Source of the DNA: Clostridiaceae bacterium
GTDB taxonomy: Bacteria; Bacillota; Clostridia; Peptostreptococcales; Natronincolaceae
DNA: 64,000 nucleotides
Assembly (NCBI GenBank): GCA_020832135.1
Contig: JAFIFG010000011.1
Location: forward strand, 18,330 to 82,329
Reading direction: 5' to 3'
Shown: positions 1 through 64,000 of the stretch, piece after piece
How the letters are laid out: each line of letters begins with the position of its first letter
Position numbering within the stretch: the first letter of the stretch is position 1
Program-made: the position numbers and the translations under genes
The notes under the pieces: generated by a model
What the model saw: only the letters and a program-made list of their open reading frames with translations
The model's database searches: none
What the model was told of the DNA's origin: nothing

Positions 1-468
1 ACCAAAGAAAGAAACTGCCGGTATTAAATAAACAAATGCAGGCATAGTTTGCATAAAATCTAAGATAGGCATAATTATTCTATTAGCCATTTGTTTTTTA
101 GCTGTTAGGATACCAATGGGAACACCTAAGGCAATAGAAATAATTGTTGCTGTTAGAACTAAAGATAGTGTAGACATGGTGGCTTCCCAAAGACCAAGGT
201 TATAAACTAATAACAATCCTAAAAAAGACAATATAGCAGCTGCATTACTAGCTAATTTCCATGCTGCCACAGTAATTAAAGCTATGAAAATAATAATAGG
301 AATAGCTATTAACAAGTTTTCAAACCCATTTAACGTAGCATCTAAATGCCTTGATATATAACGAAAAATGAAACGAAAATTACCAGTTAAAAAATTTATA
401 AAAGCCTCAATAGCATCGCCTAATGGCACTTTAGTATTTAAAAAACCTAATATTTGAAGATTAAGCAT
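1..468 (-). CDS. Glycine betaine/proline ABC transporter permease, partial
   Basis: Membrane permease of a ProU/OpuA-type importer for glycine betaine or proline betaine, used for osmoprotection. The open frame reads from an ATG at 468 to the window edge without a stop (156 codons), so the C-terminal part is missing. The translation starts MLNLQIL, has several hydrophobic segments and carries the family signature region LALGVPIGI-like (seen as IALGVPIGILTAKK) followed by DFMQTMPAFVYLIP, typical of ProW/OpuAB. Its ATG lies inside the end of the ATPase gene (8-base overlap, ATGCTTAA), so the two are translationally coupled. Whether a substrate-binding domain is fused at the C-terminus, as in some Firmicutes, cannot be seen. 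Confidence 0.9.
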   Translation of the reverse strand, partial: MLNLQILGFLNTKVPLGDAIEAFINFLTGNFRFIFRYISRHLDATLNGFENLLIAIPIIIFIALITVAAWKLASNAAAILSFLGLLLVYNLGLWEATMSTLSLVLTATIISIALGVPIGILTAKKQMANRIIMPILDFMQTMPAFVYLIPAVSFFG

Positions 469-1669
469 TTGCATAATCATTAGTTGTATCCTCCCCTCTT
501 GCAAGACCAGCTAATACTGCTCCTCTAATAATAATACCCCTTAATTTATTATTTTCATCAACTACTGCAACAGGCAGTTTAGAATCAGCTATTAAAGAGA
601 AGATATTATTAAGGTTAGTATCAGGAGTAACGGTGGGGATATCTGTCTGAATAATGGATTCAATGCTAGTCTCATTTTCTTTTACAAGTCTAGACACATC
701 GTCCACCATAGCATAGCCTTTAAGCTCTCGATTACGATCAATAATAAATACTCCAGAAACTTCCTCGGTTTTCATTTTTCGTAAAGCAACACGAGGACCA
801 TCTTTTTTGTAATCAACTGTAACTGGTTTAATCATAATGTCTTTAGCAGATAATACTTTAGACATATCAACATCTTCTACAAACTTTTCCACATATTCAC
901 TAGCGGGATTCATTAAAATGTCTTCTGGTGTACCAATTTGTACAATAACGCCGTCTTTCATCAAGGCAATTCTATCACCTATTTTTAAGGCTTCATCAAG
1001 GTCATGTGTAATAAAAATAATAGTTTTGTTCATTTTGCTTTGTAATTCTAATAGTTCATCTTGCATTTCTTTACGAATCAAAGGATCTAGAGCACTAAAT
1101 GCTTCATCCATTAGTAATATATCTGGATCAATAGCTAAAGCACGTGCAAGTCCTACCCTTTGTTGCATTCCACCACTTAATTGTGTTGGTAAATTATCTC
1201 CCCATCCATTTAGTCCAACTAATTCTAATGCTTCTAATGATTTTTGCTTTCGTACTTCTGGGTTAACTCCTTGTACCTCTAGACCATACTCTACATTTTC
1301 TAAAACTGTTCGATGAGGGAAAAGACCAAATTTTTGAAATACCATACCTAACTTACGGCGTCTTACCTCAATTAATTTTTCAGTATCCATAGAGGTAATA
1401 TCTTCATCATCAAGATAAATTTTTCCAGATGTTGCATCAATAAGACGATTTAAACAACGAATAAGGGTAGATTTACCACTACCAGATAGTCCCATTACTA
1501 CAAATACTTCGCCTTCATTCACTTCAAAACTTACGTCTGCTATTCCTACTGCCTGCTTTGTTTGTTCTAGAATCTCATCTTTAGAAACCCCTTGTTTCAG
1601 CAATTTCAATGCCTTTTCTGGACGATTGCCGAATATTTTAACTAAATTCTCTACTCGAATTTTTGACAT
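461..1669 (-). CDS. proV: Glycine betaine/proline ABC transporter ATP-binding protein with CBS pair
   Basis: ATPase subunit of an osmoprotectant importer (ProV/OpuAA family), 402 residues, the usual length. Walker A is GLSGSGKST at residues 60-68, the signature is LSGGMQQRV, and Walker B is ILLMDEAFSALD. The region before Walker A has the ProV-type extension EKALKLLKQGVSKDEI. The last ~120 residues form two CBS motifs, which in this family sense ionic strength or cyclic dinucleotides; that role is known for relatives, not shown here. The start has an AAGGAG sequence upstream. It is the first gene of the operon and the permease follows with an 8-base overlap. Function is secure, while the name opuAA would be equally fair. 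Confidence 0.93.
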   Translation of the reverse strand: MSKIRVENLVKIFGNRPEKALKLLKQGVSKDEILEQTKQAVGIADVSFEVNEGEVFVVMGLSGSGKSTLIRCLNRLIDATSGKIYLDDEDITSMDTEKLIEVRRRKLGMVFQKFGLFPHRTVLENVEYGLEVQGVNPEVRKQKSLEALELVGLNGWGDNLPTQLSGGMQQRVGLARALAIDPDILLMDEAFSALDPLIRKEMQDELLELQSKMNKTIIFITHDLDEALKIGDRIALMKDGVIVQIGTPEDILMNPASEYVEKFVEDVDMSKVLSAKDIMIKPVTVDYKKDGPRVALRKMKTEEVSGVFIIDRNRELKGYAMVDDVSRLVKENETSIESIIQTDIPTVTPDTNLNNIFSLIADSKLPVAVVDENNKLRGIIIRGAVLAGLARGEDTTNDYANA

Positions 1670-2255
1670 GTTTTCCTATCTCACTCCTTGTCTTTTCTTA
1701 CTATAAAATAGCTTGTTGCATTTTAAGATGAATTTTAATAATTGCTAATTAACAAAAAATATAAATAAAATTAAATTCAAAAAGTAAAAGGGTAATAAAA
1801 GATCATAAAACGTACTGTAAAAGTAGTTTATGTAAGTAGAATTTCAACGAAGAATAAAACAAAAAACTTCCTTTGATACGAAAATTAATTTAGGGGAAAT
1901 TGTATATTTTTTTTGTTCAAATAAAACAATTGAAATATCCTATCAAAATAATAACATAATAAATAGCTCGTTGCAAATCTAGCTTCCTTTTTTTGGTGAG
2001 ATTACAGGTTTTAAACGTTGTAAAACCAATGATATATAGAAAAATAAAAAAAAGAAGCCTTTAAATGATGACTGAAAATTATGATATGAAAATTATAGTT
2101 TTGAATTTATAGAATAATAAAACAGTTGCCCTTGAAAACATGCTATAGTTCTTTAATATATATGAGAAGAGATGAAATTTGAAATTAATAAGTATATATG
2201 TTAGGATAGTATTTGTGTCGTCTTTTAAAGGACAAATTAGAAGGGAGTTTTATAT
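1670..2255. other. AT-rich intergenic region between divergent genes
   Basis: No gene is supported in this 586-base stretch between proV (leftward) and the lipoprotein gene (rightward). It must hold both promoters. An imperfect direct repeat, aaatagcttgttgca at 1706-1720 and aaatagctcgttgca at 1961-1975 (14 of 15 identical), is the only structure that stood out. A weak promoter-like TTGAAA with AATATA 17 bases on lies near 2128-2156 ahead of the lipoprotein gene; this is only a guess. Confidence 0.4.
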
Positions 2256-2924
2256 ATGATACGTAAATTATTATTATTAACTTTAATGGTTGGATTAGTT
2301 TTTTCTGTAGTTGCTTGTACAGAAAACACAGTGGATGCAAATGATAATCAAGATGCTGTAGCTATAGTAAATGAAGAAGAAATCAATAGATCTGAGTTTG
2401 ATAGTATGTTAGAGAGAATGACAAAAATGTATACACAACAGGGAATGGATTTTGAAAGTGAAGAAGGAAAGGGTATGTTACAAGAGTTAGAGCAACATGT
2501 ATTAGATAATTTAATTAATGAAAAGGTATTAATACAAGAAGCAGACAAGAAGGGGTATGGAGCAACTGAAGAGGAAATAAGCATGGAAATAGAACAAATC
2601 AAACTTCAGTTTAATAGCGAGGAAGAATTCCAACAAGCTTTAGAGGAGAGTCAACTAACTTTAGAGGAGCTACATGAAAGTATAGCTAATGAAATAAAGA
2701 TTAACCAATATATAGAAAACGAAGTAGAAATGCCAGTGGCGACAGAAGAGGAAGCAAGAGAATTATATGAACAGTACAGTGCAATGATGGGTGAAGAAGC
2801 ACCAGAATTTGAAATGATCCAGCAACAGTTAAAGGTTGAGATAGAAAATCAAAAGCTAAACCAAGAAATGAGTAATATTATACAACAGTTAGTGGAAGCT
2901 AGTGAAATAGAAATTTTAATATAA
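2256..2924 (+). CDS. SurA N-terminal-like lipoprotein (PrsA-related, no PPIase domain)
   Basis: Exported lipoprotein of 222 residues related to the N-terminal chaperone domain of SurA/PrsA foldases. A lipoprotein signal ends in SVVAC, with Cys21 as the lipidated residue. The body shows the SurA_N pattern: AIVNEEEINRSEF near the start, then LEQHVLDNLINEKVLIQEA and long Glu-rich helices. PrsA proteins are near 280-300 residues and contain a parvulin PPIase domain; that domain is absent here and the protein ends after the C-terminal helix. It probably acts as a holdase outside the membrane. The gene stands alone, with RBS AGAAGGGAG upstream and a strong terminator directly downstream. Confidence 0.75.
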   Translation: MIRKLLLLTLMVGLVFSVVACTENTVDANDNQDAVAIVNEEEINRSEFDSMLERMTKMYTQQGMDFESEEGKGMLQELEQHVLDNLINEKVLIQEADKKGYGATEEEISMEIEQIKLQFNSEEEFQQALEESQLTLEELHESIANEIKINQYIENEVEMPVATEEEARELYEQYSAMMGEEAPEFEMIQQQLKVEIENQKLNQEMSNIIQQLVEASEIEILI

Positions 2925-2937
2925 TAATGACCAAAAC

Positions 2938-2990
2938 AAAAATCATGAAATCAGTATAGAATTTGTTCTGTACTTTTCATGATTTTTTTA
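2938..2990 (+). terminator. Rho-independent terminator after the SurA-like gene
   Basis: The arms AAAATCATGAAA and TTTCATGATTTT pair around a 23-base centre that can itself pair partly (AGTATAGAA with TTCTGTACT). A run of seven T follows. Confidence 0.85.
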
Positions 2991-3188
2991 TTGTGGAATT
3001 TATTATGAAGAATGTAGAAATTTATCAAAAATTAAAGGATTTTCTCTTTGAAACTAGAAATGATATAGGGAAGGGAATATTTAACAAAAAAATGTAAAAG
3101 ATAGAAACAGCCTTAGGTAAACCGAGTGAAAGTTTAAAGTAATAAAATAAAATAGGCTATTACTGAATTTTTAAAGGAGGCGTTATAT

Positions 3189-3683
3189 ATGGAGACAAAG
3201 GAAGAAAAGGTATATAGTGTATTAGAGGAGATTGGAATTGAATATAAGAGATATACACATCCTCCGGTTGCAACTATTGCTGATATAGAAGCATTAGCAG
3301 AAAATATAGATCCAATTCACTGCAAAAACTTATTTGTTCGTAATTCTAAGGGGGATAAACATTATTTAGTTTTAGTTGAGAGCTCTAAGAAGGCTAATAC
3401 AAAGGCTATAGCTAGACAGATAGGTAGTACAAGGCTAAGTTTTGCCACAGATGAAAGATTGGATAAATATCTAGGCCTAGAGCCCGGAGCTGTATCGGTG
3501 TTGGGGTTAATTAATGATAAGGATAAAGAAGTGGAGGTATTAGTTGATAAAGACTTAGCTGATTTACAGGAAATCACCTTTCATCCTAATGTAAACACCG
3601 CCAGTATAACTATTAGTTATACTGATTTTCAAAAATTCCTTAAATGGAGCGGTAATAAGATGCAATATGTTGAAATAGGATAA
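3189..3683 (+). CDS. YbaK/ProX-family aminoacyl-tRNA deacylase
   Basis: Free-standing tRNA editing protein of 164 residues in the YbaK/EbsC superfamily, closest in feel to the ProX/PrdX group that hydrolyses mischarged Ala-tRNA(Pro). Visible family marks are RYTHPPVATI near residue 22, HCKNLFVRN near 44-52, KANTKAIARQIG, the LSFATDERLDKYLGLEPGAVS block, and the C-terminal FHPNVNTASI segment. A PrdX protein sits in proline reductase clusters of clostridia, but no prd genes are nearby, so I give no symbol. The start is chosen for the AAAGGAGG at 3174-3181. The gene is monocistronic as far as can be seen. Confidence 0.85.
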   Translation: METKEEKVYSVLEEIGIEYKRYTHPPVATIADIEALAENIDPIHCKNLFVRNSKGDKHYLVLVESSKKANTKAIARQIGSTRLSFATDERLDKYLGLEPGAVSVLGLINDKDKEVEVLVDKDLADLQEITFHPNVNTASITISYTDFQKFLKWSGNKMQYVEIG

Positions 3684-3809
3684 TCATTATAAATAGATAG
3701 AAGTCTTGTGGAATTTCGATGAATTTCTCAAGGCTTTTTCTTATATAGAATAAAATACAACAATTTCCGAGGAAATATTTTAAAGGTTTTTGTCACAAAA
3801 AGGAATAGG

Positions 3810-4147
3810 AAAACCCTTCCGGATTTTTATTTTCAACATATAATGATAAAACAGGAAATAGAGCTAGGAGTCTTGATACCCAATCAGCTCTTAAAATAGC
3901 AGCAAAGTATGGAGCTACTATACAATTTGATGATAATTATCAAGCTCCCTATTTTAATTATATAGATGAACGTGGTATCAAACCTGTAGTATGATTTGAG
4001 GATGCTAGAAGCTTTAGGTCTAAATTTAATCTAGTGAATGAATATGGGTTAAGAGGTATGAGTTATTGGGCACTAGAGTTCAATTCACCACAAGCTTGGT
4101 TAGTGCAGGAAGCGATGTTTGATATTGTAAAATATACAGTAGATTAA
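3810..4147 (+). pseudogene. Remnant of a GH18 (YaaH/YdhD-type) spore peptidoglycan hydrolase
   Basis: The reading frame ending at TAA 4145-4147 encodes the C-terminal part of a family 18 glycoside hydrolase as found in LysM spore enzymes: ARSLDTQSALKIAAKYGA, then QAPYFNYIDERG, then FEDARSF, LVNEYGLRGMSYWAL, and a final PQAWLV segment. In intact relatives FEDARS is preceded by Trp; here that codon reads TGA (3992-3994), consistent with TGG to TGA mutation. The catalytic N-terminal half is missing; upstream sequence to 3683 shows no further homology that I can read. I treat it as a decayed gene. Selenocysteine at this Trp position is very unlikely. Confidence 0.7.
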
Positions 4148-4172
4148 AATGTTATCCTCCATATAATATAGG

Positions 4173-4220
4173 TAGCCCCTTGAGAACAATGAAGTTTACT
4201 CTCAAGGGGCTATTTTTATT
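4173..4220 (+). terminator. Hairpin terminator between the GH18 remnant and sufU
   Basis: TAGCCCCTTGAGA pairs perfectly with TCTCAAGGGGCTA (13 bp) and is followed on the plus strand by TTTTTATT. It lies just beyond the stop of the leftward sufU gene, so it may also end the suf transcript, although the T tract in that direction is poor. Confidence 0.8.
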
Positions 4221-4638
4221 CTAATGATTTCTTTAAGGTATGCCAAGCCAACACTGCACATTTTACTCTAGCGGGAAGATTGGAAATGTTTTGGAAGGCT
4301 AAAGCATCCTCTAAGATTTCTAATTCTTCCTCATTGGTGACTTCTCTTTTAATCATGCCTATAAAGGTATCCACAAGGTTCAATGCTTCTTGTTTTGTCT
4401 TATCTGTAATTAAATCAATCAGGATAGAAGTGGATGCTTTGGAAATAGCACAGCCTACACCTGAAAAGGCAGCATCTTTGATTATTTCACTTTCTAACTT
4501 TAATTGAAGGGTAATTTCATCACCACAACTAGGGTTATGTCCCTTGTGGGATAGGGTGGGGGCATCTATCCTTCTGTAATTATGACTATTTTGACTATGC
4601 TCTAAGATTAATTCTGAATAAATACTATTAAGATCCAT
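4216..4638 (-). CDS. sufU: SufU, Zn-dependent sulfurtransferase of the SUF system
   Basis: 140-residue IscU-like protein of Gram-positive SUF systems. It accepts persulfide sulfur from SufS and passes it to the SufBCD assembly complex. The conserved zinc and sulfur ligands are present: Cys38 and Asp40 in NPSCGD, Cys63 in GVGCAISKAS and Cys127 in RVKCAVLAW, which is the SufU rather than IscU arrangement. The gene is last in sufCBDSU, overlaps the end of sufS by 11 bases and has the RBS AAGGAGGT inside sufS. Confidence 0.95.
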   Translation of the reverse strand: MDLNSIYSELILEHSQNSHNYRRIDAPTLSHKGHNPSCGDEITLQLKLESEIIKDAAFSGVGCAISKASTSILIDLITDKTKQEALNLVDTFIGMIKREVTNEEELEILEDALAFQNISNLPARVKCAVLAWHTLKKSLE

Positions 4639-5863
4639 ATCCTAACCACCTCCTTACCTTCTTTAAACTTTCAACAAAGAAATCTATTTCTTCCTTGGTA
4701 TTATAAAAACTAAAACTAGCTCTAGTGGTTGCAGGAATTTCAAGATAGCGCATCAGAGGTTGAGCACAATGGTGTCCAGCTCTTACGGCAACACCATAGG
4801 AATCAAGAATACTAGCTGTATCATGGGGATGAACATCTTTTATATTAAAAGAAATAACAGCACCTCTGTCCTTGCTATTTTTAGAGCCATACAGTACAAC
4901 CTCATCTAGGTTAGTTAATTTCTCTAAAGCATAGGAGGTCAAATCAGCTTCTATAGCCTGGATTTTTTCCATACCAATTTCATTGATATAATTTATAGCC
5001 GTCATAAGTCCTAAAGCTCCTTCAACATTTTGTGTTCCAGCTTCTAATTTGAAGGGAAGCTCTGCAAAGGAAGCATAATCCTCATAAACGTACTCAATCA
5101 TATTCCCTCCAAATAAGAAGGGCTTCATTTCTTTTAATAGAGCCTCTTTGCCATAGAGGACACCGATCCCCATGGGAGCTAGCATTTTATGTCCTGAGAA
5201 GACCATAAAATCTATACCAAGCTTTCCTACATCTATCGTCATATGGGGTACACTTTGAGCTCCATCTAATATTACCTTTGCCCCGTATTGATGGGCATAG
5301 GTTGTGATTTTTTCTATAGGATTGATGTTACCTAATGCATTAGACATATGGGTAATACTTACAAGCTTTGTTTTTTTAGTGATTTTTGATTCAATTTCTG
5401 TATCTTTGATGCCGCCATCTTTATTTAAATATAGAAATTTTAAAGTTGCACCTTTAAGCTTTGCCACCTGCTGCCAAGGGAGAAGATTGCTGTGATGTTC
5501 TAGAATAGATACAACAATTTCATCTCCTTCCTCCACTAGGTTCATAGCATAGGAGAAGGCTAGTATATTTAGAGATTCTGTAGCATTTTTTGTAAAGATA
5601 ATCTCTTTAGAGGACTTAGCATGTATAAACTTTCTAACGGTTTCTCTAGCATCCTCATAAATTTCTGTAGACTTAATACTTAAATAATGAGCACCACGAT
5701 GGGGGTTAGCATTGAATTTTTCATAATAGGTGGTTAAAGCATCTATTACCTGTTTAGGCTTATGGGTTGTAGCTGCATTATCAAAATAAATGAGGCTTTT
5801 TTCATTGATCTGCTGTGATAGGGCGGGGAAATCCTTTCGAATATCCTGCATGAAATTTTGCAT
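4628..5863 (-). CDS. sufS: SufS cysteine desulfurase
   Basis: Group II PLP-dependent cysteine desulfurase, 411 residues, which takes sulfur from cysteine as a persulfide for Fe-S cluster assembly. The PLP lysine is Lys226 in FSGHKMLAP. The persulfide cysteine is Cys366 in RAGHHCAQPLM. AATTHKP near residue 31 and LEHHSNLLPW near 121 are also family blocks. The start has AAAGGAGG upstream. It sits between sufD and sufU, which is the standard Firmicutes order. Confidence 0.96.
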   Translation of the reverse strand: MQNFMQDIRKDFPALSQQINEKSLIYFDNAATTHKPKQVIDALTTYYEKFNANPHRGAHYLSIKSTEIYEDARETVRKFIHAKSSKEIIFTKNATESLNILAFSYAMNLVEEGDEIVVSILEHHSNLLPWQQVAKLKGATLKFLYLNKDGGIKDTEIESKITKKTKLVSITHMSNALGNINPIEKITTYAHQYGAKVILDGAQSVPHMTIDVGKLGIDFMVFSGHKMLAPMGIGVLYGKEALLKEMKPFLFGGNMIEYVYEDYASFAELPFKLEAGTQNVEGALGLMTAINYINEIGMEKIQAIEADLTSYALEKLTNLDEVVLYGSKNSKDRGAVISFNIKDVHPHDTASILDSYGVAVRAGHHCAQPLMRYLEIPATTRASFSFYNTKEEIDFFVESLKKVRRWLGYGS

Positions 5864-5875
5864 TATACCCCTCCT

Positions 5876-7009
5876 TTAAACGTCCATTAGACGCTGATTC
5901 ATTATATTTTGAATTTCTTCTCTCATACTTGAAAGCGGAATTTTATCTATAATTGGTGTAAAGTAAGATTCCACAATAAGCTTTTTAGCTTCCTTTTCAC
6001 TAAAACCTCTACTCATAATATAGAACAATTGATCCTCATCAATTTTACCAGCACTTGCTGCATGTAAACCTTCTACATCATCCTCTTGGCAAAGGAGAAG
6101 AGGAATAGCTTGGGACTTTACAGTTTTATCCAACAGAATGGTATATTCTTCCTCACTGGCCTTTGATAAGGTAGAACCCTTTTTAAAATCTAGAGTGCCC
6201 TTGAAAGTTTTTTTCGCTTTACCCATTAAAGCACCGTAGGCATTAATACGACTGAGGGTCTTCTTACCTATATGGCTCATAATATAGTTCATATCTAAAG
6301 TTCTACTACCATTTACAAGGTAAATAGAATCTAAATTACTCTCACTAGCTTCTTCTTCTAAATTAGAAATATAGCTGACAACACTTTTATCACTACCAAC
6401 TTCAATAGAAACATAATTTGCTTTAGCATTTTCACCAATATAAGCGATGTTAGAGTCTAAATTAATAGAAGTGTCATTAAGATCTTGAAGCTTTATAAGG
6501 TTTATAGTAGCCCCATCCTTTGCATAAATTTTTGTTAAACCATTATGAAGGGCTGATGTGTTATCGATGGAAGTATAGTCTATAATTACTGTAACTTCGC
6601 TATTCTCCTCTGCAACAATAAAATTTTTATCCATAATCATAGGATTGCTCTCATCTGGTTTATAGGAAATAATCACTGGATCTTGAATTTTGTCCTTTAC
6701 ATGAATAAAAGCACCCGTGTTATAAAAGGTATCTACCATTTTGACAAATGTATCCGATACACCGATATTACCTTTATTTTTGAAATAATTCTCTGCTTCT
6801 AAATAATGAATATTTTCTGCCATGGCCTTTACATCTATGTTGCCAGAGGGGACAGCTGTAAAGCAACCTTTATTATAGGGTAAAACCTTCTCCATAGTGA
6901 AATCATCCAACTGAAATTCATTTACCTTAAGCCATCTCCATGTAATCACTGGCAATCTATTTGTTTGTATGGTTGGTGCTTCATTGATTTCTGCCAATAT
7001 ATCCTTCAT
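5876..7009 (-). CDS. sufD: SufD, Fe-S cluster assembly scaffold subunit
   Basis: 377-residue beta-helix protein that forms the SufBC2D complex. It shares the C-terminal SufB/SufD pattern: AASAGKIDEDQLFYIMSRGFSEKEAKKLI-type sequence near residues 313-345, where the family keeps a histidine (VEGLHAASAG). The N-terminal part is divergent, as is normal for SufD. It starts 12 bases after the sufB stop, with RBS AAGGAGGG. Confidence 0.93.
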   Translation of the reverse strand: MKDILAEINEAPTIQTNRLPVITWRWLKVNEFQLDDFTMEKVLPYNKGCFTAVPSGNIDVKAMAENIHYLEAENYFKNKGNIGVSDTFVKMVDTFYNTGAFIHVKDKIQDPVIISYKPDESNPMIMDKNFIVAEENSEVTVIIDYTSIDNTSALHNGLTKIYAKDGATINLIKLQDLNDTSINLDSNIAYIGENAKANYVSIEVGSDKSVVSYISNLEEEASESNLDSIYLVNGSRTLDMNYIMSHIGKKTLSRINAYGALMGKAKKTFKGTLDFKKGSTLSKASEEEYTILLDKTVKSQAIPLLLCQEDDVEGLHAASAGKIDEDQLFYIMSRGFSEKEAKKLIVESYFTPIIDKIPLSSMREEIQNIMNQRLMDV

Positions 7010-7023
7010 TCCTTTCCCTCCTT

Positions 7024-8433
7024 TTAACCAATAGTACCTTCAAGTTCTAAATTAATAAGATTATTAAGTTCAACAGCATATTCCAGAGGGAGTTCTTTTG
7101 TAATAGGCTCTACAAACCCCCGTACTATCATGGCCTTCGCTTCTTCTTCACTAATACCTCGACTCATGAGATAGAAAATGGCTTCTTCGCTAATTCTGCC
7201 AATTTTCGCTTCATGCCCTAAGTCAACTTCGTCATTTCTAATGTCGATAACTGGAATAGTATCAGATTTAGATGCATTATCCAACATCAAGGATTCGCAA
7301 GTAACGGTGGACTTAGAATGATGAGCATTTTCTGCAATTTTTACCACTCCTCTATAGACGGCGACTCCTCCACCCTTAGAAATGGATTTAGAGTTAATAT
7401 TAGAAGAGGTATAGGGGGCTGCATGAATTACTTTTGTTCCAGTATCTAAGGTTTGTCCCTGTGCAGCAAAGGTAATGCCGGTAAATTCTGCCCTAGCACC
7501 TTCCCCCTTTAAAATACTCATAGGATATAGCATAGACACTTTGGAACCAAAGGATCCTGATACCCACTCGATGGTGGCATTTTTATCGACAATAGCTCTT
7601 TTGGTATTAAGATTATACATATTTCTAGACCAATTCTCTATCGTACTATACCTTAAGGTGGCATCCTCCTTCACAAATAACTCTACACAACCCGCATGTA
7701 AGTTGATTACCGAATGCATAGGGGCTGAGCAACCTTCAATGAAGTGAAGACTGGCTCCCTTTTCCACAACAATTAAGGTATGTTCAAACTGTCCCGCACC
7801 TGGAGCATTTAATCTAAAATAAGATTGCAGAGGAATTTCTACACGAATCCCTTGGGGAACGTAAACAAAGGAACCTCCAGACCAAACTGCTCCATGAAGA
7901 GCAGCAAATTTATGATCCTTCGGTGGAACTGCCTTCATGAAGTATTCTTTAACAATAGCTTCATATTCATGAATAGCAGTTTCCATATCGGTATAAATAA
8001 CACCCTGATCAACTAATTCTTGCTTTATACTATGGTATACTACCTCTGAATCATATTGAGCGCCAACACCTGCCAAAGCTTCTCTTTCTGCTTTTGGAAT
8101 TCCCAATCGGTCAAAGGTTTCTTTGATGTCTTCCGGGACATCTTTCCAACTGGTATTTAAATTAGTGTCGGGACGAATATAAGTAATGATATTTTCCATA
8201 TCTACCTCAGAGATATCAGGTCCCCAAGGAGGTAGATCAAGGCTATGATAAACTTCAAGGGAATGAAGTCTAAATTCTGTCATCCATTGAGGTTCATTTT
8301 TTTCTTTAGACATTTCCTTAATTATTTCTGGAGTAAGTCCTTTCTCAGCCTTATAGCTATACCGGACTTCATTTTTAATATCATAAATACCACGATCGAT
8401 ATCTTCAATATAAGTCTTTTGTTTCTTTTCCAT
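7024..8433 (-). CDS. sufB: SufB, Fe-S cluster assembly scaffold
   Basis: Core scaffold subunit of SufBCD on which Fe-S clusters are built, 469 residues, the family length. Very conserved SufB blocks are readable: GIPKAERE, GAQYDSEVVYH, VWSGGSFVYVPQG, INLHAGCVELFV, TIENWSRN and the C-terminal EAKIGRISEEAIFYLMSRG. I start at ATG 8433 (MEKKQKTYIED) because GGAGGTG is spaced correctly before it; an upstream GTG at 8442 lies within that RBS and overlaps sufC. Confidence 0.95.
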   Translation of the reverse strand: MEKKQKTYIEDIDRGIYDIKNEVRYSYKAEKGLTPEIIKEMSKEKNEPQWMTEFRLHSLEVYHSLDLPPWGPDISEVDMENIITYIRPDTNLNTSWKDVPEDIKETFDRLGIPKAEREALAGVGAQYDSEVVYHSIKQELVDQGVIYTDMETAIHEYEAIVKEYFMKAVPPKDHKFAALHGAVWSGGSFVYVPQGIRVEIPLQSYFRLNAPGAGQFEHTLIVVEKGASLHFIEGCSAPMHSVINLHAGCVELFVKEDATLRYSTIENWSRNMYNLNTKRAIVDKNATIEWVSGSFGSKVSMLYPMSILKGEGARAEFTGITFAAQGQTLDTGTKVIHAAPYTSSNINSKSISKGGGVAVYRGVVKIAENAHHSKSTVTCESLMLDNASKSDTIPVIDIRNDEVDLGHEAKIGRISEEAIFYLMSRGISEEEAKAMIVRGFVEPITKELPLEYAVELNNLINLELEGTIG

Positions 8434-8434
8434 A

Positions 8435-9187
8435 TTACACACCTCCTTGATTACTTAACCACTCATAGCCTTTGCTTTCTATCTCATCCGCTAGAGATCC
8501 ATCGGAGGTTTTGACGATTTTTCCGTCAAGAAGAACATGTACATAGTTAGGCTTGATATAATCCAGCAGCTTCTTATGATGGGTAATAATAAGTATGGCG
8601 TTATTTTCATTAGCCAGTGTATTTACACCTTCAGCTACTACTTTGATGGCATCTACGTCCAAGCCGGAATCAGTTTCATCAAGAACAGCAAGCTTAGGTT
8701 CTAAAACCGCCATTTGAAGAATCTCATTTTTCTTTTTTTCTCCTCCAGAAAAACCTACATTTAAGTATCTGCTGCCATAAGTTTCATCTATTTTAAGAAG
8801 TTTCATTTGTTCTCTTAAAGCTTTTTTAAAGGGTAAAAACTTTACAGGCTCGCCAGTAACGGCAGATTTGGCTGCCCTTAGAAAGTTTTCAACCGTAATA
8901 CCTGCAACCTCTTCAGGGTATTGGAAGGATAAGAAAACACCTATTTTAGCCTTTTCATCGGCAGAAAAGCCGTTGATGCTTTCACCTTCAAATAATATAT
9001 TACCTTCAGTAATTTCATGTTTAGGATGGCTCATTAGGACATTGGCCAAGGTAGACTTTCCGGCTCCATTAGGTCCCATAATCACATGGATCTCCCCTTG
9101 GTTTATGGAAAGGTTAATACCTTTTAAAATTTCTGTATGCTCAATGGATGATTTAAGATTTTGAATTTCTAATAATTTTTTACTCAT
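8435..9187 (-). CDS. sufC: SufC, ABC-type ATPase of the SUF complex
   Basis: 250-residue cytosolic ATPase that powers SufBC2D. Walker A is GPNGAGKST at residues 38-46, the SufC signature is GFSGGEKKKNEI, and Walker B reads AVLDETDSGLD followed by the switch histidine in ITHHKKLL. It is the first gene of the sufCBDSU operon. The RBS AAGGAG lies just upstream. Confidence 0.96.
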   Translation of the reverse strand: MSKKLLEIQNLKSSIEHTEILKGINLSINQGEIHVIMGPNGAGKSTLANVLMSHPKHEITEGNILFEGESINGFSADEKAKIGVFLSFQYPEEVAGITVENFLRAAKSAVTGEPVKFLPFKKALREQMKLLKIDETYGSRYLNVGFSGGEKKKNEILQMAVLEPKLAVLDETDSGLDVDAIKVVAEGVNTLANENNAILIITHHKKLLDYIKPNYVHVLLDGKIVKTSDGSLADEIESKGYEWLSNQGGV

Positions 9188-9596
9188 ATAATCTTCTCCT
9201 TTTTTAAGGTTATAGTAGCCATTGGCTACAATTTAGTGGGATAAAAGCTCCTTCTAAATCAAGTTTGATTTTATCTGATAGGGTGTTATGTTTACTTAAT
9301 GAGAAAATCCATACTATATTACTCGGGATTAAAAATAAAAAAACATCTTTACACAAACATAACTACCCAAAGAAAATAGTTATCAATCAATAATATTTAT
9401 CATTTAATAAGATTATGCCTTAAATCCTTAGTTTTGTAAAGTAGTAGGATAAAAAATATATATGAAAATAGAAAAGCAAAATTAACCTCTCATCCTGAGG
9501 TGCTAGGAGAATCGATGAGAAAGGTGAATTTTGCAAAATCCATATAGGATTAATAGTTAACTTGAGTTGTGTAATCAGACTATACAAGTTATAGTA
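9188..9596. other. Upstream region of the suf operon, with a long hairpin
   Basis: No gene is seen in these 409 bases. The right part carries an imperfect inverted repeat (9476-9536, listed separately). The left part should hold the suf promoter. I saw no convincing Rrf2/IscR-type box and no regulator gene adjacent to the operon. Confidence 0.4.
9476..9536 (-). terminator. Long imperfect hairpin, probable terminator of the lysozyme-fold gene
   Basis: GCAAAATTAACCTCTCATC at the left pairs with GATGAGAAAGGTGAATTTTGC at the right with one mismatch and one bulge, and the loop contains a further small inverted repeat. Read leftward it is followed by TTTTCTATTTT. It lies downstream of the gene ending at 9597, so termination is the simplest role. 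A small dispersed repeat is the alternative. Confidence 0.5.
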
Positions 9597-10556
9597 TCAA
9601 GCGATGTTCTGCAGGCTTCTAAAGATAGACCTAACCCCTTTCCACCAATTGGGATCCTCAGCATATCTGCGGTTGATCCAAAAGAATGGATCAATATGGG
9701 GTGGTAAGTCGGACAAGCTAGTGTAGATGGTTCTAGCAGTTATTTCAGAGGTTTGCTTTAAAGAGGTACTATAGACCTGCCAGCTACCGAAAACATTGTA
9801 GGGATTGTTTATTATAAGTGAGCTGGAGGGGTGGTCTTTAGGTACAAAAGCTTGCTCATGTCCAGCAATAGCAAATAATAATAGTGGGTTAATATTAAAT
9901 TGTTTTGCAGTATGTAAAATTTCTGAGAAATGAGGTTCTTCCTTTAAGAGGGATTGTCTATCATTAAGATACTGTTTTAAACTGGCCTCATCAATAGTAC
10001 GGTAATAAAAATAAGAGGGAAAATTATTGTTAGGCTTTTGAAAGCGGTAAAGGATATGGGCTGGTAGGGAGACTTCTTCCTCCTTTATTTTATGCTCCTC
10101 TATAAAAACATGATTCTCTACAGGTGGATTGATATGAAGTAAAAATCCTCCAAATAGCATAAGAGATAATGTCAATAATAAGATCCACTGAAGGCTTTTA
10201 CTTTGGGAGGAAGTAGTATTTTCTACAGATGCTTTAGTAGGGTTGGATTCCTCTATCTCTGTAGGTGGTGATTCTCTAATTTCCATTACATCCTCTTGAA
10301 AAATAGTGTTTGCAAGTAAATCTTCTTTCTTTTCGAACAGCACCTTTTCTACAAGGTTTTTTACTACCTTACTTTGATGAGGATGATCATGAAGAGATAG
10401 ACCCCGTTCCACCACGTAGGTAACAGAATTATATAGGATAGCCTCTCTTTTTTCTAAGGGTAAATCTCTATATTTTATATTTATGTAATCTCTGAAGTTA
10501 GAAATATCTCCTTGACTTATGATAATCTTTTCTTTATTCTCTGCAATGCTACTCAT
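9597..10556 (-). CDS. Membrane-anchored protein with a lysozyme-like C-terminal domain
   Basis: Protein of 319 residues from the ATG at 10556, chosen because GGGAGG precedes it; an in-frame ATG at 10604 has no such site. Residues 1-105 are soluble and predicted cytoplasmic. One membrane segment (WILLLTLSLMLFGGFLLHI) lies near 122-141, and the rest is extracellular. The C-terminal ~100 residues look like a transglycosylase or glucosaminidase fold: INPLLLFAIAGHEQAF, with Glu234 as candidate catalytic acid, then NNPYNVFGSWQ and a Trp-rich NPNWWKGVRSIF end. The layout (cytoplasmic domain, one TM, outer enzyme-like domain) resembles SigI-type anti-sigma/sensor proteins, but no sigma gene adjoins. 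Function is not established. Confidence 0.55.
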   Translation of the reverse strand: MSSIAENKEKIIISQGDISNFRDYINIKYRDLPLEKREAILYNSVTYVVERGLSLHDHPHQSKVVKNLVEKVLFEKKEDLLANTIFQEDVMEIRESPPTEIEESNPTKASVENTTSSQSKSLQWILLLTLSLMLFGGFLLHINPPVENHVFIEEHKIKEEEVSLPAHILYRFQKPNNNFPSYFYYRTIDEASLKQYLNDRQSLLKEEPHFSEILHTAKQFNINPLLLFAIAGHEQAFVPKDHPSSSLIINNPYNVFGSWQVYSTSLKQTSEITARTIYTSLSDLPPHIDPFFWINRRYAEDPNWWKGVRSIFRSLQNIA

Positions 10557-10929
10557 GTCTAGCCCTCCCTTCATACACTTTATCCTTGAGGTAAATTTGG
10601 CCACAACTTAATGTCATTTTATACTATTATAATATACTTTTGTTAGATGAAGAAGAGATAAAAGCAGAAGTAAAAGAAAATAATGCATCTGATACTTTAA
10701 CTTGGGAAAAGCTGTAATGGTATTCTAGGATAAATAAAGTGGTGACGTTAGGTTCAATTTTGGTATTTCATGCAGGAATATATTTACGTATAGTGAACTA
10801 ATATAGGTATAGTATTTAATTAAAGAAGGTGCAGTTAAGTCAAGGTTGATTAGTAAATTGAAAGTTCTATTAAAGAGATATATACAAGAAAATAATCAAA
10901 CTATGGCTACATAAGCAAGGAGGAAAAAT
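10557..10929. other. Intergenic region ahead of gatCAB with a possible gene scrap
   Basis: This region holds the divergent promoters. An open plus-strand frame at 10635-10718 encodes LLLDEEEIKAEVKENNAS... and ends TLTWEKL before TAA. It looks like the tail of a decayed gene, because it has no start or RBS. I saw no T-box or other riboswitch signature before gatC. Confidence 0.3.
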
Positions 10930-11214
10930 ATGAAACCTACTATTGAAGAAATTCATCATATTGGAAAGCTGGCAAAACTTAAATTTACACAAGAAGAAGC
11001 TAAAGCCTTTGCTAAGGATTTTAAAGAAATTTTCGAGGAATTTAAAAATGCTAGTGGAGAGAATTTTCAAGGTTTCACTAAAGCAGATATAGAAGTAAAG
11101 AAGACTCTATTAAGAGAAGATGTGGTGAAGAACTTTCAAAATAAAGAAAAATTATTTAAAAATGCAAAAGAAGTGAAGGAAAATTACATTGTGATTCTAA
11201 AGGCAATAGAATAG
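10930..11214 (+). CDS. gatC: Asp/Glu-tRNA(Asn/Gln) amidotransferase subunit C
   Basis: 94-residue GatC, the small subunit that holds GatA and GatB together in the enzyme converting misacylated Glu-tRNA(Gln) and Asp-tRNA(Asn) to the amide forms. The family pattern I..IgKLAKLKFTQEEAKAFAKDFKEIFEEF is seen at residues 8-38, with LLREDVV further on. AAGGAGG precedes the ATG. gatA follows after 10 bases. Confidence 0.93.
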   Translation: MKPTIEEIHHIGKLAKLKFTQEEAKAFAKDFKEIFEEFKNASGENFQGFTKADIEVKKTLLREDVVKNFQNKEKLFKNAKEVKENYIVILKAIE

Positions 11215-11224
11215 AGGTGAGGAA

Positions 11225-12709
11225 ATGAATTTAGAAGCCATGACCCTTGAGAGGTTAAAGCAGGGCTATAGGATAAAACAATTTTCAGTAAAGGAAATAA
11301 CCACGGCATATTTAGATAGAATAAAAAGACTTGATAATAAAATCAATGCTTTTATCCATCTTTGTGAAGAAGAAGCCGTAAAGGAAGCGAAAGCTTTAGA
11401 TGAAAGGATAGCAAGTGGGGCAGAAGTTGGTCCACTTGCTGGCATACCAGTGGCAATAAAGGATAATATTTGCACTGATGGCTTTAAAACCACCTGTGCC
11501 TCAAAAATGCTAGGAAATTTTGTTCCACCCTATGATGCCACAGTAGTAAAGCAACTGAAGGAAGCTGGGGCTATTGTTATTGGTAAAACCAATATGGATG
11601 AATTCGCAATGGGCTCATCTACTGAAAATTCAGCATTTAAAATAACACGAAATCCATGGAATAGAGATAAAGTACCAGGAGGATCCTCCGGTGGTTCAGC
11701 GGCTGCAGTCGCTGCAGGGTTTACACCTTTAGCTATAGGTTCTGATACAGGAGGCTCTATAAGACAACCGGCTGCATTTTGTGGAGTCGTAGGCCTGAAG
11801 CCTACCTATGGTTTGGTCTCAAGATACGGTTTAATAGCTTTTGCTTCTTCCTTAGATCAAATTGGTCCAATAACTAAAACAGTAAAGGATTGTGCTTATA
11901 GCTTAGAGGTGATAACAGGAAAAGATCCTTTAGACAGCACCTGTTATAAAGGTGTAGTCAATAGAGATTACAAAGAAATACTAGAGGAGAATATAGCTGG
12001 ACTTAAAATAGGTGTACCAAGGGAATTTTTTCAAGAGGGGGTAGACCATGAAATTCAGCAAGCTATAAAAATCTCCATAAAAAAATTAGAAGAAATGAGA
12101 GTTATAGTGGAAGAGTTTTCTTTGCCTATCATGGATATAGGGTTATCTACTTACCGTATCTTATCTTCTGCTGAAGCTAGCTCTAATCTTGCACGATATG
12201 ATGGGATTCGATATGGCTACAGAAGTGATAATTCTGCTGATCTAGAAGAGTTAATTGTAAATAGTAGAACAGAAGCCTTTGGAAAGGAGGTCAAGCGAAG
12301 AATCATGCTAGGTACCTATGTACTTTCCTCCAGTCATTATAATAACTATTATAAAAAGGCCGCAGAAAATAGAATTAGTATTGAAAATATGTTTAAAGAG
12401 GCCTTAAAAAAATATGATCTTATTATTAGCCCTACCACATCTCAATTACCCTTCAACATAGGGGAAAAGATAGCACATTCCTTAGAAATGCATCAATCCG
12501 ATATATATACTGTCTTTGCAAATATTACAGGCATACCAGCTATCTCTATACCATGTGGCTTTAGTCAGTCTCGATTGCCAATCGGATTACAGTTTATGGG
12601 TAGCCCTTTTAGTGAAGGGAAGCTATTAACAGTAGCACATCAATTGGAGGAAAGATTAACTCTTCAGCAGCAGGGATTAGAACTGGAGGTGAGGGAAGGA
12701 TGCGATTAG
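11225..12709 (+). CDS. gatA: Asp/Glu-tRNA(Asn/Gln) amidotransferase subunit A
   Basis: 494-residue amidase subunit that releases ammonia from glutamine for GatB. The amidase-signature catalytic triad is intact: Lys79 in PVAIKDNI, Ser154 in PGGSSGGS and Ser178 in SDTGGSIRQPA. The length is normal. The start has GAGGTGAGG upstream, and the stop overlaps the gatB start by 10 bases (ATGCGATTAG). Confidence 0.97.
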   Translation: MNLEAMTLERLKQGYRIKQFSVKEITTAYLDRIKRLDNKINAFIHLCEEEAVKEAKALDERIASGAEVGPLAGIPVAIKDNICTDGFKTTCASKMLGNFVPPYDATVVKQLKEAGAIVIGKTNMDEFAMGSSTENSAFKITRNPWNRDKVPGGSSGGSAAAVAAGFTPLAIGSDTGGSIRQPAAFCGVVGLKPTYGLVSRYGLIAFASSLDQIGPITKTVKDCAYSLEVITGKDPLDSTCYKGVVNRDYKEILEENIAGLKIGVPREFFQEGVDHEIQQAIKISIKKLEEMRVIVEEFSLPIMDIGLSTYRILSSAEASSNLARYDGIRYGYRSDNSADLEELIVNSRTEAFGKEVKRRIMLGTYVLSSSHYNNYYKKAAENRISIENMFKEALKKYDLIISPTTSQLPFNIGEKIAHSLEMHQSDIYTVFANITGIPAISIPCGFSQSRLPIGLQFMGSPFSEGKLLTVAHQLEERLTLQQQGLELEVREGCD

Positions 12710-14133
12710 AAACTATTATCGGATTGGAGATTCATGTGGAATTAGCAACCAAATCTAAAATCTTTTGTAATTGCTCTACGGTGTTCGGTGGTGTACCTAA
12801 TGAAAACACCTGCCCCATATGTACAGGATTACCAGGAACATTACCAGTACTTAATGAAGAAACAGTAAAGTTAGCAATAACCGCTGGGAAAGCTTTAAAC
12901 TGTGAAATTAATTTAGTTAATAAGTTCGATAGAAAGCATTACTTTTATCCAGATTTACCAAAAGCATATCAAATTTCACAATTCGATATACCCCTGTGTA
13001 AAAAAGGATATATGGAAATAGATTTAGGCGGAAATCAGAAAATAGTTAATATAACAAGAGTACATATGGAGGAAGATGCAGGGAAATTAATTCATCTAGA
13101 GAATGAACCTGTAACTTTGGTGGATTATAATAGAGCAGGAGTACCATTAATTGAAATCGTAACAGCACCTGAACTTCGTTCTCCAGAGGAAGCTGTTACT
13201 TTTCTAAAATCTCTAAAAACAATTTTACAATACACAGGAGTTTCAGATTGTAAGATGCAAGAAGGTTCCTTAAGGTGTGATGTTAATATATCTCTTAGGC
13301 AAGTAGGGCAGGAAACTTATAATACACGGGTGGAGATTAAAAACCTAAACTCCTTTAGGGAAGTATTAAAAGCATTAAAGCAAGAGGAAAAGCGACAGAG
13401 GGAGTTATATCTTCATGGTAAGGGAGATACAATACAGCAGGAGACTAGAAGATGGGATGAAAATAAACAGAATACGGTAATTATGAGAAAGAAGGAAGAG
13501 TCTCAGGACTATCGATATTTTTTAGAACCAGACTTAGGAACACTAGTGATAGAAGAGAGTATGATTCAGGGAATAGAAGATAATTTACCAGAGTTTCCTA
13601 GGGCACGGAGGGAACGGATACTTAAACAGTATGGAATAAAAGAAGATCAAGCAGATTTATTAATAAGAGAAAAGCATATGATCAACTACTTTGAAGCAGT
13701 TGTTACCTTTGGTGGCAATCCTCTTGAGATCAGTAATTGGATTACTGTAGAGCTTTTTAAAGAACTAAAGGGTAAGGGTGAAGAGGTGAGAATACCTATA
13801 AAACCTAAATACTTAGCAGAATTAATAAAAATGGTTCAGGAAGAAAGCATTAGTCGTCCAGCAGGAAAATTGGTGTTGAAGGAGTTATTAGTTAAGGATA
13901 AGTCTCCCGCTGAAATAGTGGGAGAAAAAGATTTAGAGCAAATAAGTGATGTTCAAGAATTGGAGACAATAGCCTTCAACATCATTACTGAGAATCCTCA
14001 AGCTGTTGAAGATTATAAGAAGGGAAAGGCTAAGGCTGTAGGCTATCTTGTAGGTCAGGTAATGAAGGCAACTAAAGGCCAAGGAAATCCACAATTAATT
14101 AAGGAGATCATTGAAAAGGAAGTCCAAAAGTAG
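12700..14133 (+). CDS. gatB: Asp/Glu-tRNA(Asn/Gln) amidotransferase subunit B
   Basis: 477-residue kinase/tRNA-binding subunit. It phosphorylates the tRNA-bound Glu or Asp and adds ammonia from GatA. The start MRLETIIGLEIHVEL, the zinc-type cysteines CNCS and CPIC near residues 23-42, the GVPLIEIVT motif and the C-terminal YqeY-like helical tail (AVGYLVGQVMKAT) are all present. It is last in gatCAB, and a terminator begins within its stop region. Confidence 0.97.
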   Translation: MRLETIIGLEIHVELATKSKIFCNCSTVFGGVPNENTCPICTGLPGTLPVLNEETVKLAITAGKALNCEINLVNKFDRKHYFYPDLPKAYQISQFDIPLCKKGYMEIDLGGNQKIVNITRVHMEEDAGKLIHLENEPVTLVDYNRAGVPLIEIVTAPELRSPEEAVTFLKSLKTILQYTGVSDCKMQEGSLRCDVNISLRQVGQETYNTRVEIKNLNSFREVLKALKQEEKRQRELYLHGKGDTIQQETRRWDENKQNTVIMRKKEESQDYRYFLEPDLGTLVIEESMIQGIEDNLPEFPRARRERILKQYGIKEDQADLLIREKHMINYFEAVVTFGGNPLEISNWITVELFKELKGKGEEVRIPIKPKYLAELIKMVQEESISRPAGKLVLKELLVKDKSPAEIVGEKDLEQISDVQELETIAFNIITENPQAVEDYKKGKAKAVGYLVGQVMKATKGQGNPQLIKEIIEKEVQK

Positions 14134-14147
14134 ACTTCCTTTTTTTA
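14115..14147 (+). terminator. Terminator of gatCAB
   Basis: AAAGGAAGTC pairs with GACTTCCTTT around CAAAAGTA, and the T run extends to nine. The left arm lies inside the last codons of gatB. Confidence 0.9.
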
Positions 14148-14162
14148 CTACTATCGTGCTAT

Positions 14163-15020
14163 TTATTTCCATTTTGCATATAAATCTTCACGACGATCTC
14201 TTCGCGTAGTTACAGAACCTTCATTTCTTGTTTCGATTAATTTGTTTAAGTCAACCTCTCCAGTAACTACCATTTCTTCAGCAGCTTCTCCTTCTGCTAC
14301 AATACCTTTTGGTGGGAAGAACCCATCACAGGGTGCAAGAATGGCGGCTACACCATAGTGACTTTCCATATATCTAACCTCAGGCATCCATCCAGTTCCA
14401 CCTGTGTGGACAACATATATTTGATTCTCAACAGCTCTTGCTTGGCAGCAATAACGAACACGATAGAAGCCTTGAGTATCATCTGTGCTGGAAGGACAAA
14501 AGAGAATGTTAGCACCTAAATCCGTAGCACGTTTTGCTGTCTCTGGAAATTCCATATCATAACAAATAATTAAAGAAACTTTTCCAAACTCAGTATCAAA
14601 GACTTTGATATCATCCCCGGGAGCAATCTTCCATTCATATTTTTCTTCTGTTGTTAGGTGAACTTTATTTTGTTTAACAAAACTACCATCAGGGTAAAAT
14701 AAAAAAGCACAATTATAAATCTCATTATTTTCTTCAATAATGTGTGTTCCACCTACGATATAGATATTAAATTCTTGTGCCAAACTTGAAAATAAGTCTA
14801 TATATTCTTCAGTAAATTGGGGTATTATGCGAATACTTTTATAAGGATCTTTTTCCTCTATAAAGGAAAGTAATTGCATCGTTAAAAACTCAGGGAAAAC
14901 GATAAATCGAGAATCCCAGTCCTTAGCATAACGTATATAACCTTTAACCTGCTGTGCAAACTCATTAAAACCAGCTATTTTTTTCATATTATATTGCACA
15001 GCTGATATTCTTAGTCTCAT
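14163..15020 (-). CDS. Carbon-nitrogen hydrolase (nitrilase superfamily)
   Basis: 285-residue amidohydrolase with the complete nitrilase triad: Glu44 in FPEF, Lys119 in NKVHLT and Cys153 in IICYDMEFPE. A substrate cannot be named from sequence. It is transcribed divergently from a GNAT-family gene. In Bacillus YhcX-type proteins a GNAT domain and this type of nitrilase are fused in one chain, so the pair here probably represents the split version and the two products likely act together. The start has AAGGAG upstream. Confidence 0.85.
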   Translation of the reverse strand: MRLRISAVQYNMKKIAGFNEFAQQVKGYIRYAKDWDSRFIVFPEFLTMQLLSFIEEKDPYKSIRIIPQFTEEYIDLFSSLAQEFNIYIVGGTHIIEENNEIYNCAFLFYPDGSFVKQNKVHLTTEEKYEWKIAPGDDIKVFDTEFGKVSLIICYDMEFPETAKRATDLGANILFCPSSTDDTQGFYRVRYCCQARAVENQIYVVHTGGTGWMPEVRYMESHYGVAAILAPCDGFFPPKGIVAEGEAAEEMVVTGEVDLNKLIETRNEGSVTTRRDRREDLYAKWK

Positions 15021-15111
15021 AAAATCACTCCTTATTAGACTGGATTGTTTTCATTATGGTATCATATATAAATAGACTATGCAAATTCTCAAATTTTTAA
15101 GGAGGAGAAGT

Positions 15112-15828
15112 ATGTTTAATTTGGAAACTTTTACATTATATAATCATAAGCCCAAGGCTATGACCATTCGAAACTACACAAAGGAAGACTTTGAGGCCAT
15201 CATGGAGATGGAGGCACTATCCTATCCACCACCTTTTCCCAAGGAACTTTTATGGGATTATGGTCAGTTAGAATCTCATACAAAAGTATTTCCATTAGGC
15301 TGTATATGTGCTGAGATAGACAATAAAATAGTAGGGGCATTGACTACTATGATTATAAATTATGATCCTGAAGAAGATCCATCATGGGATGAAGTAACAA
15401 ACTATGGTTACATAAAGGGAAATCATACATCTAAAGGAGATACTCTATATGTTGTAGATATAAATGTCCACTCTGATTATAGACATTATAACGTGGGAAT
15501 AAGAATGATACAGAGTGCCTATTATCTGGTTGTAAAGTTAGATTTAGATAGGTTGTTGGGATGTGGTAGAATGCCAGAGTATTACAAATATGTCGATGAA
15601 CTAGAGCCTGAGGAGTATATTGAGGGAGTTATTGAAGGAGAAATCAAGGATCCAGTTATTTCCTTTATGTTCAAATGTGGTAGAAGACCTGTAAAGATCA
15701 TCTCTAACTATGTAGAGGACAAAAAATCCTGTGACTATGCCTGTTTAATGGAATGGAGAAACCCTTTTAAGAATGTTACTAAACTGGAACAACAGAAATT
15801 TTTCAAAGGAATAAATAGAATAAAATAA
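15112..15828 (+). CDS. GNAT-family acetyltransferase, partner of the nitrilase
   Basis: 238-residue protein with a GNAT fold: TIRNYTKEDFEAIMEMEALSYP at the start, a central YVVDINVHSDYRHYNVGIRMIQ segment that corresponds to the acetyl-CoA pyrophosphate loop, and a Cys-containing LLGCGRMPEYY region. It matches the N-terminal half of YhcX-type GNAT-nitrilase fusions. The start at 15112 follows AAGGAGGAG; an in-frame ATG at 15079 would add 11 residues but has no RBS. The 91 bases between it and the nitrilase gene must hold both promoters. Confidence 0.75.
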   Translation: MFNLETFTLYNHKPKAMTIRNYTKEDFEAIMEMEALSYPPPFPKELLWDYGQLESHTKVFPLGCICAEIDNKIVGALTTMIINYDPEEDPSWDEVTNYGYIKGNHTSKGDTLYVVDINVHSDYRHYNVGIRMIQSAYYLVVKLDLDRLLGCGRMPEYYKYVDELEPEEYIEGVIEGEIKDPVISFMFKCGRRPVKIISNYVEDKKSCDYACLMEWRNPFKNVTKLEQQKFFKGINRIK

Positions 15829-15842
15829 AAAAATTAAGAACT

Positions 15843-15885
15843 AAGGCCATATAAATATTGAAATTTATATGGCCTTGGTTAAATT
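15843..15885. terminator. Bidirectional terminator
   Basis: AAGGCCATATAAAT pairs perfectly with ATTTATATGGCCTT (14 bp) around a five-base loop, between the converging GNAT and coiled-coil genes. T-rich sequence lies on either side. Confidence 0.8.
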
Positions 15886-15901
15886 ATATAGTTGAGTATT
15901 A

Positions 15902-16327
15902 TTATTTTTTATTTAAAGTCTTCTCTAATTTTTTTAATTCTTTTTCAAGTTCCTTGTCTATCCTCTCTTGAATCTTAACTTTAATTTCATCTACAAGAGC
16001 TGTCTTGTCATTATCCATTTTGTCAATTGCTGCTTGCACCTCTGCTGATATTTGATTTCTAGCTTCCCGAAGTTGCATTTCTTCAAAACTATTCAATTCA
16101 CTTATTATTTCATTCTCCAAACCTTCAACATATTGAATTAAGTCGACTTCAGCATTTTGTCGATCTGACTCTAGGTCGTTCGATTTTTGCAAATATGTAT
16201 TTTCTATACCCTTAATTCGATCTCTGATGGATAAATAAATTCCAGAATTATAGGCATATGCTACTGAAACAAAAGTTAGTGATGAGACCAGTAGAGTTAT
16301 TGTTACTTTTTTTAATTTGCCATTCAT
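15902..16327 (-). CDS. Small exported coiled-coil protein, unknown function
   Basis: 141 residues from ATG 16327, which follows GAGGAGAG; the upstream ATG at 16360 lacks a site. A signal peptide (KLKKVTITLLVSSLTFVSVAYA) ends at AYA near residue 25. The remainder is almost wholly charged helix, with heptad-like Glu/Lys/Leu spacing and a Lys/Glu-rich end (IDKELEKELKKLEKTL). I do not recognise a family. It is monocistronic, converging on the GNAT gene with which it shares a terminator hairpin. It probably lies between membrane and wall. Confidence 0.6.
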   Translation of the reverse strand: MNGKLKKVTITLLVSSLTFVSVAYAYNSGIYLSIRDRIKGIENTYLQKSNDLESDRQNAEVDLIQYVEGLENEIISELNSFEEMQLREARNQISAEVQAAIDKMDNDKTALVDEIKVKIQERIDKELEKELKKLEKTLNKK

Positions 16328-16414
16328 TATATCTCTCCTCGTAGTTATATTCTTACACACAATAGCTATTATATAATGTAATGGATGGCTTTGAAAAGAA
16401 GTAAATATTGGTAT

Positions 16415-17758
16415 TTAAGCAATGATTTCTGTAATTGTTTTTTTTCTATTTTCTAATGATTTCAGGTATAATACATTAATGATAGGAATTAGATATAAAT
16501 AAAAAGCATAGGGAATAAAACCAGCAACCCCCACCATAAGTGTAGTGGTAGGTAGCAATGAAGCTATATTCCAAGGTATAAGTGGTGCTATTACGACGGA
16601 AGTATTTTCTATATCCAAGGCCAATTGTTCCTTCGCTATACCTTTTTCCTTATATGCTTTCTTCATAATATGGGTGGTTAAAACGATAGAAATCGTTTGA
16701 TTACATCCAAGCATAGATGTAATAATGGCTGTTGTAGTAGTCGATATAAATAACTTAGATCTAGATTTCATTTTTAATAGTACATTTTCTAGTGCCTTAA
16801 GCATCTCTGTACCTTCAAGAATACCTGATAAAGCACTGGATATAAAAACAATGACAGCAGCTCTACCCATAGAAAAGATACCTCCACCCTTTAAGATTTC
16901 TTGAAGAGGAGAATTAATGTCTAGATGAAATCCCCATAATGTATAGTTAAAAACATCTGTAAAACTATAGTTTTGGAGGGAAATACTAATGATGAAGGCA
17001 GATAGAATACTAAATACCATAGATATTTTAACATCAATCTTAAAGGCCGCAAAAAACAATATAATAATTGCAGGGATTAGTACAATCCAGTTAATAGTAA
17101 ATATTTTGATGATTTCATGATCTATACTACTTTCCATTAAATTCAAAGGGTTATAGATAGAAATAATAGTATAGAGTATAATGGAGAGTGTAAAAGGTAA
17201 AACTGCAGTTTTGAACATATTTCTTATATTAGTATAAAGGTCGGTAGCTGTTAAATAAGCCACTAGATTGGCACTGGAAGACATAGGAGAAGTTCTGTCA
17301 CCAAAATAAGCTCCTGCAATAAGGGCACCAGCAGCTAAGTTGATATTTATATCTCCAGCTCTGGCGATCACCATAAGAGCTACCCCTACAGTACTAACTG
17401 TACCGAAGGCGGTTCCCAGTAAAAAAGAAACAACAGAGCTAATTAAGAAAGCATATACAACAAAAAAGTTAGGATTCATAAGACGAATACCATAATAGAC
17501 TATTCCTGGAACAGTGCCAGCGGATATCCATACAGCAGTAATAATCCCTATTAAAGCGAATATTCTAAGAACAACAAACACTTTTTTACCACCAATGTAG
17601 GACATATTCAAAATATCTTTTATTGTAAAATCCCTTCTTAGAGCTAAAATGGCAAACATAAAAAAACATAGGATTAAGGGATACCCTATAAAAAGTCCTT
17701 TATATATACTGAGTATTAATGCAGAAAATGATAAAATCATTACAACTATAAGATCCAT
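16415..17758 (-). CDS. NhaC-family Na+/H+ antiporter
   Basis: 447-residue integral membrane protein of the NhaC family (Na+/H+ or dicarboxylate-linked antiport). About 11 hydrophobic segments are visible. The family mark YFGDRTSPMSSSANLVA near residue 150, GTAFGTVSTVGVALM before it and GCNQTISIVLT near 345 are characteristic. Whether it exchanges Na+ for H+ alone or for malate/lactate cannot be told. The start has CAAGGAGAG upstream and the gene is single. Na+ extrusion would suit an organism with other Na+-coupled carriers, such as the 2HCT citrate carrier at 57.4 kb. Confidence 0.85.
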   Translation of the reverse strand: MDLIVVMILSFSALILSIYKGLFIGYPLILCFFMFAILALRRDFTIKDILNMSYIGGKKVFVVLRIFALIGIITAVWISAGTVPGIVYYGIRLMNPNFFVVYAFLISSVVSFLLGTAFGTVSTVGVALMVIARAGDININLAAGALIAGAYFGDRTSPMSSSANLVAYLTATDLYTNIRNMFKTAVLPFTLSIILYTIISIYNPLNLMESSIDHEIIKIFTINWIVLIPAIIILFFAAFKIDVKISMVFSILSAFIISISLQNYSFTDVFNYTLWGFHLDINSPLQEILKGGGIFSMGRAAVIVFISSALSGILEGTEMLKALENVLLKMKSRSKLFISTTTTAIITSMLGCNQTISIVLTTHIMKKAYKEKGIAKEQLALDIENTSVVIAPLIPWNIASLLPTTTLMVGVAGFIPYAFYLYLIPIINVLYLKSLENRKKTITEIIA

Positions 17759-17856
17759 TGTTTTCTCTCCTTGGTTACATAATTTATAATTTCATGATAA
17801 CATGAAAAGCTATTATCTACATAAAAAATCTACAAAATAAAATAGAGGTGTGGAAA

Positions 17857-18534
17857 ATGACTATATTGAAAAATGATTGGAATGTTTTGCTTGAGGATGA
17901 ATTCCAAAAACCTTATTATTTAGAGTTGCAAAAATTTCTTATGGAAGCATATAGAACAAAGACTATTTACCCCAATAAAAATGATATATATAATGCACTT
18001 AACTTTACTTCTTTTAAGGATACGAAGGTGGTAATATTGGGACAAGATCCTTATCATGGACCTGGACAGGCCCATGGACTGAGCTTCTCTGTAAATCCAG
18101 GAGTCAAAACACCACCATCCTTGAAAAATATTTTCAAAGAATTACAAAAGGACTTAGGGTATGATATACCGAATAATGGGTACCTTGCAGATTGGGCAAA
18201 GCAGGGTGTGTTAATGTTGAATACTGTACTAACGGTGGAGGCAGGAAACCCCAATTCCCATAAGGGTAAAGGATGGGAGAACTTTACTGATAGGATTATT
18301 ACACTATTAAATGGAAGAGATAAATCAGTAGTATTTATATTGTGGGGTAAACATGCTCAACAAAAAGAGGAACTAATTACATCGGAAAAGCATTATATCA
18401 TTAAATCACCACATCCCAGTCCCTTCTCTGCCAATAAGGGTTTCTTTGGAAGTAAGCCTTTTTCTAAAGTCAATGAAATTTTAAGGGAAATAGGAAGCAA
18501 AGAAATTGACTGGCAGATACCTATAAAGGATTAA
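17857..18534 (+). CDS. ung: Uracil-DNA glycosylase
   Basis: Family 1 UDG that removes uracil from DNA for base excision repair, 225 residues. The water-activating motif [14 protein letters not shown] is seen with Asp64, and the DNA-minor-groove loop [13 protein letters not shown] ends with SKPFS. ATG 17857 is chosen because GAGGTG lies just upstream; a GTG at 17848 lies within that RBS. It is followed by sigI after about 100 bases. Confidence 0.97.
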
Positions 18535-18580
18535 AGGGAAAAAATAATAAATAATTTGGTAGTATATAACAGTTTAAAGG

Positions 18581-18609
18581 GGTACCTGAAAAAACCGACT
18601 TTTGTCGTA
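18581..18609 (+). promoter_or_regulatory. Possible SigI-type promoter of sigI-rsgI
   Basis: GGTACC and CGTA (18606-18609) are spaced 19 bases apart. The pair resembles the CCCCC/CGTA pair ahead of the exported protein at 20551, which suggests autoregulation by SigI. The -35 match is weak. Confidence 0.35.
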
Positions 18610-18632
18610 TAGTATATTAGGGAGGTGAAGGG

Positions 18633-19373
18633 GTGTCAAAGCTTCTCAAATTTTTTAAAAAGAAGAATACACTGGAAGAGCGAGTGAAAAACATTCAACA
18701 AGGGGACGAAAAGGAAAAAAATCGTTTGATACAAGAATATGTACCTTTTATCACAAAAACGCTCAGTAACCAGTTAAATAAATATATAGAAATAGAGAAT
18801 GATGATGTTTTTAGCATTGGGTTAATGGCATTTAATGAAGCAATAGATAAATATGATGAAAAAAGAGGAAGTTTCTTAACCTTTGCTACAACTGTCATTA
18901 AGAGTAGAGTTATTGATGAAATGAGAAGAGAAGGAAAACTAAATAATCAAAGAGATAGCACGGAATTATTTCAAGAAGAAGATGAAGGATATAAAGAAAA
19001 CATAGCAGTTGTAGAAGGCTTCGAGAATACAATTGAACTTAAACTAGATATGATGACATTGGTAGAGAAAATGAAGACATTCGGGGTGTCATTAGATGAT
19101 TTGATAAAGGAATCTCCAAAACATAAAGATACAAGAAATAATGCTGTGAAAATAGCTAAATATATCTACAAACATGATAATTTAAAGGAAAAGCTTATGA
19201 GAACAAAAAATCTTCCTACAAGAGAATTAATCGAAGAACTAGAAATTTCCAAAAAAGTAGTGCAAAAAAGCAGAAAATTTATCATTACTATAGTATTGAT
19301 ATTAGAAAGTGATTTAGATACACTGAACCATTATATCGCCAATGTAGAGGGGGGAGAAAGTGATGAAACATAA
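18633..19373 (+). CDS. sigI: RNA polymerase sigma factor SigI
   Basis: 246-residue sigma factor of the SigI family, known from heat and cell-envelope responses in Bacillus and from polysaccharide sensing in cellulolytic clostridia. Region 2 is visible as GLMAFNEAIDKYDEKRGSFLTFATTVIKSRVIDEMRR (about residues 69-106). The C-terminal HTH is the divergent SigI type (LPTRELIEELEISKKVVQKSRKFIIT). GTG start after GGAGGTGAAG. The gene overlaps rsgI, the usual arrangement for a membrane anti-sigma partner. Confidence 0.93.
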   Translation: MSKLLKFFKKKNTLEERVKNIQQGDEKEKNRLIQEYVPFITKTLSNQLNKYIEIENDDVFSIGLMAFNEAIDKYDEKRGSFLTFATTVIKSRVIDEMRREGKLNNQRDSTELFQEEDEGYKENIAVVEGFENTIELKLDMMTLVEKMKTFGVSLDDLIKESPKHKDTRNNAVKIAKYIYKHDNLKEKLMRTKNLPTRELIEELEISKKVVQKSRKFIITIVLILESDLDTLNHYIANVEGGESDET

Positions 19374-20433
19374 AGGTTGTATTATGGAGGTTAGAAATGA
19401 CACTATGATCATCATGGCAGAGGATTGTAATTTTTATGAAATAAAAAAACGAAGCTCTATACATGAAGGCATGGAAATTGAATTTGATTTAAAAGAAAGA
19501 ATACAACATAAGAAGTATAAACTACCCTCCTTTGGACTCGTGGCAGCTACAATCATCTTCTTATTTATCACTTCTATTTATGGGTTTAATAATTGGTATG
19601 TACACAGTCAACCTGTGGCATTATTGACGATTGACATTAATCCTAGCGTAGAACTGGAAATTAATAATAGAAATGCAATTATTCGTGCTATTGCTTTAAA
19701 CAAAGAAGCGGAGGAACTAGAGTTATCTTCTTTAAAGAAAAAAAATGTAAGGGAAGCCTTTGATATATTAGTGCACAAAGCTGAAGAAAAGGGATATTTA
19801 ATAAATGAAGAGAAAAACTACATTTTGCTTACAACTGTTACATTAGATGAGAACAAGATAAATGCAGAACAATTAAAATCTATGGTTCAAGAAATAAAAA
19901 AAGAAGTTGAAGCTGATACAACAAGAAAAGAAAAAACAGTAGAAATTGTCACATTAGAAGCTAGTAAAGATGCTCTTAAAAGAGCACAGAAGGATAATGT
20001 TTCGGTAGGAAAACTTAAAATGTATGAAGAGATACAAGAAGATAGTAGTGTAGCGGATTTAAATACATTGCATGGATTAAAGGTGAAGGAACTAATTACA
20101 CTACAAAATCAGCATGCAGCTGAAAGAGAACATCCAGTTTTTGACCAACGCCCTGGTAACAAAAATAAGTCTAAAGAGGCTGAAGGATTAGGAAAACAGC
20201 ACCCAGTATTTGACCAACATCCAGGACAAAAGAATCAAAAAGACAAAAACAAAGATAAAGATAAAGAATCTATTAAACTAGAAAAAAGAAATGACAATAA
20301 AGAGATTATAGAAGAAAAACATATGCAACATCCAGTATTTGATCAGCATCCTGCAAATAAGAAGGATAAAGATGAAAAACAACATCCTGTATTTGAAGAA
20401 CATCCTGGACAAGGGAGACAAAAGAAATATTAA
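19363..20433 (+). CDS. rsgI: RsgI-type anti-sigma factor with C-terminal HPVFDQHPG repeats
   Basis: 356-residue membrane anti-sigma factor that should hold SigI until an outside signal arrives. Residues 1-50 form the RsgI N-terminal domain that binds SigI. A membrane segment (LVAATIIFLFITSIYGF) spans about 57-75, and a conserved extracellular domain begins TIDINPSVELEIN. The tail is Lys/Glu/Gln-rich and carries four near-copies of HPVFDQ(R/H)PG: encoded near 20131, 20197, 20326 and 20383, the last as HPVFEEHPG. I do not know this repeat; it might bind wall material or metal through the His residues. ATG 19363 lies in the end of sigI, after GGGGGGAG. Confidence 0.85.
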   Translation: MKHKGCIMEVRNDTMIIMAEDCNFYEIKKRSSIHEGMEIEFDLKERIQHKKYKLPSFGLVAATIIFLFITSIYGFNNWYVHSQPVALLTIDINPSVELEINNRNAIIRAIALNKEAEELELSSLKKKNVREAFDILVHKAEEKGYLINEEKNYILLTTVTLDENKINAEQLKSMVQEIKKEVEADTTRKEKTVEIVTLEASKDALKRAQKDNVSVGKLKMYEEIQEDSSVADLNTLHGLKVKELITLQNQHAAEREHPVFDQRPGNKNKSKEAEGLGKQHPVFDQHPGQKNQKDKNKDKDKESIKLEKRNDNKEIIEEKHMQHPVFDQHPANKKDKDEKQHPVFEEHPGQGRQKKY

Positions 20434-20487
20434 GATATTGAAATGTAATGAAAATTTGTAAAATAGTTTATATTTTTTTTAAAATAA

Positions 20488-20514
20488 CCCCCTAAATTTT
20501 TCCTGTTTTACGTA
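20488..20514 (+). promoter_or_regulatory. SigI-like promoter of the exported repeat protein
   Basis: AACCCCC (CCCCC at 20488-20492) and CGTA (20511-20514) are 18 bases apart, 37 bases before the start codon. B. subtilis SigI promoters are described with a C-rich -35 and a CGAA-type -10, so this gene is a likely SigI target. No sigma-A-type alternative is as good here. Confidence 0.5.
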
Positions 20515-20550
20515 AGTATATAGTAGAAAAATATAAGGAGGTTATTTTTT

Positions 20551-21801
20551 ATGAAAAAATTTTTAACAAGCATATTAGTAATAGTGATGTTCTGTACTTT
20601 TACTACATCTACAGTAGGTGCCTTCACACCCCCAGGTTTAGCAAAAAAAGGTGGGTTGCCACCAGGCTTACAAAAAAAGGATGAATTACCACCGGGAATT
20701 CAAAAACGTTTTGTTGACTATGAAGAATTACTTTTGGTTAATAGAGAATATGAAACAGTAATAGAAAATATCAATACTAGTACAAGAAGAATTATTGTAA
20801 AGCAAGGTACAGCATCTATGAATTTATTGGTGGATAATAAAGCCAATATAGAGTTAAATGGAAAAGAAGTAGAATTAAAAGATTTGAAAAAAGGTGATAA
20901 AGTACATTTGAAACTAGATAAGGATCATACAGTTACAGAAATAAAAGCAATAGGTTCAGAGGATAGAATAAGTGTTTTTGAAGGAACAATTAGGTCTATT
21001 GATAAGAGAAGAAATGAAATAACCATAGTAAACAACAATCGTTCAACAGTTTATAAATTGGAGACAAACACAACTATTAAAGTTGATGGTAGAGTAAAGG
21101 GCATAGATGATTTAGCTATTAATATGGTAGCTAAAATAACAATAGAAAATGATAAGGTTACATCGGTAGAGGCTTCAACGTCAGGTTATACAAAAATAGA
21201 GGGAACAATAGAAGAACTTAATTATAGAAATTTAGAGATGGTAGTAAAGACCGGTTCAAGAGAGCTTTTATACCAAGCCAAAAGTAATACACCTGTATAT
21301 ATTGATAATACAGCTACACGCTTTTCTAACTTATTAGAGGGCATGGAAGTAGAAGTATATATATTAGATTCAGAAATAAGATTTATCAGGGCAAATTCAT
21401 TAGAAATTGAGACATTTACTGCTACTGTTGGGTCGATAAATTATAGAAATGGAGAAGTAGTTCTAAAGCATGACAACAAAGAGGTACTGTATAACATTAC
21501 TGATTCTATTATAAAAATAAATGGTACTAAAACAACAATCAGAAGTATTAAAGAAGATATGAAGGTAGAAGTAAAGCTACAAAATAAAGAGATTTTAGAG
21601 ATTGATATAATTGATGAAACCAATATCTATGAAGGAAGATTAATCGAAAAAGATACAAGCAGAAACCCTTCAATCATAATACGTATAGATGGAACTAACA
21701 AAACTTTTGATGTGGATTCTGATGTGAATTTATCACGAGTAAGTGTTGGTAGCACCATAAAGATATATGTTGAAGATGGTGTAGTACTAAGAATTTCATA
21801 A
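20551..21801 (+). CDS. Exported protein with PPGL linker and repeated beta domains
   Basis: 416 residues with a signal peptide (residues 1-24, ending VGA). After it comes a short repeat PPGLAKKGG/LPPGLQKKD/LPPGIQKR, much like the linker in other exported clostridial proteins. The rest is built from about five copies of a ~70-residue beta-rich unit, each with a version of G.I..I..R...I.....Y.......V.V.G.....DL..G..V (DUF5666-like in feel). No enzyme motif is visible. It probably stays in the wall or on the surface. Position directly after sigI-rsgI, plus the SigI-like promoter, suggests it belongs to the SigI regulon. Confidence 0.65.
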   Translation: MKKFLTSILVIVMFCTFTTSTVGAFTPPGLAKKGGLPPGLQKKDELPPGIQKRFVDYEELLLVNREYETVIENINTSTRRIIVKQGTASMNLLVDNKANIELNGKEVELKDLKKGDKVHLKLDKDHTVTEIKAIGSEDRISVFEGTIRSIDKRRNEITIVNNNRSTVYKLETNTTIKVDGRVKGIDDLAINMVAKITIENDKVTSVEASTSGYTKIEGTIEELNYRNLEMVVKTGSRELLYQAKSNTPVYIDNTATRFSNLLEGMEVEVYILDSEIRFIRANSLEIETFTATVGSINYRNGEVVLKHDNKEVLYNITDSIIKINGTKTTIRSIKEDMKVEVKLQNKEILEIDIIDETNIYEGRLIEKDTSRNPSIIIRIDGTNKTFDVDSDVNLSRVSVGSTIKIYVEDGVVLRIS

Positions 21802-21804
21802 ATT

Positions 21805-21838
21805 TAAAAAAATAAAATGGCGGAGAATTCTCCGCCAT
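21805..21838 (-). terminator. Terminator of the 45-residue protein gene
   Basis: The perfect palindrome TGGCGGAGAATTCTCCGCCA (21818-21837) is followed, read leftward, by TTTTATTTTTTT. It overlaps the stop region of the small gene and probably also helps end the rightward transcript. Confidence 0.8.
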
Positions 21839-21975
21839 CAATCTTCTATAACATTTTGTAAGTCCACAATAATTTCTGTCAGTCTATCTACTTTATCCCT
21901 TGCTAAACCATCATCTTCTCTAGCTTCTTGGATTTCTTTTATTGCTTCAAATAAAGTTGCCTTCCACATTTCCAT
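21838..21975 (-). CDS. 45-residue helical protein, unknown function
   Basis: A short gene on the minus strand, ATG 21975 to TGA 21838-21840. The product is an acidic helix: MEMWKATLFEAIKEIQEAR, then DDGLARDKVDRL and a final IVDLQNVIED. GGAGG lies eight bases before the ATG, and a strong terminator overlaps the stop, so it looks like a genuine unit rather than a chance frame. I do not recognise the family. Its product could be a small cytosolic partner protein. Confidence 0.65.
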   Translation of the reverse strand: MEMWKATLFEAIKEIQEAREDDGLARDKVDRLTEIIVDLQNVIED

Positions 21976-22080
21976 AGAACGATTCCTCCAAGTAAATTAT
22001 ATTTTCTTTTATAGAATATCCTCCTTTAGCACTTATTATTCAGATGAATAAAACAGTTGTTTTAAAGAAAATGAGGCTAG

Positions 22081-22120
22081 AAGGAGCAAATTCTCAAGGA
22101 ATTTGCTCCTTCTTTTTATT
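22081..22120. terminator. Hairpin terminator downstream of the aminopeptidase
   Basis: AAGGAGCAAATTC pairs with GAATTTGCTCCTT (13 bp) around TCAAG. The better T run (TCTTTTTATT) lies on the plus strand, although the neighbouring gene ending at 22124 is leftward. Confidence 0.7.
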
Positions 22121-22123
22121 ATA

Positions 22124-23353
22124 TTATGCCCAATTACCTTTTCTAAAAATAGGTATTAAATCTCCCTTTGAAGTTTCCCCATCTATATCCATATCAGGAG
22201 ATCCTATCATAAAATCAACATGGGCTAAGCTGGTATTAACACCTTTTTCTTCCATTTCCTTTGGTGTCATTTTTGTTCCACCTTCTATACAGATAGGGTA
22301 GGCAGAGCCTACAGCAAAATGACTAGAGGCATTTTCGTCAAATAAAGTATTGAAGAAAATGACATGTGTATCAGAGACAGGAGAGCGATGTGGCACTAAG
22401 GCTACTTCCCCTAGGTAGGAGGCTCCTTGGTCTGTTTCTAGTAGTTTCTTTAATGTTTCATAGCCAGTTTCAGCTGAAAAATCTACAATTTTACCTTTTT
22501 CGAAGGTTAGAGTAAAGTCTTCAATTAAATTACCACCATAATTCAATGGTTTTGTACTATGGACTATACCATGAACACCTTCCTTAAGAGGCATAGAAAA
22601 AACTTCTTCAGTAGGCATATTAGGTACAAATTCAAATCCACCTTCACATTCTAAACCGCCACCAACCCATATGTGGCCTTCTGGCAATTCCATGGTCAAG
22701 TCTGTCCTTGAATCTTTGAAATGGAGCTTTTTAAACTTTTTTGTATTTAGAAACTCTAATTTTTCCTTTAAATTATTTATATGGTCTTCCCATGCCTTCA
22801 CAGGATCCTCTTCATCAACTCTAGTAACTTTAAAAATATTTTCCCAAAGCTTTTCTATAGCCTCTGATTCATCTAACTGTGGAAATACCTTCTTAGCCCA
22901 CTCCTTTGTAGGTACGGAAACAATATTCCAATTAACACTGGCATTTTGGATGTAGACCTTAAATGGTTTCATGGCAGTGGCAGTGGTTTTGTTCACAGTG
23001 GCAACTCTTTCAGGATCTGCTTCCTTTAGCAAGTCTGGGTTAGCAGCAGAGATAGATAAAAAGGCGGCACCTTCCTTCGCCATTTCCTCATAACCTTTAG
23101 CCTTCCACATAGGGAATTCCTTTAGTGCATCTTCAGGTGCAAGGAGAAGCTTAATTAATGTTAATTCCTCATCAGCCCACTCTACATGAACATTTCTTGC
23201 TCCCATTTCATAAGCTTTTTTCGTAGCCTTTCTAACAAATTCAAGTGCTGGAATAGGGGCATTAATAACAAGGGTCTGTCCTTTCTGTAAATTAAGTCCT
23301 ACCTTTAATGCAACTTCTGCATATTTTTCTAGATTCTGTTGAAAATTTTCCAT
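22124..23353 (-). CDS. M29-family aminopeptidase
   Basis: Metallo-aminopeptidase of the thermophilic aminopeptidase family (AmpS/PepS), 409 residues. Family blocks include VNAPIPALEFVRKATKKAYE near residue 30, LEFLNTKKFKKLHFKDSRTDL, EGGFEFVPNMPTEEVF, then EVALVPHRSPVS and a C-terminal HFAVGSAYP plus AHVDFMIGSPDMDIDG, which supply the metal-binding Glu, His and Asp residues. It releases N-terminal residues from peptides in the cytosol. GGAGG precedes the ATG, and it is a single gene. Confidence 0.92.
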   Translation of the reverse strand: MENFQQNLEKYAEVALKVGLNLQKGQTLVINAPIPALEFVRKATKKAYEMGARNVHVEWADEELTLIKLLLAPEDALKEFPMWKAKGYEEMAKEGAAFLSISAANPDLLKEADPERVATVNKTTATAMKPFKVYIQNASVNWNIVSVPTKEWAKKVFPQLDESEAIEKLWENIFKVTRVDEEDPVKAWEDHINNLKEKLEFLNTKKFKKLHFKDSRTDLTMELPEGHIWVGGGLECEGGFEFVPNMPTEEVFSMPLKEGVHGIVHSTKPLNYGGNLIEDFTLTFEKGKIVDFSAETGYETLKKLLETDQGASYLGEVALVPHRSPVSDTHVIFFNTLFDENASSHFAVGSAYPICIEGGTKMTPKEMEEKGVNTSLAHVDFMIGSPDMDIDGETSKGDLIPIFRKGNWA

Positions 23354-23550
23354 TAGGTACCTCCTAGTTTGTTTAGCATTTTATCTTAATAGTATTTCTT
23401 TAGCTTAGGTAAAAAATCCTTCTAAATTTTGAAATTTTACTTAGCTACCTTTTTATTGTAGGAATAAATGTGCAATATGTGTCTTTAAATGATATAATAT
23501 TGTATAAAACTATTAGATATATGGACAAAGTAGCTATTGGAGGTTTAACA

Positions 23551-23949
23551 ATGAAAAAAACTGAGGAACAGATTGAACTATATACTAAATTTTTTCATGG
23601 TTTATCTAACCCTACAAGATACAATATTATTTTAGCCCTCATTGATAAGGAAAAAAGTGTAGGAGAATTAGTTGAAGAGTTAGGTTATTCTCAAAGTCTA
23701 ATCTCTATGCAGTTAAAATGTTTAAAGTGGTGCAACTTCGTAACTTCTATTAAAGAGGGAAAAAATATTTACTACTCGATTGCTGACGAAAGAATAGTAT
23801 CTCTTCTTCAATTAGGGGAAATAATTGCAGAAGGAAATACAGAGCAAATATGCACATGCAGTGTAATACAAGTAGAAAGAAGTAAGATGGAAAAAGACGT
23901 GGAAATAGTAGAAAAAGGTGTAGCTAACTGTTGTTGTGAAGATTGTTAA
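23551..23949 (+). CDS. ArsR-family regulator with Cys-rich C-terminal tail
   Basis: 132-residue winged-helix repressor. ATG 23551 follows GGAGG; a further in-frame start at 23470 lacks an RBS. The helix-turn-helix is the ArsR pattern: FFHGLSNPTRYNIIL, then SVGELVEELGYSQSLISMQLKCLKWCNFV and the wing KEGKNIYYSI. The C-terminus is unusual: CTCS near residue 107 and a final NCCCEDC. ArsR repressors release DNA on binding As, Cd, Hg or similar thiophilic ions, and the cysteine cluster is a likely sensor site. It stands ahead of the Sao-type cassette and probably controls it through the palindrome at 24181-24210. Confidence 0.8.
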   Translation: MKKTEEQIELYTKFFHGLSNPTRYNIILALIDKEKSVGELVEELGYSQSLISMQLKCLKWCNFVTSIKEGKNIYYSIADERIVSLLQLGEIIAEGNTEQICTCSVIQVERSKMEKDVEIVEKGVANCCCEDC

Positions 23950-23969
23950 AAAAAAGCATAGTATTTATC

Positions 23970-24027
23970 CAATAGCTATCTTTAGTAAAAAAAGATGTAT
24001 TTTTACTAAAGGTAGCTATTTTATTTT
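23970..24027 (+). terminator. Terminator after the ArsR-type regulator
   Basis: AATAGCTATCTTTAGTAAAAA pairs with TTTTTACTAAAGGTAGCTATT around GATGTA, with one bulge, and is followed by TTATTTTTA. It separates the regulator from the cassette, so the cassette must have its own promoter. Confidence 0.85.
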
Positions 24028-24703
24028 TAGGATATAGTAAATCTAATGAGATGTGGTGTAATGCTTTCGTTATAATATTTAGATGTATATTAAAAGGTAT
24101 TAAATTTTTTTATAGATAGATAAAACACTATTGAAAAAATCGAATTAACAAAGTTAATTTTAATGCTATAATGTTAAATGCATATCAATATTTTTTGATA
24201 TTTTGATATGTACCTTTTAAACAACATGAAAAAACAAATCATCTAGGGGGTGTCTTAGATAAAAAAAATAGTCGTTTTATATTAGTTAAATAAATGCTTG
24301 TAGCTCATGTAAAAACAGTGAAATTTATGTATTAAAATCTGATGGAGTTGGTAAAAAGCTTTGGCAAGAATTATGGTGTGCTCAAAGAAGTAGCTTTAAT
24401 GGTAGCATATAAACATACAGTTCTTTCCTGTATGTATGCCCTATGCAGCTTGGAGAGAAAAGTAAAAAAACCCATAGAAATTTTCTATGAAAATGAAGGG
24501 AACTATTTAAAACTTCGAATTGTAAAAATATTAACAAGTGATACAATGAAAATGGTTGTAAGATACCCACTGTATAGGAAGGGGAAGTTATATAAATTTA
24601 TATTAAATTGTAGGTACACCATTATCTATGTTCAAAATACAAAAAACATATAAAGAAAACAATATATGTTTATGTATAAAAATTACAATGAAGAGGTGAA
24701 AAA
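24028..24703. other. Promoter/leader region of the Sao-type cassette
   Basis: It holds a good promoter and operator (24145-24210) and then a leader of nearly 490 bases before the thioredoxin-like gene. An open frame at 24342-24653 could encode 103 residues but has no RBS and no familiar motif, so I do not call it. Small hairpins (CATACAG/CTGTATG at 24415-24435 and CATAGAA/TTCTATG near 24472-24490) are visible. I could not match the leader to a riboswitch. Confidence 0.4.
24145..24210 (+). promoter_or_regulatory. Promoter and palindromic operator of the Sao-type cassette
   Basis: TTAACA (24145-24150) and TATAAT (24167-24172) are 16 bases apart. Starting nine bases further on, CATATCAA (24181-24188) and TTGATATG (24203-24210) form a perfect inverted repeat, with another TGATAT at 24196-24201. 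The operator would cover the transcription start, which suits repression by the ArsR-type protein encoded upstream. Confidence 0.6.
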
Positions 24704-24964
24704 ATGGCTAAGGTTTTAGTAGAACTTATCAATACCTGCCCTAGTTGTGATCAATATGAAAGAATGATTAAGGAAGTAGAGGATAAGTATCCTGAAGCTA
24801 TAGATACAAAAATTTATTATGCCGGTAAAGATTTTGATTATGTTAAAAAGTACGGTGTAGTAATGAAGGGTACTATGATCATCAACGGAAAGAAAAAAAT
24901 AGATAATTTATCAAAAGATACTATTGAAAAAGCAATTCGTGAGGCTGTGGAGGAAAATAAATGA
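24704..24964 (+). CDS. saoT: Thioredoxin-like protein of the Sao cassette (SaoT)
   Basis: 86-residue thioredoxin-fold protein, cytosolic, with a redox pair Cys12-Pro-Ser-Cys15 in LINTCPSCDQ near the N-terminus and a cis-Pro-like GTMIINGKKKID segment later. It is shorter than thioredoxin and resembles the small redox proteins found beside metalloid permeases. In relatives I recall as SaoT, one cysteine may be selenocysteine; here both are ordinary Cys. RBS AAGAGGTG precedes the ATG. Its stop overlaps the start of the permease gene (ATGA), so both are translated together. It likely reduces or hands over a thiol-bound metal or metalloid. Confidence 0.75.
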   Translation: MAKVLVELINTCPSCDQYERMIKEVEDKYPEAIDTKIYYAGKDFDYVKKYGVVMKGTMIINGKKKIDNLSKDTIEKAIREAVEENK

Positions 24965-26076
24965 TAATTTTTGCAATAGTTGAAAGGGCATTGCAAACAA
25001 GCTGGCAGCTTTTAAATGGGGCTTCAATGTGGTTAATTATAAGCTTTGTTTTTGCAGGATTTCTGAGAACTTTATTAAATCCAGCTAAGTTTCAAAAAAT
25101 GCTTGGCAATAAAAAGGTTTCATCTGTTGTGAAGAGCACTTTATCAGGTATGTTTTTACCTATGTGTAGTTGCGGTGTTATTCCTTTAGGATTAAGCTTG
25201 TATTATTCTGGGGCGTATTTAGGACCTACACTTGCTTTTATGACAGCGACACCTATTATTAATCCTGCAGCAGTGATATTGTCCTTTGGATTATTAGGAC
25301 CTCAAATTGCTGTGATTTATTTAGTAGCTGGATTTGTAATTCCTGTAATCATTGGCATTGTCAGCAATATGTTTGCAGGAGAAGAGATTTGCCTACATGG
25401 TTTAGAGGAGGCATCTGTAGAAGAGGAAGAAGCGATTGCTTTTGAGACAGAGGAGCAATCGGGTATAGTAGAGAATATAAAATCCTCCCTACAATGGGGA
25501 TTCACTGACTTAGGACTAACAGTAAGCAAATATGTTATACCGGGGATGTTGTTTGCAGGCTTAGTTTTATCTATTGTACCCCAAAGGTTTTTTCAGCAAT
25601 ATTTTGGAAATCCCGGGATGATTTCTATTGGAGGAGTTGCTGTGGCCTCCAGCCTAATGTATGTATGTGCTGTAGGGCATTTGCCCTTTGTCGCAGCTTT
25701 AGTTGCTAGTGGTGCAGCGCCAGGAACAGCTATTACTTTTTTATTGGCGGGAACAGCCACCAATCTTCCAGAGCTAATTAGTATATATAAGTTGATAGGC
25801 AAGAGGGCTGTGACGATGTATTCGATATTGGTGGTTTTTTCTTCCCTTGTAGTAGGGTATTTAGCTAATTTATTACTACTACCAGGATTTACTCCCTTTA
25901 TCAACTTTGATAGAAGTAGTAGATCCATAGAGATGGCAAATCGCTTTATATTCAATGCCCCTGATATCGTAAAATATATATCCTCACTAGCTGTTATATA
26001 CCTTTTTTTGTGTGCTGCTTTGCCAAAAACAAAACAATTTTTAGAAAAAATACGAATAACCATTAAGGGTGTATAG
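24961..26076 (+). CDS. saoE: Permease of the DUF318/ArsP type (SaoE)
   Basis: 371-residue integral membrane protein of the UPF0718/ArsP permease family. Around eight hydrophobic segments flank a charged cytoplasmic loop (about residues 140-175). The family signature MFLPMCSCGVIPL is seen with Cys69 and Cys71 at the membrane, and a second half-site reads YVCAVGHLPFVAALVASG. ArsP members export organoarsenicals; the CxC motif fits a soft-metal substrate. It starts inside the saoT stop and is followed after two bases by the lipoprotein gene. I assign SaoE from memory of the cassette. Confidence 0.78.
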   Translation: MIIFAIVERALQTSWQLLNGASMWLIISFVFAGFLRTLLNPAKFQKMLGNKKVSSVVKSTLSGMFLPMCSCGVIPLGLSLYYSGAYLGPTLAFMTATPIINPAAVILSFGLLGPQIAVIYLVAGFVIPVIIGIVSNMFAGEEICLHGLEEASVEEEEAIAFETEEQSGIVENIKSSLQWGFTDLGLTVSKYVIPGMLFAGLVLSIVPQRFFQQYFGNPGMISIGGVAVASSLMYVCAVGHLPFVAALVASGAAPGTAITFLLAGTATNLPELISIYKLIGKRAVTMYSILVVFSSLVVGYLANLLLLPGFTPFINFDRSSRSIEMANRFIFNAPDIVKYISSLAVIYLFLCAALPKTKQFLEKIRITIKGV

Positions 26077-26078
26077 AT

Positions 26079-26561
26079 ATGAAAAATGAAAAGATTTTAG
26101 TTATATGTGTATTATGCTGTACCTTTATATTTCTAGTAGGATGTAGTGCTATTTTCATGGAGGACAGTAGTGTTTCTGGGAAAGAACTTAGTGTAGCAGA
26201 GGACCATGAAATATTAACCTACTTTAGAGAGAAATACCCTGACTATACCATCATAAAATGCGGTGAAGAAGATGTAACAGGGAATGGTTTTAAAGATTTA
26301 ATTGTTATTCACAATAGAAACAAAGAACAAAATTCTATGGTTGTAATTATGAACAATGGAGATGGTGATTATGGTTTTTCTAATGAATTACCTGCTCCAG
26401 CTGAGAATCAACAAATAGAATTTAAAGATATAGACAATAAGCCACCGATAGAATTTATCGTATCTGGATCAAAGGGAAGTAATTTCGGTTTAGCTATCTT
26501 TCGCATGGTGGAAGGAGAGATAGTGGATCTATTTGCTGATGGGTTTGAGGACTGTTGTTAG
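26079..26561 (+). CDS. saoC: Lipoprotein with Cys-Cys carboxyl end (SaoC)
   Basis: 160-residue exported lipoprotein. A lipobox LVGC puts the lipidated residue at Cys22. The centre has an integrin-like repeat pattern (CGEEDVTGNGFKDLIVIHN, then MNNGDGDYGFS). The last two residues are Cys-Cys (GFEDCC), followed at once by TAG. A terminal pair of cysteines fits a docking or capture site for a soft metal outside the membrane and matches the Cys-Cys-COOH family I recall as SaoC, in which the end can be selenocysteine. It begins two bases after the permease stop. Confidence 0.75.
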   Translation: MKNEKILVICVLCCTFIFLVGCSAIFMEDSSVSGKELSVAEDHEILTYFREKYPDYTIIKCGEEDVTGNGFKDLIVIHNRNKEQNSMVVIMNNGDGDYGFSNELPAPAENQQIEFKDIDNKPPIEFIVSGSKGSNFGLAIFRMVEGEIVDLFADGFEDCC

Positions 26562-26657
26562 GTTCTATATTAAATATTTTAAAAAGAAAATTTGATGGCT
26601 GATAGTTTTATTTTCAAAAACAAAATTAATATCAATAGATTGGAGAGAGTGAAGTTT

Positions 26658-27782
26658 ATGAAAAAATTTAAGTTTATAGCAACCATGCTGGTAGTACTTA
26701 TGTTTTCAACTATATTCCTAACAGCTTGCAATGATAGTGGAGATAAAGAAGCTTCAAAGGGGTCAGAAGAAGATTATGTAATTAATATGGGATATTACAA
26801 TTGTGACCATATGATAGCGGGACCATTGGGAGAGATGGTAGGCTTCTTTGAGGAACAAGGGTTGAATGTAGAGGTAACTGGAAATGGACAAGTACCTCAA
26901 GCTATGACGGCAGGGCATATGGATGTAGGATACATAGGGACTACGGGACTTTTAAGGGCTTTCTTACTGGATGCACCTATTAGAATAGTAGCAAACAATC
27001 ATATAGGGGGATCAATGTATCTTATTGTTTCCAATGACATTAAAGAGCCAGAGGATTTGATTGGAAAGAAGTTGGCGATTGGCTCGCAACCTGAGTTGAA
27101 TGGAACTTGGATTTCCGCTTCACAGAATTTAGGTATCCCGCTAGAGGCAGAGCATTACGAGACCTATGACTTTGGATCAGATCAAGAAAAATTTTTAGCT
27201 TTAAAACTTGGTCAAATAGATGGTTTTACAGCCTGTGATCCGTGGGGCTCTATGGCGGAATACGAAGGTATAGGATATAGAATGAATACCTACTATAAAC
27301 TTCCTACTGATAAGCTTGGAGCTTGTTGTATGCTTTCTATGAATAAAAACTTTATTGAAGAGCAACCTGAATTAGCTAAGAAAAAGATTTTGGCCCATAT
27401 AGAGTCTCTTAAATATATTTACCAGCAGCCACTTCAGTCGGCAAAGGCATTTTCACATGTTTTTCAAGTGCCGTTGGAGGTTTCTTTAAGAACGATATAT
27501 GTAAAAACTGTAGAAGATGGTCGTTCGCTTACATGGAAGGTTTATCCAGAGTATCTTGAAAATATGGTGGAGTTTTTGATGGAGTATGGCTTGTTAGAGA
27601 AAGAGCCAAATATTGAAGAAGTAACACATTTAGAATTATTAGAGGAATTAAAAGCTGAAAGAGATGATATTGATTTTGATGCTTTTATTAAGGAATTTGT
27701 AGATCCAATATTCCCACTAGGGATGGATTACGAAGAATGGAAGGAAAAGGCATATGAAGTGGATGAGGGATCAAGGATATAA
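26658..27782 (+). CDS. NitT/TauT-type ABC substrate-binding lipoprotein, Cys-rich
   Basis: 374 residues from ATG 26658, which follows TGGAGAGAG; an upstream TTG at 26592 lacks support. A lipobox FLTAC follows the signal. The fold is the SsuA/NMT1 type: GQVPQAMTAGHMDVGYIG, VANNHIGGSMYLIVSNDIKEPEDLIGKKLAIGSQPE-like, then QIDGFTACDPWGSMAE. Unusual for this family are several cysteines at ligand-pocket positions: NCDHM near the N-terminus, ACDPW, and GACCML. That suggests a thiol-bound cargo, such as an organometal, rather than a sulfonate or nitrate. It lies upstream of and overlaps the MerB-like gene by 29 bases if that gene starts at 27754. Confidence 0.75.
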   Translation: MKKFKFIATMLVVLMFSTIFLTACNDSGDKEASKGSEEDYVINMGYYNCDHMIAGPLGEMVGFFEEQGLNVEVTGNGQVPQAMTAGHMDVGYIGTTGLLRAFLLDAPIRIVANNHIGGSMYLIVSNDIKEPEDLIGKKLAIGSQPELNGTWISASQNLGIPLEAEHYETYDFGSDQEKFLALKLGQIDGFTACDPWGSMAEYEGIGYRMNTYYKLPTDKLGACCMLSMNKNFIEEQPELAKKKILAHIESLKYIYQQPLQSAKAFSHVFQVPLEVSLRTIYVKTVEDGRSLTWKVYPEYLENMVEFLMEYGLLEKEPNIEEVTHLELLEELKAERDDIDFDAFIKEFVDPIFPLGMDYEEWKEKAYEVDEGSRI

Positions 27783-28437
27783 CAATAGAATGTTAGACAA
27801 ATCCTTACTAGATCAATTGGAAATTGAAAGTATACATTCTAATTTGAATTTAAAAGAAAGAGCAGTAAGGAAGTGTTTAATAGAGCATGTGCTAGAAAAT
27901 AAAGCTTCCTGTGGCAGTCGACACATAGCTTCGAAGCTGAAAATGGGTGTAGAGGAATTAGAAGCAACGATGGATAGCCTTATAGAGAAAAATGCTATTG
28001 TTACAGATGAGAATAAAAATGTACAATTTATCTATCCAGTTTCAACCTTGCCAACTGAACACAAAGTAATACTTCAAGATGGTAGATGGCTCTATGCTAT
28101 GTGTGCTATAGATGCTATGGGGGTAGCCTTTACTCTTCAACAGGATATAAGCATTACATCCCAATGCGCAGCATGTGGAGAAGAAGTGGATATAGAGATG
28201 GTAAAGGGTGAAATAACCTATGTTCAACCGGAGGAAGTACATATTCTCCATATGGATTTAAGTAAAATAGATAATTGGGCTGGTAGCTGCTGAAATATTA
28301 TGAAATTCTTCTGTAAGGAGAAACATTTTGAGCAGTGGGTTGAGGCCAATAAGATTAACAAGGAAGGTATTTTTTGTTTAAATATCCATGAAGCAAGAAT
28401 CGTAGCAAAAATGCTCTTTAATGTGGAGGATAAGTAG
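27754..28437 (+). CDS. saoL: MerB-like organometal lyase, selenoprotein with in-frame UGA (SaoL)
   Basis: A MerB (alkylmercury lyase) homologue whose frame continues through TGA 28291-28293 to TAG 28435-28437 (227 codons). Before the TGA are a winged-helix start and the lyase motif DGRWLYAMCAID, whose Cys117 and Asp120 match catalytic Cys96 and Asp99 of MerB. After the TGA the frame still reads MerB-like: NIMKFF, then HFEQW and NIHEA. The TGA is residue 180 in SCUN, at or next to the second catalytic cysteine (Cys159/160 of MerB). A hairpin TTCTTC/GGAGAA with loop TGTAA starts 12 bases after the TGA, its loop at base 19. ATG 27790 is an alternative start. Reading TGA as a stop would remove the active-site region. 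Confidence 0.82.
28306..28322 (+). promoter_or_regulatory. SECIS-like hairpin in saoL
   Basis: TTCTTC (28306-28311) pairs with GGAGAA (28317-28322), including one G-U pair, around TGTAA. The loop begins 19 bases after the UGA and has G as its second base, within the loose bacterial SECIS consensus as I know it. It is weaker than the one in saoP. Confidence 0.5.
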
Positions 28438-28459
28438 TAGATAAAGGTTGGTATAAATA

Positions 28460-29263
28460 ATGAAATTAATATACAAACATATGATTGCCTTCTGTACACT
28501 GGTTATTATAATCACTGGATTTTCACAAATGCTAGGCAATAAAAATTTGCAAGATAAAATAAAAATAGCTGTTGGAGATGATATTTCTGGTGTGGTATTT
28601 GACTATATGATAGAGGTTAAAGGGATAGAAGATGCTGTTATGCAGAAGGGCTTTGAATCCTATCCTATACAGGATTGTTGTAGCAATACTACACAATGGG
28701 CTTTGGCTTCAGGAGCTTTAGATATTGCCATACTATGTCCCAATGCTGCCGAAGTGTTAATTGAAATGGATGATAGCTTCATGGTGGTTGGACCAGTGAT
28801 TTTGAATTCAGATATTTTTGTTGTGAAGGAAGGAAAAGTGCCCAAAAAGATAGGCATAACTCAAAATCGGCATTATCAAGAGATACTAGCAAAAAAGAAA
28901 TTTGGAGAAGAGATAGAAATAGTACCTATGATAACAACAGCATTACCATATACCTATGAAAAGGATATGGTGGATGCTGTTGTCATAGATGTACTTCGAG
29001 GCTTAAAGATGGACGGTATAAAAAAAGCAACAGCAGATGTGAAAACACAGCCCTCCTATGTATTGGTGGTACAGGAGGAGTTTTATGGAGAGGACCAATA
29101 TCATTATTTTATGGATGTACTTGGAGAAACAGTTGATGAGATAGAGGATACAAATACTTTTTTAGGAGTTATAAAAAAGTTTCAAGAGATTGACTTTACC
29201 CAGGAGGAGGTGAAAACATGGCAATTAATGAAAACAAAATTTATTCACCCAGAGAAAAAATAG
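28460..29263 (+). CDS. saoB: Membrane-anchored substrate-binding-like protein with Cys-Cys (SaoB-like)
   Basis: 267 residues. One N-terminal hydrophobic segment (MIAFCTLVIIITGFSQML) serves as anchor or uncleaved signal, and there is no lipobox. The rest resembles a type 2 periplasmic binding protein (IKIAVGDDISGVVFDYMIE, ALASGALDIAILCPNAAEVL, GKVPKKIGIT) and has a DCCSNT motif near residue 72. The Cys pair again suggests binding of a thiophilic ligand. It directly precedes and overlaps the permease gene by 46 bases, so it is the likely partner of that ABC transporter. The symbol is given from memory of the cassette and is less sure than for its neighbours; the other binding protein at 26658 could hold the name. 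Confidence 0.6.
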   Translation: MKLIYKHMIAFCTLVIIITGFSQMLGNKNLQDKIKIAVGDDISGVVFDYMIEVKGIEDAVMQKGFESYPIQDCCSNTTQWALASGALDIAILCPNAAEVLIEMDDSFMVVGPVILNSDIFVVKEGKVPKKIGITQNRHYQEILAKKKFGEEIEIVPMITTALPYTYEKDMVDAVVIDVLRGLKMDGIKKATADVKTQPSYVLVVQEEFYGEDQYHYFMDVLGETVDEIEDTNTFLGVIKKFQEIDFTQEEVKTWQLMKTKFIHPEKK

Positions 29264-30033
29264 TAAAAAACGTAGGGAAGGGATTGGCTTACAATATTAT
29301 GTATAAGCTAATCACCATTTTACTAGCTGGGACCGTCTGGTATATTGCTTCCTGGAGATTAAATAGTGATTTATTGCTACCTTCTCCCTTTACTACAGCA
29401 AGGGCTTTCTTAAATGCCATTACAGATGAAGTTGTTTTAAAAAACATAAGTATTACCATGGTCAGAGTATTTAAAGGATTCGGTTTGTCTATGGCTATTG
29501 GAGTACCTTTAGGATTTTTGATGGGTTTTTCAAAGATAGCAAATAATATACTGGGAACCCTTATTGACTCCATAAGACAAGTACCTATTATGGCATGGGT
29601 ACCTCTAACTATTATTTGGTTAGGCTTAGGAGATGGCCCTACCATATTTTTGATTACTATGTCTGGTATCTTTCCTGTAATCCTTAATACTATTACAGGT
29701 GTCCAGAATATTTCTAAGGATTATTACAATGCAGCAAAGACTATGGGGGCATCCCGTTGGAGCATTTTAAAGGATATTGTTGTTCCAGCTACTTTACCGG
29801 ATATCATGGTGGGGGCAAGACTTGCCATGAGTTTAGGCTGGATGTCTGTTATCTGAGCGGAGTTCATTGCCACGAGTGCCGGGTTCGGTTACTCTTTAGT
29901 TCAAGCTCAAAACTTTTTAAAAACAGATATGTTGTTGGCATTAATGCTAATGGCGGCTATTATTGGTTTTACTATAGATAGAGGCTTAAAATTGGTAAAT
30001 AGATATATAAATAAATGGAGGTTTATTAATTAA
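29218..30033 (+). CDS. saoP: ABC transporter permease, selenoprotein with in-frame UGA (SaoP)
   Basis: NitT/TauT-type permease of 271 residues, if TGA 29854-29856 (residue 213) is read as selenocysteine. Before it stand the BPD signature region (LGDGPTIFLITMSGIFPVILNTITG, then AAKTMGASRWSILKDIVVPATLPDI) and the conserved GARLAMSLGWMSVI. After it the frame continues with the expected family end: AEFIATSAGFGYSLVQAQ, one more membrane segment and NRYINKWRFIN. The family normally has a small residue where U falls. The true stop TAA overlaps the start of the ATPase gene (TAATG), so the read-through frame is what the operon is built around. RBS GGAGGAGGTG. A strong SECIS-like hairpin follows the UGA. 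Confidence 0.88.
29874..29894 (+). promoter_or_regulatory. SECIS-like hairpin in saoP
   Basis: GAGTGCCG (29874-29881), loop GGTT (29882-29885), CGGTTACTC (29886-29894). Eight pairs form, one of them G-U, with a single bulged T in the right arm. A GGU loop with a bulged U is just what E. coli fdhF SECIS uses for SelB binding. The loop starts 26 bases after the UGA. Confidence 0.75.
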
Positions 30034-30812
30034 TGAGACTTGAAATTAATGATATTAGCAAGTCATTTATAAATAATGGAGAAACCCATCAAGTGTTAAA
30101 GGATATTAGCTTTACTATAGAAGAAGGAGAATTTGTTACTTTATTAGGACCTTCAGGCTGTGGGAAAACAACACTGTTAACGATTATAGCTGGATTTCAA
30201 CAGGCGGAAGAGGGAGAAATAGTATTGAACGACAAAAAGGTAGTAGCCCCTGGCCCTGACAGAGGTTTTGTTTTTCAAAATTATGCACTTTTTCCGTGGA
30301 AGACCGTAAGAGAAAATATTCTATACCCTATGAAACAATTAAAGGTTCCGAAGGCAGAGAGGGAGAAACGTCTAGAGGAGCTTTTAAAAATGGCTCAACT
30401 GGAGGGAAAAGGAAGTTTATATCCCCATCAGTTATCTGGTGGAATGAAGCAGAGAACGGCTGTTATTCGTGCACTGGCAAGTCGTCCACAGGTATTACTA
30501 ATGGATGAACCATTAGGGGCAGTAGACTTCCAAATGAGAAAAGATCTTCAAGAACAACTGGAAGCTATGTGGATTAAAGATAGAACAACTGTAATTATGG
30601 TAACTCATGATGTAGACGAGGCAGTTTATATGAGTGATCGTGTTATTCTCATGTCCAACGAACAAGGGAAAATCCTTGCTGACTTATCTATTCCACTAGA
30701 AAGACCAAGAGATAGAGAAGGTAAAAAATATACGATGTATAAGCAACAGTTGATGGATTTATTAGGAAACAAAACTATAAAGAAGAAGGAGACAATTTAC
30801 CAAGTTGTTTAA
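30033..30812 (+). CDS. saoA: ABC transporter ATP-binding protein (SaoA)
   Basis: 259-residue ATPase of the nitrate/taurine/aliphatic sulfonate type. Walker A is GPSGCGKTT at residues 39-47, the Q-loop is FVFQNYALFPWKT, the signature is LSGGMKQRTAVIRAL, Walker B is VLLMDEPLGAVD and the switch is VTHDVDEAV. Its ATG overlaps the saoP stop by one base. It should energise uptake through SaoP. The gene itself has nothing unusual; the substrate is inferred from the neighbours only. Confidence 0.88.
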   Translation: MRLEINDISKSFINNGETHQVLKDISFTIEEGEFVTLLGPSGCGKTTLLTIIAGFQQAEEGEIVLNDKKVVAPGPDRGFVFQNYALFPWKTVRENILYPMKQLKVPKAEREKRLEELLKMAQLEGKGSLYPHQLSGGMKQRTAVIRALASRPQVLLMDEPLGAVDFQMRKDLQEQLEAMWIKDRTTVIMVTHDVDEAVYMSDRVILMSNEQGKILADLSIPLERPRDREGKKYTMYKQQLMDLLGNKTIKKKETIYQVV

Positions 30813-30831
30813 AAAATGAAGGGGCAATAAA

Positions 30832-31135
30832 GTGAAGGTTGCATATGTAATTAGTTCAGACAATTCAAGAAAAATATTAAGGGATATGATTATTCCACAA
30901 ATGGAGAAAGAAAATCATGGTGCAGAGGTAAACAGAAATTGCTGAAAGACTACAAAAGCTTCATGATGAGAAGGGACTTGTATTATTAGCCTGTGATCAA
31001 TGTACTTATGAGAGGGAATTAGAAAACAAGCTAATTCCTGGAGCATCTATTGGTTGTTTTCCAATACTATATGCAACATTGAATTCAGCAGGCGTAGAGC
31101 AGATTATAACTAAAAGCTCTACTTCAATGAAGTAG
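30832..31135 (+). pseudogene. saoD: Frameshifted DsrE-like gene (SaoD remnant)
   Basis: Starts at GTG 30832 after GAAGGGG with KVAYVISSDNSRKILRDM, then IIPQMEKENHGAEV, a DsrE-like opening. After base ~30929 the frame breaks: the original frame soon meets TGA, while a frame in another phase (from about 30932) continues with ITERLQ-like TEIAERLQKLHDEKG, then LACDQCTYEREL and IGCFPILYATL, up to TAG 31133-31135. The stretch expected between the halves seems to be lost, so a deletion with frameshift is the simplest reading. Reading TGA as selenocysteine does not rescue it. The CDQC and GCFP motifs fit a sulfur- or metal-handling partner. A sequencing error cannot be excluded, but it would not replace the missing middle part. 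Confidence 0.7.
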
Positions 31136-31147
31136 GGCTTTTTCTAT
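31111..31147 (+). terminator. Terminator at the end of the Sao-type cassette
   Basis: AAAGCTCTACTTC pairs with GAAGTAGGGCTTT around AAT, followed by TTTTCTAT. The arms lie in the last codons of the saoD remnant. Confidence 0.85.
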
Positions 31148-31226
31148 GTATTTTTTAAAAGAGGACTCTATAATATTTAAAGCGCAAATAAAAGTTTTGA
31201 TTTTACTTATAACGAGGGGGATTAGA

Positions 31227-32375
31227 ATGAGCAATTTACCAGAAATGTTCCATGAATTTAGTGAAGCTAGACAAAAGGGGTTTATGGAAATTAAAGCATT
31301 AAAAGAACAGGGAAAGAAAGTAGTTGGTATATATTGTACCTATACACCGATAGAATTAATCATGGCTTCAGATGCAATACCTATTGGATTATGCGGGACA
31401 AGTGAAGAGGTTATTCCAGAAGCAGAAAAGCATTTACCAAGAAATTTATGTCCTCTTATCAAGTCAAGCTATGGGCATGCTATAACAGATACATGTCCGT
31501 ATTTCTACTTTTCTGACTTACTGGTAGGGGAAACCACCTGTGATGGTAAGAAGAAAATGTATGAGTACTTAGGCGAAATAAAGCCAATGCATGTTATGCA
31601 ATTACCACAAACAATGAAGGATAAAAATGCATTCAAAGTTTGGCGTGATGAGATCGTTTTATTAAAAGAGCATTTAGAGAAGGAACTGGAAGTTGAAATT
31701 ACAGAAGAAAAATTAAAGGCAGCTATTAAAGAGCGTAATAAGGAAAGAAGAGTATTGAAGGAATTTTATGAATTAGGAAAACTTTGTCCACCACCTATTA
31801 CTGGAACAGAAATGTTTCAGGTTTTATATGGCTCGGAATTTAAAGTGGATAGACAAGAAAAAACAGCCTATATCAAGAATATGATTAAAGAAATTCAAGA
31901 GAAATATGAAGAAAATAAAGGGAAAGTTTCTCCAAAATCCCCCAGAATCCTTATTACTGGTTGCCCAATTGGTGGGGTATCTGAAAAAATACTAAAAACC
32001 ATTGAGGAGAACGGTGGCACGATAGTGTGTTTCGAAAACTGCAGTGGTGTCAAATCAACAGATCGATTAGTAGATGAGACTATTCATCCTATTGATGCAT
32101 TAACTGAAAAGTATTTAAATATTCCTTGCTCTGTTATGTCTCCAAATAAAGATAGGTTAGAACTACTATCTAAACTGATTGATGAATACAAGATTGATGG
32201 TGTTATAGAAGTAATTTTACAAGCCTGTCACACCTATAATGTAGAAAGCTATAGTATTAAAAAATTTGTCAATGAAGAAAAGAATAAGCCCTATTTATAC
32301 TTAGAAACCGATTATTCACAATCAGATACAGGACAACTGAAAACCCGTATTGCTGCCTTCCTAGAAATGATGTAA
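31227..32375 (+). CDS. Double-cubane-cluster-type reductase (2-hydroxyacyl-CoA dehydratase D family)
   Basis: 382 residues from ATG 31227, which follows GAGGGGG; an upstream ATG at 31146 lies in the terminator of the previous gene. It belongs to the HgdB/FldC-type D-subunit family and resembles the double-cubane-cluster proteins (YjiM-like) that use an ATP-driven activator. Conserved cysteines are seen in VVGIYCTYTPIELIMASDAIP, LPRNLCPLIKSSYGHAI, TDTCPYFYFSDL and VGETTCDGKKKM. GTEMFQVL and ILQACHTYNVES lie in the second half, where the last cysteine also belongs to the cluster set. No activator ATPase gene lies in the window. It may supply low-potential electrons to a small substrate. A link with the flanking metal-type systems is possible but unproven. 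Confidence 0.8.
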   Translation: MSNLPEMFHEFSEARQKGFMEIKALKEQGKKVVGIYCTYTPIELIMASDAIPIGLCGTSEEVIPEAEKHLPRNLCPLIKSSYGHAITDTCPYFYFSDLLVGETTCDGKKKMYEYLGEIKPMHVMQLPQTMKDKNAFKVWRDEIVLLKEHLEKELEVEITEEKLKAAIKERNKERRVLKEFYELGKLCPPPITGTEMFQVLYGSEFKVDRQEKTAYIKNMIKEIQEKYEENKGKVSPKSPRILITGCPIGGVSEKILKTIEENGGTIVCFENCSGVKSTDRLVDETIHPIDALTEKYLNIPCSVMSPNKDRLELLSKLIDEYKIDGVIEVILQACHTYNVESYSIKKFVNEEKNKPYLYLETDYSQSDTGQLKTRIAAFLEMM

Positions 32376-32514
32376 AAGGAGTTTTCTTTGAATATAGAAA
32401 CTTTCGATGAAAGTTTGTTAACCCATTATCAAAATTAATTGGACATGTAGGTTAGAGGAAGATACAATATTTGATGGAATGAACAATGAATATATATGAA
32501 GGAGATGGGTTATT

Positions 32515-33675
32515 GTGATTAAAAAAATGAAATTAATCAGTGTTTGCTTACTTGCTATTACCATTCTTTTTGGTTGTAGCAATGATCAGGAAGTTGTGGG
32601 AGAAAATCTTGAAAGTGTACCGACATTAGGAATAGGTTATATGTTTAGTAATCATCAAACTCCGCTGATTGTAGCAGCTGCAAAGCATGAGGATTTTAAA
32701 GATGAAGGTGTATACTTTAAAGAGGTTATGCCAAAGGAAAAGTATATTTTGATGGAGGGAGATAAAGAGGTAGCTAATATTGACTTAATAACAGCCAACA
32801 ATGGGGGAGAAGTAATGACTATGATGGGACAAGGTCATTTAGACATGGGATTATCCTCCATGACTCTACCTATTACGTCCATAGATAAAGGAGCAAAAAT
32901 GAAAATTTTAAGTCCTATTCATGCTGATGGGATAGCATTAGTTATGCCGCATGATTCAAGTGTGGAGGATCTAGATACTTTTATAGCTTATACAGAGAAC
33001 AGAGAAGAACCAGTAAAAATAGGCTACCATTCACCTGTTAATGCACCAGTGATCCTTTTTGAAACAGCAATGAAGGAAATGGGAATTAGAAGCACGGAGA
33101 ACCCAGAAGATGTAGATGCTGATATTCTATTAATAAATTTAAAAGGAACAGCTAACTTGATGCCGGCACTACTTAGTGGAGAGGTAGATGGATGGGTTGG
33201 ACCTTCGCCTTTTCCAGAGTTAGCAGAACTTAATGGTGCAGGAAAGATTGTACTAGATATGAGGGATTTACCGTCAACTAGTGAGACTAATGAAGTTGAA
33301 GAATATGGTTACTGGCATGAATTTCCTTGCTGTGTTTTCTCTGCCAATGATAGTGCTATCGAAGAGCATCCAGAGGTTGTAGAAAAAATGCTTGAGCTTT
33401 TAACGATAGCATCTGACTTTGCTAATAACAACCGTGAAGAAACAGGAAAAATTGTGTCTGATTGGATGGGTGTAGATGAAGAAGCGGCTAAAAATACTAT
33501 AACAGTATTTACAACAAACCCAAATGAAAGATGGCAAGGTCATGCTGAGCTTATTTATGAAGTATTACAAAATAGTGGTAGACTTGAGGAAAATTTAAAA
33601 GAAAGATCATTTGAAGAGGTAAGGGAAAACATGTTTGACCTTAGTTTTGCAAATAGGATTTTACAGAACCGCTAA
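32515..33675 (+). CDS. NitT/TauT-type ABC substrate-binding lipoprotein with Cys-Cys
   Basis: 386-residue lipoprotein, GTG start after GAAGGAGA. The lipobox is ILFGC (Cys21). The fold is NMT1/SsuA-like: GIGYMFSNHQTPLIVAAAKHEDF, GQGHLDMGLSSMTLPI, GYHSPVNAPVILFETAMKEMGI, and GEVDGWVGPSPFPELAEL. Near residue 275 a WHEFPCCVFS motif contains adjacent cysteines, as in the binding proteins of the cassette upstream. It heads a three-gene ABC operon with the permease at 33714 and the ATPase at 34560. The substrate is unknown; the Cys pair and the location hint at a related thiophilic compound. Confidence 0.75.
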   Translation: MIKKMKLISVCLLAITILFGCSNDQEVVGENLESVPTLGIGYMFSNHQTPLIVAAAKHEDFKDEGVYFKEVMPKEKYILMEGDKEVANIDLITANNGGEVMTMMGQGHLDMGLSSMTLPITSIDKGAKMKILSPIHADGIALVMPHDSSVEDLDTFIAYTENREEPVKIGYHSPVNAPVILFETAMKEMGIRSTENPEDVDADILLINLKGTANLMPALLSGEVDGWVGPSPFPELAELNGAGKIVLDMRDLPSTSETNEVEEYGYWHEFPCCVFSANDSAIEEHPEVVEKMLELLTIASDFANNNREETGKIVSDWMGVDEEAAKNTITVFTTNPNERWQGHAELIYEVLQNSGRLEENLKERSFEEVRENMFDLSFANRILQNR

Positions 33676-33713
33676 GAAGATAGATTTTTATTTTAAGCTT
33701 TAGGGGGATATGG

Positions 33714-34547
33714 ATGAAAAAACTCAAAGAAGTAGTAATTACTTTAATTTTTCCAATCTTATTTTTAATTATGTGGCAAATCCTTTCAATTCGCATTGAT
33801 AATCATATGATCCTACCTGAGCTACAGAGGGTTATAGGGATTCTTTTAGAGCCACGTCAAAGTCTCATTGGAATAGGGTCTTTATTTTGGAATATATATA
33901 TTAGCCTTATGAGGGTACTAATCGGATATGGTATGGCTATTATACTAGGGGTACCCTTAGGCATTATGATAGGTTGCTCTAGGAAAATAGAGAAATTATT
34001 AAGTGGATTTCTAAACCTGTTTAGACCTATCCCCCCTTTAGCTTGGGTGCCATTGGTTTTAGCGTGGTTTGGCATAGCCAGTATAGCAACAGTAGTAGGT
34101 GTTACGTCTGGAAAACTATATACTTTGTTAAATAATTTAAAATTATCTATGTTATTTATAATTTTTATGGGTGCTTTCTTTCCTATATTAACAAATACTA
34201 TATTTGGCATAAAGGGTGTGCAAAAAACCTTGGTTGACTCTGTATTAACCTTAGGTGCAAATAAATGGCATGTCCTATTAAAGGTTTTACTACCAGCTTC
34301 TATGCCTTCAATTTTAACGGGATTAAAAATTGGATTAGGAGTAGCTTGGATGTGTTTGGTTTCTGCCGAAATGCTTCCAGGAAGCATAGCAGGAGTAGGT
34401 TATTTAATTACACATGCCTATCAGGTAACAAGAATAGATATTGTCATTACAGGCATTGTTACTATTAGCTTAATAGGTATTTTCTTTGAAGGAATCTTTA
34501 GATTTATAGAAAAAAAGTTTTTTAAATGGCAGAGTATGTCAAGGTAA
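33714..34547 (+). CDS. NitT/TauT-type ABC transporter permease
   Basis: 277 residues with about six membrane segments. The permease-ATPase contact region reads GANKWHVLLKVLLPASMPSIL, followed by KIGLGVAWMCLVSAEML. This last stretch aligns with GWMSVI-U-AEF of SaoP, and the residue at the selenocysteine position here is Ser, with a Cys three residues earlier. RBS AGGGGGA lies upstream. It belongs with the binding protein before it and the ATPase after it; gaps are short and all three are on one strand. Confidence 0.85.
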   Translation: MKKLKEVVITLIFPILFLIMWQILSIRIDNHMILPELQRVIGILLEPRQSLIGIGSLFWNIYISLMRVLIGYGMAIILGVPLGIMIGCSRKIEKLLSGFLNLFRPIPPLAWVPLVLAWFGIASIATVVGVTSGKLYTLLNNLKLSMLFIIFMGAFFPILTNTIFGIKGVQKTLVDSVLTLGANKWHVLLKVLLPASMPSILTGLKIGLGVAWMCLVSAEMLPGSIAGVGYLITHAYQVTRIDIVITGIVTISLIGIFFEGIFRFIEKKFFKWQSMSR

Positions 34548-34559
34548 AGGTGGTAAGGT

Positions 34560-35363
34560 ATGAAGGAAATTATTAGGCTTAGGGAAGTAAATAAAACTTT
34601 CACTTCAGAGAAAGGCCATAACATTGAAGCTTTACAGGATATTAATTTGTCAATAGAAGAAAGTCAATTCATCTGTTTGTTAGGACCCAGTGGATCAGGG
34701 AAATCAACCCTTCTACGACTAATGGCTGGATTGATGGATGCTAGTGAAGGTGAAGTTGAAGTGATGGGGAAATCTATAAAGAAGCCTATATCAGAGGCAA
34801 GTATGGTATTTCAAGAATACTCCCTATTACCGTGGAGGAACATAATTGATAATGTAGCCTTTGGTTTAGAGGTAAGGAAGGTTCCTAAAAAGGAAGGATA
34901 TGCAATAGCCCGCAATATATTAGGAAAATTCGGATTAGAGGGATTTGAGAAAAACTATCCCTATGAGCTTTCCGGAGGGATGCAGCAAAGAGCTGCTATA
35001 GCGAGGGCGATGGCCGTATCTCCTGAAATACTATATATGGATGAACCCTTTGGGGCGTTAGATGCACATACAAGGTTACAAATGCAGCAGGAATTAATTT
35101 CTTTTTGGTTGAAGGATAAGAGAACAATTGTATTTGTAACCCATAGTGTGGAAGAAGCTATCTTCCTAGGAACAAGAATAATTGTCATGAGTAGCAGACC
35201 GGGAAGAATTATAGAAGATTTTCAAATAGATCTACCTTATCCTAGAGATAGGTGGAGTGGAAAATTTGGACATTATTTTAATAGGCTCATGGATTTGATG
35301 AATGGAAAAAGCAGTATAACAGAAGAATATAGTGAAGTTTATAATCAATGTAATAACCTATAG
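34560..35363 (+). CDS. NitT/TauT-type ABC transporter ATP-binding protein
   Basis: 267-residue ATPase. Walker A GPSGSGKST at about 41-49, Q-loop MVFQEYSLLPWRN, signature LSGGMQQRAAIARAM, Walker B ILYMDEPFGALD and VTHSVEEAI are all present. It completes the transporter encoded from 32515. It is 12 bases downstream of the permease gene with AAAGGTGG upstream, and is followed by a terminator at 35436. Confidence 0.88.
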   Translation: MKEIIRLREVNKTFTSEKGHNIEALQDINLSIEESQFICLLGPSGSGKSTLLRLMAGLMDASEGEVEVMGKSIKKPISEASMVFQEYSLLPWRNIIDNVAFGLEVRKVPKKEGYAIARNILGKFGLEGFEKNYPYELSGGMQQRAAIARAMAVSPEILYMDEPFGALDAHTRLQMQQELISFWLKDKRTIVFVTHSVEEAIFLGTRIIVMSSRPGRIIEDFQIDLPYPRDRWSGKFGHYFNRLMDLMNGKSSITEEYSEVYNQCNNL

Positions 35364-35435
35364 CATAGTAATCAGAAGTAGAAAAGTTTTTGATCTAAGT
35401 AAGTTGCCTATATAATTTCCCCTTAATATATAGAA

Positions 35436-35485
35436 TAAAAACTGGTGTTAACCTATAAGGTGCATCAGTTTTTACTTTTTTCAAT
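35436..35485 (+). terminator. Terminator of the second ABC operon
   Basis: TAAAAACTG (35436-35444) pairs with CAGTTTTTA (35466-35474) around a 21-base loop that can also pair partly, followed by CTTTTTTC. Confidence 0.7.
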
Positions 35486-35650
35486 AAAAAGATTCGTCTA
35501 GGATAACTATTATTCAAGATTTTATAGCTACTAACTTTAAGTAATTGATGATGTGAGGTTACGAATGAACTTAGTACTAGCAATTCAGTTATTAAGAAAG
35601 TTTTATCTACATAGGATTAGGGTAAACAAAAATAAAAAGGAGGTTTTACT

Positions 35651-36853
35651 ATTTTTGTTGTAAAGAATTTTTATAAAGTTCCTGAATTGGTGAACCTTAC
35701 ACAACAGCTAGTAAGGATACCTAGTCATAAAAATGTACCAACACGAGAAAAGGAAGTGGCTGAATTTATTTATAACTTTTGTGAGGACCATGGCATAGAG
35801 GTGGAATTTCAACATATTACAGAGGATAGAAAAAATGTGATAGCCTATATAAGAGGTAAGGGAACCGGAAACTCCCTTATGCTCAACGGACATATAGATA
35901 CAGTAACAGCAGACAATATGAAGATACCTCCGCTAGCTGCAGAGGTTAGAGATGGGTATATATGGGGAAGAGGTACGGTAGATATGAAGGGAGCTGTGGC
36001 ATGTATACTAATGACGATGGTTGCTATAAAAAGAGCAGGCATTGTTCCAGATGGAGACATTATTTTCACAGGAGTCATAGGAGAAGAAGGAAAGAGTGAA
36101 GGTACGGAGCACATCGTCAAGTCTGGTTTAAAAGCTACTGCAGCTATTGTTGCAGAACCTTCAAACTATAAGTATGCAGTAGGGCATAGAGGTTTAGAGT
36201 GGTTTGACGTTTTCGTTAAAGGAAAAGGAGCTCATAGTGGAAGACCTGAAAGAGGTATTAATGCTATAGATAAGGCTATGACTTTTATACACAGAGTTAA
36301 GGAAGAGCTTTATCCAAAACTAAAAGAAAGACAAAATGAATTTATGGGAGAATCTGTTATGAACTTTGGAACCATAGAGGGAGGAACGGAACAAAGTACT
36401 GTGGCGGACTGTGTTTTAATTAGAATTGATAGAAGATATATACTTGGTGAAACAGTGGAGTCAGTGATGCAGGAATATCAAGAGATTATAGATGTCTTAA
36501 AGGAAGAAGATCCTGAGTTTGATGCAGAAATAAGAAGAACACCTGATAGTGTATTGGATTTAAATCATCCTCCAATGATCACTTCCATGAATGAGCCAAT
36601 TGTAAATGTAGTAAGGAAATCTATCAAAGAAGTAATTAAAAAAGAGCCGCAAATAAAAACAGGATATGGATGGACAGATGCAGCATTACTGACAAATTAT
36701 TTAGAAATCCCTGCTGTTGTTGTAGGCCCGGGGGATATCTCTGAAGCACATACCCAAGATGAGAAGATACACATTAATGATCTAGTAAACAATGTAGAAA
36801 TATATGCGAGGATTATAGATAAATTTTGTATTGAAGATAGAATTATAGAGTAG
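35651..36853 (+). CDS. M20-family metallopeptidase (ArgE/DapE/CPG2-type), probable ATT start
   Basis: Zinc-dependent amidohydrolase of the ArgE/DapE/carboxypeptidase G2 group. Metal-ligand motifs are readable: NGHIDTV, GRGTVDMKGAVA, GVIGEEGKSEGT, VAEPS, and a final ISEAHTQDE. The actual substrate is not clear. The best RBS, AAAGGAGG (35636-35643), is seven bases before ATT 35651; that start gives 400 residues beginning (M)FVVKNFYKVPELVN, the expected N-terminal helix of the family. Later TTG 35687 and GTG 35690 lack an RBS and would cut that helix. So an ATT start (rare, known for infC) or a mutated ATG is likely. It is a single gene. Confidence 0.82.
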   Translation: MFVVKNFYKVPELVNLTQQLVRIPSHKNVPTREKEVAEFIYNFCEDHGIEVEFQHITEDRKNVIAYIRGKGTGNSLMLNGHIDTVTADNMKIPPLAAEVRDGYIWGRGTVDMKGAVACILMTMVAIKRAGIVPDGDIIFTGVIGEEGKSEGTEHIVKSGLKATAAIVAEPSNYKYAVGHRGLEWFDVFVKGKGAHSGRPERGINAIDKAMTFIHRVKEELYPKLKERQNEFMGESVMNFGTIEGGTEQSTVADCVLIRIDRRYILGETVESVMQEYQEIIDVLKEEDPEFDAEIRRTPDSVLDLNHPPMITSMNEPIVNVVRKSIKEVIKKEPQIKTGYGWTDAALLTNYLEIPAVVVGPGDISEAHTQDEKIHINDLVNNVEIYARIIDKFCIEDRIIE

Positions 36854-36860
36854 GAAATGT

Positions 36861-36900
36861 AAAAAGGAGTTAATGGTGTAATCCATTGACTCCTTTTTAC
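36861..36900. terminator. Bidirectional terminator
   Basis: AAAAAGGAGTTAATGG pairs with CCATTGACTCCTTTTT with one mismatch around TGTAAT, between the converging M20 peptidase and ABC permease genes. Confidence 0.85.
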
Positions 36901-36911
36901 GGTTATCTATT

Positions 36912-37667
36912 TTAAAGTTCCACTTTTTTATCATAGACAGCACTGGTTAAGAAAAAGAATATTATAGAGATCACCAACATAAGTCCAACCTGAGCTAGGA
37001 AAAACTCTGAAGATATACTTTGTCTAGTAGATTCAATATGCAAGTGCATGAATAATTTTAGCATTTCAGTATAGATTCTTCCGATAATAACGTTAGAAAT
37101 AACAAAAATAGCAAAAGTAATAAAACCTGAAAATCTTTTAAAGAGACTACCAACAATACTGCTGAAGAAGGCTACAAAAATGATTTGTATTACTCCTATA
37201 AATAAAAGGGTTACAAACTTTAAAAGCTCTTGTATTAACTGGTATTTAGATATAAAGCCTAAACCTTCTACAAGAAGGTCACTACCTAAAAAATGCAAAG
37301 AACTTAATATACCAAGTAAAACACTGAGGCCCCCAAAAACAACCAACTGTGTTAAAATAGTTAATAGTTTAGATAAAAAAATAGTTTTTCCGCCAACTGG
37401 TAAAGACATGATAAGATAGATAGTATTGTTATTCCATTCACGTCTAATAGAGCTAAAGGTTCCAAGTAAAATAACAAATAAAACGATGGAAAAGATGGTA
37501 CTACTGGTAAAAGGGATAGTGCCAGGGTGCCAACCGGTGCTAGCTTTGTAAGCAAAATATAAATGTCCTAATAGAATACCTACAAGCATAATTATATTTT
37601 CTAATTTCATAGACATGATGTCCTTCTTATAGAGAGTAGAAAGCATACTACCATTGGCTATTTTCAT
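36912..37667 (-). CDS. ABC-2-type transporter permease
   Basis: 251-residue membrane protein with about six hydrophobic segments, the size and pattern of ABC-2 (YtrC/D-like or bacitracin-type) permeases. No enzyme motifs occur. AAGGAGG lies eight bases before its ATG, inside the end of the ATPase gene, which it overlaps by 20 bases. It is the third gene of the GntR-ATPase-permease operon. Such systems are commonly induced by wall-active antibiotics; the substrate is not known here. Confidence 0.75.
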   Translation of the reverse strand: MKIANGSMLSTLYKKDIMSMKLENIIMLVGILLGHLYFAYKASTGWHPGTIPFTSSTIFSIVLFVILLGTFSSIRREWNNNTIYLIMSLPVGGKTIFLSKLLTILTQLVVFGGLSVLLGILSSLHFLGSDLLVEGLGFISKYQLIQELLKFVTLLFIGVIQIIFVAFFSSIVGSLFKRFSGFITFAIFVISNVIIGRIYTEMLKLFMHLHIESTRQSISSEFFLAQVGLMLVISIIFFFLTSAVYDKKVEL

Positions 37668-38355
37668 TTGAATAGACCTCCTTCATTATTTCAATAAGAG
37701 ATGCTCCATGTTCTTCCCTAAGTGTCTCTACATCACCATTTAGGGCAACTTTACCATTACGAATAAAAAATACTTCATCCAAAATTCCTTCTATTTCTCT
37801 GATTTCATGGGTGGTAATAAGTATGGTCTGGTCTCCTGCCCTATAATCCTTAATGATGGTTTCGATAATTCTATCTCTTGTTAAGATATCAATACCAGAA
37901 AGAGGTTCGTCTAATAAAATCAAATCGGCATTTCGAGAAAAGGAAAGTAGTAACTTAGCTTTTGCCCGCATACCTTTAGAGATTTTTTTAATAACCATAG
38001 AAGGTTTCAATTCTAAAAAACTCAATAATTCTTTATATTTTGCCTCATCCCAATCTCTGTAGAAGCTCTTTACAAAATCAGCTGCTTGTTGGATCGTCAT
38101 CCAGGAATATAAGTAGTCTATTTCAGGTAGGTAAGAGATAGAATTTCTTGTCTCCTGACTAGGATTTTTTCCATCAATAGAGAGACTACCTGAATTTGCT
38201 TTATTTAAACCTACCACCATTTTCAATAGGGTAGATTTACCTGAGCCGTTAGGGCCTAATATGCCAATAATCTTACCCTTAGGAATAGACAAACAAATAT
38301 GATCCAATGCTGTAGTTTTACCAAAGGTCTTTGTTACATTTTTAAATTCAATCAT
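37648..38355 (-). CDS. ABC transporter ATP-binding protein (YtrB-like)
   Basis: 235-residue ATPase. Walker A GPNGSGKST is at about 35-43 and Walker B is LILLDEPLSGID. The signature reads ISKGMRAKAKLLLSF rather than LSGGQ, which is common in ABC-2 drug or envelope transporters of the YtrB type. Translation is coupled with the GntR gene by an ATGA overlap. It works with the permease encoded downstream. Confidence 0.87.
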   Translation of the reverse strand: MIEFKNVTKTFGKTTALDHICLSIPKGKIIGILGPNGSGKSTLLKMVVGLNKANSGSLSIDGKNPSQETRNSISYLPEIDYLYSWMTIQQAADFVKSFYRDWDEAKYKELLSFLELKPSMVIKKISKGMRAKAKLLLSFSRNADLILLDEPLSGIDILTRDRIIETIIKDYRAGDQTILITTHEIREIEGILDEVFFIRNGKVALNGDVETLREEHGASLIEIMKEVYSNENSQW

Positions 38356-38726
38356 GATAGTTCCTCCCCCAGTTTTTGTTGGTACTTCTCCACCAATTTA
38401 ATTATTTCTTTATCGTCATAACCCAAAGATCTGATTTCTAAAATAAAGTTTTTTAATAAAGCTTCAGCCATTTCCAACTGCAATTCCTCCAGTAATTGTT
38501 TTTTTTCAACGATAAAGGTTCCTTGACCTCGGATGGTTTCTGTTAACTCCATAGCTTCCATTTCACGATAAGCTCTTTGTACAGTGTTAGGGTTAACCTT
38601 CAACTGTTGAGCTAATTCCCTCTGAGAAGGGATTTTATCGCCTATTGTTAGTTCTCCACCTATGATTTGCTTTTTTATATAGTCAATAATTTGTAGGTAT
38701 ATGGGTTTTGTATGGTCAAAATTCAA
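38352..38726 (-). CDS. GntR-family (YtrA-type) repressor
   Basis: 124-residue regulator with an N-terminal GntR winged helix (KPIYLQIIDYIKKQIIGGEL, GDKIPSQRELAQQLKVNPNTVQRAYREM) and a short C-terminal helical tail, which marks the YtrA subfamily. I choose TTG 38726, spaced seven bases from GGAGG; the ATG at 38756 lies inside the operator palindrome. The gene leads an ABC operon which it should repress through the inverted repeat 38742-38781. Confidence 0.85.
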   Translation of the reverse strand: MNFDHTKPIYLQIIDYIKKQIIGGELTIGDKIPSQRELAQQLKVNPNTVQRAYREMEAMELTETIRGQGTFIVEKKQLLEELQLEMAEALLKNFILEIRSLGYDDKEIIKLVEKYQQKLGEELS

Positions 38727-38741
38727 AGTTGCACCTCCAGC

Positions 38742-38781
38742 ATTATGATAGTGCACTAGTATTATAGTGCACTATCATAAT
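38742..38781 (-). promoter_or_regulatory. Palindromic operator of the YtrA-type operon
   Basis: ATTATGATAGTGCAC (38742-38756) and GTGCACTATCATAAT (38767-38781) form a perfect 15-base inverted repeat with a 10-base spacer. Each arm's AGTGCACT core is itself palindromic. It lies 15 bases before the GntR start and probably overlaps its promoter. Confidence 0.75.
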
Positions 38782-38895
38782 ACTGGTTATACTCGAAGAT
38801 GTCAAGGGGTATTTAAAATTATTCTTGCAAAACCTGAGAGAAATAAATAAAATGCTAGGTAGGAAGAGAAGTTTACTAAGAATGAGGTGAAGACT

Positions 38896-39546
38896 GTGAG
38901 TGTAGTTTTGATTATAGAAGATGAAGAACCTATTAGAGAGCTAATCAAATTGAATTTAGATATGGCAGGTTATGAAATACTAGAAGCTTGTGATGGGGAA
39001 GAGGGTCTTGAATATATAAACAATGAAAAAATAGACTTAGTACTTTTGGACATAATGCTTCCAAAACAGGATGGTTATGAATTGCTGCCCAAAATTTTAA
39101 AAAAGAATATCCCCACCATCATGCTAACAGCTAAAGATAAATTAAAGGATAAAGTTAAAGGTTTAGATATGGGTGCGGATGACTATGTTACAAAACCTTT
39201 TGAAGCTATGGAGCTTCTAGCTCGAATCAAATCTGTTTTAAGGAGAGCAGCTACAGAAAAAACAAAGGTACTATTTGATGATCTTGAAATTTGTTTAGAG
39301 CAGTGGAAGGTTTTAAAGGATGGTAAGGAAGTAGATCTAACCTATAAGGAGTTTGACTTATTGCGTTTATTAGTTCAAAATAAGGGAAATGCCATGTCTC
39401 GTGAGAGATTGCTGGAGTTAGTATGGGACTATGAATTTGAAGGGAATACCAGAACTGTTGATATGCACATTCAACGACTTAGAAATAAACTTGGAACAGA
39501 TAAGATTAAAACAATCTATAAGGTTGGCTACCGCTTGGAGGATTAA
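38896..39546 (+). CDS. OmpR/PhoB-family response regulator
   Basis: 216-residue two-component regulator. The receiver domain has acidic residues EDEEP, phospho-acceptor Asp in VLLDIMLP, the Thr in MLTAK and Lys in VTKPF. The C-terminal winged helix is of the OmpR kind, ending VDMHIQRLRNKLG and TIYKVGYRL. GTG 38896 is chosen because GAGGTG stands six bases ahead; GTG 38887 is part of that site. The sensor kinase gene follows after three bases. Confidence 0.92.
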   Translation: MSVVLIIEDEEPIRELIKLNLDMAGYEILEACDGEEGLEYINNEKIDLVLLDIMLPKQDGYELLPKILKKNIPTIMLTAKDKLKDKVKGLDMGADDYVTKPFEAMELLARIKSVLRRAATEKTKVLFDDLEICLEQWKVLKDGKEVDLTYKEFDLLRLLVQNKGNAMSRERLLELVWDYEFEGNTRTVDMHIQRLRNKLGTDKIKTIYKVGYRLED

Positions 39547-39549
39547 AAA

Positions 39550-40977
39550 ATGAAGTTTGGATGGAAAATTTTTCTGCTTTGCATGGGAATTTATGTTATT
39601 TCCCTCACTATAACAGGGGTAGTAGTTACAGAAAACACCTATAGGAATTTATTGAAAAAAGAAGTGGAGCGTAGTTTAGAGGAAGAGAGTAATCTTCACT
39701 CTACTTTGGTTCTATATTTACTAAATAATCAACGTATTGCTACTGAAAGAATAGAACTTAAAAATTATAGTAAGAGCATGGTTGACATGATGAAAATGGA
39801 TAGGAATTATTTAGAGATTTTTGATGAAAATCTCGATCTGTTAGCTACAAACGCTCCTGAAGCTTGGTTTTTTTCCCGGGAAGAGTTGGATGTAGCTTTA
39901 AAGGGTCAAAAAAACTTTGTTATGCGAAGAGATGAAGATAAACTTTATCTATTTGTTTCAAATTTATTAGAGATTGATGAAGAAAAGATTGTTTTATCTC
40001 TTGTAAAAGATATTACCCATGTGGCACATCATCGTCAAGGACAATACTTGTTTTTTATAAGGATTGGTCTGATGGGTTTAGTTTTCGTAGCCCTGATTAG
40101 CTGGGGATTAAGCACATTACTTTTAAGACCCTTTAGAGAATTGAGTTTAACAGCACAAAATATTGCATCAGGAAATTATCATGTTCGGGCTCAAGTCAAT
40201 AGGAAGGATGAAGTAGGACTATTAGCAGAGCAGTTTAACATCATGGCTGATGAGATTGAAGAAAATATTAGTCAATTGAAGGCAGAAGGACAACGACAGC
40301 AGCGTTTTATCGATAACCTGACCCATGAACTTAGAACACCCCTTACATCCATTATTGGCTACTCAGAATATCTATTAAAGGCAAAATATAATCCTCAAAT
40401 ATTTGAAAAGAGCTTAAATTATATTTACTCTGAAGGAAATCGCATGTTGAAACTGGCTAAAACTTTAATGGATATGATTTTAGTTCGTGAAAAACCACTA
40501 CAGATTAAAGAACATCCAGTGATGCCTTTGTTAATAGAGGTCCAGAACATCATGAAGGTAAAGGCTAAAAAAAGAGGAATAATGTTAAATGTAGAAGGAG
40601 AGGATACTCTAGTTTCAATAGACCGAGATTTATTTAAAGTTGTTATTATAAACCTTGTGGATAATGCTATCAATGCCAGTAAGAAGGGGCAAAAAGTTAC
40701 CTTAGGTACTCAGAAGATGTCAACAAAGACATGTGTTTTTGTGGAGGATGAGGGAAATGGCATGGAGAAGAGCGAAATCAACAAAGTAATGGAGCCTTTT
40801 TATCGTATTGATAAATCCCGTGCTAGAAAAGACGGAGGCATTGGTTTAGGATTAGCTATTTGCTATCAAATATTAGAAGAACATGATGCTACATTAGAAA
40901 TAGAAAGTGAAGTTGGAATTGGCACAAGAATGAAAATGGACTTTCACCGTAAAGTTTACAAAAATGTTACAAATTAG
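39550..40977 (+). CDS. Sensor histidine kinase
   Basis: 475-residue membrane kinase paired with the OmpR-type regulator upstream. A first membrane segment lies at about 7-26, an extracellular sensor of ~140 residues follows, then a second membrane segment near 170-190 and a HAMP domain (LLRPFRELSLTAQNIASGNY). The phosphorylated His is in NLTHELRTPLTS. ATP-binding motifs are NLVDNAINAS, EDEGNGM and GGIGLGLAIC. The signal is unknown. The two lipoprotein genes that follow are candidates for the same regulon. Confidence 0.92.
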   Translation: MKFGWKIFLLCMGIYVISLTITGVVVTENTYRNLLKKEVERSLEEESNLHSTLVLYLLNNQRIATERIELKNYSKSMVDMMKMDRNYLEIFDENLDLLATNAPEAWFFSREELDVALKGQKNFVMRRDEDKLYLFVSNLLEIDEEKIVLSLVKDITHVAHHRQGQYLFFIRIGLMGLVFVALISWGLSTLLLRPFRELSLTAQNIASGNYHVRAQVNRKDEVGLLAEQFNIMADEIEENISQLKAEGQRQQRFIDNLTHELRTPLTSIIGYSEYLLKAKYNPQIFEKSLNYIYSEGNRMLKLAKTLMDMILVREKPLQIKEHPVMPLLIEVQNIMKVKAKKRGIMLNVEGEDTLVSIDRDLFKVVIINLVDNAINASKKGQKVTLGTQKMSTKTCVFVEDEGNGMEKSEINKVMEPFYRIDKSRARKDGGIGLGLAICYQILEEHDATLEIESEVGIGTRMKMDFHRKVYKNVTN

Positions 40978-41048
40978 AAGTAAGTTAGATAAACCTCCCT
41001 GCTATAATAACCTTGTAAAGAAAAAAAATAGTAGGGAGGATGTTAAAA

Positions 41049-41312
41049 ATGAAAAAAATAATTACACTTTTAATGGTGCTTGTACTTGGATTAACTGTAA
41101 TGGTTGGATGTACTGGTGGGGATGAACCAGCAGTAGAACAAAATGAGCCTGCAGTAGAGGAAGAGGTAACTATTGAACTGGAAGAAAATGAAGAAGAAGT
41201 AACTGAAGAAGAGGCAACTGAAGAAGTTGAAGAGGAAGAAGAAGTAGCTGGTGAAGAAGATGAAGAGCAAGATTTAGAAGAAACAGAAGAAGAAGAAGAA
41301 GAGAAAAACTAA
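41049..41312 (+). CDS. Very acidic small lipoprotein
   Basis: 87 residues from ATG 41049, nine bases after GGAGG. A lipobox VMVGC marks the lipidated residue, and everything beyond is a low-complexity Glu-rich tail with scattered Val and Thr, ending EEEEEEKN. No fold or family can be named. A strongly negative surface tail might bind cations or fill space in the wall. It lies between the two-component genes and a second lipoprotein, with its own terminator. Confidence 0.7.
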   Translation: MKKIITLLMVLVLGLTVMVGCTGGDEPAVEQNEPAVEEEVTIELEENEEEVTEEEATEEVEEEEEVAGEEDEEQDLEETEEEEEEKN

Positions 41313-41327
41313 ATAATATAAATAACC

Positions 41328-41363
41328 TAGAGATCTGTTTTAAAGCGGATCTCTTTTTTTTCT
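41328..41363 (+). terminator. Terminator after the acidic lipoprotein gene
   Basis: AGAGATCTG pairs with CGGATCTCT around TTTTAAAG, with one mismatch, followed by a run of eight T. Confidence 0.85.
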
Positions 41364-41412
41364 ATTTAAAAAAATGTATAATAAGTAAGAGATCCATGAG
41401 AGGAATGATAGC

Positions 41413-43203
41413 ATGAAAAAAATAGTTTTTCTCTTTTTATTCATAGTCCTTCTGACCGGTTGTGCTCAAGAGGAAATAAAGGAGGGAGAAGTTTATGTGG
41501 TGAAAGTGGATCATTATTCCGAAGAGTCGTTGGGTGATTTGTTAAACGTTGAAGGAAGAATGCCCTTTCAAAAGTATGTTAATCAAAGTTTTATTGATGA
41601 GAGCAATGCTAATCGAATATTATTGACCATCGATCCAAATGGAAAAGAAATGTATTGGATGGAGAGAATAGAAATAGATGGTTTTATGCCAGTGGTAAAG
41701 GGAGAGACGAGAGAGAAGGTTAGAATTAGTAAGGAAGACATAGCTACGGGAGAACAGAAGATTGTAATAAAAGAAATTCCTTTTGTATCTAAGGTGCTAT
41801 GGAATGCTAAGGGGAACCTGGTGGCTTTTGGTGGTGGAGAAAGACTAACAATTTATGATGCAGAAAATAAAAGCACCATTATGAAAGAAAAACTGCAGGA
41901 AGATACTATAACTAACTTTTTTTGGTCTCCTACTGATGAAAACAAGCTTTATTCGGAACAAACTAATTTAGCCAACGGCAGTATTTATTATCTAACTTCT
42001 CAAAAAAAGGTGGAGGCATATGAAACCAGAGAGGAAACCTACTACAAGGGAAAATTAGATAGTAATTACTACTATGGAACAAAATGGGATTTAGTTAATG
42101 GGGAGATTAAAACAGTTATTTTAGATAAGCAAGGAAAAATTATAAAGGGTTTAACCCCTGGTAGATTTAGAGATGCCTATCAAAAATCTCTAGTGGTAGT
42201 GGGGGAAGGAGAATTTGGATTATATTATATTAAAGATATTAATCGTTCACAAGAGGTGATCACTCTAACTGAGGAGCATGTCTATGATGTTAAATTTATT
42301 ACTGATGGAAAGATTGCTTATACTACAAAGACAAAGGATATAGAGGAAAATTCCTTCTATTTAAATATAGTTAGTGATACTGGAAGACAGCTAAAAAAGA
42401 TGAAAGTTTATGGTGATAGTATTGCGGTTTTACCGGATGGAAAAGCTGGATATATTAGTGGACCACATTGGCAGCTAGTAGATTTTATACAGAATAATAA
42501 GGTTAACAGTAGTACCGTAGAAGGTGAAGAGACTAATGACCTTCAGGAAATATATCCAGTAATTAGGGGGGCAATGACTACACTTTATGATTTTGAACTT
42601 AAGGGCCAACAAAACAGAAATAAAATAAAGAAGTATTTCAAAAATACCCATGCTCCTGAGCAATGGGCATATTTCGATATAGAAAAGATGTTTGAAGAAA
42701 GGCCTGCCAGCAAGCCAACAGGAGATTACGTCATAAGCATTGAATTAAAGAGCTACGATATGACCTTAAGTGGTGATGAAGCATCTATAACAATTGGAGT
42801 TAATACAAAAAACTCTTATGGTAGAAGTGTAGACATGGAGTATGCTTTAGAATTAATAAAAAAGGAAGGCAGTTGGTATATAACAGGTTTCAGCACATTT
42901 CCTTATTCTCCAGAGTACAAGGAAATAAGTATCATAGTTGAAGAAACTATAGCTAGTATTCAAAAGGGAAAGCTTTTTTCAGGAGAACTTAAGGATAAGG
43001 AAATAAGCATTGGACAAATTCAATTTTGGATAAGTGGGATGTCTCAATTAGCCCCCAGTGTAGAGAATGCCAATGCAGCAAAAGTTTTTTTAAAAGTAAG
43101 TAATCAAGATAAAGAAGAAATTTATAAATTGGTATTGGAAAAAATGAATGAAAGTTATTGGGAGCCTACTAAGCTTAGTGGAGAGGATTTGAGTTCCTTG
43201 TAG
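41413..43203 (+). CDS. Large lipoprotein with beta-propeller-like repeats
   Basis: 596-residue exported lipoprotein with lipobox LLTGC (Cys17). The central part has propeller-like blades (KVLWNAKGNLVAFGGGERLTIYDAE, NFFWSPTDENKLY, GKIAYTTKTKD), as in TolB/WD-type proteins. The C-terminal 170 residues contain a small alpha+beta domain (GEASITIGVNTKNSYG-like and a GSWYITGFS strand). I know no specific function. Start by its ATG with GAGAGGA upstream. It shares no obvious motif with the preceding acidic lipoprotein. Confidence 0.65.
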   Translation: MKKIVFLFLFIVLLTGCAQEEIKEGEVYVVKVDHYSEESLGDLLNVEGRMPFQKYVNQSFIDESNANRILLTIDPNGKEMYWMERIEIDGFMPVVKGETREKVRISKEDIATGEQKIVIKEIPFVSKVLWNAKGNLVAFGGGERLTIYDAENKSTIMKEKLQEDTITNFFWSPTDENKLYSEQTNLANGSIYYLTSQKKVEAYETREETYYKGKLDSNYYYGTKWDLVNGEIKTVILDKQGKIIKGLTPGRFRDAYQKSLVVVGEGEFGLYYIKDINRSQEVITLTEEHVYDVKFITDGKIAYTTKTKDIEENSFYLNIVSDTGRQLKKMKVYGDSIAVLPDGKAGYISGPHWQLVDFIQNNKVNSSTVEGEETNDLQEIYPVIRGAMTTLYDFELKGQQNRNKIKKYFKNTHAPEQWAYFDIEKMFEERPASKPTGDYVISIELKSYDMTLSGDEASITIGVNTKNSYGRSVDMEYALELIKKEGSWYITGFSTFPYSPEYKEISIIVEETIASIQKGKLFSGELKDKEISIGQIQFWISGMSQLAPSVENANAAKVFLKVSNQDKEEIYKLVLEKMNESYWEPTKLSGEDLSSL

Positions 43204-43206
43204 TAA

Positions 43207-43267
43207 AAGTACTAAAAAGAGTTGAGGGTATTTAGTTTTAACTAAATACCCTCAACTCTTTTAGTAC
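43207..43267. terminator. Very long, near-perfect hairpin
   Basis: Roughly 28 bases (GTACTAAAAAGAGTTGAGGGTATTTAG region, 43209-43236) pair with their near-exact complement ending in CTCTTTTAGTAC at 43266, with one unpaired base. It lies beyond the lipoprotein gene and ahead of the converging membrane protein gene, so it can end both. Confidence 0.8.
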
Positions 43268-43330
43268 CAAATAAATCTGGTAACCATGTGGTTAAGAAAA
43301 CTCTATAAATTCCAAAGCTTATAGTTACTA

Positions 43331-44428
43331 TTAAGGTAGTATAGCTAAAATAATAGGGGATAGATCCACCCCATAGTACTCTCCTTCAAACCATGCTATC
43401 TTTAATGCATCATCATATAATATAACATTTTCAAGCACGATAGTGGTATCAAAAGAACTAGTATCGAAGGGGTGACTTGTAAGGAAAAAACCATAATAGT
43501 TTACATCATTTTTAGTAATACCTTCATTACCATTTAATATTGTTTCAAAACTGGAAACAACATTGTTATCTGGAGTGATTTTGTTATTTTTTTGGATGCT
43601 GTCTAAAAGTAGCTGAAAATCCTCTACAACAATACGTTCTACTTGAGGATCTGAATTTTCATCAATAAGACTAGTATGGAGAACTTCCACTGAAACGTAA
43701 TTATTTAGGTCTTTAAGCTGTCTATTTAAATCCTTTAGGATTGCTTCTAGTTCAGGTCCTTTATAGAGGACCTGTTGTTGATTTTCTACAGATTCTACAA
43801 AATAGTCCCCTTGCCAGCTTATTATTTTAGAATACCATTTTCCTTCAGGTCTATAATTGATCCACATGGTACCCTTGTGCTCTTCAAAACTATATTGTGA
43901 TGGGTCTACTACTTCTACCAATTCTAATCTTTGAAGAGCTTCACCGAACTCCTCTAATAAGGTCTCTTCATTCTCAATGCTTATGCTTTTACCATATAAA
44001 GTTGCAGATGAACCGCTATGATCTTTGCTAATTATAAAGCCAACTTTTGGAACTTCAAACCGAAAATTCAGCCTAGTAGGTCTGGTTGCTTCAGCATTTC
44101 TTACATAATTAACCGCTTGGATACGAAAGCTAGCCATGGTCATTATAGGCAATAATAACAGAGCCACTATGCCTATAGCATATTGTTTTTTACATTTCTC
44201 TATAGAACATCTTTCAATAAACCTAGTATAAATTAAATAACCTATTGAAGCCACTATAATAGCACCCATAATTCCTGTATAAAATCTAGGCAAATGGCGG
44301 TTATTCATAGGTGGTAGTGTCCATCGCAGTAATCTCCAAATGATTCCACTAAATATGGATAACCCTAGATAGTAACCTAATAGGCCGCTTCCACATAAAG
44401 CAATAATTTTATCTATTTTTATCTTCAT
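43331..44428 (-). CDS. Membrane protein of the ECF-sigma operon
   Basis: 365 residues. Three hydrophobic segments are near the N-terminus (about 8-28, 45-65, 82-102) and the remaining ~250 residues are exposed, with no cysteine cluster or enzyme motif. Its start overlaps the stop of the anti-sigma gene by one base, so it is the third gene of a sigma/anti-sigma/membrane-protein unit. It may sense or transmit the envelope signal that frees the sigma factor. Its family is not known to me. Confidence 0.6.
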   Translation of the reverse strand: MKIKIDKIIALCGSGLLGYYLGLSIFSGIIWRLLRWTLPPMNNRHLPRFYTGIMGAIIVASIGYLIYTRFIERCSIEKCKKQYAIGIVALLLLPIMTMASFRIQAVNYVRNAEATRPTRLNFRFEVPKVGFIISKDHSGSSATLYGKSISIENEETLLEEFGEALQRLELVEVVDPSQYSFEEHKGTMWINYRPEGKWYSKIISWQGDYFVESVENQQQVLYKGPELEAILKDLNRQLKDLNNYVSVEVLHTSLIDENSDPQVERIVVEDFQLLLDSIQKNNKITPDNNVVSSFETILNGNEGITKNDVNYYGFFLTSHPFDTSSFDTTIVLENVILYDDALKIAWFEGEYYGVDLSPIILAILP

Positions 44429-45390
44429 TATTTTATACCTCCCGATACTTCTATAAGATGCGATAGTGTGTCATCTGATAGTTGATGAAAATGACGACTA
44501 CCCATAAACATGGTGCCGGTGTCTGTGTCCACATGGGCAATGACCTGACCTCCACCTTGGAACTGAATCAATAACTCCAGGCCTTCTTTTAGATTCATAG
44601 CAGGATAAGAATCTAAGGAAGTGGCTTCAGAAAGACCGGAAATAATATTATTATATCTGGCTTCATGGAGATTGTATTGGTCAATTTTGACTATCCAGCT
44701 AGTACTGAATTCTTGTTTTTCATAGATGATTGCAGATTTGATTCCTTCTAGGTTTTCTATTTTCGTAAGGGTGTTATTGTAAACACCATATATAGCACCA
44801 AACCAAAGGGCAAAGATCATTGTAGCAGATAGAATAAATCGAAGAATTCTTTTCCGCTGAAAAACCCTCTTGTCACTGGTTAGATAGCCTACTGCCATGG
44901 CAAGAAACATAGCTACTAAAGCCGGTGTTACTAGTTCTACGATAAGACCTAGTATAGGATTGTAGGGGAAATAGCCCATTCCCCTTTGAAAATGGGAATA
45001 CATTGGGTCCCACTGGTTTAATTTGTATCTAGAAAAAAAGATTCCCAACATAAATTCTGCAAGTTTATAGGGCAAAGCCATGATAGCTTTGGTTACAATA
45101 AAACTATCAGAAGTATATTTGAGAGAAAATAAACCCAATAAAAATCCTAAGAAACCATAGGCATAAATCCGGCGAATGCCTTTACGATGAGCCTTTATTT
45201 TCTCCACCAATATTTCATCACTTATTTCAATAGTTTGCTGTTGAAGCTTTAAAGGATGATCCAACAATTCATCTAACTTTTGTTGACAATCATCACAGAG
45301 ATCGATATGTTCCTCCATTTTTTTCATTTTTTCAGGAGAAAGTTTTTCCTCTAAATAATCTGGTAATTGATGTTTGTATGGGCAAGGCAT
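44428..45390 (-). CDS. Anti-sigma factor with N-terminal zinc finger
   Basis: 320 residues. The N-terminus has the zf-HC2 (ZAS) motif: HQLPDYLEEKLS and then EHIDLCDDCQ, where His and the two Cys two residues apart bind zinc and the domain clamps the sigma factor. Three or four membrane segments follow (near 75-95, 150-175, 185-210), then an exposed C-terminal domain. It begins directly after the ECF sigma gene (TTAA-ATG) and is coupled to it. Confidence 0.8.
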   Translation of the reverse strand: MPCPYKHQLPDYLEEKLSPEKMKKMEEHIDLCDDCQQKLDELLDHPLKLQQQTIEISDEILVEKIKAHRKGIRRIYAYGFLGFLLGLFSLKYTSDSFIVTKAIMALPYKLAEFMLGIFFSRYKLNQWDPMYSHFQRGMGYFPYNPILGLIVELVTPALVAMFLAMAVGYLTSDKRVFQRKRILRFILSATMIFALWFGAIYGVYNNTLTKIENLEGIKSAIIYEKQEFSTSWIVKIDQYNLHEARYNNIISGLSEATSLDSYPAMNLKEGLELLIQFQGGGQVIAHVDTDTGTMFMGSRHFHQLSDDTLSHLIEVSGGIK

Positions 45391-45900
45391 TTAATATCCC
45401 TCCAATTCTTTGTATATTTTCTGAAATTCACTTCTTGCTCGATAAATAGCCACCTTTACAGTGTTTAATTTTGTGTCTGTAATTTCACTAATTTCTTGAT
45501 AAGATAAATTTTGCAGATCCCTTAGAATAATAAAGGTTCTATGTTTCTCATTCATTTCCATTAAAGTTTCTTTAATATATCTCTGAGATTCATTATTTAA
45601 AAGGTGATCTTCAGGAGTAGAACCATTGGCAATCATAAATCTCTCCAGTACATCCATTTCATTGGTTAAGACTTCAGGTTTAGATTTTTTTCTAAAATCC
45701 AAAAAAGTGTTTTTAGCAATACGGTAAATCCAGGTTTTAAAGCTAGAACGACCTTCAAATTTATCGATATTTAAATATACCTTTAAGAATACATCCTGAC
45801 AGATTTCTTCTGCTTCAGTAGTATTCTGTGCAAGGTAATATATATAAGAAAAAATAGGTTCCTTGTATTTTTGATACAAGAGAGTAAAATCCTTATCCAA
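45391..45900 (-). CDS. ECF-type RNA polymerase sigma factor
   Basis: 169-residue extracytoplasmic-function sigma factor. Region 2 reads YIYYLAQNTTEAEEICQDVFLKVY and FKTWIYRIAKNTFLDF; region 4 reads LRDLQNLSYQEISEITDTKLNTVKVAIYRAR. TTG is the likely start, ten bases after GGAGGG. It is first in the operon with its anti-sigma factor. ECF operons commonly regulate themselves, but I could not identify a matching promoter with confidence. Confidence 0.9.
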   Translation of the reverse strand: MDKDFTLLYQKYKEPIFSYIYYLAQNTTEAEEICQDVFLKVYLNIDKFEGRSSFKTWIYRIAKNTFLDFRKKSKPEVLTNEMDVLERFMIANGSTPEDHLLNNESQRYIKETLMEMNEKHRTFIILRDLQNLSYQEISEITDTKLNTVKVAIYRARSEFQKIYKELEGY

Positions 45901-46130
45901 AGCTATCTATCCCTCCTATGTTGCTGGCCAGCAAATGCAATTCCCTATTATAGACTAAGAAACAGAAAAAAAGTTACATAAAATAAAATTAATTTTAAAT
46001 CATGTATAGCATAACACAAAAATAAGAGAATAAAATAAGAACAAGCTACTCATTCTTGAGAAGGAATAGCTTTATGATATATTGTGAAAAAATAGGGTAG
46101 TAATCAAAAAAAGGAAAAAGGAGAGATAGT

Positions 46131-47123
46131 ATGTCTCAAGAATTTCGTGCTTTAGTAGTAGATAAAAAGGAAGAAGATGTTTCGGTAGAGATAAGAAATC
46201 TAAAAATGGAGGATTTACCTGATGAGGATGTAACCATTAAAGTGGCATACTCCAGTGTTAATTATAAAGATGGATTAGCATCTATACCAAAGGGTGGTAT
46301 TGTAAAGTCCTATCCATTTATTCCAGGAATTGATTTAGCAGGAATTGTAGTGGAGTCTAAGGATGATAGATTTAAAGAAGGGGATGAAGTAGTTGTTACA
46401 AGCTACGAGTTAGGTGTTGCACATTATGGTGGCTATAGTCAGTACGCAAGGGTACCTGCTGATTGGATTGTACCTTTACCAGAAGGTCTTAGTCTAAAGG
46501 AGGCAATGACATTTGGCACGGCTGGTTTTACAGCTGCTTTATCCATTTATAGATTAGAAGAGAGTGGTTTAACACCTGATAGAGGACCCATACTTGTTAC
46601 TGGGGCTACAGGCGGTGTGGGTAGTATGGCGGTGGCGATGCTGAGTAGAAAAGGCTATCATGTGGTGGCCAGTACAGGAAAAGAATCTCAGCATGCTTAC
46701 TTAAAGGAATTAGGTGCTAAGGAAATAATTTCAAGGGCGGCATTAAACCCAGAAAAAATAAGACCACTGGATAAACAACAGTGGGCAGGTGTAGTAGATC
46801 CTGTAGGTGGAAAGACACTGGCCTATGCTTTAAGCACTATTCAATATGGAGGTTTGGCGGCAGTATGCGGGTTAACAGGAGGCACATCACTACCTACTAC
46901 TGTATTTCCATTTATTCTAAGAGGTGTTAGTCTACTAGGAGTAGATTCAGTATATTGTCCAATGGAGATACGTCTTGATGTATGGAGTAAAATAGCTAAA
47001 GAATTAAAGCCTGACGGGCTATTGGATCGCATAGAGCGAGAGGTTACCTTAGATGGACTGCCAGAGGTATTGTCTAAAATTCTTAAAGGTGAAACTATAG
47101 GTAGGACTATTGTAAAACTTTAG
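46131..47123 (+). CDS. YhdH/YhfP-family NADPH-dependent oxidoreductase
   Basis: 330-residue medium-chain dehydrogenase/reductase without zinc ligands. Family blocks are SSVNYKDGLASIP, the FIPGIDLAG motif, GTAGFTAALSI, and the NADPH loop VTGATGGVGSMAV. Members reduce activated double bonds such as quinones or acrylyl-CoA (AcuI/YhdH). The exact substrate is unknown. It stands alone with GGAGAGATAG upstream and a terminator downstream. Confidence 0.9.
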   Translation: MSQEFRALVVDKKEEDVSVEIRNLKMEDLPDEDVTIKVAYSSVNYKDGLASIPKGGIVKSYPFIPGIDLAGIVVESKDDRFKEGDEVVVTSYELGVAHYGGYSQYARVPADWIVPLPEGLSLKEAMTFGTAGFTAALSIYRLEESGLTPDRGPILVTGATGGVGSMAVAMLSRKGYHVVASTGKESQHAYLKELGAKEIISRAALNPEKIRPLDKQQWAGVVDPVGGKTLAYALSTIQYGGLAAVCGLTGGTSLPTTVFPFILRGVSLLGVDSVYCPMEIRLDVWSKIAKELKPDGLLDRIEREVTLDGLPEVLSKILKGETIGRTIVKL

Positions 47124-47136
47124 GTAAAATTTTTTT

Positions 47137-47168
47137 AAAAGACAAAGATTAAATCTTTGTCTTTTAAA
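47137..47168. terminator. Bidirectional terminator
   Basis: AAAAGACAAAGATT and AATCTTTGTCTTTT form a 14-bp perfect stem with a one- or two-base turn, between the converging oxidoreductase and radical SAM genes. Confidence 0.8.
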
Positions 47169-47189
47169 ATGGATTTATTTAAATAGAAT

Positions 47190-48098
47190 TTAGCTGAGGT
47201 AAAAAGCATTTTTTAAACCTGCTTCTCTAGCGGCTTTCAGAGCAAAATCTAATTCTTCTTTAGTGATTTCACGGTTAAGTTTCTCATAATCATAAGCTTT
47301 ATAGGCAGGATAATATTGAGCCATAATATTGACATAAGTATTCTCTGAAAGCTCATGGGCTATAAACTCCATAATCGCCTCTGTACCAGCAAGGTTTTGA
47401 GGCATGATGAGGTGTCTAATCAATAGACCACTATAAGCAATATCGTCATCATTTGTTTTTAAATCACCAACTTGACGATACATCTCTTTAACTGCTTCCT
47501 TAGAAATCGTTGCATATTTCTTTACTTTTAAATACTCCTCTGCAGTAGTATCATCAGAAAATTTAATGTCCGGCATGTAGATATCGATAATGCCCTCTAA
47601 AAGTTTTATGGTATCTGTTAAATCATAACCGTTAGTATTATATACTATAGGAATATTTAAGCCCTCTTGAGCAGCAATATAGATGGCTTCAACAATTTGT
47701 GGAACAATATGACCGGGAGATACTAAGTTAATATTATGACATCTTTTAGCTTGAAGGTGAAGCATTACTTTTGCTAGGCTATCTGCTGTAATTTCATCTC
47801 CTTCTCCACAATGACTGATCTCATAATTTTGACAAAAAACACATTTAAGGTTGCAGTGGGAAAAGAAAATAGTACCTGAACCATATCTACCAACTAATTC
47901 TCTTTCTTCACCAAAATGTGGATCAGCACCGGATATAACCACGTTATCTAACGTTCTACAAAAACCTCTTTCACCCTGAAGACGGTTCACCTGACAATGG
48001 TGTGGGCATAGCACACAATTTGTAAGCATTTCTTTTAATTTATCTACTCTTTTTTTAAGTTCATTATTATCTAGCAAGGACAAATAACTGGGTCCCAT
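47190..48098 (-). CDS. PflX-like radical SAM protein
   Basis: 302-residue radical SAM enzyme of the COG1313/PflX group, related to pyruvate formate-lyase activators. The cluster motif is CNLKCVFC in FFSHCNLKCVFCQNYEISH. Upstream of it lies an extra cysteine set, NCVLCPHHCQ with a further Cys in GERGFCRT, normal for the group. The role of this subgroup is uncertain; glycyl-radical activation is plausible only by analogy. It is a single gene with no glycyl radical enzyme next to it. Confidence 0.85.
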   Translation of the reverse strand: MGPSYLSLLDNNELKKRVDKLKEMLTNCVLCPHHCQVNRLQGERGFCRTLDNVVISGADPHFGEERELVGRYGSGTIFFSHCNLKCVFCQNYEISHCGEGDEITADSLAKVMLHLQAKRCHNINLVSPGHIVPQIVEAIYIAAQEGLNIPIVYNTNGYDLTDTIKLLEGIIDIYMPDIKFSDDTTAEEYLKVKKYATISKEAVKEMYRQVGDLKTNDDDIAYSGLLIRHLIMPQNLAGTEAIMEFIAHELSENTYVNIMAQYYPAYKAYDYEKLNREITKEELDFALKAAREAGLKNAFYLS

Positions 48099-48200
48099 GA
48101 TGAATTCACCTTCTTTAAAGAAATATAGTCATAGTATGTGCAAGATAAAGTTATCTATAGATGACAATTTAATATATAAATGATTTCTATATGTAAAAGT

Positions 48201-48230
48201 AAAAACTCCTATTTTGTAGGAGTTAATACT
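48201..48230 (-). terminator. Terminator of the YgjV-GNAT gene
   Basis: Read leftward, AACTCCTA, loop CAAAA and TAGGAGTT are followed by TTTAC. The hairpin includes the stop codon. Confidence 0.7.
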
Positions 48231-48853
48231 TTTATATATACTTCTTTATTTTGTTCTACTGTTTTTTCAAACCCCATCTTTTTTAAATAATTAGCATGGG
48301 ATTCACTAAAGGCATAACTATATAATTTGTTATAGCCTAATTCTAAAAAATAATCTTGTTGTTCTTCAAAAATATATTTTCCTATTTTAAAATCCCTATA
48401 CTCTGGAATAACAAAATCTAATTCTACTAAGAGTGTGCTATTATCATGCTTAGAAGCGAGAAATACTCCAGCAGGAACCAAATTTCTTAAGATATAAAAT
48501 CCTACAGTATGATTTTTAATTTCAAAATCGTTATTTGAGAAATATTTCTTTATTTCATCATGATAAAACTCTAAAAAATACTGAAAGTACTTGGAATCTA
48601 CATCAATAGGGAGTGTCTTAAAGAATTCCTTAGTGCTATAAATCTTTGTCAAATAATAAATGTTAATAATCGCTATAGCAGAATTCACAAGTCCTACTGG
48701 AAGTGCACCTATTAAAAATCCATAAATAGCAAATATAATAGAACCTAATAAATTAATCCACCTTAATTTTACAATAGAACTCATTAATAAAGAAATTAAA
48801 ACTAAAATAGAAGCAAGATATCCAAGCCATTCCAACAAGTCAATATGTAACAT
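48209..48853 (-). CDS. YgjV-like membrane domain fused to a GNAT domain
   Basis: 214 residues from ATG 48853, which follows GGAGGAA; an ATG at 48901 has no site. Residues 1-75 form three membrane segments like the YgjV/inner membrane group (LLEWLGYLASILVLISLL, then WINLLGSIIFAIYGFLIG, then LVNSAIAIINIYYL). The remainder is a compact GNAT-like domain: FVIPEYRDFKIGKYIF and KLYSYAFSESHANYLKKMGFE match the acetyl-CoA-binding and C-terminal elements. Such fusions occur in Firmicutes but have no established substrate. It stands alone. Confidence 0.75.
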   Translation of the reverse strand: MLHIDLLEWLGYLASILVLISLLMSSIVKLRWINLLGSIIFAIYGFLIGALPVGLVNSAIAIINIYYLTKIYSTKEFFKTLPIDVDSKYFQYFLEFYHDEIKKYFSNNDFEIKNHTVGFYILRNLVPAGVFLASKHDNSTLLVELDFVIPEYRDFKIGKYIFEEQQDYFLELGYNKLYSYAFSESHANYLKKMGFEKTVEQNKEVYIKVLTPTK

Positions 48854-48960
48854 TTTTATTCCTCCAGTTTTATAGTTTAACCATGCATCTTTTATAACCA
48901 ATAGGAAATTATAAACTGTTTTAATTTATAGCTAAGTTATAATTTCCGTATATTGGTTTC

Positions 48961-49003
48961 AAGAAAAGCTACATTTAACACGTCGATAGATGCTTTTCTT
49001 ATT
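48961..49003. repeat. Inverted repeat between the YgjV-GNAT and rubrerythrin genes
   Basis: AAGAAAAGC at about 48961 and GCTTTTCTT at about 48991 pair around a 21-base loop. It lies upstream of the YgjV-GNAT gene and beyond the rubrerythrin terminator. Its role is unknown. Confidence 0.4.
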
Positions 49004-49091
49004 ATACTAGTTATAACAAAGATTAGAAAGATATATTGTATAGTTTAAGTAGAAAATTAAAATAAATTGCTTAATTGGTTAATATAGCATA

Positions 49092-49142
49092 AAAAAAGCT
49101 TACTATCTAACTGATAAAAACAAGTTAGATAGTAAGCTTTTT
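49092..49142 (-). terminator. Terminator of the rubrerythrin gene
   Basis: AAAAAAGCTTACTATCTAACT pairs with AGTTAGATAGTAAGCTTTTT over about 20 bp, with a T run leftward. Confidence 0.9.
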
Positions 49143-49147
49143 ATCTA

Positions 49148-49708
49148 TTAAGCTTCAAATACCTCATAAGCTTCTTTTTTCGCTCCACATATAGGGCATT
49201 GATCAGGAAGTCCTTCTGTCGTTGTATGTCCGCATACATCACATACATAGACTGCATCAATGTCTATATCATCACCATTTCTAGCAGCATCTTGGGCTTC
49301 TTTAAATAAGGTTGCATGAACTTTTTCTGCTTCTAAAGCAAAATGAAAGGATCTTTCAGCACCTTTTTCCTTTTGGAAACGTGCAGTTTCTAAATAAACA
49401 GGATACATTTGCTCGATTTCGTGTAGTTCCCCATCAATTCCGCCCTGTAGGTTTTCTACCGTGTCTCCTATACCAAAGATAGCACCAGCAGGAACGGTAA
49501 AATCTCCTTTTTGATCTTTTAGTTCTCTAAAGTGATTGTCTGCATGGGCATATTCCGCATAGGCAATTCCTCTAAAGAGAAGTCCTATATTTGGAAAACC
49601 TTCCTTATCGGCAACATCTGCCCAAATAAGATATCTCATATGAGCCATACTTTCTCCACCATAAGCAGATCTTAAGAAATCTGCTGTCATAGCATTTTTA
49701 ACAGCCAT
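49148..49708 (-). CDS. rbr: Rubrerythrin
   Basis: 186-residue non-haem iron peroxidase that protects anaerobes from H2O2. The ferritin-like domain carries the di-iron Glu/His ligands (GESMAHMRYLIWAD, FRGIAYAEYAHADNHF, FHFALEAEKVHATLF). The C-terminal rubredoxin domain has two Cys pairs, CDVCG and CPICG. The start follows AAGGAGGA. It is single, and divergent from larE. Confidence 0.95.
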   Translation of the reverse strand: MAVKNAMTADFLRSAYGGESMAHMRYLIWADVADKEGFPNIGLLFRGIAYAEYAHADNHFRELKDQKGDFTVPAGAIFGIGDTVENLQGGIDGELHEIEQMYPVYLETARFQKEKGAERSFHFALEAEKVHATLFKEAQDAARNGDDIDIDAVYVCDVCGHTTTEGLPDQCPICGAKKEAYEVFEA

Positions 49709-49799
49709 AAAACCATCCTCCTTAACAAATTTTTCATTTGTAATTATTAGCTAAGGGGTGATGCTCTATACACTATAGAGGAATAGATACTCTTTATTA

Positions 49800-49829
49800 T
49801 TGTACTAATGACTGGTATTCTGTTATAAT
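49800..49829 (+). promoter_or_regulatory. Promoter of larE-aminotransferase
   Basis: TTGTAC (49800-49805) and TATAAT (49824-49829) with an 18-base spacer lie 92 bases before larE. Confidence 0.6.
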
Positions 49830-49921
49830 AGTGGTAAATTTCTTGAGTTATAGAGAAACATAAGGAGTCTTTCTCTATAGCTCTTAAACTTTAAAATCTA
49901 GAAAGTCGGTGAAGGTAAACG

Positions 49922-50758
49922 ATGAATTTACAGAATAAACTGGTAAGTTTAAAGAAGCATTTAAAAGAATTAGAAAGCGTTGCAATTGCCTACTCTGGAG
50001 GAGTAGATAGTACCTTCTTGTTAAAGGTGGCACATGATGTTTTAGGAAAGGATGTTGTGGCAGTTACAGCTCAATCCTCTACATACCCTGAAAGAGAATT
50101 TAATGAAGCTAAAGAATATGCTGAAAAATTTGGGGCAAAACATATTGTTATTGTATCTGAAGAATTAGACATTGAAGGCTTTGCCAAAAACCCTGTAGAT
50201 AGATGCTATTATTGCAAACATGAACTTTTTACTAAGATCAGAGAGGTTGCAGACCAGAACAATATAAAATATGTTTTAGATGGTTCTAATTACGATGATA
50301 TAGGGGACTTTAGACCAGGGATGCAGGCGGCTAAAAAACTAGAGGTAGTAAGTCCTCTTAAAGAAGCACAGATGACAAAAGAAGATATTAGAACACTATC
50401 TAAGGAGATGGATGTACCTACATGGAACAAACCAGCCTTTGCTTGTCTTTCTTCTAGGTTTCCCTATGGTAATGAAATTACAGCAGAGAAGCTAAGTATG
50501 GTGGAGCAGGCAGAGCAGTTATTATTGGATATGGGATTTAGACAGTTGCGGGTAAGACATCATGGGGAAATTGCTAGAATAGAAGTAAATCCACAGGAAA
50601 GAGAAAAATTCTTCAATATTGAAATGATGGACACTATCGGAATAGCCTTGAAAAAATTAGGTTTCACTTATGTTACTTTAGATATGCTAGGCTATAGAAC
50701 TGGTAGCATGAATGAAGTATTAAGTGAAGAGGAAAAGAAGGTGAAGAATGAAGCATAA
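49922..50758 (+). CDS. larE: LarE, ATP-dependent sacrificial sulfur transferase
   Basis: 278-residue PP-loop enzyme that adds sulfur to the nickel-pincer nucleotide cofactor precursor, first described for lactate racemase. The PP-loop is AYSGGVDST (residues ~23-31). The sulfur-donor cysteine of LarE corresponds to the Cys in PAFACLSSRFPYG. A second CYYC motif near residue 99, with DRCYYCKHELF, occurs in LarE forms that use a [4Fe-4S] cluster. No larA, larB or larC gene lies in the window. It overlaps the aminotransferase start by 11 bases. Confidence 0.9.
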   Translation: MNLQNKLVSLKKHLKELESVAIAYSGGVDSTFLLKVAHDVLGKDVVAVTAQSSTYPEREFNEAKEYAEKFGAKHIVIVSEELDIEGFAKNPVDRCYYCKHELFTKIREVADQNNIKYVLDGSNYDDIGDFRPGMQAAKKLEVVSPLKEAQMTKEDIRTLSKEMDVPTWNKPAFACLSSRFPYGNEITAEKLSMVEQAEQLLLDMGFRQLRVRHHGEIARIEVNPQEREKFFNIEMMDTIGIALKKLGFTYVTLDMLGYRTGSMNEVLSEEEKKVKNEA

Positions 50759-51908
50759 ATTTCTTTCTAAAAGATATTGGAATGCTGTTTCTACTCCTAT
50801 GGGAGAAAGTGGAGATCTTCTACGTAAGTATGATGATTTAATTAACTTTAGTTTAGGAGATCCTGATTATACAACAGATGAGAAAATCATAGAGGCTGCC
50901 TTTAAAGATGCTAAAAATGGGCATACCCACTATACTGATTTTTTAGGAGATGTAGAATTAAGGGAAGAAATTCTTAAATACTACAGGGATGTTTATAACT
51001 ACAATGTAGAGCTACAGCAGTGCATGGTTACCACCAGTGGTTGTCATGCTATGTGGTTAATTTTAGAATCTATTTTAGATGATGGAGATGAAGTAATTAT
51101 TCATGAGCCTTATTTTACTCCATATCCACAGCAAATCCAGCTTACTAGAGGCATACCTGTTATTTTAAAGACCTATGAAGAAGAAGGCTTTCAAGTGAAT
51201 GGTGAAAGGTTAGAAGGCCTTGTTACCAATAGAACAAAAGCTATCATTATCAATACACCAAATAATCCAACAGGAACATGTTTTAGTAAAAAAACATTGG
51301 AGGATATAGCTAAAATAGCTATTGAAAGGGATATCATTGTGATAGCCGATGATATTTATACTGCCTTCAGCTATGACGAGCCTTTTATTCCCATCACCAC
51401 AATAGAGGGCATGAAGGAGAGAACCATTACCATCGGCAGTTTTTCCAAGGATTATGCCATGACGGGGTGGAGGATAGGCTATGTTTTAGCACCTGATTTT
51501 ATTATTAAAACCATGAAGGACGTAAATGAAAACAATGTATTTACAGCTCCTTCTATTTCCCAAAGAGCTGCCTTGCATGCTTTAAGGCTTAGAGACACTG
51601 TGCAACCCTCCATGATAGAGGAGTATAAAAAACGTATTTATTATGCCTATGAAAGAATTAAAGCTATACCAAATATGTCGGTGTTACCTCCAAGGGGAAG
51701 CTTGTATTTATTTGTAAATATAAAGGAAACAGGTTTACCTTCTAAAGAAGTGGCGGAAAAGTTATTACATGAGGCACATGTGCTGGTGATTCCAGGAAAT
51801 GCCTTTGGTGACTCGGGAGAAGGGTACATAAGAATCGCTGTTACTGTAGGGGTAGATCAGCTTAAGGAAGCTTTTGATAGAATAGAAAAAATTAGCATAT
51901 TTTCGTAA
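50748..51908 (+). CDS. PLP-dependent class I/II aminotransferase
   Basis: 386 residues. PLP-binding blocks are TTSGCHAMW, NTPNNPTGT, IADDIYTAFSYD and the Schiff-base Lys in SFSKDYAMTGWRIGYV; the Arg that holds the substrate carboxylate is in GYIRIAVTV. It could act on aspartate or aromatic amino acids; the sequence alone does not decide. It is translationally coupled to larE, which is not a pairing I can explain. Confidence 0.9.
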   Translation: MKHKFLSKRYWNAVSTPMGESGDLLRKYDDLINFSLGDPDYTTDEKIIEAAFKDAKNGHTHYTDFLGDVELREEILKYYRDVYNYNVELQQCMVTTSGCHAMWLILESILDDGDEVIIHEPYFTPYPQQIQLTRGIPVILKTYEEEGFQVNGERLEGLVTNRTKAIIINTPNNPTGTCFSKKTLEDIAKIAIERDIIVIADDIYTAFSYDEPFIPITTIEGMKERTITIGSFSKDYAMTGWRIGYVLAPDFIIKTMKDVNENNVFTAPSISQRAALHALRLRDTVQPSMIEEYKKRIYYAYERIKAIPNMSVLPPRGSLYLFVNIKETGLPSKEVAEKLLHEAHVLVIPGNAFGDSGEGYIRIAVTVGVDQLKEAFDRIEKISIFS

Positions 51909-51915
51909 TAAATAA

Positions 51916-51938
51916 AGGGGAGAAAAATTTCTCCCCTA
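51916..51938. terminator. Bidirectional hairpin terminator
   Basis: AGGGGAGAAA pairs with TTTCTCCCCT in a tight stem between the converging aminotransferase and exported-protein genes. Confidence 0.7.
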
Positions 51939-51940
51939 AA

Positions 51941-53806
51941 TTAATTGTTTAAAAACTCTTCTGGATTATGCATATGCCAATCCCTGATTTTCTTGCTGAA
52001 ATTAACTCCAGTAATTTCTGTATGTTCCCAAACCTTTTTCATTTCATTTATATTTTGTGAAGTAGTGTGAGCCACTGGCAAAGTAACGGTTTGAGTATAA
52101 AGATCATTATTTATTTTTACCATATAAGTATATTGGTTATTTAATGAACTATAATCGTAGAATTTGGTTTCATCTTCTTTGGCAAATTCATTCATTGCTG
52201 TTAAATCATATTCAGTAGTGATTTTATATATTTGGATATCGTCTATATAAGCAGATTCAATAGAAACAGTAGCTAATCCGATTCTTATCTCATCATTGTA
52301 CAATAGATTTTCAACATATTCCTCAATAATATCATCAAGTTCTCTAGCATCAAGACCAGCCATCATAGTGAGTTGTAGGGTCTGATCCCGATGGTATGCA
52401 TAAATACTTTCTTGATTTCTCATGTATGGAGAATAATGGTTCATGTAGTAATAATCATAATAACCATAGTGATAACCCATATTAAAGAAATCATTATTTG
52501 TATGCCAATTCTTGGTCAAGGTAGTTTTGAAATTATACTTTTTCGTTTTAATTTCTTTTGTTTCATTCCAATTAATCAGATTAGAAGGGTCTAGAATTTT
52601 TCCTAAATAAATGCTGCGTTCTTGTGTTAATCTAAAGGATTTCAACATACTTTCAAAGGCTTCTTTGGTTTTTGGTTCGTTATATTTTTTATCTGAAATA
52701 TTGGCAACTGCCTTATATTTATAACCATTCCCTATAACATAAACTGTGTCTACAACATAAGGATTTTTGGGTACAGTCTTATATTTCACCTTTACACGAT
52801 ACCCCTTGACATTGCCCAAAGATAATTCTTCTGATATCAACACATCATACAGATCTTCATGGTAATTTTGCTTCAGCTTCTCCACCTCTTCTTTGGCCCA
52901 ACCTGCAGCAGTTTCAGTGGGAAGGGCAGAACTTACAAGACTTACAGTGATACCTTCTCTAAAGGGAAGGTATCGCTCTGGAGCATGCATATCTTCAGCT
53001 TCTTCTTCCTCTACTCCATAAATTTCATCGTGACTATAAACTGCATTAAATTGTTGCACTCTTGCATTGGATATACCCTCTTCTTTCCAATAGGGATTTA
53101 CAGTTATATTCCATCCATAACTGGTGTTTTCATAGAGTCTATGTTCACTAACAGAATCTGATAACTCTTTGATATGAGGGTTAGTAGTGTCATAGCTTAA
53201 TTTAAAAGAAGAAGTGAGCTTATCAAACATTTCTGGATTTTCCCTGTAATATGCTCCATCCATATTGAACTCTATATTATAAATATAATCATTTTTTACA
53301 TAAATTCTATTTTCTATATATGAACTAAATTCTTCAGCAGCATCATCTACAAGATAGTAGTCATAGAAAGGATCCATCTTCACTATTTTAATATGTTTCT
53401 CCCCATTAGAATCCACTGCTATAGTAGATATGAACTCCTTTTGTGTAAAGTACCAATAATAGCTATAGTTGTTATTGTTTCTTTGTTGGCTATAAAGAAT
53501 ATCCTCTAGGGTATGTTTATTTTCATTCTTTATTACCTCTAAATTAACTCTTGATTTGTAGCTATCGGTGTACATATTAAAGTAATTTACTCTATCAGAT
53601 TTATAAACGATAGCATCATCTGGAAGATGCATAGACCATTTGAATATTTTACTGCCTACTTCTGTGATCATTAGATCCTTTTTATCAGAAAAAACCTCAT
53701 ATAGATCGATGCTGCCATCATCTTCTAAAGCTAATACATTTAATGGAAGAGAGGACATAAGGATAACTAGGCAAATAAAGATACAACACAATATTTTATG
53801 TTTCAA
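51941..53806 (-). CDS. Large exported protein, unknown function
   Basis: 621 residues from TTG 53806, nine bases after GGAG; this gives a clean signal peptide (KHKILCCIFICLVILMSS, ending NVLA). A longer form from 53827 is possible. The mature part is rich in Tyr, Asp and Glu, without cysteines in motif form or enzyme signatures. Two similar halves are suggested: each has a Lys-Trp-turn segment (FKWSMHLPDDAIVYKSD; FKTTLTKNWHTNN) followed by Tyr-rich strands. I do not know this family. The gene follows the HtrA-like gene after 13-35 bases, so it might be its substrate or partner. Confidence 0.6.
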   Translation of the reverse strand: MKHKILCCIFICLVILMSSLPLNVLALEDDGSIDLYEVFSDKKDLMITEVGSKIFKWSMHLPDDAIVYKSDRVNYFNMYTDSYKSRVNLEVIKNENKHTLEDILYSQQRNNNNYSYYWYFTQKEFISTIAVDSNGEKHIKIVKMDPFYDYYLVDDAAEEFSSYIENRIYVKNDYIYNIEFNMDGAYYRENPEMFDKLTSSFKLSYDTTNPHIKELSDSVSEHRLYENTSYGWNITVNPYWKEEGISNARVQQFNAVYSHDEIYGVEEEEAEDMHAPERYLPFREGITVSLVSSALPTETAAGWAKEEVEKLKQNYHEDLYDVLISEELSLGNVKGYRVKVKYKTVPKNPYVVDTVYVIGNGYKYKAVANISDKKYNEPKTKEAFESMLKSFRLTQERSIYLGKILDPSNLINWNETKEIKTKKYNFKTTLTKNWHTNNDFFNMGYHYGYYDYYYMNHYSPYMRNQESIYAYHRDQTLQLTMMAGLDARELDDIIEEYVENLLYNDEIRIGLATVSIESAYIDDIQIYKITTEYDLTAMNEFAKEDETKFYDYSSLNNQYTYMVKINNDLYTQTVTLPVAHTTSQNINEMKKVWEHTEITGVNFSKKIRDWHMHNPEEFLNN

Positions 53807-53840
53807 ATTGTTCAACTCCATTTCCAATTTTTTAGTGTAT

Positions 53841-54920
53841 TTAAGGACGTTCTTTTAACGTGATGTCTATTTCAAAAGTCTCAGTATCTCTAGAAAAGGT
53901 TAAGGTAACCTGGTCACCTGGTAGATGCTTTTTGAGAGCTTCATTATAGGCAGCAATGGAGGATATAGGTGCACTATCTATGGCTTCTAACATATCCCCA
54001 GGCTGTACTTGGTCAGAGGTTACCACTGCATCATTTCTTAAAGTAACCACCTTAAGACCTTGTGTGGTTGGAATTCCCAGCATAGCCGCCCAGTTTTCTT
54101 CAAATTGAATACCTGTATAACATCTTTTGATTTTGCCGAATTTTTTATAATGATCTAAGAAATAAGCAACATTTTCTACAGGGATAGCAAAATTCATACC
54201 ACCATAAAAAATATAGCCCAGAGTATTAATGCCTACAAGCTTACCTTCCATATTAATTAAAGGACCCCCACTATTACCAGGATTTATAGAGGCATCTGTT
54301 TGAAGATAAGTATATACTCTATCAACGGGACGATTTAAGCCACTGACTATTCCTCTGCTGGCACTATTGCGATAGCCAAAGTATAGAGGTGTTCCTATAG
54401 CAATAACCGTATCTCCGACTTTAACGTTCTCTACCTCTTCTAACTCAATAGGTTTTAAATTCTGTCTATTGATTTTAATTAATGCCAAATCTATTTCCTT
54501 ATCATTGTATAAAAGCTCTGCTCTATAGGCTTTGCCATCATACATTACTACATAAATTTCATCCATGTCTTCTACTACATGATTATTCGTAATGATTTGA
54601 CCTTCTGTGGAAATAATAACTCCAGAGCCATGTTGTAAATTTTTCGGCATTTTAGAGTATATGTAGTCGTGTTCTCTGTAGGTTTTGTTCCTACCAATGA
54701 TAGCAACTACCGATTCATTCATTTCATCGATTAAACTAGCGATTTGCACATCCTGTTTTTCTTTGTTTAACATTTCTTCAATAATACTTTTTACTAAATG
54801 TTCTAATGTTTCCTGCTGTACTGCATCAAGACTTTGTTCTTGCTGTACATCAGCAAAAATTACTAAAGGCTGAAGACAAGCGATCGTGATGATAAGTAAA
54901 AATGCTATAAATTTTTTCAA
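53841..54920 (-). CDS. HtrA-like trypsin-type serine protease with PDZ
   Basis: 359 residues from TTG 54920, which follows GGGGG and begins right at a signal peptide (KKFIAFLLIITIACLQ). The S1C triad is intact: His in ITNNHVVEDM, Asp in DKEIDLALIKI, Ser in NPGNSGGPLINM. A PDZ domain ends the protein (VQPGDMLEAIDSAPI, PGDQVTLTFSRD). It cleaves or shields misfolded proteins outside the membrane. It is operonic with the exported protein downstream. A longer N-terminus from 54968 is open but lacks support. Confidence 0.9.
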   Translation of the reverse strand: MKKFIAFLLIITIACLQPLVIFADVQQEQSLDAVQQETLEHLVKSIIEEMLNKEKQDVQIASLIDEMNESVVAIIGRNKTYREHDYIYSKMPKNLQHGSGVIISTEGQIITNNHVVEDMDEIYVVMYDGKAYRAELLYNDKEIDLALIKINRQNLKPIELEEVENVKVGDTVIAIGTPLYFGYRNSASRGIVSGLNRPVDRVYTYLQTDASINPGNSGGPLINMEGKLVGINTLGYIFYGGMNFAIPVENVAYFLDHYKKFGKIKRCYTGIQFEENWAAMLGIPTTQGLKVVTLRNDAVVTSDQVQPGDMLEAIDSAPISSIAAYNEALKKHLPGDQVTLTFSRDTETFEIDITLKERP

Positions 54921-55228
54921 AAAAATAACCCCCAATACAAATTTTGAAATTTTAGAATATATTTCCAATTTATATGAAATCTTTTAAATTGTCAATCAAA
55001 ATAAAATGAGGTTTAAGTCAGTGAAAGCTTTTACTATCAGCAAACTGCAGTTGAATTTATAGGACAGATATATTATTAAGACATATAGTTATGAAAATGG
55101 TAGTTCTACCAATAGACTCAAGATAAATGATTTAGATTTTCTGTTTATTATGATATTATGCTATTATAAATGCATAATTTAAATATCGTGCTATAGAACT
55201 ATCGTTATAGGAAGGAGACATCGTTATA
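54921..55228. other. Divergent promoter region between the HtrA-like gene and citC
   Basis: About 300 AT-rich bases with no gene. Several TATAAT-like hexamers (for instance TATTATGATATTATGCTATTATAAATG at 55147-55173) precede citC, but I could not pick one promoter. No copy of the TTGTATACCGG operator is present here. Confidence 0.4.
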
Positions 55229-56272
55229 ATGTATGATGCTTTTAAAGAAACCATGAGAAAAATTGATACTGAAGAAGATAAAAAAATAGTAGAAACCTTT
55301 TTAGAAGGACAAAACCTTACTTTAGAGAAGGATGTGGAATATACTATTGCATTATTTCAACAGGATGAGATAATCGCTACAGGGTCACTAAGCGGTAGAA
55401 TACTAAAGTGTATAGCCGTTGATCCACAGCATCAAGGAATGGGTATATCCAGTAAAATAATTACAGAGCTTGTCAATGAAGCTTTCCTTAGAGGAAAAAT
55501 ACATTTATTTATCTATACATGCCCTAAAAATAAAGTTTTGTTTACAGATGTAGGATTCCATGAAATTGCTGAAGTGCCTAATAAGGTTTGTCTATTGGAA
55601 AACAAAGCAAATGGTATAAAAAATTATGTGTCAAAATTAGAAAGGTATGATAAAGAGGTGAAACAGGTAGGAGCTATTGTAATGAACTGTAACCCCTTTA
55701 CCCTAGGACATCAGTACCTTATAGAAAAAGCAGCTGCTGAAAGTGACATATTACATATATTTGTCGTATCAGAAGATCGTTCAAGCTTTCCAACAAAGAT
55801 ACGCTACCAATTAATACAAGAGGGTACGAAACATTTAGATAATGTAATAGTGCACCAAGGACAGGACTATATTATTTCCAGTGCTACATTTCCTTCCTAT
55901 TTTTTAAAAGAGAATAAAGATGTTGTAAAGATACAGACATTGTTGGATTTAGAGATCTTTAAAAAACATATAGCACCTGCTTTAAAAATAAATAAAAGAT
56001 TTATAGGAGAAGAACCCTATTGTCCAGTAACAAAGATATACAACGAAACCATGGGTGAGATTTTACCATCTGCAGGTATAGAAGTAGAAGAGGTACAACG
56101 AATACAATCTGAAGGGGAATATATAAGTGCATCTAAGGTGAGAAGGTTAATTGCTGCTGGAGAATTAGCTAAAATAAAAGAACTAGTACCACAATCGACT
56201 TATGAATTTTTAATGTCAAAAGAGGCTGAAGGAATTATAGAAAAGATTAAAGAAAGTAGTAGTAGACATTAA
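55229..56272 (+). CDS. citC: [Citrate (pro-3S)-lyase] ligase
   Basis: 347-residue ligase that acetylates the thiol of the citrate lyase ACP prosthetic group with ATP and acetate, switching citrate lyase on. An N-terminal GNAT-like part (CIAVDPQHQGMGISSKIITEL) is followed by the nucleotidyltransferase core: VMNCNPFTLGHQYLIEKAA with the HxGH-type site, and a final SEGEYISASKVRRLIAAG. The start follows GGAAGGAG. It precedes the regulator and the carrier gene of the citrate cluster. Confidence 0.93.
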   Translation: MYDAFKETMRKIDTEEDKKIVETFLEGQNLTLEKDVEYTIALFQQDEIIATGSLSGRILKCIAVDPQHQGMGISSKIITELVNEAFLRGKIHLFIYTCPKNKVLFTDVGFHEIAEVPNKVCLLENKANGIKNYVSKLERYDKEVKQVGAIVMNCNPFTLGHQYLIEKAAAESDILHIFVVSEDRSSFPTKIRYQLIQEGTKHLDNVIVHQGQDYIISSATFPSYFLKENKDVVKIQTLLDLEIFKKHIAPALKINKRFIGEEPYCPVTKIYNETMGEILPSAGIEVEEVQRIQSEGEYISASKVRRLIAAGELAKIKELVPQSTYEFLMSKEAEGIIEKIKESSSRH

Positions 56273-56352
56273 ATTGAAAATTCTTAAAAGAAAAAATAAA
56301 AAATTATAGAAAATTTGTGGAATTCATGGTATGATACAAATATGAAATGAGA

Positions 56353-56370
56353 TTGTATACTGGGATACAA
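56353..56370 (+). promoter_or_regulatory. GntR operator copy 1
   Basis: TTGTATACTGGGATACAA, an inverted repeat (TTGTAT-C and G-ATACAA) 44 bases before the GntR regulator gene. It is one of three related sites and would allow autoregulation. Confidence 0.65.
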
Positions 56371-56413
56371 ATAGAACTATATAATAGGATATGTATTAGG
56401 AGGAACCAAAACA

Positions 56414-57109
56414 ATGAATGTAGAACTTAAGCCAGTAGATCCCCAAGATTTAAGGCCTATACGAGATATTGTCTTTGAAAGTATAAGGCATGCTATTTTT
56501 GATGGAAAGTTGAAGAAGGGGGATCATTTGGTAGAAAGTGCTGTAGCTGAAAAAATGAAGGTAAGCAGAACACCAGTAAGGGAAGCTTTGAGACAATTAG
56601 AAAGTGAAGGCTTGGTTGTAAACGTTCCCAGAAAAGGAGCTGTAGTACAAGGTATATCAAAAGAGGATGCCATTGAAATATATGACCTAAGAGAAGTTTT
56701 GGAGGGATTAGTGGCAAGACTAGCCTGCCTAAATATTACTGATGAGGATATTGATAGATTAAAGTACATTCTACAAGAAATGAAAACAACTATTGAAAAT
56801 AATCATGATGATAAATTAGTGTCATTTGATAAAGAGTATAATATGCTTCATATGGAATATAACAGTATTATACTAAATAGTAGTAAAAGCCAACGTCTCC
56901 AAACTATGATGAAAAATATATATGATTATTTAACTAGCTTAAGAAGTGTTTCACTATATAAAAAGGATAGAAGGTTAATAGCTTTAAAGGAACATAGAGA
57001 AATTGTCAAAGCATTTGAAGAAAGAAACGAAGACGAAGCAGAGAATTTAGTAAGAAAGCATGTTAAAAAGGCTAAAGAAGCTTTTTTAAATAATGCACCA
57101 AAAGAGTAA
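56414..57109 (+). CDS. GntR-family regulator (FadR/FCD type) of citrate genes
   Basis: 231 residues: N-terminal winged helix (PIRDIVFESIRHAIFDGKLKKGDHLVE, then KMKVSRTPVREALRQLESEGLV) and an all-helical FCD effector domain with the metal/ligand pattern DLREVLEGLVARLA and a late HREIVKAFEERN. FCD proteins sense small carboxylic acids. It sits between citC and the citrate carrier, with three palindromes TTGTATAC..GG.ATACAA around it, so it probably controls citrate use. RBS AGGAGGA. Confidence 0.88.
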   Translation: MNVELKPVDPQDLRPIRDIVFESIRHAIFDGKLKKGDHLVESAVAEKMKVSRTPVREALRQLESEGLVVNVPRKGAVVQGISKEDAIEIYDLREVLEGLVARLACLNITDEDIDRLKYILQEMKTTIENNHDDKLVSFDKEYNMLHMEYNSIILNSSKSQRLQTMMKNIYDYLTSLRSVSLYKKDRRLIALKEHREIVKAFEERNEDEAENLVRKHVKKAKEAFLNNAPKE

Positions 57110-57127
57110 CTTAAGTTATTCTTTTGG
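57100..57127 (+). terminator. Palindromic hairpin at the end of the GntR gene
   Basis: AAAAGAGTAACTT and AAGTTATTCTTTT pair (one mismatch) across the stop codon. The following T run is short, so it may be a weak terminator. Confidence 0.5.
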
Positions 57128-57133
57128 CCTATA

Positions 57134-57151
57134 TTGTATACCGGCATACAA
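57134..57151 (+). promoter_or_regulatory. GntR operator copy 2
   Basis: TTGTATACCGGCATACAA, 20 bases after the GntR gene and about 300 bases before the citrate carrier start. Confidence 0.7.
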
Positions 57152-57170
57152 TATTTTTTTATAGCTCGCA

Positions 57171-57188
57171 TTGTATACCGGTATACTG
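57171..57188 (+). promoter_or_regulatory. GntR operator copy 3
   Basis: TTGTATACCGGTATACTG, 37 bases downstream of copy 2 (measured start to start). Both copies lie upstream of the carrier-citD-G genes, and the spacing suits cooperative binding on one face of DNA. The 57189-57447 leader has no further gene. Confidence 0.7.
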
Positions 57189-57447
57189 CAAAGGGGGTGG
57201 AGAGTTAAAGTATAGAAATAAAGTTTACAAGAATTTATGTAAATATATAGTAGAGGAGTATAAAACAAGATAGTTATTTTGAAAGTCTTAAGTGTTTTTA
57301 CTAAAAGCACATGATACACTTAGGAGATGGTAAAAGGCTAAAAGAATATTTTAAAAAAACAATACAATGTTAAATTTATGACTATTTAAAACTAAGGTTT
57401 CATTGTATTTAATTGAAATAAAAAAATATATTAGTGAGGTGTAAATA

Positions 57448-58770
57448 ATGAGTAATGTAAAGGTTTCTAAAGATATAAAAGATTTTAAGATGTTTGGTAT
57501 GCCGCTTCATGTATATGCAATATTTGCAGTTATAATGGTTGCCGGTCTTGCTACGGAAACAATATCAAGCGATTTGGCTGGTGGTTTTGCAATACTATTT
57601 TTCTTAGGGGTAACTTTTGGCGAGATTGGTGACCGTATACCGATATGGAATGAGTATATTGGTGGAGGAGCAATATTAGCATTTTTAGGTGCAGCATACT
57701 TAGTGTACCAAGGAATATTACCTGAGAGATATGTTGACTCAACAACTAATTTTATGGCTAGTACGGGATTTTTAACATTATTTATTACAGTATTAATAAC
57801 AGGGTCTATACTATCAGTAAATAGAAAACTATTACTAAGATCTTTTGTAGGATATATTCCCGCTATATTAGGCGGTATAGCCGGCGCTATGTTATTAGGT
57901 GGAATTGCTGGATTATTAATGGGTGTTCCTTTCCAAGAGGTTGTAATGAGATATGTTTTACCTGTTATGGGTGGAGGAAATGGTGGAGGTGCTATACCTT
58001 TAAGTGAAATATGGCATGAAGTAACTGGTGAATCTCAAGATGCATATTATTCCTTTGCTATAGCGATCCTTACTATTGCAAATATTGTTGCAATTTTCAT
58101 TGCTGCTTTACTAAATAAGCTTGGAGAAATGAAAACAAGTTTAACTGGAGATGGTTCAGATTTAATTAGAAACCAAGAGGCATTTATAGATACAAAAGAA
58201 AAAGAAGAGAAAAAAATAACCAATAGAGAAATTGCTGGTGGATTAATATTAGCTACGATGTTCTTCGCACTGGGAAGACTTTTCTCTGGGGCTATACTTC
58301 CATCAATAGGTGGTGTAGTAATCCATCAATATGCATATATGGTTGTGTTTGTAGCGATCTTTAATGCTCTTAACCTTATACCAGAAGAATTAAAAATTGG
58401 TGCTAAAAAACTTCAAAAGTTTTTTACAGGTCAGTTCATATGGGTTATAATGGCTGGTGTAGGTATAGCTTATACAGATTTAGGGGAGTTATTTGCAGCT
58501 ATTACACTTGGTAACGTGTTTATAGCAACTGTTATTGTTGTTGGTGCTGTTGTTGGTAGTGCCTTAGTTGGTTATCTTGTAGGATTCTATCCAATTGATA
58601 CAGCCGTTACTGCTGGACTATGTATGGCTAATAGAGGTGGTTCTGGTGACTTAGCAGTATTAGGTGCTGCCAAAAGAATGGACTTAATTTCCTATGGACA
58701 AATCGCTTCTAGACTTGGTGGAGGAATGGTATTAATTATAGCTAGTGTACTTTTCAGTATATTCGTTTAA
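57448..58770 (+). CDS. 2-hydroxycarboxylate transporter (CitS/CitN/CimH family)
   Basis: 440-residue secondary transporter of the 2HCT family, which imports citrate or malate with Na+ or H+, or exchanges it for a product. About 11 membrane segments are visible. The family's two re-entrant GGxG loops are VMGGGNGGGAIPLSEIW (near 175) and ANRGGSGDLAVLGAAKRM (near 405). The citrate lyase genes downstream make citrate the likely substrate. Coupling ion cannot be told. Confidence 0.92.
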   Translation: MSNVKVSKDIKDFKMFGMPLHVYAIFAVIMVAGLATETISSDLAGGFAILFFLGVTFGEIGDRIPIWNEYIGGGAILAFLGAAYLVYQGILPERYVDSTTNFMASTGFLTLFITVLITGSILSVNRKLLLRSFVGYIPAILGGIAGAMLLGGIAGLLMGVPFQEVVMRYVLPVMGGGNGGGAIPLSEIWHEVTGESQDAYYSFAIAILTIANIVAIFIAALLNKLGEMKTSLTGDGSDLIRNQEAFIDTKEKEEKKITNREIAGGLILATMFFALGRLFSGAILPSIGGVVIHQYAYMVVFVAIFNALNLIPEELKIGAKKLQKFFTGQFIWVIMAGVGIAYTDLGELFAAITLGNVFIATVIVVGAVVGSALVGYLVGFYPIDTAVTAGLCMANRGGSGDLAVLGAAKRMDLISYGQIASRLGGGMVLIIASVLFSIFV

Positions 58771-58803
58771 AAAATAATCTGTAAGTGTTTCATTTCTTTG
58801 CTA

Positions 58804-58850
58804 AAGCTATGGGAATCAAAAGCTGCTAAGCACTTCGATTCCCATAGCTT
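58804..58850 (+). repeat. Intercistronic hairpin between the carrier and citD
   Basis: AAGCTATGGGAATC and GATTCCCATAGCTT pair perfectly (14 bp) around 19 bases, without a following T run. It may be an RNA processing or stability element that changes carrier to lyase ratio, or a leaky terminator. Confidence 0.6.
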
Positions 58851-58882
58851 AGTGAATTGTTAAAGAAGGAGGGGTTATAAGC

Positions 58883-59155
58883 ATGAAAATAGAAGGAATA
58901 GGTCAGGCAGGAAGCTTAGAGTCCAATGACTTAATGATAATGGTGGATTTAAACCAAAAGGAAAATCTAATAATAGAAATAGAAAGTATTGTTAAAGAAA
59001 AATTTGGTGAACAAATAGAGGCAGTTATAAAGGAAACTTTAACTGAAAATGGTGTAGGGAATGGATATATAAAAGTAGTAGATAAAGGAGCTCTAGATTT
59101 TGCCATAAGGGCCAGACTTAAAACAGCAATTAAAAGGGCAGAAGGGAGGCAGTAG
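58883..59155 (+). CDS. citD: Citrate lyase acyl carrier protein (gamma subunit)
   Basis: 90-residue carrier that bears the phosphoribosyl-dephospho-CoA group. The attachment serine is Ser14 in QAGSLESNDLM, as in known CitD. The C-terminal helices VVDKGALDFAIRARLKTAIKRA are typical. RBS AAGGAGG. It heads citDEFXG; citE follows after three bases. Confidence 0.94.
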   Translation: MKIEGIGQAGSLESNDLMIMVDLNQKENLIIEIESIVKEKFGEQIEAVIKETLTENGVGNGYIKVVDKGALDFAIRARLKTAIKRAEGRQ

Positions 59156-59158
59156 CGG

Positions 59159-60034
59159 ATGAAGAAACTAAGAAGAACCATGCTTTTTGTACCGGCCAGC
59201 AATCCAAATATGATGGTAAATGCTCCAATTTTTAAGCCGGATTGTATTATATTTGACCTAGAGGATGCCATCTCCTTAAGGGAAAAGGATAGTGCTAGAG
59301 ACTTGTTGGTGGAGGCATTAAAATCTATTGATTATAAGGATTGTGAAATATTTGCTAGGGTTAATCCCCTTTATACTCCGTTTGGTGAAGAGGATGTGCG
59401 AGCCTTGGTGGCGGCAGGATTAAGAAATGTAAGACTGCCAATGTCTGAAACAGAAGAGGATATTAAAAAATTAGATACTTTATTAACAGATATTGAAAAA
59501 GAATTAGGATTGGATAATGGAGTTGTAAAAATACTAGGAGCTATAGAAACTGCTAAAGGTGTTCTAAATGCAGAAAAAATAGCTGTTGCCAGTTCTAGAA
59601 TGATAGGAATTTCCTTTGGAGCTGAAGACTTCACAAGGACTATAGGTGCAGAACGTAGTAAAGGTGGAGAAGAGCTATTTGTAGCTAGATCAAAAATTGT
59701 ACTGGCGGCAGCAGCTGCTGGAATTGATGCGATAGATACGGTTTTTGCTGATGTTGATGATGCAAAAGGGTTTAGAAAAGAAGTGGAATCGGCTAAACAA
59801 TTAGGTTTTGCAGGTAAATCTGTAATTCACCCAGGTCAAATACGTACTGTACATGATGTATTTACACCTTCGCAAGAAGATGTAGATAAGGCAGTTAGAG
59901 TTATTAATGCTATAGAAGAAGCAGAAAGCAAAGGTCTAGGGGTAATATCACTAGATGGAAAAATGATTGATGCACCAGTTGTAGCAAGAGCTGAAAGAAT
60001 CGTGACATTAGCTAAAGGAGCAGGTATACTGTAG
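59159..60034 (+). CDS. citE: Citrate lyase beta subunit
   Basis: 291-residue TIM-barrel lyase that splits citryl-ACP to oxaloacetate and acetyl-ACP. Family blocks are RRTMLFVPASNPNMM at the start, IIFDLEDAISLREKDSAR, and ISFGAEDFTRTIGAERS, with a final GKSVIHPGQIRTVHDVF. GGGAGG precedes it, and citF follows within a few bases. Confidence 0.95.
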   Translation: MKKLRRTMLFVPASNPNMMVNAPIFKPDCIIFDLEDAISLREKDSARDLLVEALKSIDYKDCEIFARVNPLYTPFGEEDVRALVAAGLRNVRLPMSETEEDIKKLDTLLTDIEKELGLDNGVVKILGAIETAKGVLNAEKIAVASSRMIGISFGAEDFTRTIGAERSKGGEELFVARSKIVLAAAAAGIDAIDTVFADVDDAKGFRKEVESAKQLGFAGKSVIHPGQIRTVHDVFTPSQEDVDKAVRVINAIEEAESKGLGVISLDGKMIDAPVVARAERIVTLAKGAGIL

Positions 60035-60046
60035 GAGGTGACCAAA

Positions 60047-61600
60047 TTGAGTGAAATGATTAAAAATGCATTAGGTAGAGAAATACCTAAATATATAGAA
60101 GGAATAGGGGAACTTAAAGCATTTCAAGGAGCCTTTGTGTATACTCCAGAGGAAAGAAAAGCAGCTCCTAGAATATCTAAAGCTACTCCCGATATGAATA
60201 AGATAGTAGAAAACATAAGGAGAAGTTTAGAATTATGTGGAATAAAAGATGGTATGACACTGTCCTTTCACCATCACTTTAGAAATGGTGATTACTTAGT
60301 TAACATGGTAATCCATGAAGTAGCAAAGATGGGAATAAAGGATATTACTATTGCCGCCAGTTCTTTACAGTCGGTACATGAACCATTGATTGAGCATATA
60401 GAAAATGGTGTAGTAACGGGTATTGAAACCAGTGGACTTAGAGGGAAGCTTGGAGAGGCTATTACTAGAGATGGAATATTAAAAAAACCTATTATTATCC
60501 GTTCTCATGGAGGAAGACCAAGAGCTATTGAAGCAGGAGAAGTAAAAATAGATATTGCCTTTATAGCTGCCCCAGCAGCGGATCACTATGGAAATGTCAA
60601 TGGTGTAGAAGGACCTACTGCTTGTGGATCTATGGGTTATGCTATGGTGGATGCAGAATATGCTAATAAAGTAGTAGTAGTAACCGACTATATGGTGCCA
60701 TATCCTGCAAGTCCTATAAGCATACCACAAACACTAGTAGATTATGTTGTAAAGGTAGATAAAATTGGAGATCCTAAAGGTATTGTATCTGGTGCAACTA
60801 GAGTCACTAAAAACCCACTAGAATTATTAATTGCTGAGAAGGCATTCGAAGCTGTTGTTGCATCGGGCTTAGTAAAAGAAGGGTTTTCTTTTCAAGCAGG
60901 AACCGGTGGACCTTCCTTAGCAGTAGCTCAATTCTTAAGGGAGAAAATGAAGGCAGAAGAAATTAAAGGTAGCTTTGTTTCTGGAGGAATCACAGGGCAT
61001 TCGGTTGACATGTTGGAAGAAGGACTATTTAAGACATTGTTAGATGTGCAATGTTTTGACCTAAAGGCTGTAGAATCCATTAAACATAATCCAAACCATA
61101 TGGAAATGTCAGCTTCCTTCTATGCAAATCCTCATAATAAAGGTTGTGTAGCAAACCAATTAGATATTATGATTGTAAGTGCAACAGAAGTAGATGTAGA
61201 CTTTAACGTAAATGTTATTACAGGTTCAAATGGTATTATTATGGGAGCATCGGGAGGACATAGCGACACAGCAGCAGGAGCTAAGTTATCTATTGTAATA
61301 GCACCACTTTTAAGAGGCAGACTTCCTATCGTGGTGGATGAAGTTACAACAGTAATTACCCCTGGAGAAACTATTGATGCTGTAGTTACTGAAAGAGGTA
61401 TAGCAGTGAACCCTAGAAGAAAAGATTTAGAAGAGCTGTTTAAAGCTGCTGGATTAGATATTATGAGTATACATGATTTAAAAGATGTTGCAGAAAAATT
61501 AACAGGAAAGCCACAAAAGATACAGACTACAGATGAGATTGTAGGGTTAGTTGAATATAGAGATGGAACCATTATTGATACAATTAGGAGAGTTAAATAA
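60047..61600 (+). CDS. citF: Citrate lyase alpha subunit
   Basis: 517-residue citrate:acetyl-ACP transferase. Blocks include FHHHFRNGDYLVN, SSLQSVHEPL, EGPTACGSMGYAMVDAEYA and MGASGGHSDTAAGAKLS. TTG 60047 is the likely start, eight bases after AGGAGG (60033-60037); GTG 60038 lies in that RBS. The stop overlaps citX by one base. With citD and citE it forms the active lyase. Confidence 0.95.
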   Translation: MSEMIKNALGREIPKYIEGIGELKAFQGAFVYTPEERKAAPRISKATPDMNKIVENIRRSLELCGIKDGMTLSFHHHFRNGDYLVNMVIHEVAKMGIKDITIAASSLQSVHEPLIEHIENGVVTGIETSGLRGKLGEAITRDGILKKPIIIRSHGGRPRAIEAGEVKIDIAFIAAPAADHYGNVNGVEGPTACGSMGYAMVDAEYANKVVVVTDYMVPYPASPISIPQTLVDYVVKVDKIGDPKGIVSGATRVTKNPLELLIAEKAFEAVVASGLVKEGFSFQAGTGGPSLAVAQFLREKMKAEEIKGSFVSGGITGHSVDMLEEGLFKTLLDVQCFDLKAVESIKHNPNHMEMSASFYANPHNKGCVANQLDIMIVSATEVDVDFNVNVITGSNGIIMGASGGHSDTAAGAKLSIVIAPLLRGRLPIVVDEVTTVITPGETIDAVVTERGIAVNPRRKDLEELFKAAGLDIMSIHDLKDVAEKLTGKPQKIQTTDEIVGLVEYRDGTIIDTIRRVK

Positions 61601-62112
61601 TGCAACAGGATTTAATACAAAGAGTTTTAGAGGCTAAAGAAGAACGGGCCACTTATCAAAAACAGTTGATAGCTCAACATCAATTACCCTTGGTTTCTCT
61701 AACCCTAAATCTACCAGGTGGATATTTTCAATATAGTCATTGGGAAGAGGTTATGAAAAAGGCAATAGAGGCTACTGATGATGTTTTTGATAAAGATGTA
61801 ATCCTTAAAGACACCAGGGTAGGAAAATGGGGTCCAGAAGGATTCTGGGTTATCATGTTACCTATTGCAGAAGTAAAGAAAAAAACTATAGTGATAGAAG
61901 AGCATCATCCCTTAGGTAGGTTATTTGATGTTGATGTAATCAGTTTAGATGGGAATTCTATATCAAGAAGGGATTTTGATATAGAAGGAAGAAAATGTAT
62001 AGTCTGTAATAATAGTGCTGTAGACTGTTATGTAGGGAAAAGACATACAGGAGAAGAACTAAAGTCAAAGATAGATGAAATTATTAATAAGGGACTGAAG
62101 GCTGGATGTTAG
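61600..62112 (+). CDS. citX: CitX, apo-citrate lyase phosphoribosyl-dephospho-CoA transferase
   Basis: 170-residue enzyme that attaches the prosthetic group to Ser14 of CitD. Family pattern: VLEAKEERATYQKQLI near the start, LTLNLPGGYF, and late RRDFDIEGRKCIVCN, with an expected cysteine pair. It overlaps both neighbours (TAATG with citF; seven bases with citG), so translation is coupled. Confidence 0.92.
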   Translation: MQQDLIQRVLEAKEERATYQKQLIAQHQLPLVSLTLNLPGGYFQYSHWEEVMKKAIEATDDVFDKDVILKDTRVGKWGPEGFWVIMLPIAEVKKKTIVIEEHHPLGRLFDVDVISLDGNSISRRDFDIEGRKCIVCNNSAVDCYVGKRHTGEELKSKIDEIINKGLKAGC

Positions 62113-63005
62113 AAAATAACTCTATGAAAATATCAAAGGATGCTATAAAAATTGGACAGGCCATGACGGCTGGAGTTTTACTGGAGGTATCTTGTCATCC
62201 ATCCCCAGGTCTTGTAAGCCCTTATTCAATGGGGGCCCACAAAGATATGAATTTTATGAGCTTTTTATTAAGTACTTCTGCAATTTCTCCATATTTTTCT
62301 CTATTTGCCCAAATGGGTATAGATTGGGATAGAAAAGAATCTTTATTGGGGAATTTAAGACCTATAGGAAAAGAAGCTGAAGAAGAACTTTTACAAATAA
62401 CAGGTGGAGTCAACACCCAAAGAGGTATTTTGTTCCTAGGTGGTATTATTGCAGCAGCCAGTGGTGTTGCTATAAAGGATGACAAAGTAAATATTTATGA
62501 AATAAGCAAAAATGTTGCTGAAATATGTAAAGGTATTGTAGAGACAGAACTAAAAACTTTAAAAAGCCATCCTAAGAATACCAATGGTGAAAAACTATTT
62601 TTACATCAGGGTATAACAGGAATACGAGGAGAAGTAGAGGAGGGACTTCCTTCCATTACGGAAATTGCCTATCCTCAATTTGTAAGGGCAATAGATTCAC
62701 AGGTGGGATTGAAGGATGCTATGGTAGATACTTTACTACATTTAATGGCACTTGTTGAAGATACCACAGTTTTATCCCGTTTAGGTATAGAGGGGTTAAG
62801 AAAAACCCACATAGCATCTAAGGAAGTTATAAAAAAGGGTTCCGTATATACAAAAGACGGAAAAAGGGCTCTAGAGGATTTAAACAAATACTTTATTGGA
62901 GAAAATATTAGTCCAGGAGGCTGTGCAGATCTTTTGGCGGTAACAGTGGGTATATATATTTTAGAAGGAAATGAAATTAGTTTAAAAAATATATTAAAAG
63001 TATAA
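62106..63005 (+). CDS. citG: CitG, triphosphoribosyl-dephospho-CoA synthase
   Basis: 299-residue enzyme that makes the CoA-derived precursor of the citrate lyase prosthetic group. The conserved motifs are LLEVSCHPSPGLVSPYSMGAH near residue 30, the GGVNTQRGILFLGG block (about 98-111) and LFLHQGITGIRGEVEEGLP. An end motif SPGGCADLLAVT is also typical. It is the last of citDEFXG and is not fused with CitX, unlike in some enterobacteria. Confidence 0.94.
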   Translation: MLENNSMKISKDAIKIGQAMTAGVLLEVSCHPSPGLVSPYSMGAHKDMNFMSFLLSTSAISPYFSLFAQMGIDWDRKESLLGNLRPIGKEAEEELLQITGGVNTQRGILFLGGIIAAASGVAIKDDKVNIYEISKNVAEICKGIVETELKTLKSHPKNTNGEKLFLHQGITGIRGEVEEGLPSITEIAYPQFVRAIDSQVGLKDAMVDTLLHLMALVEDTTVLSRLGIEGLRKTHIASKEVIKKGSVYTKDGKRALEDLNKYFIGENISPGGCADLLAVTVGIYILEGNEISLKNILKV

Positions 63006-63148
63006 AAATAACATATATCAATATAATAATCGATTGAATAGAGGTGCATGAAAGCATCTCTTTTAAGTTTTTGCAGGAATATCTATATATAATGCAGTAT
63101 TAATTAAAAGAAACAATTTATTTAATTTTCTTGAAATGGAGGATTCCT

Positions 63149-64000
63149 ATGAAGGTATTTGATGCACATTCTGATATTCTAACGGATGTATTTAATAAAA
63201 GAGAAGATGGTGAAAAAGATATATTGAGAAAATATCATTTAGATAAGCTGAAGGAAGGAGGGGTTTTTGCAACAGTTTTTGCCATATGGCATGACCCTGA
63301 ATACAGTGGAGATAGTAACAAAAGAGTTTTTGATATTTTAAAATATTGGTCTGAAGAAGTGAAGGAAGTAGAAGACGCAGTTGTACAAATTAAAAAATAT
63401 GAAGAAATTGCTAAGGCAGAGGAGGAAAGAAAGTTAGCAGTCATATTAGCCATGGAAAGTATGGCTCCAGTAGATAAAGATTTAGATGACCTATATAGAC
63501 TACATCAATATGGAATTAGGTGCGGTAGTTTAACATGGAATGAAGAAAATCTTTTAGCAACAGGAGCTGCAGGAGACAGCAACAGAGGTTTAACAAAAAG
63601 AGGCATAGAGGCTATAAAGATTATGGAGAAATTAGGGATATTGCTAGACATTTCCCATTTAAATGAAAAAAGCTTTTGGGATGCAATGAATAACTGTAGT
63701 AAACCTGTTATAGCATCTCACTCCAATGTATATAGTTTATGTAATCATGTAAGGAATTTAAAGGATAAACAAATCAAAGCTATTCAAGAAAGTGGAGGGG
63801 TTATTGGTATTAACAGTTGCACAGCATTTGTAGATAGAGAGGAACCTACCGTAGAAAAGCTATCTCATCACATAGATGTTATTGTGGATATGGTGGGGAT
63901 AGACCATATTGGACTTGGCCTTGATTTTTGTGATTTTTTACGATCTGAGACTTTAGGGATTCAAGACCAAGAGTACAAAGAAATAAAGGATATGCCTAAT
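63149..64000 (+). CDS. Membrane dipeptidase (M19 family), partial
   Basis: The first 284 codons of a zinc dipeptidase are present; the window ends before the stop. Metal ligands are seen in FDAHSDIL (His-x-Asp), the bridging Glu in LAMESM, His in DISHLNEKSFWD, and SHSN; GIDHIGLGLDFCDF is a further family block. M19 enzymes split dipeptides and can accept D-amino acids or lactams. ATG 63149 has GGAGGA upstream. It follows citG after 143 bases; a functional link is not evident. Confidence 0.9.
   Translation, partial: MKVFDAHSDILTDVFNKREDGEKDILRKYHLDKLKEGGVFATVFAIWHDPEYSGDSNKRVFDILKYWSEEVKEVEDAVVQIKKYEEIAKAEEERKLAVILAMESMAPVDKDLDDLYRLHQYGIRCGSLTWNEENLLATGAAGDSNRGLTKRGIEAIKIMEKLGILLDISHLNEKSFWDAMNNCSKPVIASHSNVYSLCNHVRNLKDKQIKAIQESGGVIGINSCTAFVDREEPTVEKLSHHIDVIVDMVGIDHIGLGLDFCDFLRSETLGIQDQEYKEIKDMPN

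Follow-up and report, generated by a model that had tools for sequence, protein, structure and literature searches.

The locus considered here belongs to the SAO system, which was reportedly described in 2023 by Haft and Gwadz (J Bacteriol 205:e00259-22). A review (PMC13188914) names the system and lists selenocysteine (Sec) in SaoL (CU) and in SaoP. Other described proteins with counterparts here include the MerB and MerB2 organomercurial lyases, the SsuABC, TauABC, NrtBC and CmpBCD importers, and the double-cubane cluster protein (PDB 6eno and 7yyl). The window, which comprises the 64,000 nucleotides of clostridial DNA analysed, contains a SAO locus with eight intact genes (saoT-E-C-X-L-B-P-A) and a broken saoD. 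All eight intact proteins pass curated NCBIfam cut-offs, each for a different Sao family, and their genes are contiguous at 24704-30812; eight different family cut-offs passed side by side are not a chance outcome. The preliminary description had reported nine plus-strand genes, the ninth DsrE-like and broken, and all are present in this form at 24704-31135. The family name that it gave, Sao, proved correct in the NCBIfam search that it had proposed, whereas its acronym, SaoTECLBPAD, lacks SaoX, with which the count comes to nine. Like the reviewed system, this locus has predicted Sec in SaoL (CU) and SaoP. It differs in its broken saoD, in having Cys forms of SaoT, SaoC, SaoX and SaoB, and in the position of saoL between saoX and saoB, an order found in no other locus row compared. 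The SAO system as such was already known, and the window locus adds one more member; what the analysis contributes is the match between SaoL and MerB Cys159, the chain of Cys/Sec residues, the optional nature of the lyase, the double-cubane neighbour and a second, Cys-based importer.

Upstream of these genes lies an ArsR/SmtB-type metalloregulator (23551-23949, plus strand; NF033788, 76.4 bits against a cut-off of 55; Pfam HTH_5) with a Cys-rich tail (CTC, NCCCEDC), which makes it a probable regulator. The nine genes had been placed behind it. The regulator is indeed present, but saoT starts 754 bp downstream and a terminator-like hairpin (23972-24019) lies between them, so the regulator probably forms its own transcript. 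The sao genes are closed by a second terminator-like hairpin (31112-31142, plus strand), with a 14-pair stem followed by a T-rich tail; the scan that detected such hairpins found 6, compared to 6.4 in shuffled sequence, and thus no excess. Recurrent neighbours extend beyond the end originally assigned to the cassette, and include a double-cubane reductase (31227-32375) followed by a second ABC importer (32515-35363).

SaoL (27790-28437, plus strand; 191 bits, cut-off 140), encoded by a gene with a UGA that is read through, shares the whole-length fold of MerB and MerB2. In a profile alignment to 1s6l, with 5c17 also aligned, its Cys, Asp and Sec residues fall in the MerB Cys96, Asp99 and Cys159 columns, although a single-sequence alignment to 1s6l places a gap at Cys159 and shifts the Sec to Cys160. 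The UGA (28291-28293, plus strand) occupies a column with 48 Sec, four Cys, one Trp and one gap among 54 rows. SaoL misses both MerB equivalog cut-offs (66.9 bits against 193, and 60 against 200) and on this sequence evidence is therefore called MerB-like rather than filed as MerB; it further differs from MerB and MerB2 in having Sec instead of Cys at position 159 and in lying within a transporter gene set. The earlier idea of a selenol-containing lyase gains support, because the Sec aligns with MerB Cys159.

The remaining proteins carry conserved Cys/Sec residues throughout the binding proteins, permease and exporter. SaoT (24704-24964; NF040730, 138 bits, cut-off 65) is thioredoxin-like, with a CPSC motif and two Cys/Sec columns kept in 82/82 rows. 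SaoE (24961-26076; NF040736, 533 bits, cut-off 325) is an efflux permease of the Pfam ArsP_1 type with CxC and YVC motifs; its three Cys/Sec columns are kept in all 83 rows, and it misses the cut-off for the SO_0444 Cu/Zn efflux transporter (201.5 of 300 bits). The lipoprotein-like SaoC (26079-26561; NF040734, 173 bits, cut-off 80) ends in Cys-Cys-COOH, both columns being kept in 77/77 rows. The substrate-binding lipoprotein SaoX (26658-27782, in an ORF open from 26592; NF040735, 450 bits, cut-off 300) has four Cys/Sec columns that are invariant in 74/74 rows, and the substrate-binding protein SaoB (28460-29263; 284 bits, cut-off 140) has a DCC motif. In the ABC permease SaoP (29218-30033; NF040733, 385 bits, cut-off 295), whose gene is also read through a UGA, the predicted Sec (29854-29856) lies in a conserved motif, WMSVI(U)AEF, and its column contains 64 Sec and nine Cys in 73 rows; the same position is Ala in NrtB and CmpB. 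The ABC ATPase SaoA (30033-30812; NF040729, 444 bits, cut-off 360) completes the set, all of which is on the plus strand. Outside Sao, the nearest families to SaoX and SaoP are sulfonate, taurine and nitrate importers. The SAO binding protein, permease and ATPase are thus of families related to SsuABC, TauABC, NrtBC and CmpBCD, but differ from them in the invariant or nearly invariant Cys/Sec of both binding proteins and the permease. The direction in which each SAO part transports is presumably that of its family.

The UGAs of saoL and saoP are predicted to encode Sec. The Sec machinery presupposed by the preliminary description is present in the genome: tRNA-Sec and SelB were found by model, and SelA and SelD, in the same cluster, were recognised by eye from translations. 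Behind the saoP UGA there is a bSECIS-like hairpin (29874-29894, plus strand; GAGTGCCGGGTTCGGTTACTC, loop GGTT, -8.0 kcal/mol), and that of saoL is weak (-3.7). Hairpin energy separates Sec from other codons weakly for SaoL (p 0.048, 47 vs 5) and not at all for SaoP, SaoB or SaoT, and was dropped as a test for Sec. The presence of a G at either of the first two loop positions separates Sec from other codons for SaoB (30/39 vs 11/34) and SaoL (42/47 vs 1/5) but not for SaoP (59/64 vs 7/9); in the two SaoT columns, the corresponding values are 12/23 vs 37/59 and 18/24 vs 28/58. One metagenome-assembled genome (L095) has a Sec-bearing SAO locus and no detected SelB, and five of the six zero-Sec SAO loci are in genomes with SelB.

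Taken with the families involved, these residues make it reasonably probable that the SAO proteins capture a thiol-bound organometal, likely an organomercurial, pass it inward via Cys/Sec residues, split the carbon-metal bond and export the metal. The compound would be bound outside the cell by SaoX and SaoB through their CC and Cys motifs and carried inward by SaoP and SaoA, with the permease Sec as a ligand on the path. In SaoL, the residue matching Asp99 would donate the proton that releases the organic group, and the residue matching Cys96 would bind the metal together with the Sec; SaoT and small thiols might then free the metal for export by SaoE. In many relatives the double-cubane reductase, whose gene here is just behind the terminator-like hairpin, may add a reductive step. 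Methylmercury is degraded by anaerobes where classical merB is rare and, to our knowledge, the enzymes responsible are largely unknown. Since a MerB-like lyase whose catalytic position is occupied by Sec is encoded in most SAO loci with full context, these loci are concrete candidates, and the link to the reductase offers a second candidate enzyme beside SaoL.

The substrate could instead be a methylated arsenical, which would enter through a sulfonate-like importer, be processed by the reductase and SaoL, and leave as a trivalent product through the ArsP-type SaoE. Arsonates are similar to sulfonates, and the sulfonate, taurine and nitrate importers closest to SaoX and SaoP fit this reading, as do the ArsP_1 domain of SaoE, the ArsR-type regulator and the frequent presence of the reductase gene. 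However, the lyase resembles MerB in both sequence and fold and keeps the mercury-binding residues, we know of no cutting of C-As bonds by MerB, and metals other than arsenic are likewise handled by ArsR and ArsP proteins. We therefore regard an arsenical as possible but rather unlikely.

The Sao families cluster in other genomes, as the preliminary description had expected, and 47 loci have 8 kb of sequence on both sides. In these full-context loci, T, E, C and B are present in all 47, P and X in 46 and A in 45; L, D, the double-cubane gene and a Mo oxidoreductase are, in contrast, not near-universal. The saoL gene is present in 38 of the 47 and absent from nine. A total of 28 loci lack saoL; whole-genome searches covered 14 of the genomes concerned, and 13 of these, several of the assemblies being incomplete, have no SaoL anywhere. 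The lyase is consequently optional, and cleavage is not essential to the SAO core. This distribution favours a core that is a general carrier of thiol-bound soft metals, organic or not, to which the lyase, the DsrE-like protein and reductases are added according to the host. We give this reading perhaps one chance among several, however, given that the presence of L in 38 loci ties the system to carbon-metal cleavage in most hosts, including that of the window. Lyase and reductase were also considered as mutually exclusive alternatives, but this was not supported: 21 of the 47 loci have both, 17 only L, seven only a reductase and two neither (Fisher p 0.28, or 0.68 by genus label, with the looser double-cubane threshold).

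The double-cubane-cluster anaerobic reductase itself (DCCP; 31227-32375, plus strand) scores 554.7 bits with NF040772 (cut-off 350) and aligns with the solved 6eno structure over residues 21-382 of 382 (271 bits). Such a reductase is present in 9/9 SAO genomes and in 108/389 others, and its gene is beside the SAO locus in six of the seven genomes that can be judged. Double-cubane genes were detected at 39 of 81 loci, or 36 under a stricter score (L030, L082 and L093 being lost). In numbering, NF040772 falls near the Sao model accessions, and the authors of the models may have noticed the link. A figure legend in PMC10418091 hints at double-cubane and Sao genes co-occurring in methyltransferase clusters; a literature search, whose coverage did not extend to the 2023 SAO paper, found a recurrent double-cubane tie neither to SAO loci as such nor to a PCC-motif importer. 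A single origin of the SAO-linked double-cubane genes was rejected, as the tree shows 12 changes, of which supported branches force at least nine. The SAO-near label is still clustered on this tree, the 12 changes comparing with a shuffled mean of 18.4 and none of 500 shuffles being as low. Among the 56 SAO-near rows, four divergent long-branch sequences (one each from L093, L036, L090 and L092) are probably something other than genuine double-cubane proteins; that of L093 scores 215 bits against the cut-off of 350. Sec in the double-cubane protein was considered and discarded, as the TGA codons lie in the final columns of the alignment, where they serve as stops.

PMC10418091 also ties methyltransferase clusters to methyl-selenide metabolism and counts Sao and dicubane genes as putative selenium genes of these clusters, which would suit a cassette for organoselenium salvage. 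This is very unlikely: no methyltransferase cluster was recognised by eye among the 40 largest neighbour clusters listed, Sec is entirely absent from some SAO loci, and Cys/Sec ligands would suit a soft metal ion better than selenide.

The reductase gene is followed, on the same strand, by genes for a second substrate-binding lipoprotein, X2 (32515-33675; 50 bits with the SaoX model, cut-off 300), a second permease, P2 (33714-34547; 161 bits with the SaoP model, cut-off 295), and a second ABC ATPase, A2 (34560-35363; 256 bits with the SaoA model, cut-off 360). Judged by these scores, the three proteins are related to SaoX, SaoP and SaoA but are not SAO subunits. X2 has a PCC motif in all 12 sequences compared, including the window copy, and P2 has a motif, WMCLVSAEM, that is kept in 10 of the 11 P2 sequences found. 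The P2 Cys precedes the position of the SaoP Sec by three residues, or about one helical turn, which suggests where such a permease may hold a soft-metal ligand. This Cys-based importer pairs with the double-cubane reductase in six other genomes. It is tempting, though doubtful, to view the Sec-based SAO and Cys-based X2P2A2 systems as adjacent soft-metal importers that both recruit the ATP-driven reductase, for oxygen-free uptake of thiol-bound organometals, which would then be broken either reductively or by a selenol lyase; on this view, the double-cubane protein would gain the physiological role that it still lacks.

The saoD remnant (30832-31135, plus strand) is DsrE-like and lacks about 16 internal codons compared to intact relatives, two of which pass NF040732; the reading from the GTG at 30832 stops at 30945, and the remainder is in another frame. 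SaoD is missing from 15 of the 47 full-context loci, so its loss is tolerated and an intact SaoD was not treated as defining SAO. That the whole locus is decaying in this genome, with both UGAs as stops, would accord with the gap and frame change in saoD but is highly improbable, given the frequency of saoD loss elsewhere, the eight other intact frames (two with TGA as Sec) over their equivalog cut-offs, and the position of both UGAs in Sec/Cys columns.

As for mobile carriage, SaoE has no plasmid match at 1e-40 and no phage match at 1e-20. A link to mercury methylation was considered and found unconvincing. HgcA passes its cut-off in 5/29 SAO genomes, and the window's genome has no HgcA above it; for four of these five, the class background is 131/242 and 36/246 (carriers included), and the fifth, L060, has no control. 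Judging by record titles, SAO hosts include clostridia, Pelotomaculum-type syntrophs, Desulfopila and gut Lachnospiraceae.

The eight intact proteins of the window's gene set (SaoT, SaoE, SaoC, SaoX, SaoL, SaoB, SaoP and SaoA, encoded at 24704-30812) score above curated NCBIfam cut-offs, each for a different Sao model, with concordant Pfam assignments for ArsP_1, MerB, BPD_transp_1 and ABC_tran. The gene set is a true SAO locus, and the preliminary description named it correctly. The DsrE-like gene 3' of saoA, described there as broken, has a frame that begins at GTG 30832 and stops at 30945; its C-terminal half lies in a different frame, and about 16 internal codons are missing relative to ten intact relatives compared. 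Intact SaoD proteins from two related loci, L034 and L043, pass NF040732.

SAO is an already known kind of system. Its operon is named in a passage of a review (PMC13188914) that gives Haft and Gwadz 2023 as its source, and the selenoproteins listed there include SaoL, SaoC, SaoX, SaoB, SaoP and SaoT. In the relevant part of PMC10418091, the putative selenium genes of methyltransferase clusters include Sao and dicubane genes, and therefore some of the co-occurrence described below is already in print. PMC5322559 lists genes resembling 2-hydroxyglutaryl-CoA dehydratase that lie close to selenium genes in a single genome.

Directly behind saoD is a gene for a double-cubane-cluster reductase (31227-32375; 555 bits, cut-off 350). 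Across 398 genomes drawn evenly from the phylum, a set that partly overlaps the fetched loci, SaoB exceeds its cut-off in nine genomes, and two more have weak sub-threshold matches. The double-cubane family (E <=1e-100) is present in 117 genomes: all nine with SaoB versus 108 of the 389 others (Fisher p 1.3e-5). The two genes lie 0.9-3.8 kb apart on the same contig in six of seven genomes (G000, the window's own, and G047, G095, G201, G328 and G402) and on different contigs in G183; G096 and G217 were left out of this count, since their saoB contigs, at 4.3 and 7.2 kb, are too short to judge. At the observed copy numbers, and with genomes treated as independent, the chance probability of six in seven is about 1.7e-12. 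Among 81 fetched loci (the best 80 of 134, plus the window), 36 carry a double-cubane gene on the fetched stretch, and in 21 of the 81 it is no more than 500 bp away from a sao gene. Of 58 candidates, seven were scored against NCBIfam: the window copy passes, as do five of the other six. In a tree that combines 56 SAO-near copies with 21 others, the label must change 12 times, at least nine of these changes being forced, and the pairing has therefore arisen or been lost repeatedly. The window's genome has two more copies, L111 (G000:C81:1000-14000) and L112 (G000:C62:8700-21900); the former, which contains an in-frame TAG, is the nearest row to the window copy (76% identity over 287 columns).

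An activator-like gene cluster occurs in 15 loci, and the one protein tested passes TIGR00241. A molybdopterin oxidoreductase occurs in 17 of the same 81 loci, two by weak or partial matches, and in nine of the 17 it lies no more than 60 bp from a sao gene; the loci include L021, L023, L025, L026, L029, L031, L032, L062, L072, L073, L084, L085 and L088. None of six tested reached any NCBIfam equivalog cut-off, and no Tat signal was seen by eye in these six.

According to the preliminary description, a lack of selenocysteine machinery elsewhere in the genome would have refuted the reading; the genome has tRNA-Sec (72 bits), SelB (385 bits) and, in the same cluster, selA and selD, both identified by eye in translated frames. 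For the in-frame UGA codons of saoL (28291-28293) and saoP (29854-29856), loci with a SaoE alignment were taken from one-genome-per-species contigs and the best 80 of 134 kept; all frames were read with TGA open, and each Sao family was aligned with the window included. In these 81 loci the SaoP column contains U in 64 of 73 rows and C in the other nine, where NrtB and CmpB have Ala. The SaoL column contains U 48, C 4, W 1 and one gap (54 rows, two of them fragments), and the SaoB column U 39, C 34 and one gap (74 rows). Ten of the 81 loci have no Sec at any of these columns: five (L037, L045, L060, L093 and L094) have permease and binding-protein genes, and five (L021, L023, L030, L076 and L097) are interrupted by contig ends. 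Of the 14 genomes with Sec-bearing loci that were tested for SelB, 13 have it (exception L095), as do five of six with zero-Sec loci (exception L093). The saoP UGA is followed by a bSECIS-like hairpin (loop GGTT, -8.0 kcal/mol); that 3' of the saoL UGA is weak (-3.7 kcal/mol). The SaoL relatives of L040, L049 and L061 lack the usual CU-N-I-M motif, with a run of Cys in L040 and CW in L049 at or near the site. In a single metagenome-assembled case (L091:6959-8137), an in-frame TGA takes the place of the SaoE cysteine in YVCAVGH, which is invariant elsewhere; this is possibly a Sec form of the exporter.

In 47 of these 81 loci, SaoE is flanked by 8 kb or more on either side. All of the 47 contain T, E, C and B; P and X are each found in 46, A in 45, L in 38 and D in 32. 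SaoL was found in 53 of all 81. Whole-genome searches covering 14 genomes of the 28 saoL-less loci, several of them incomplete assemblies, found SaoL elsewhere in one and not in the other 13, and SaoL cleavage is therefore an add-on. The scheme of the preliminary description, with uptake of a thiol-bound organometal, cleavage by a selenol-containing lyase and export of the product, thus holds only for SaoL hosts, including the window's. In the reading favoured here, an organometal would be taken up along a Cys/Sec path, cleaved in a Sec-assisted lyase step and exported. Mercury is the likeliest candidate substrate. HgcA (mercury methylation) exceeds its cut-off in the genomes of L060, L061, L073, L086 and L090, against a high background in the classes tested.

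Behind the double-cubane gene, a second importer (X2, P2 and A2; 32515-35363, plus strand) is related to SaoX, SaoP and SaoA, each protein falling below the Sao cut-off. X2 relatives occur in 16 of 383 genomes, 15 of which have the double-cubane family (exception G102). X2 lies within 2.6 kb of the double-cubane gene in seven (G000, G062, G132, G247, G282, G121 and G151), of which only G000 has SaoB over cut-off. All 12 fetched X2 loci, including the window's, have PCC in X2, and 11 have P2 (exception L139). Ten of the 11 P2 proteins read WMCLVSAEM, whose Cys precedes the SaoP Sec position by three residues; the L144 protein reads WGSLVAAEM. Given the X2 PCC, the P2 Cys and the double-cubane proximity, this seems to be a Cys-based system beside SAO that uses the same reductase; no description of it was found in the open-licence articles searched.

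A gap of 754 bp separates the ArsR-type regulator (23551-23949) from saoT. It contains a terminator-like hairpin, but the scan's hairpin count was not above that of shuffles, and any one hairpin is therefore weak evidence. The same interval contains a 103-residue open frame (24342-24653), without a Pfam match at 0.01, and upstream of it a promoter-like site (24145-24172, 11/12 matches). MerR-like regulators, identified by eye, lie 38-229 bp from sao genes in L057, L059, L065, L078, L084 and L100, that of L078 having no NCBIfam match at 1e-30, and LysR-like regulators are found in 11 other loci.
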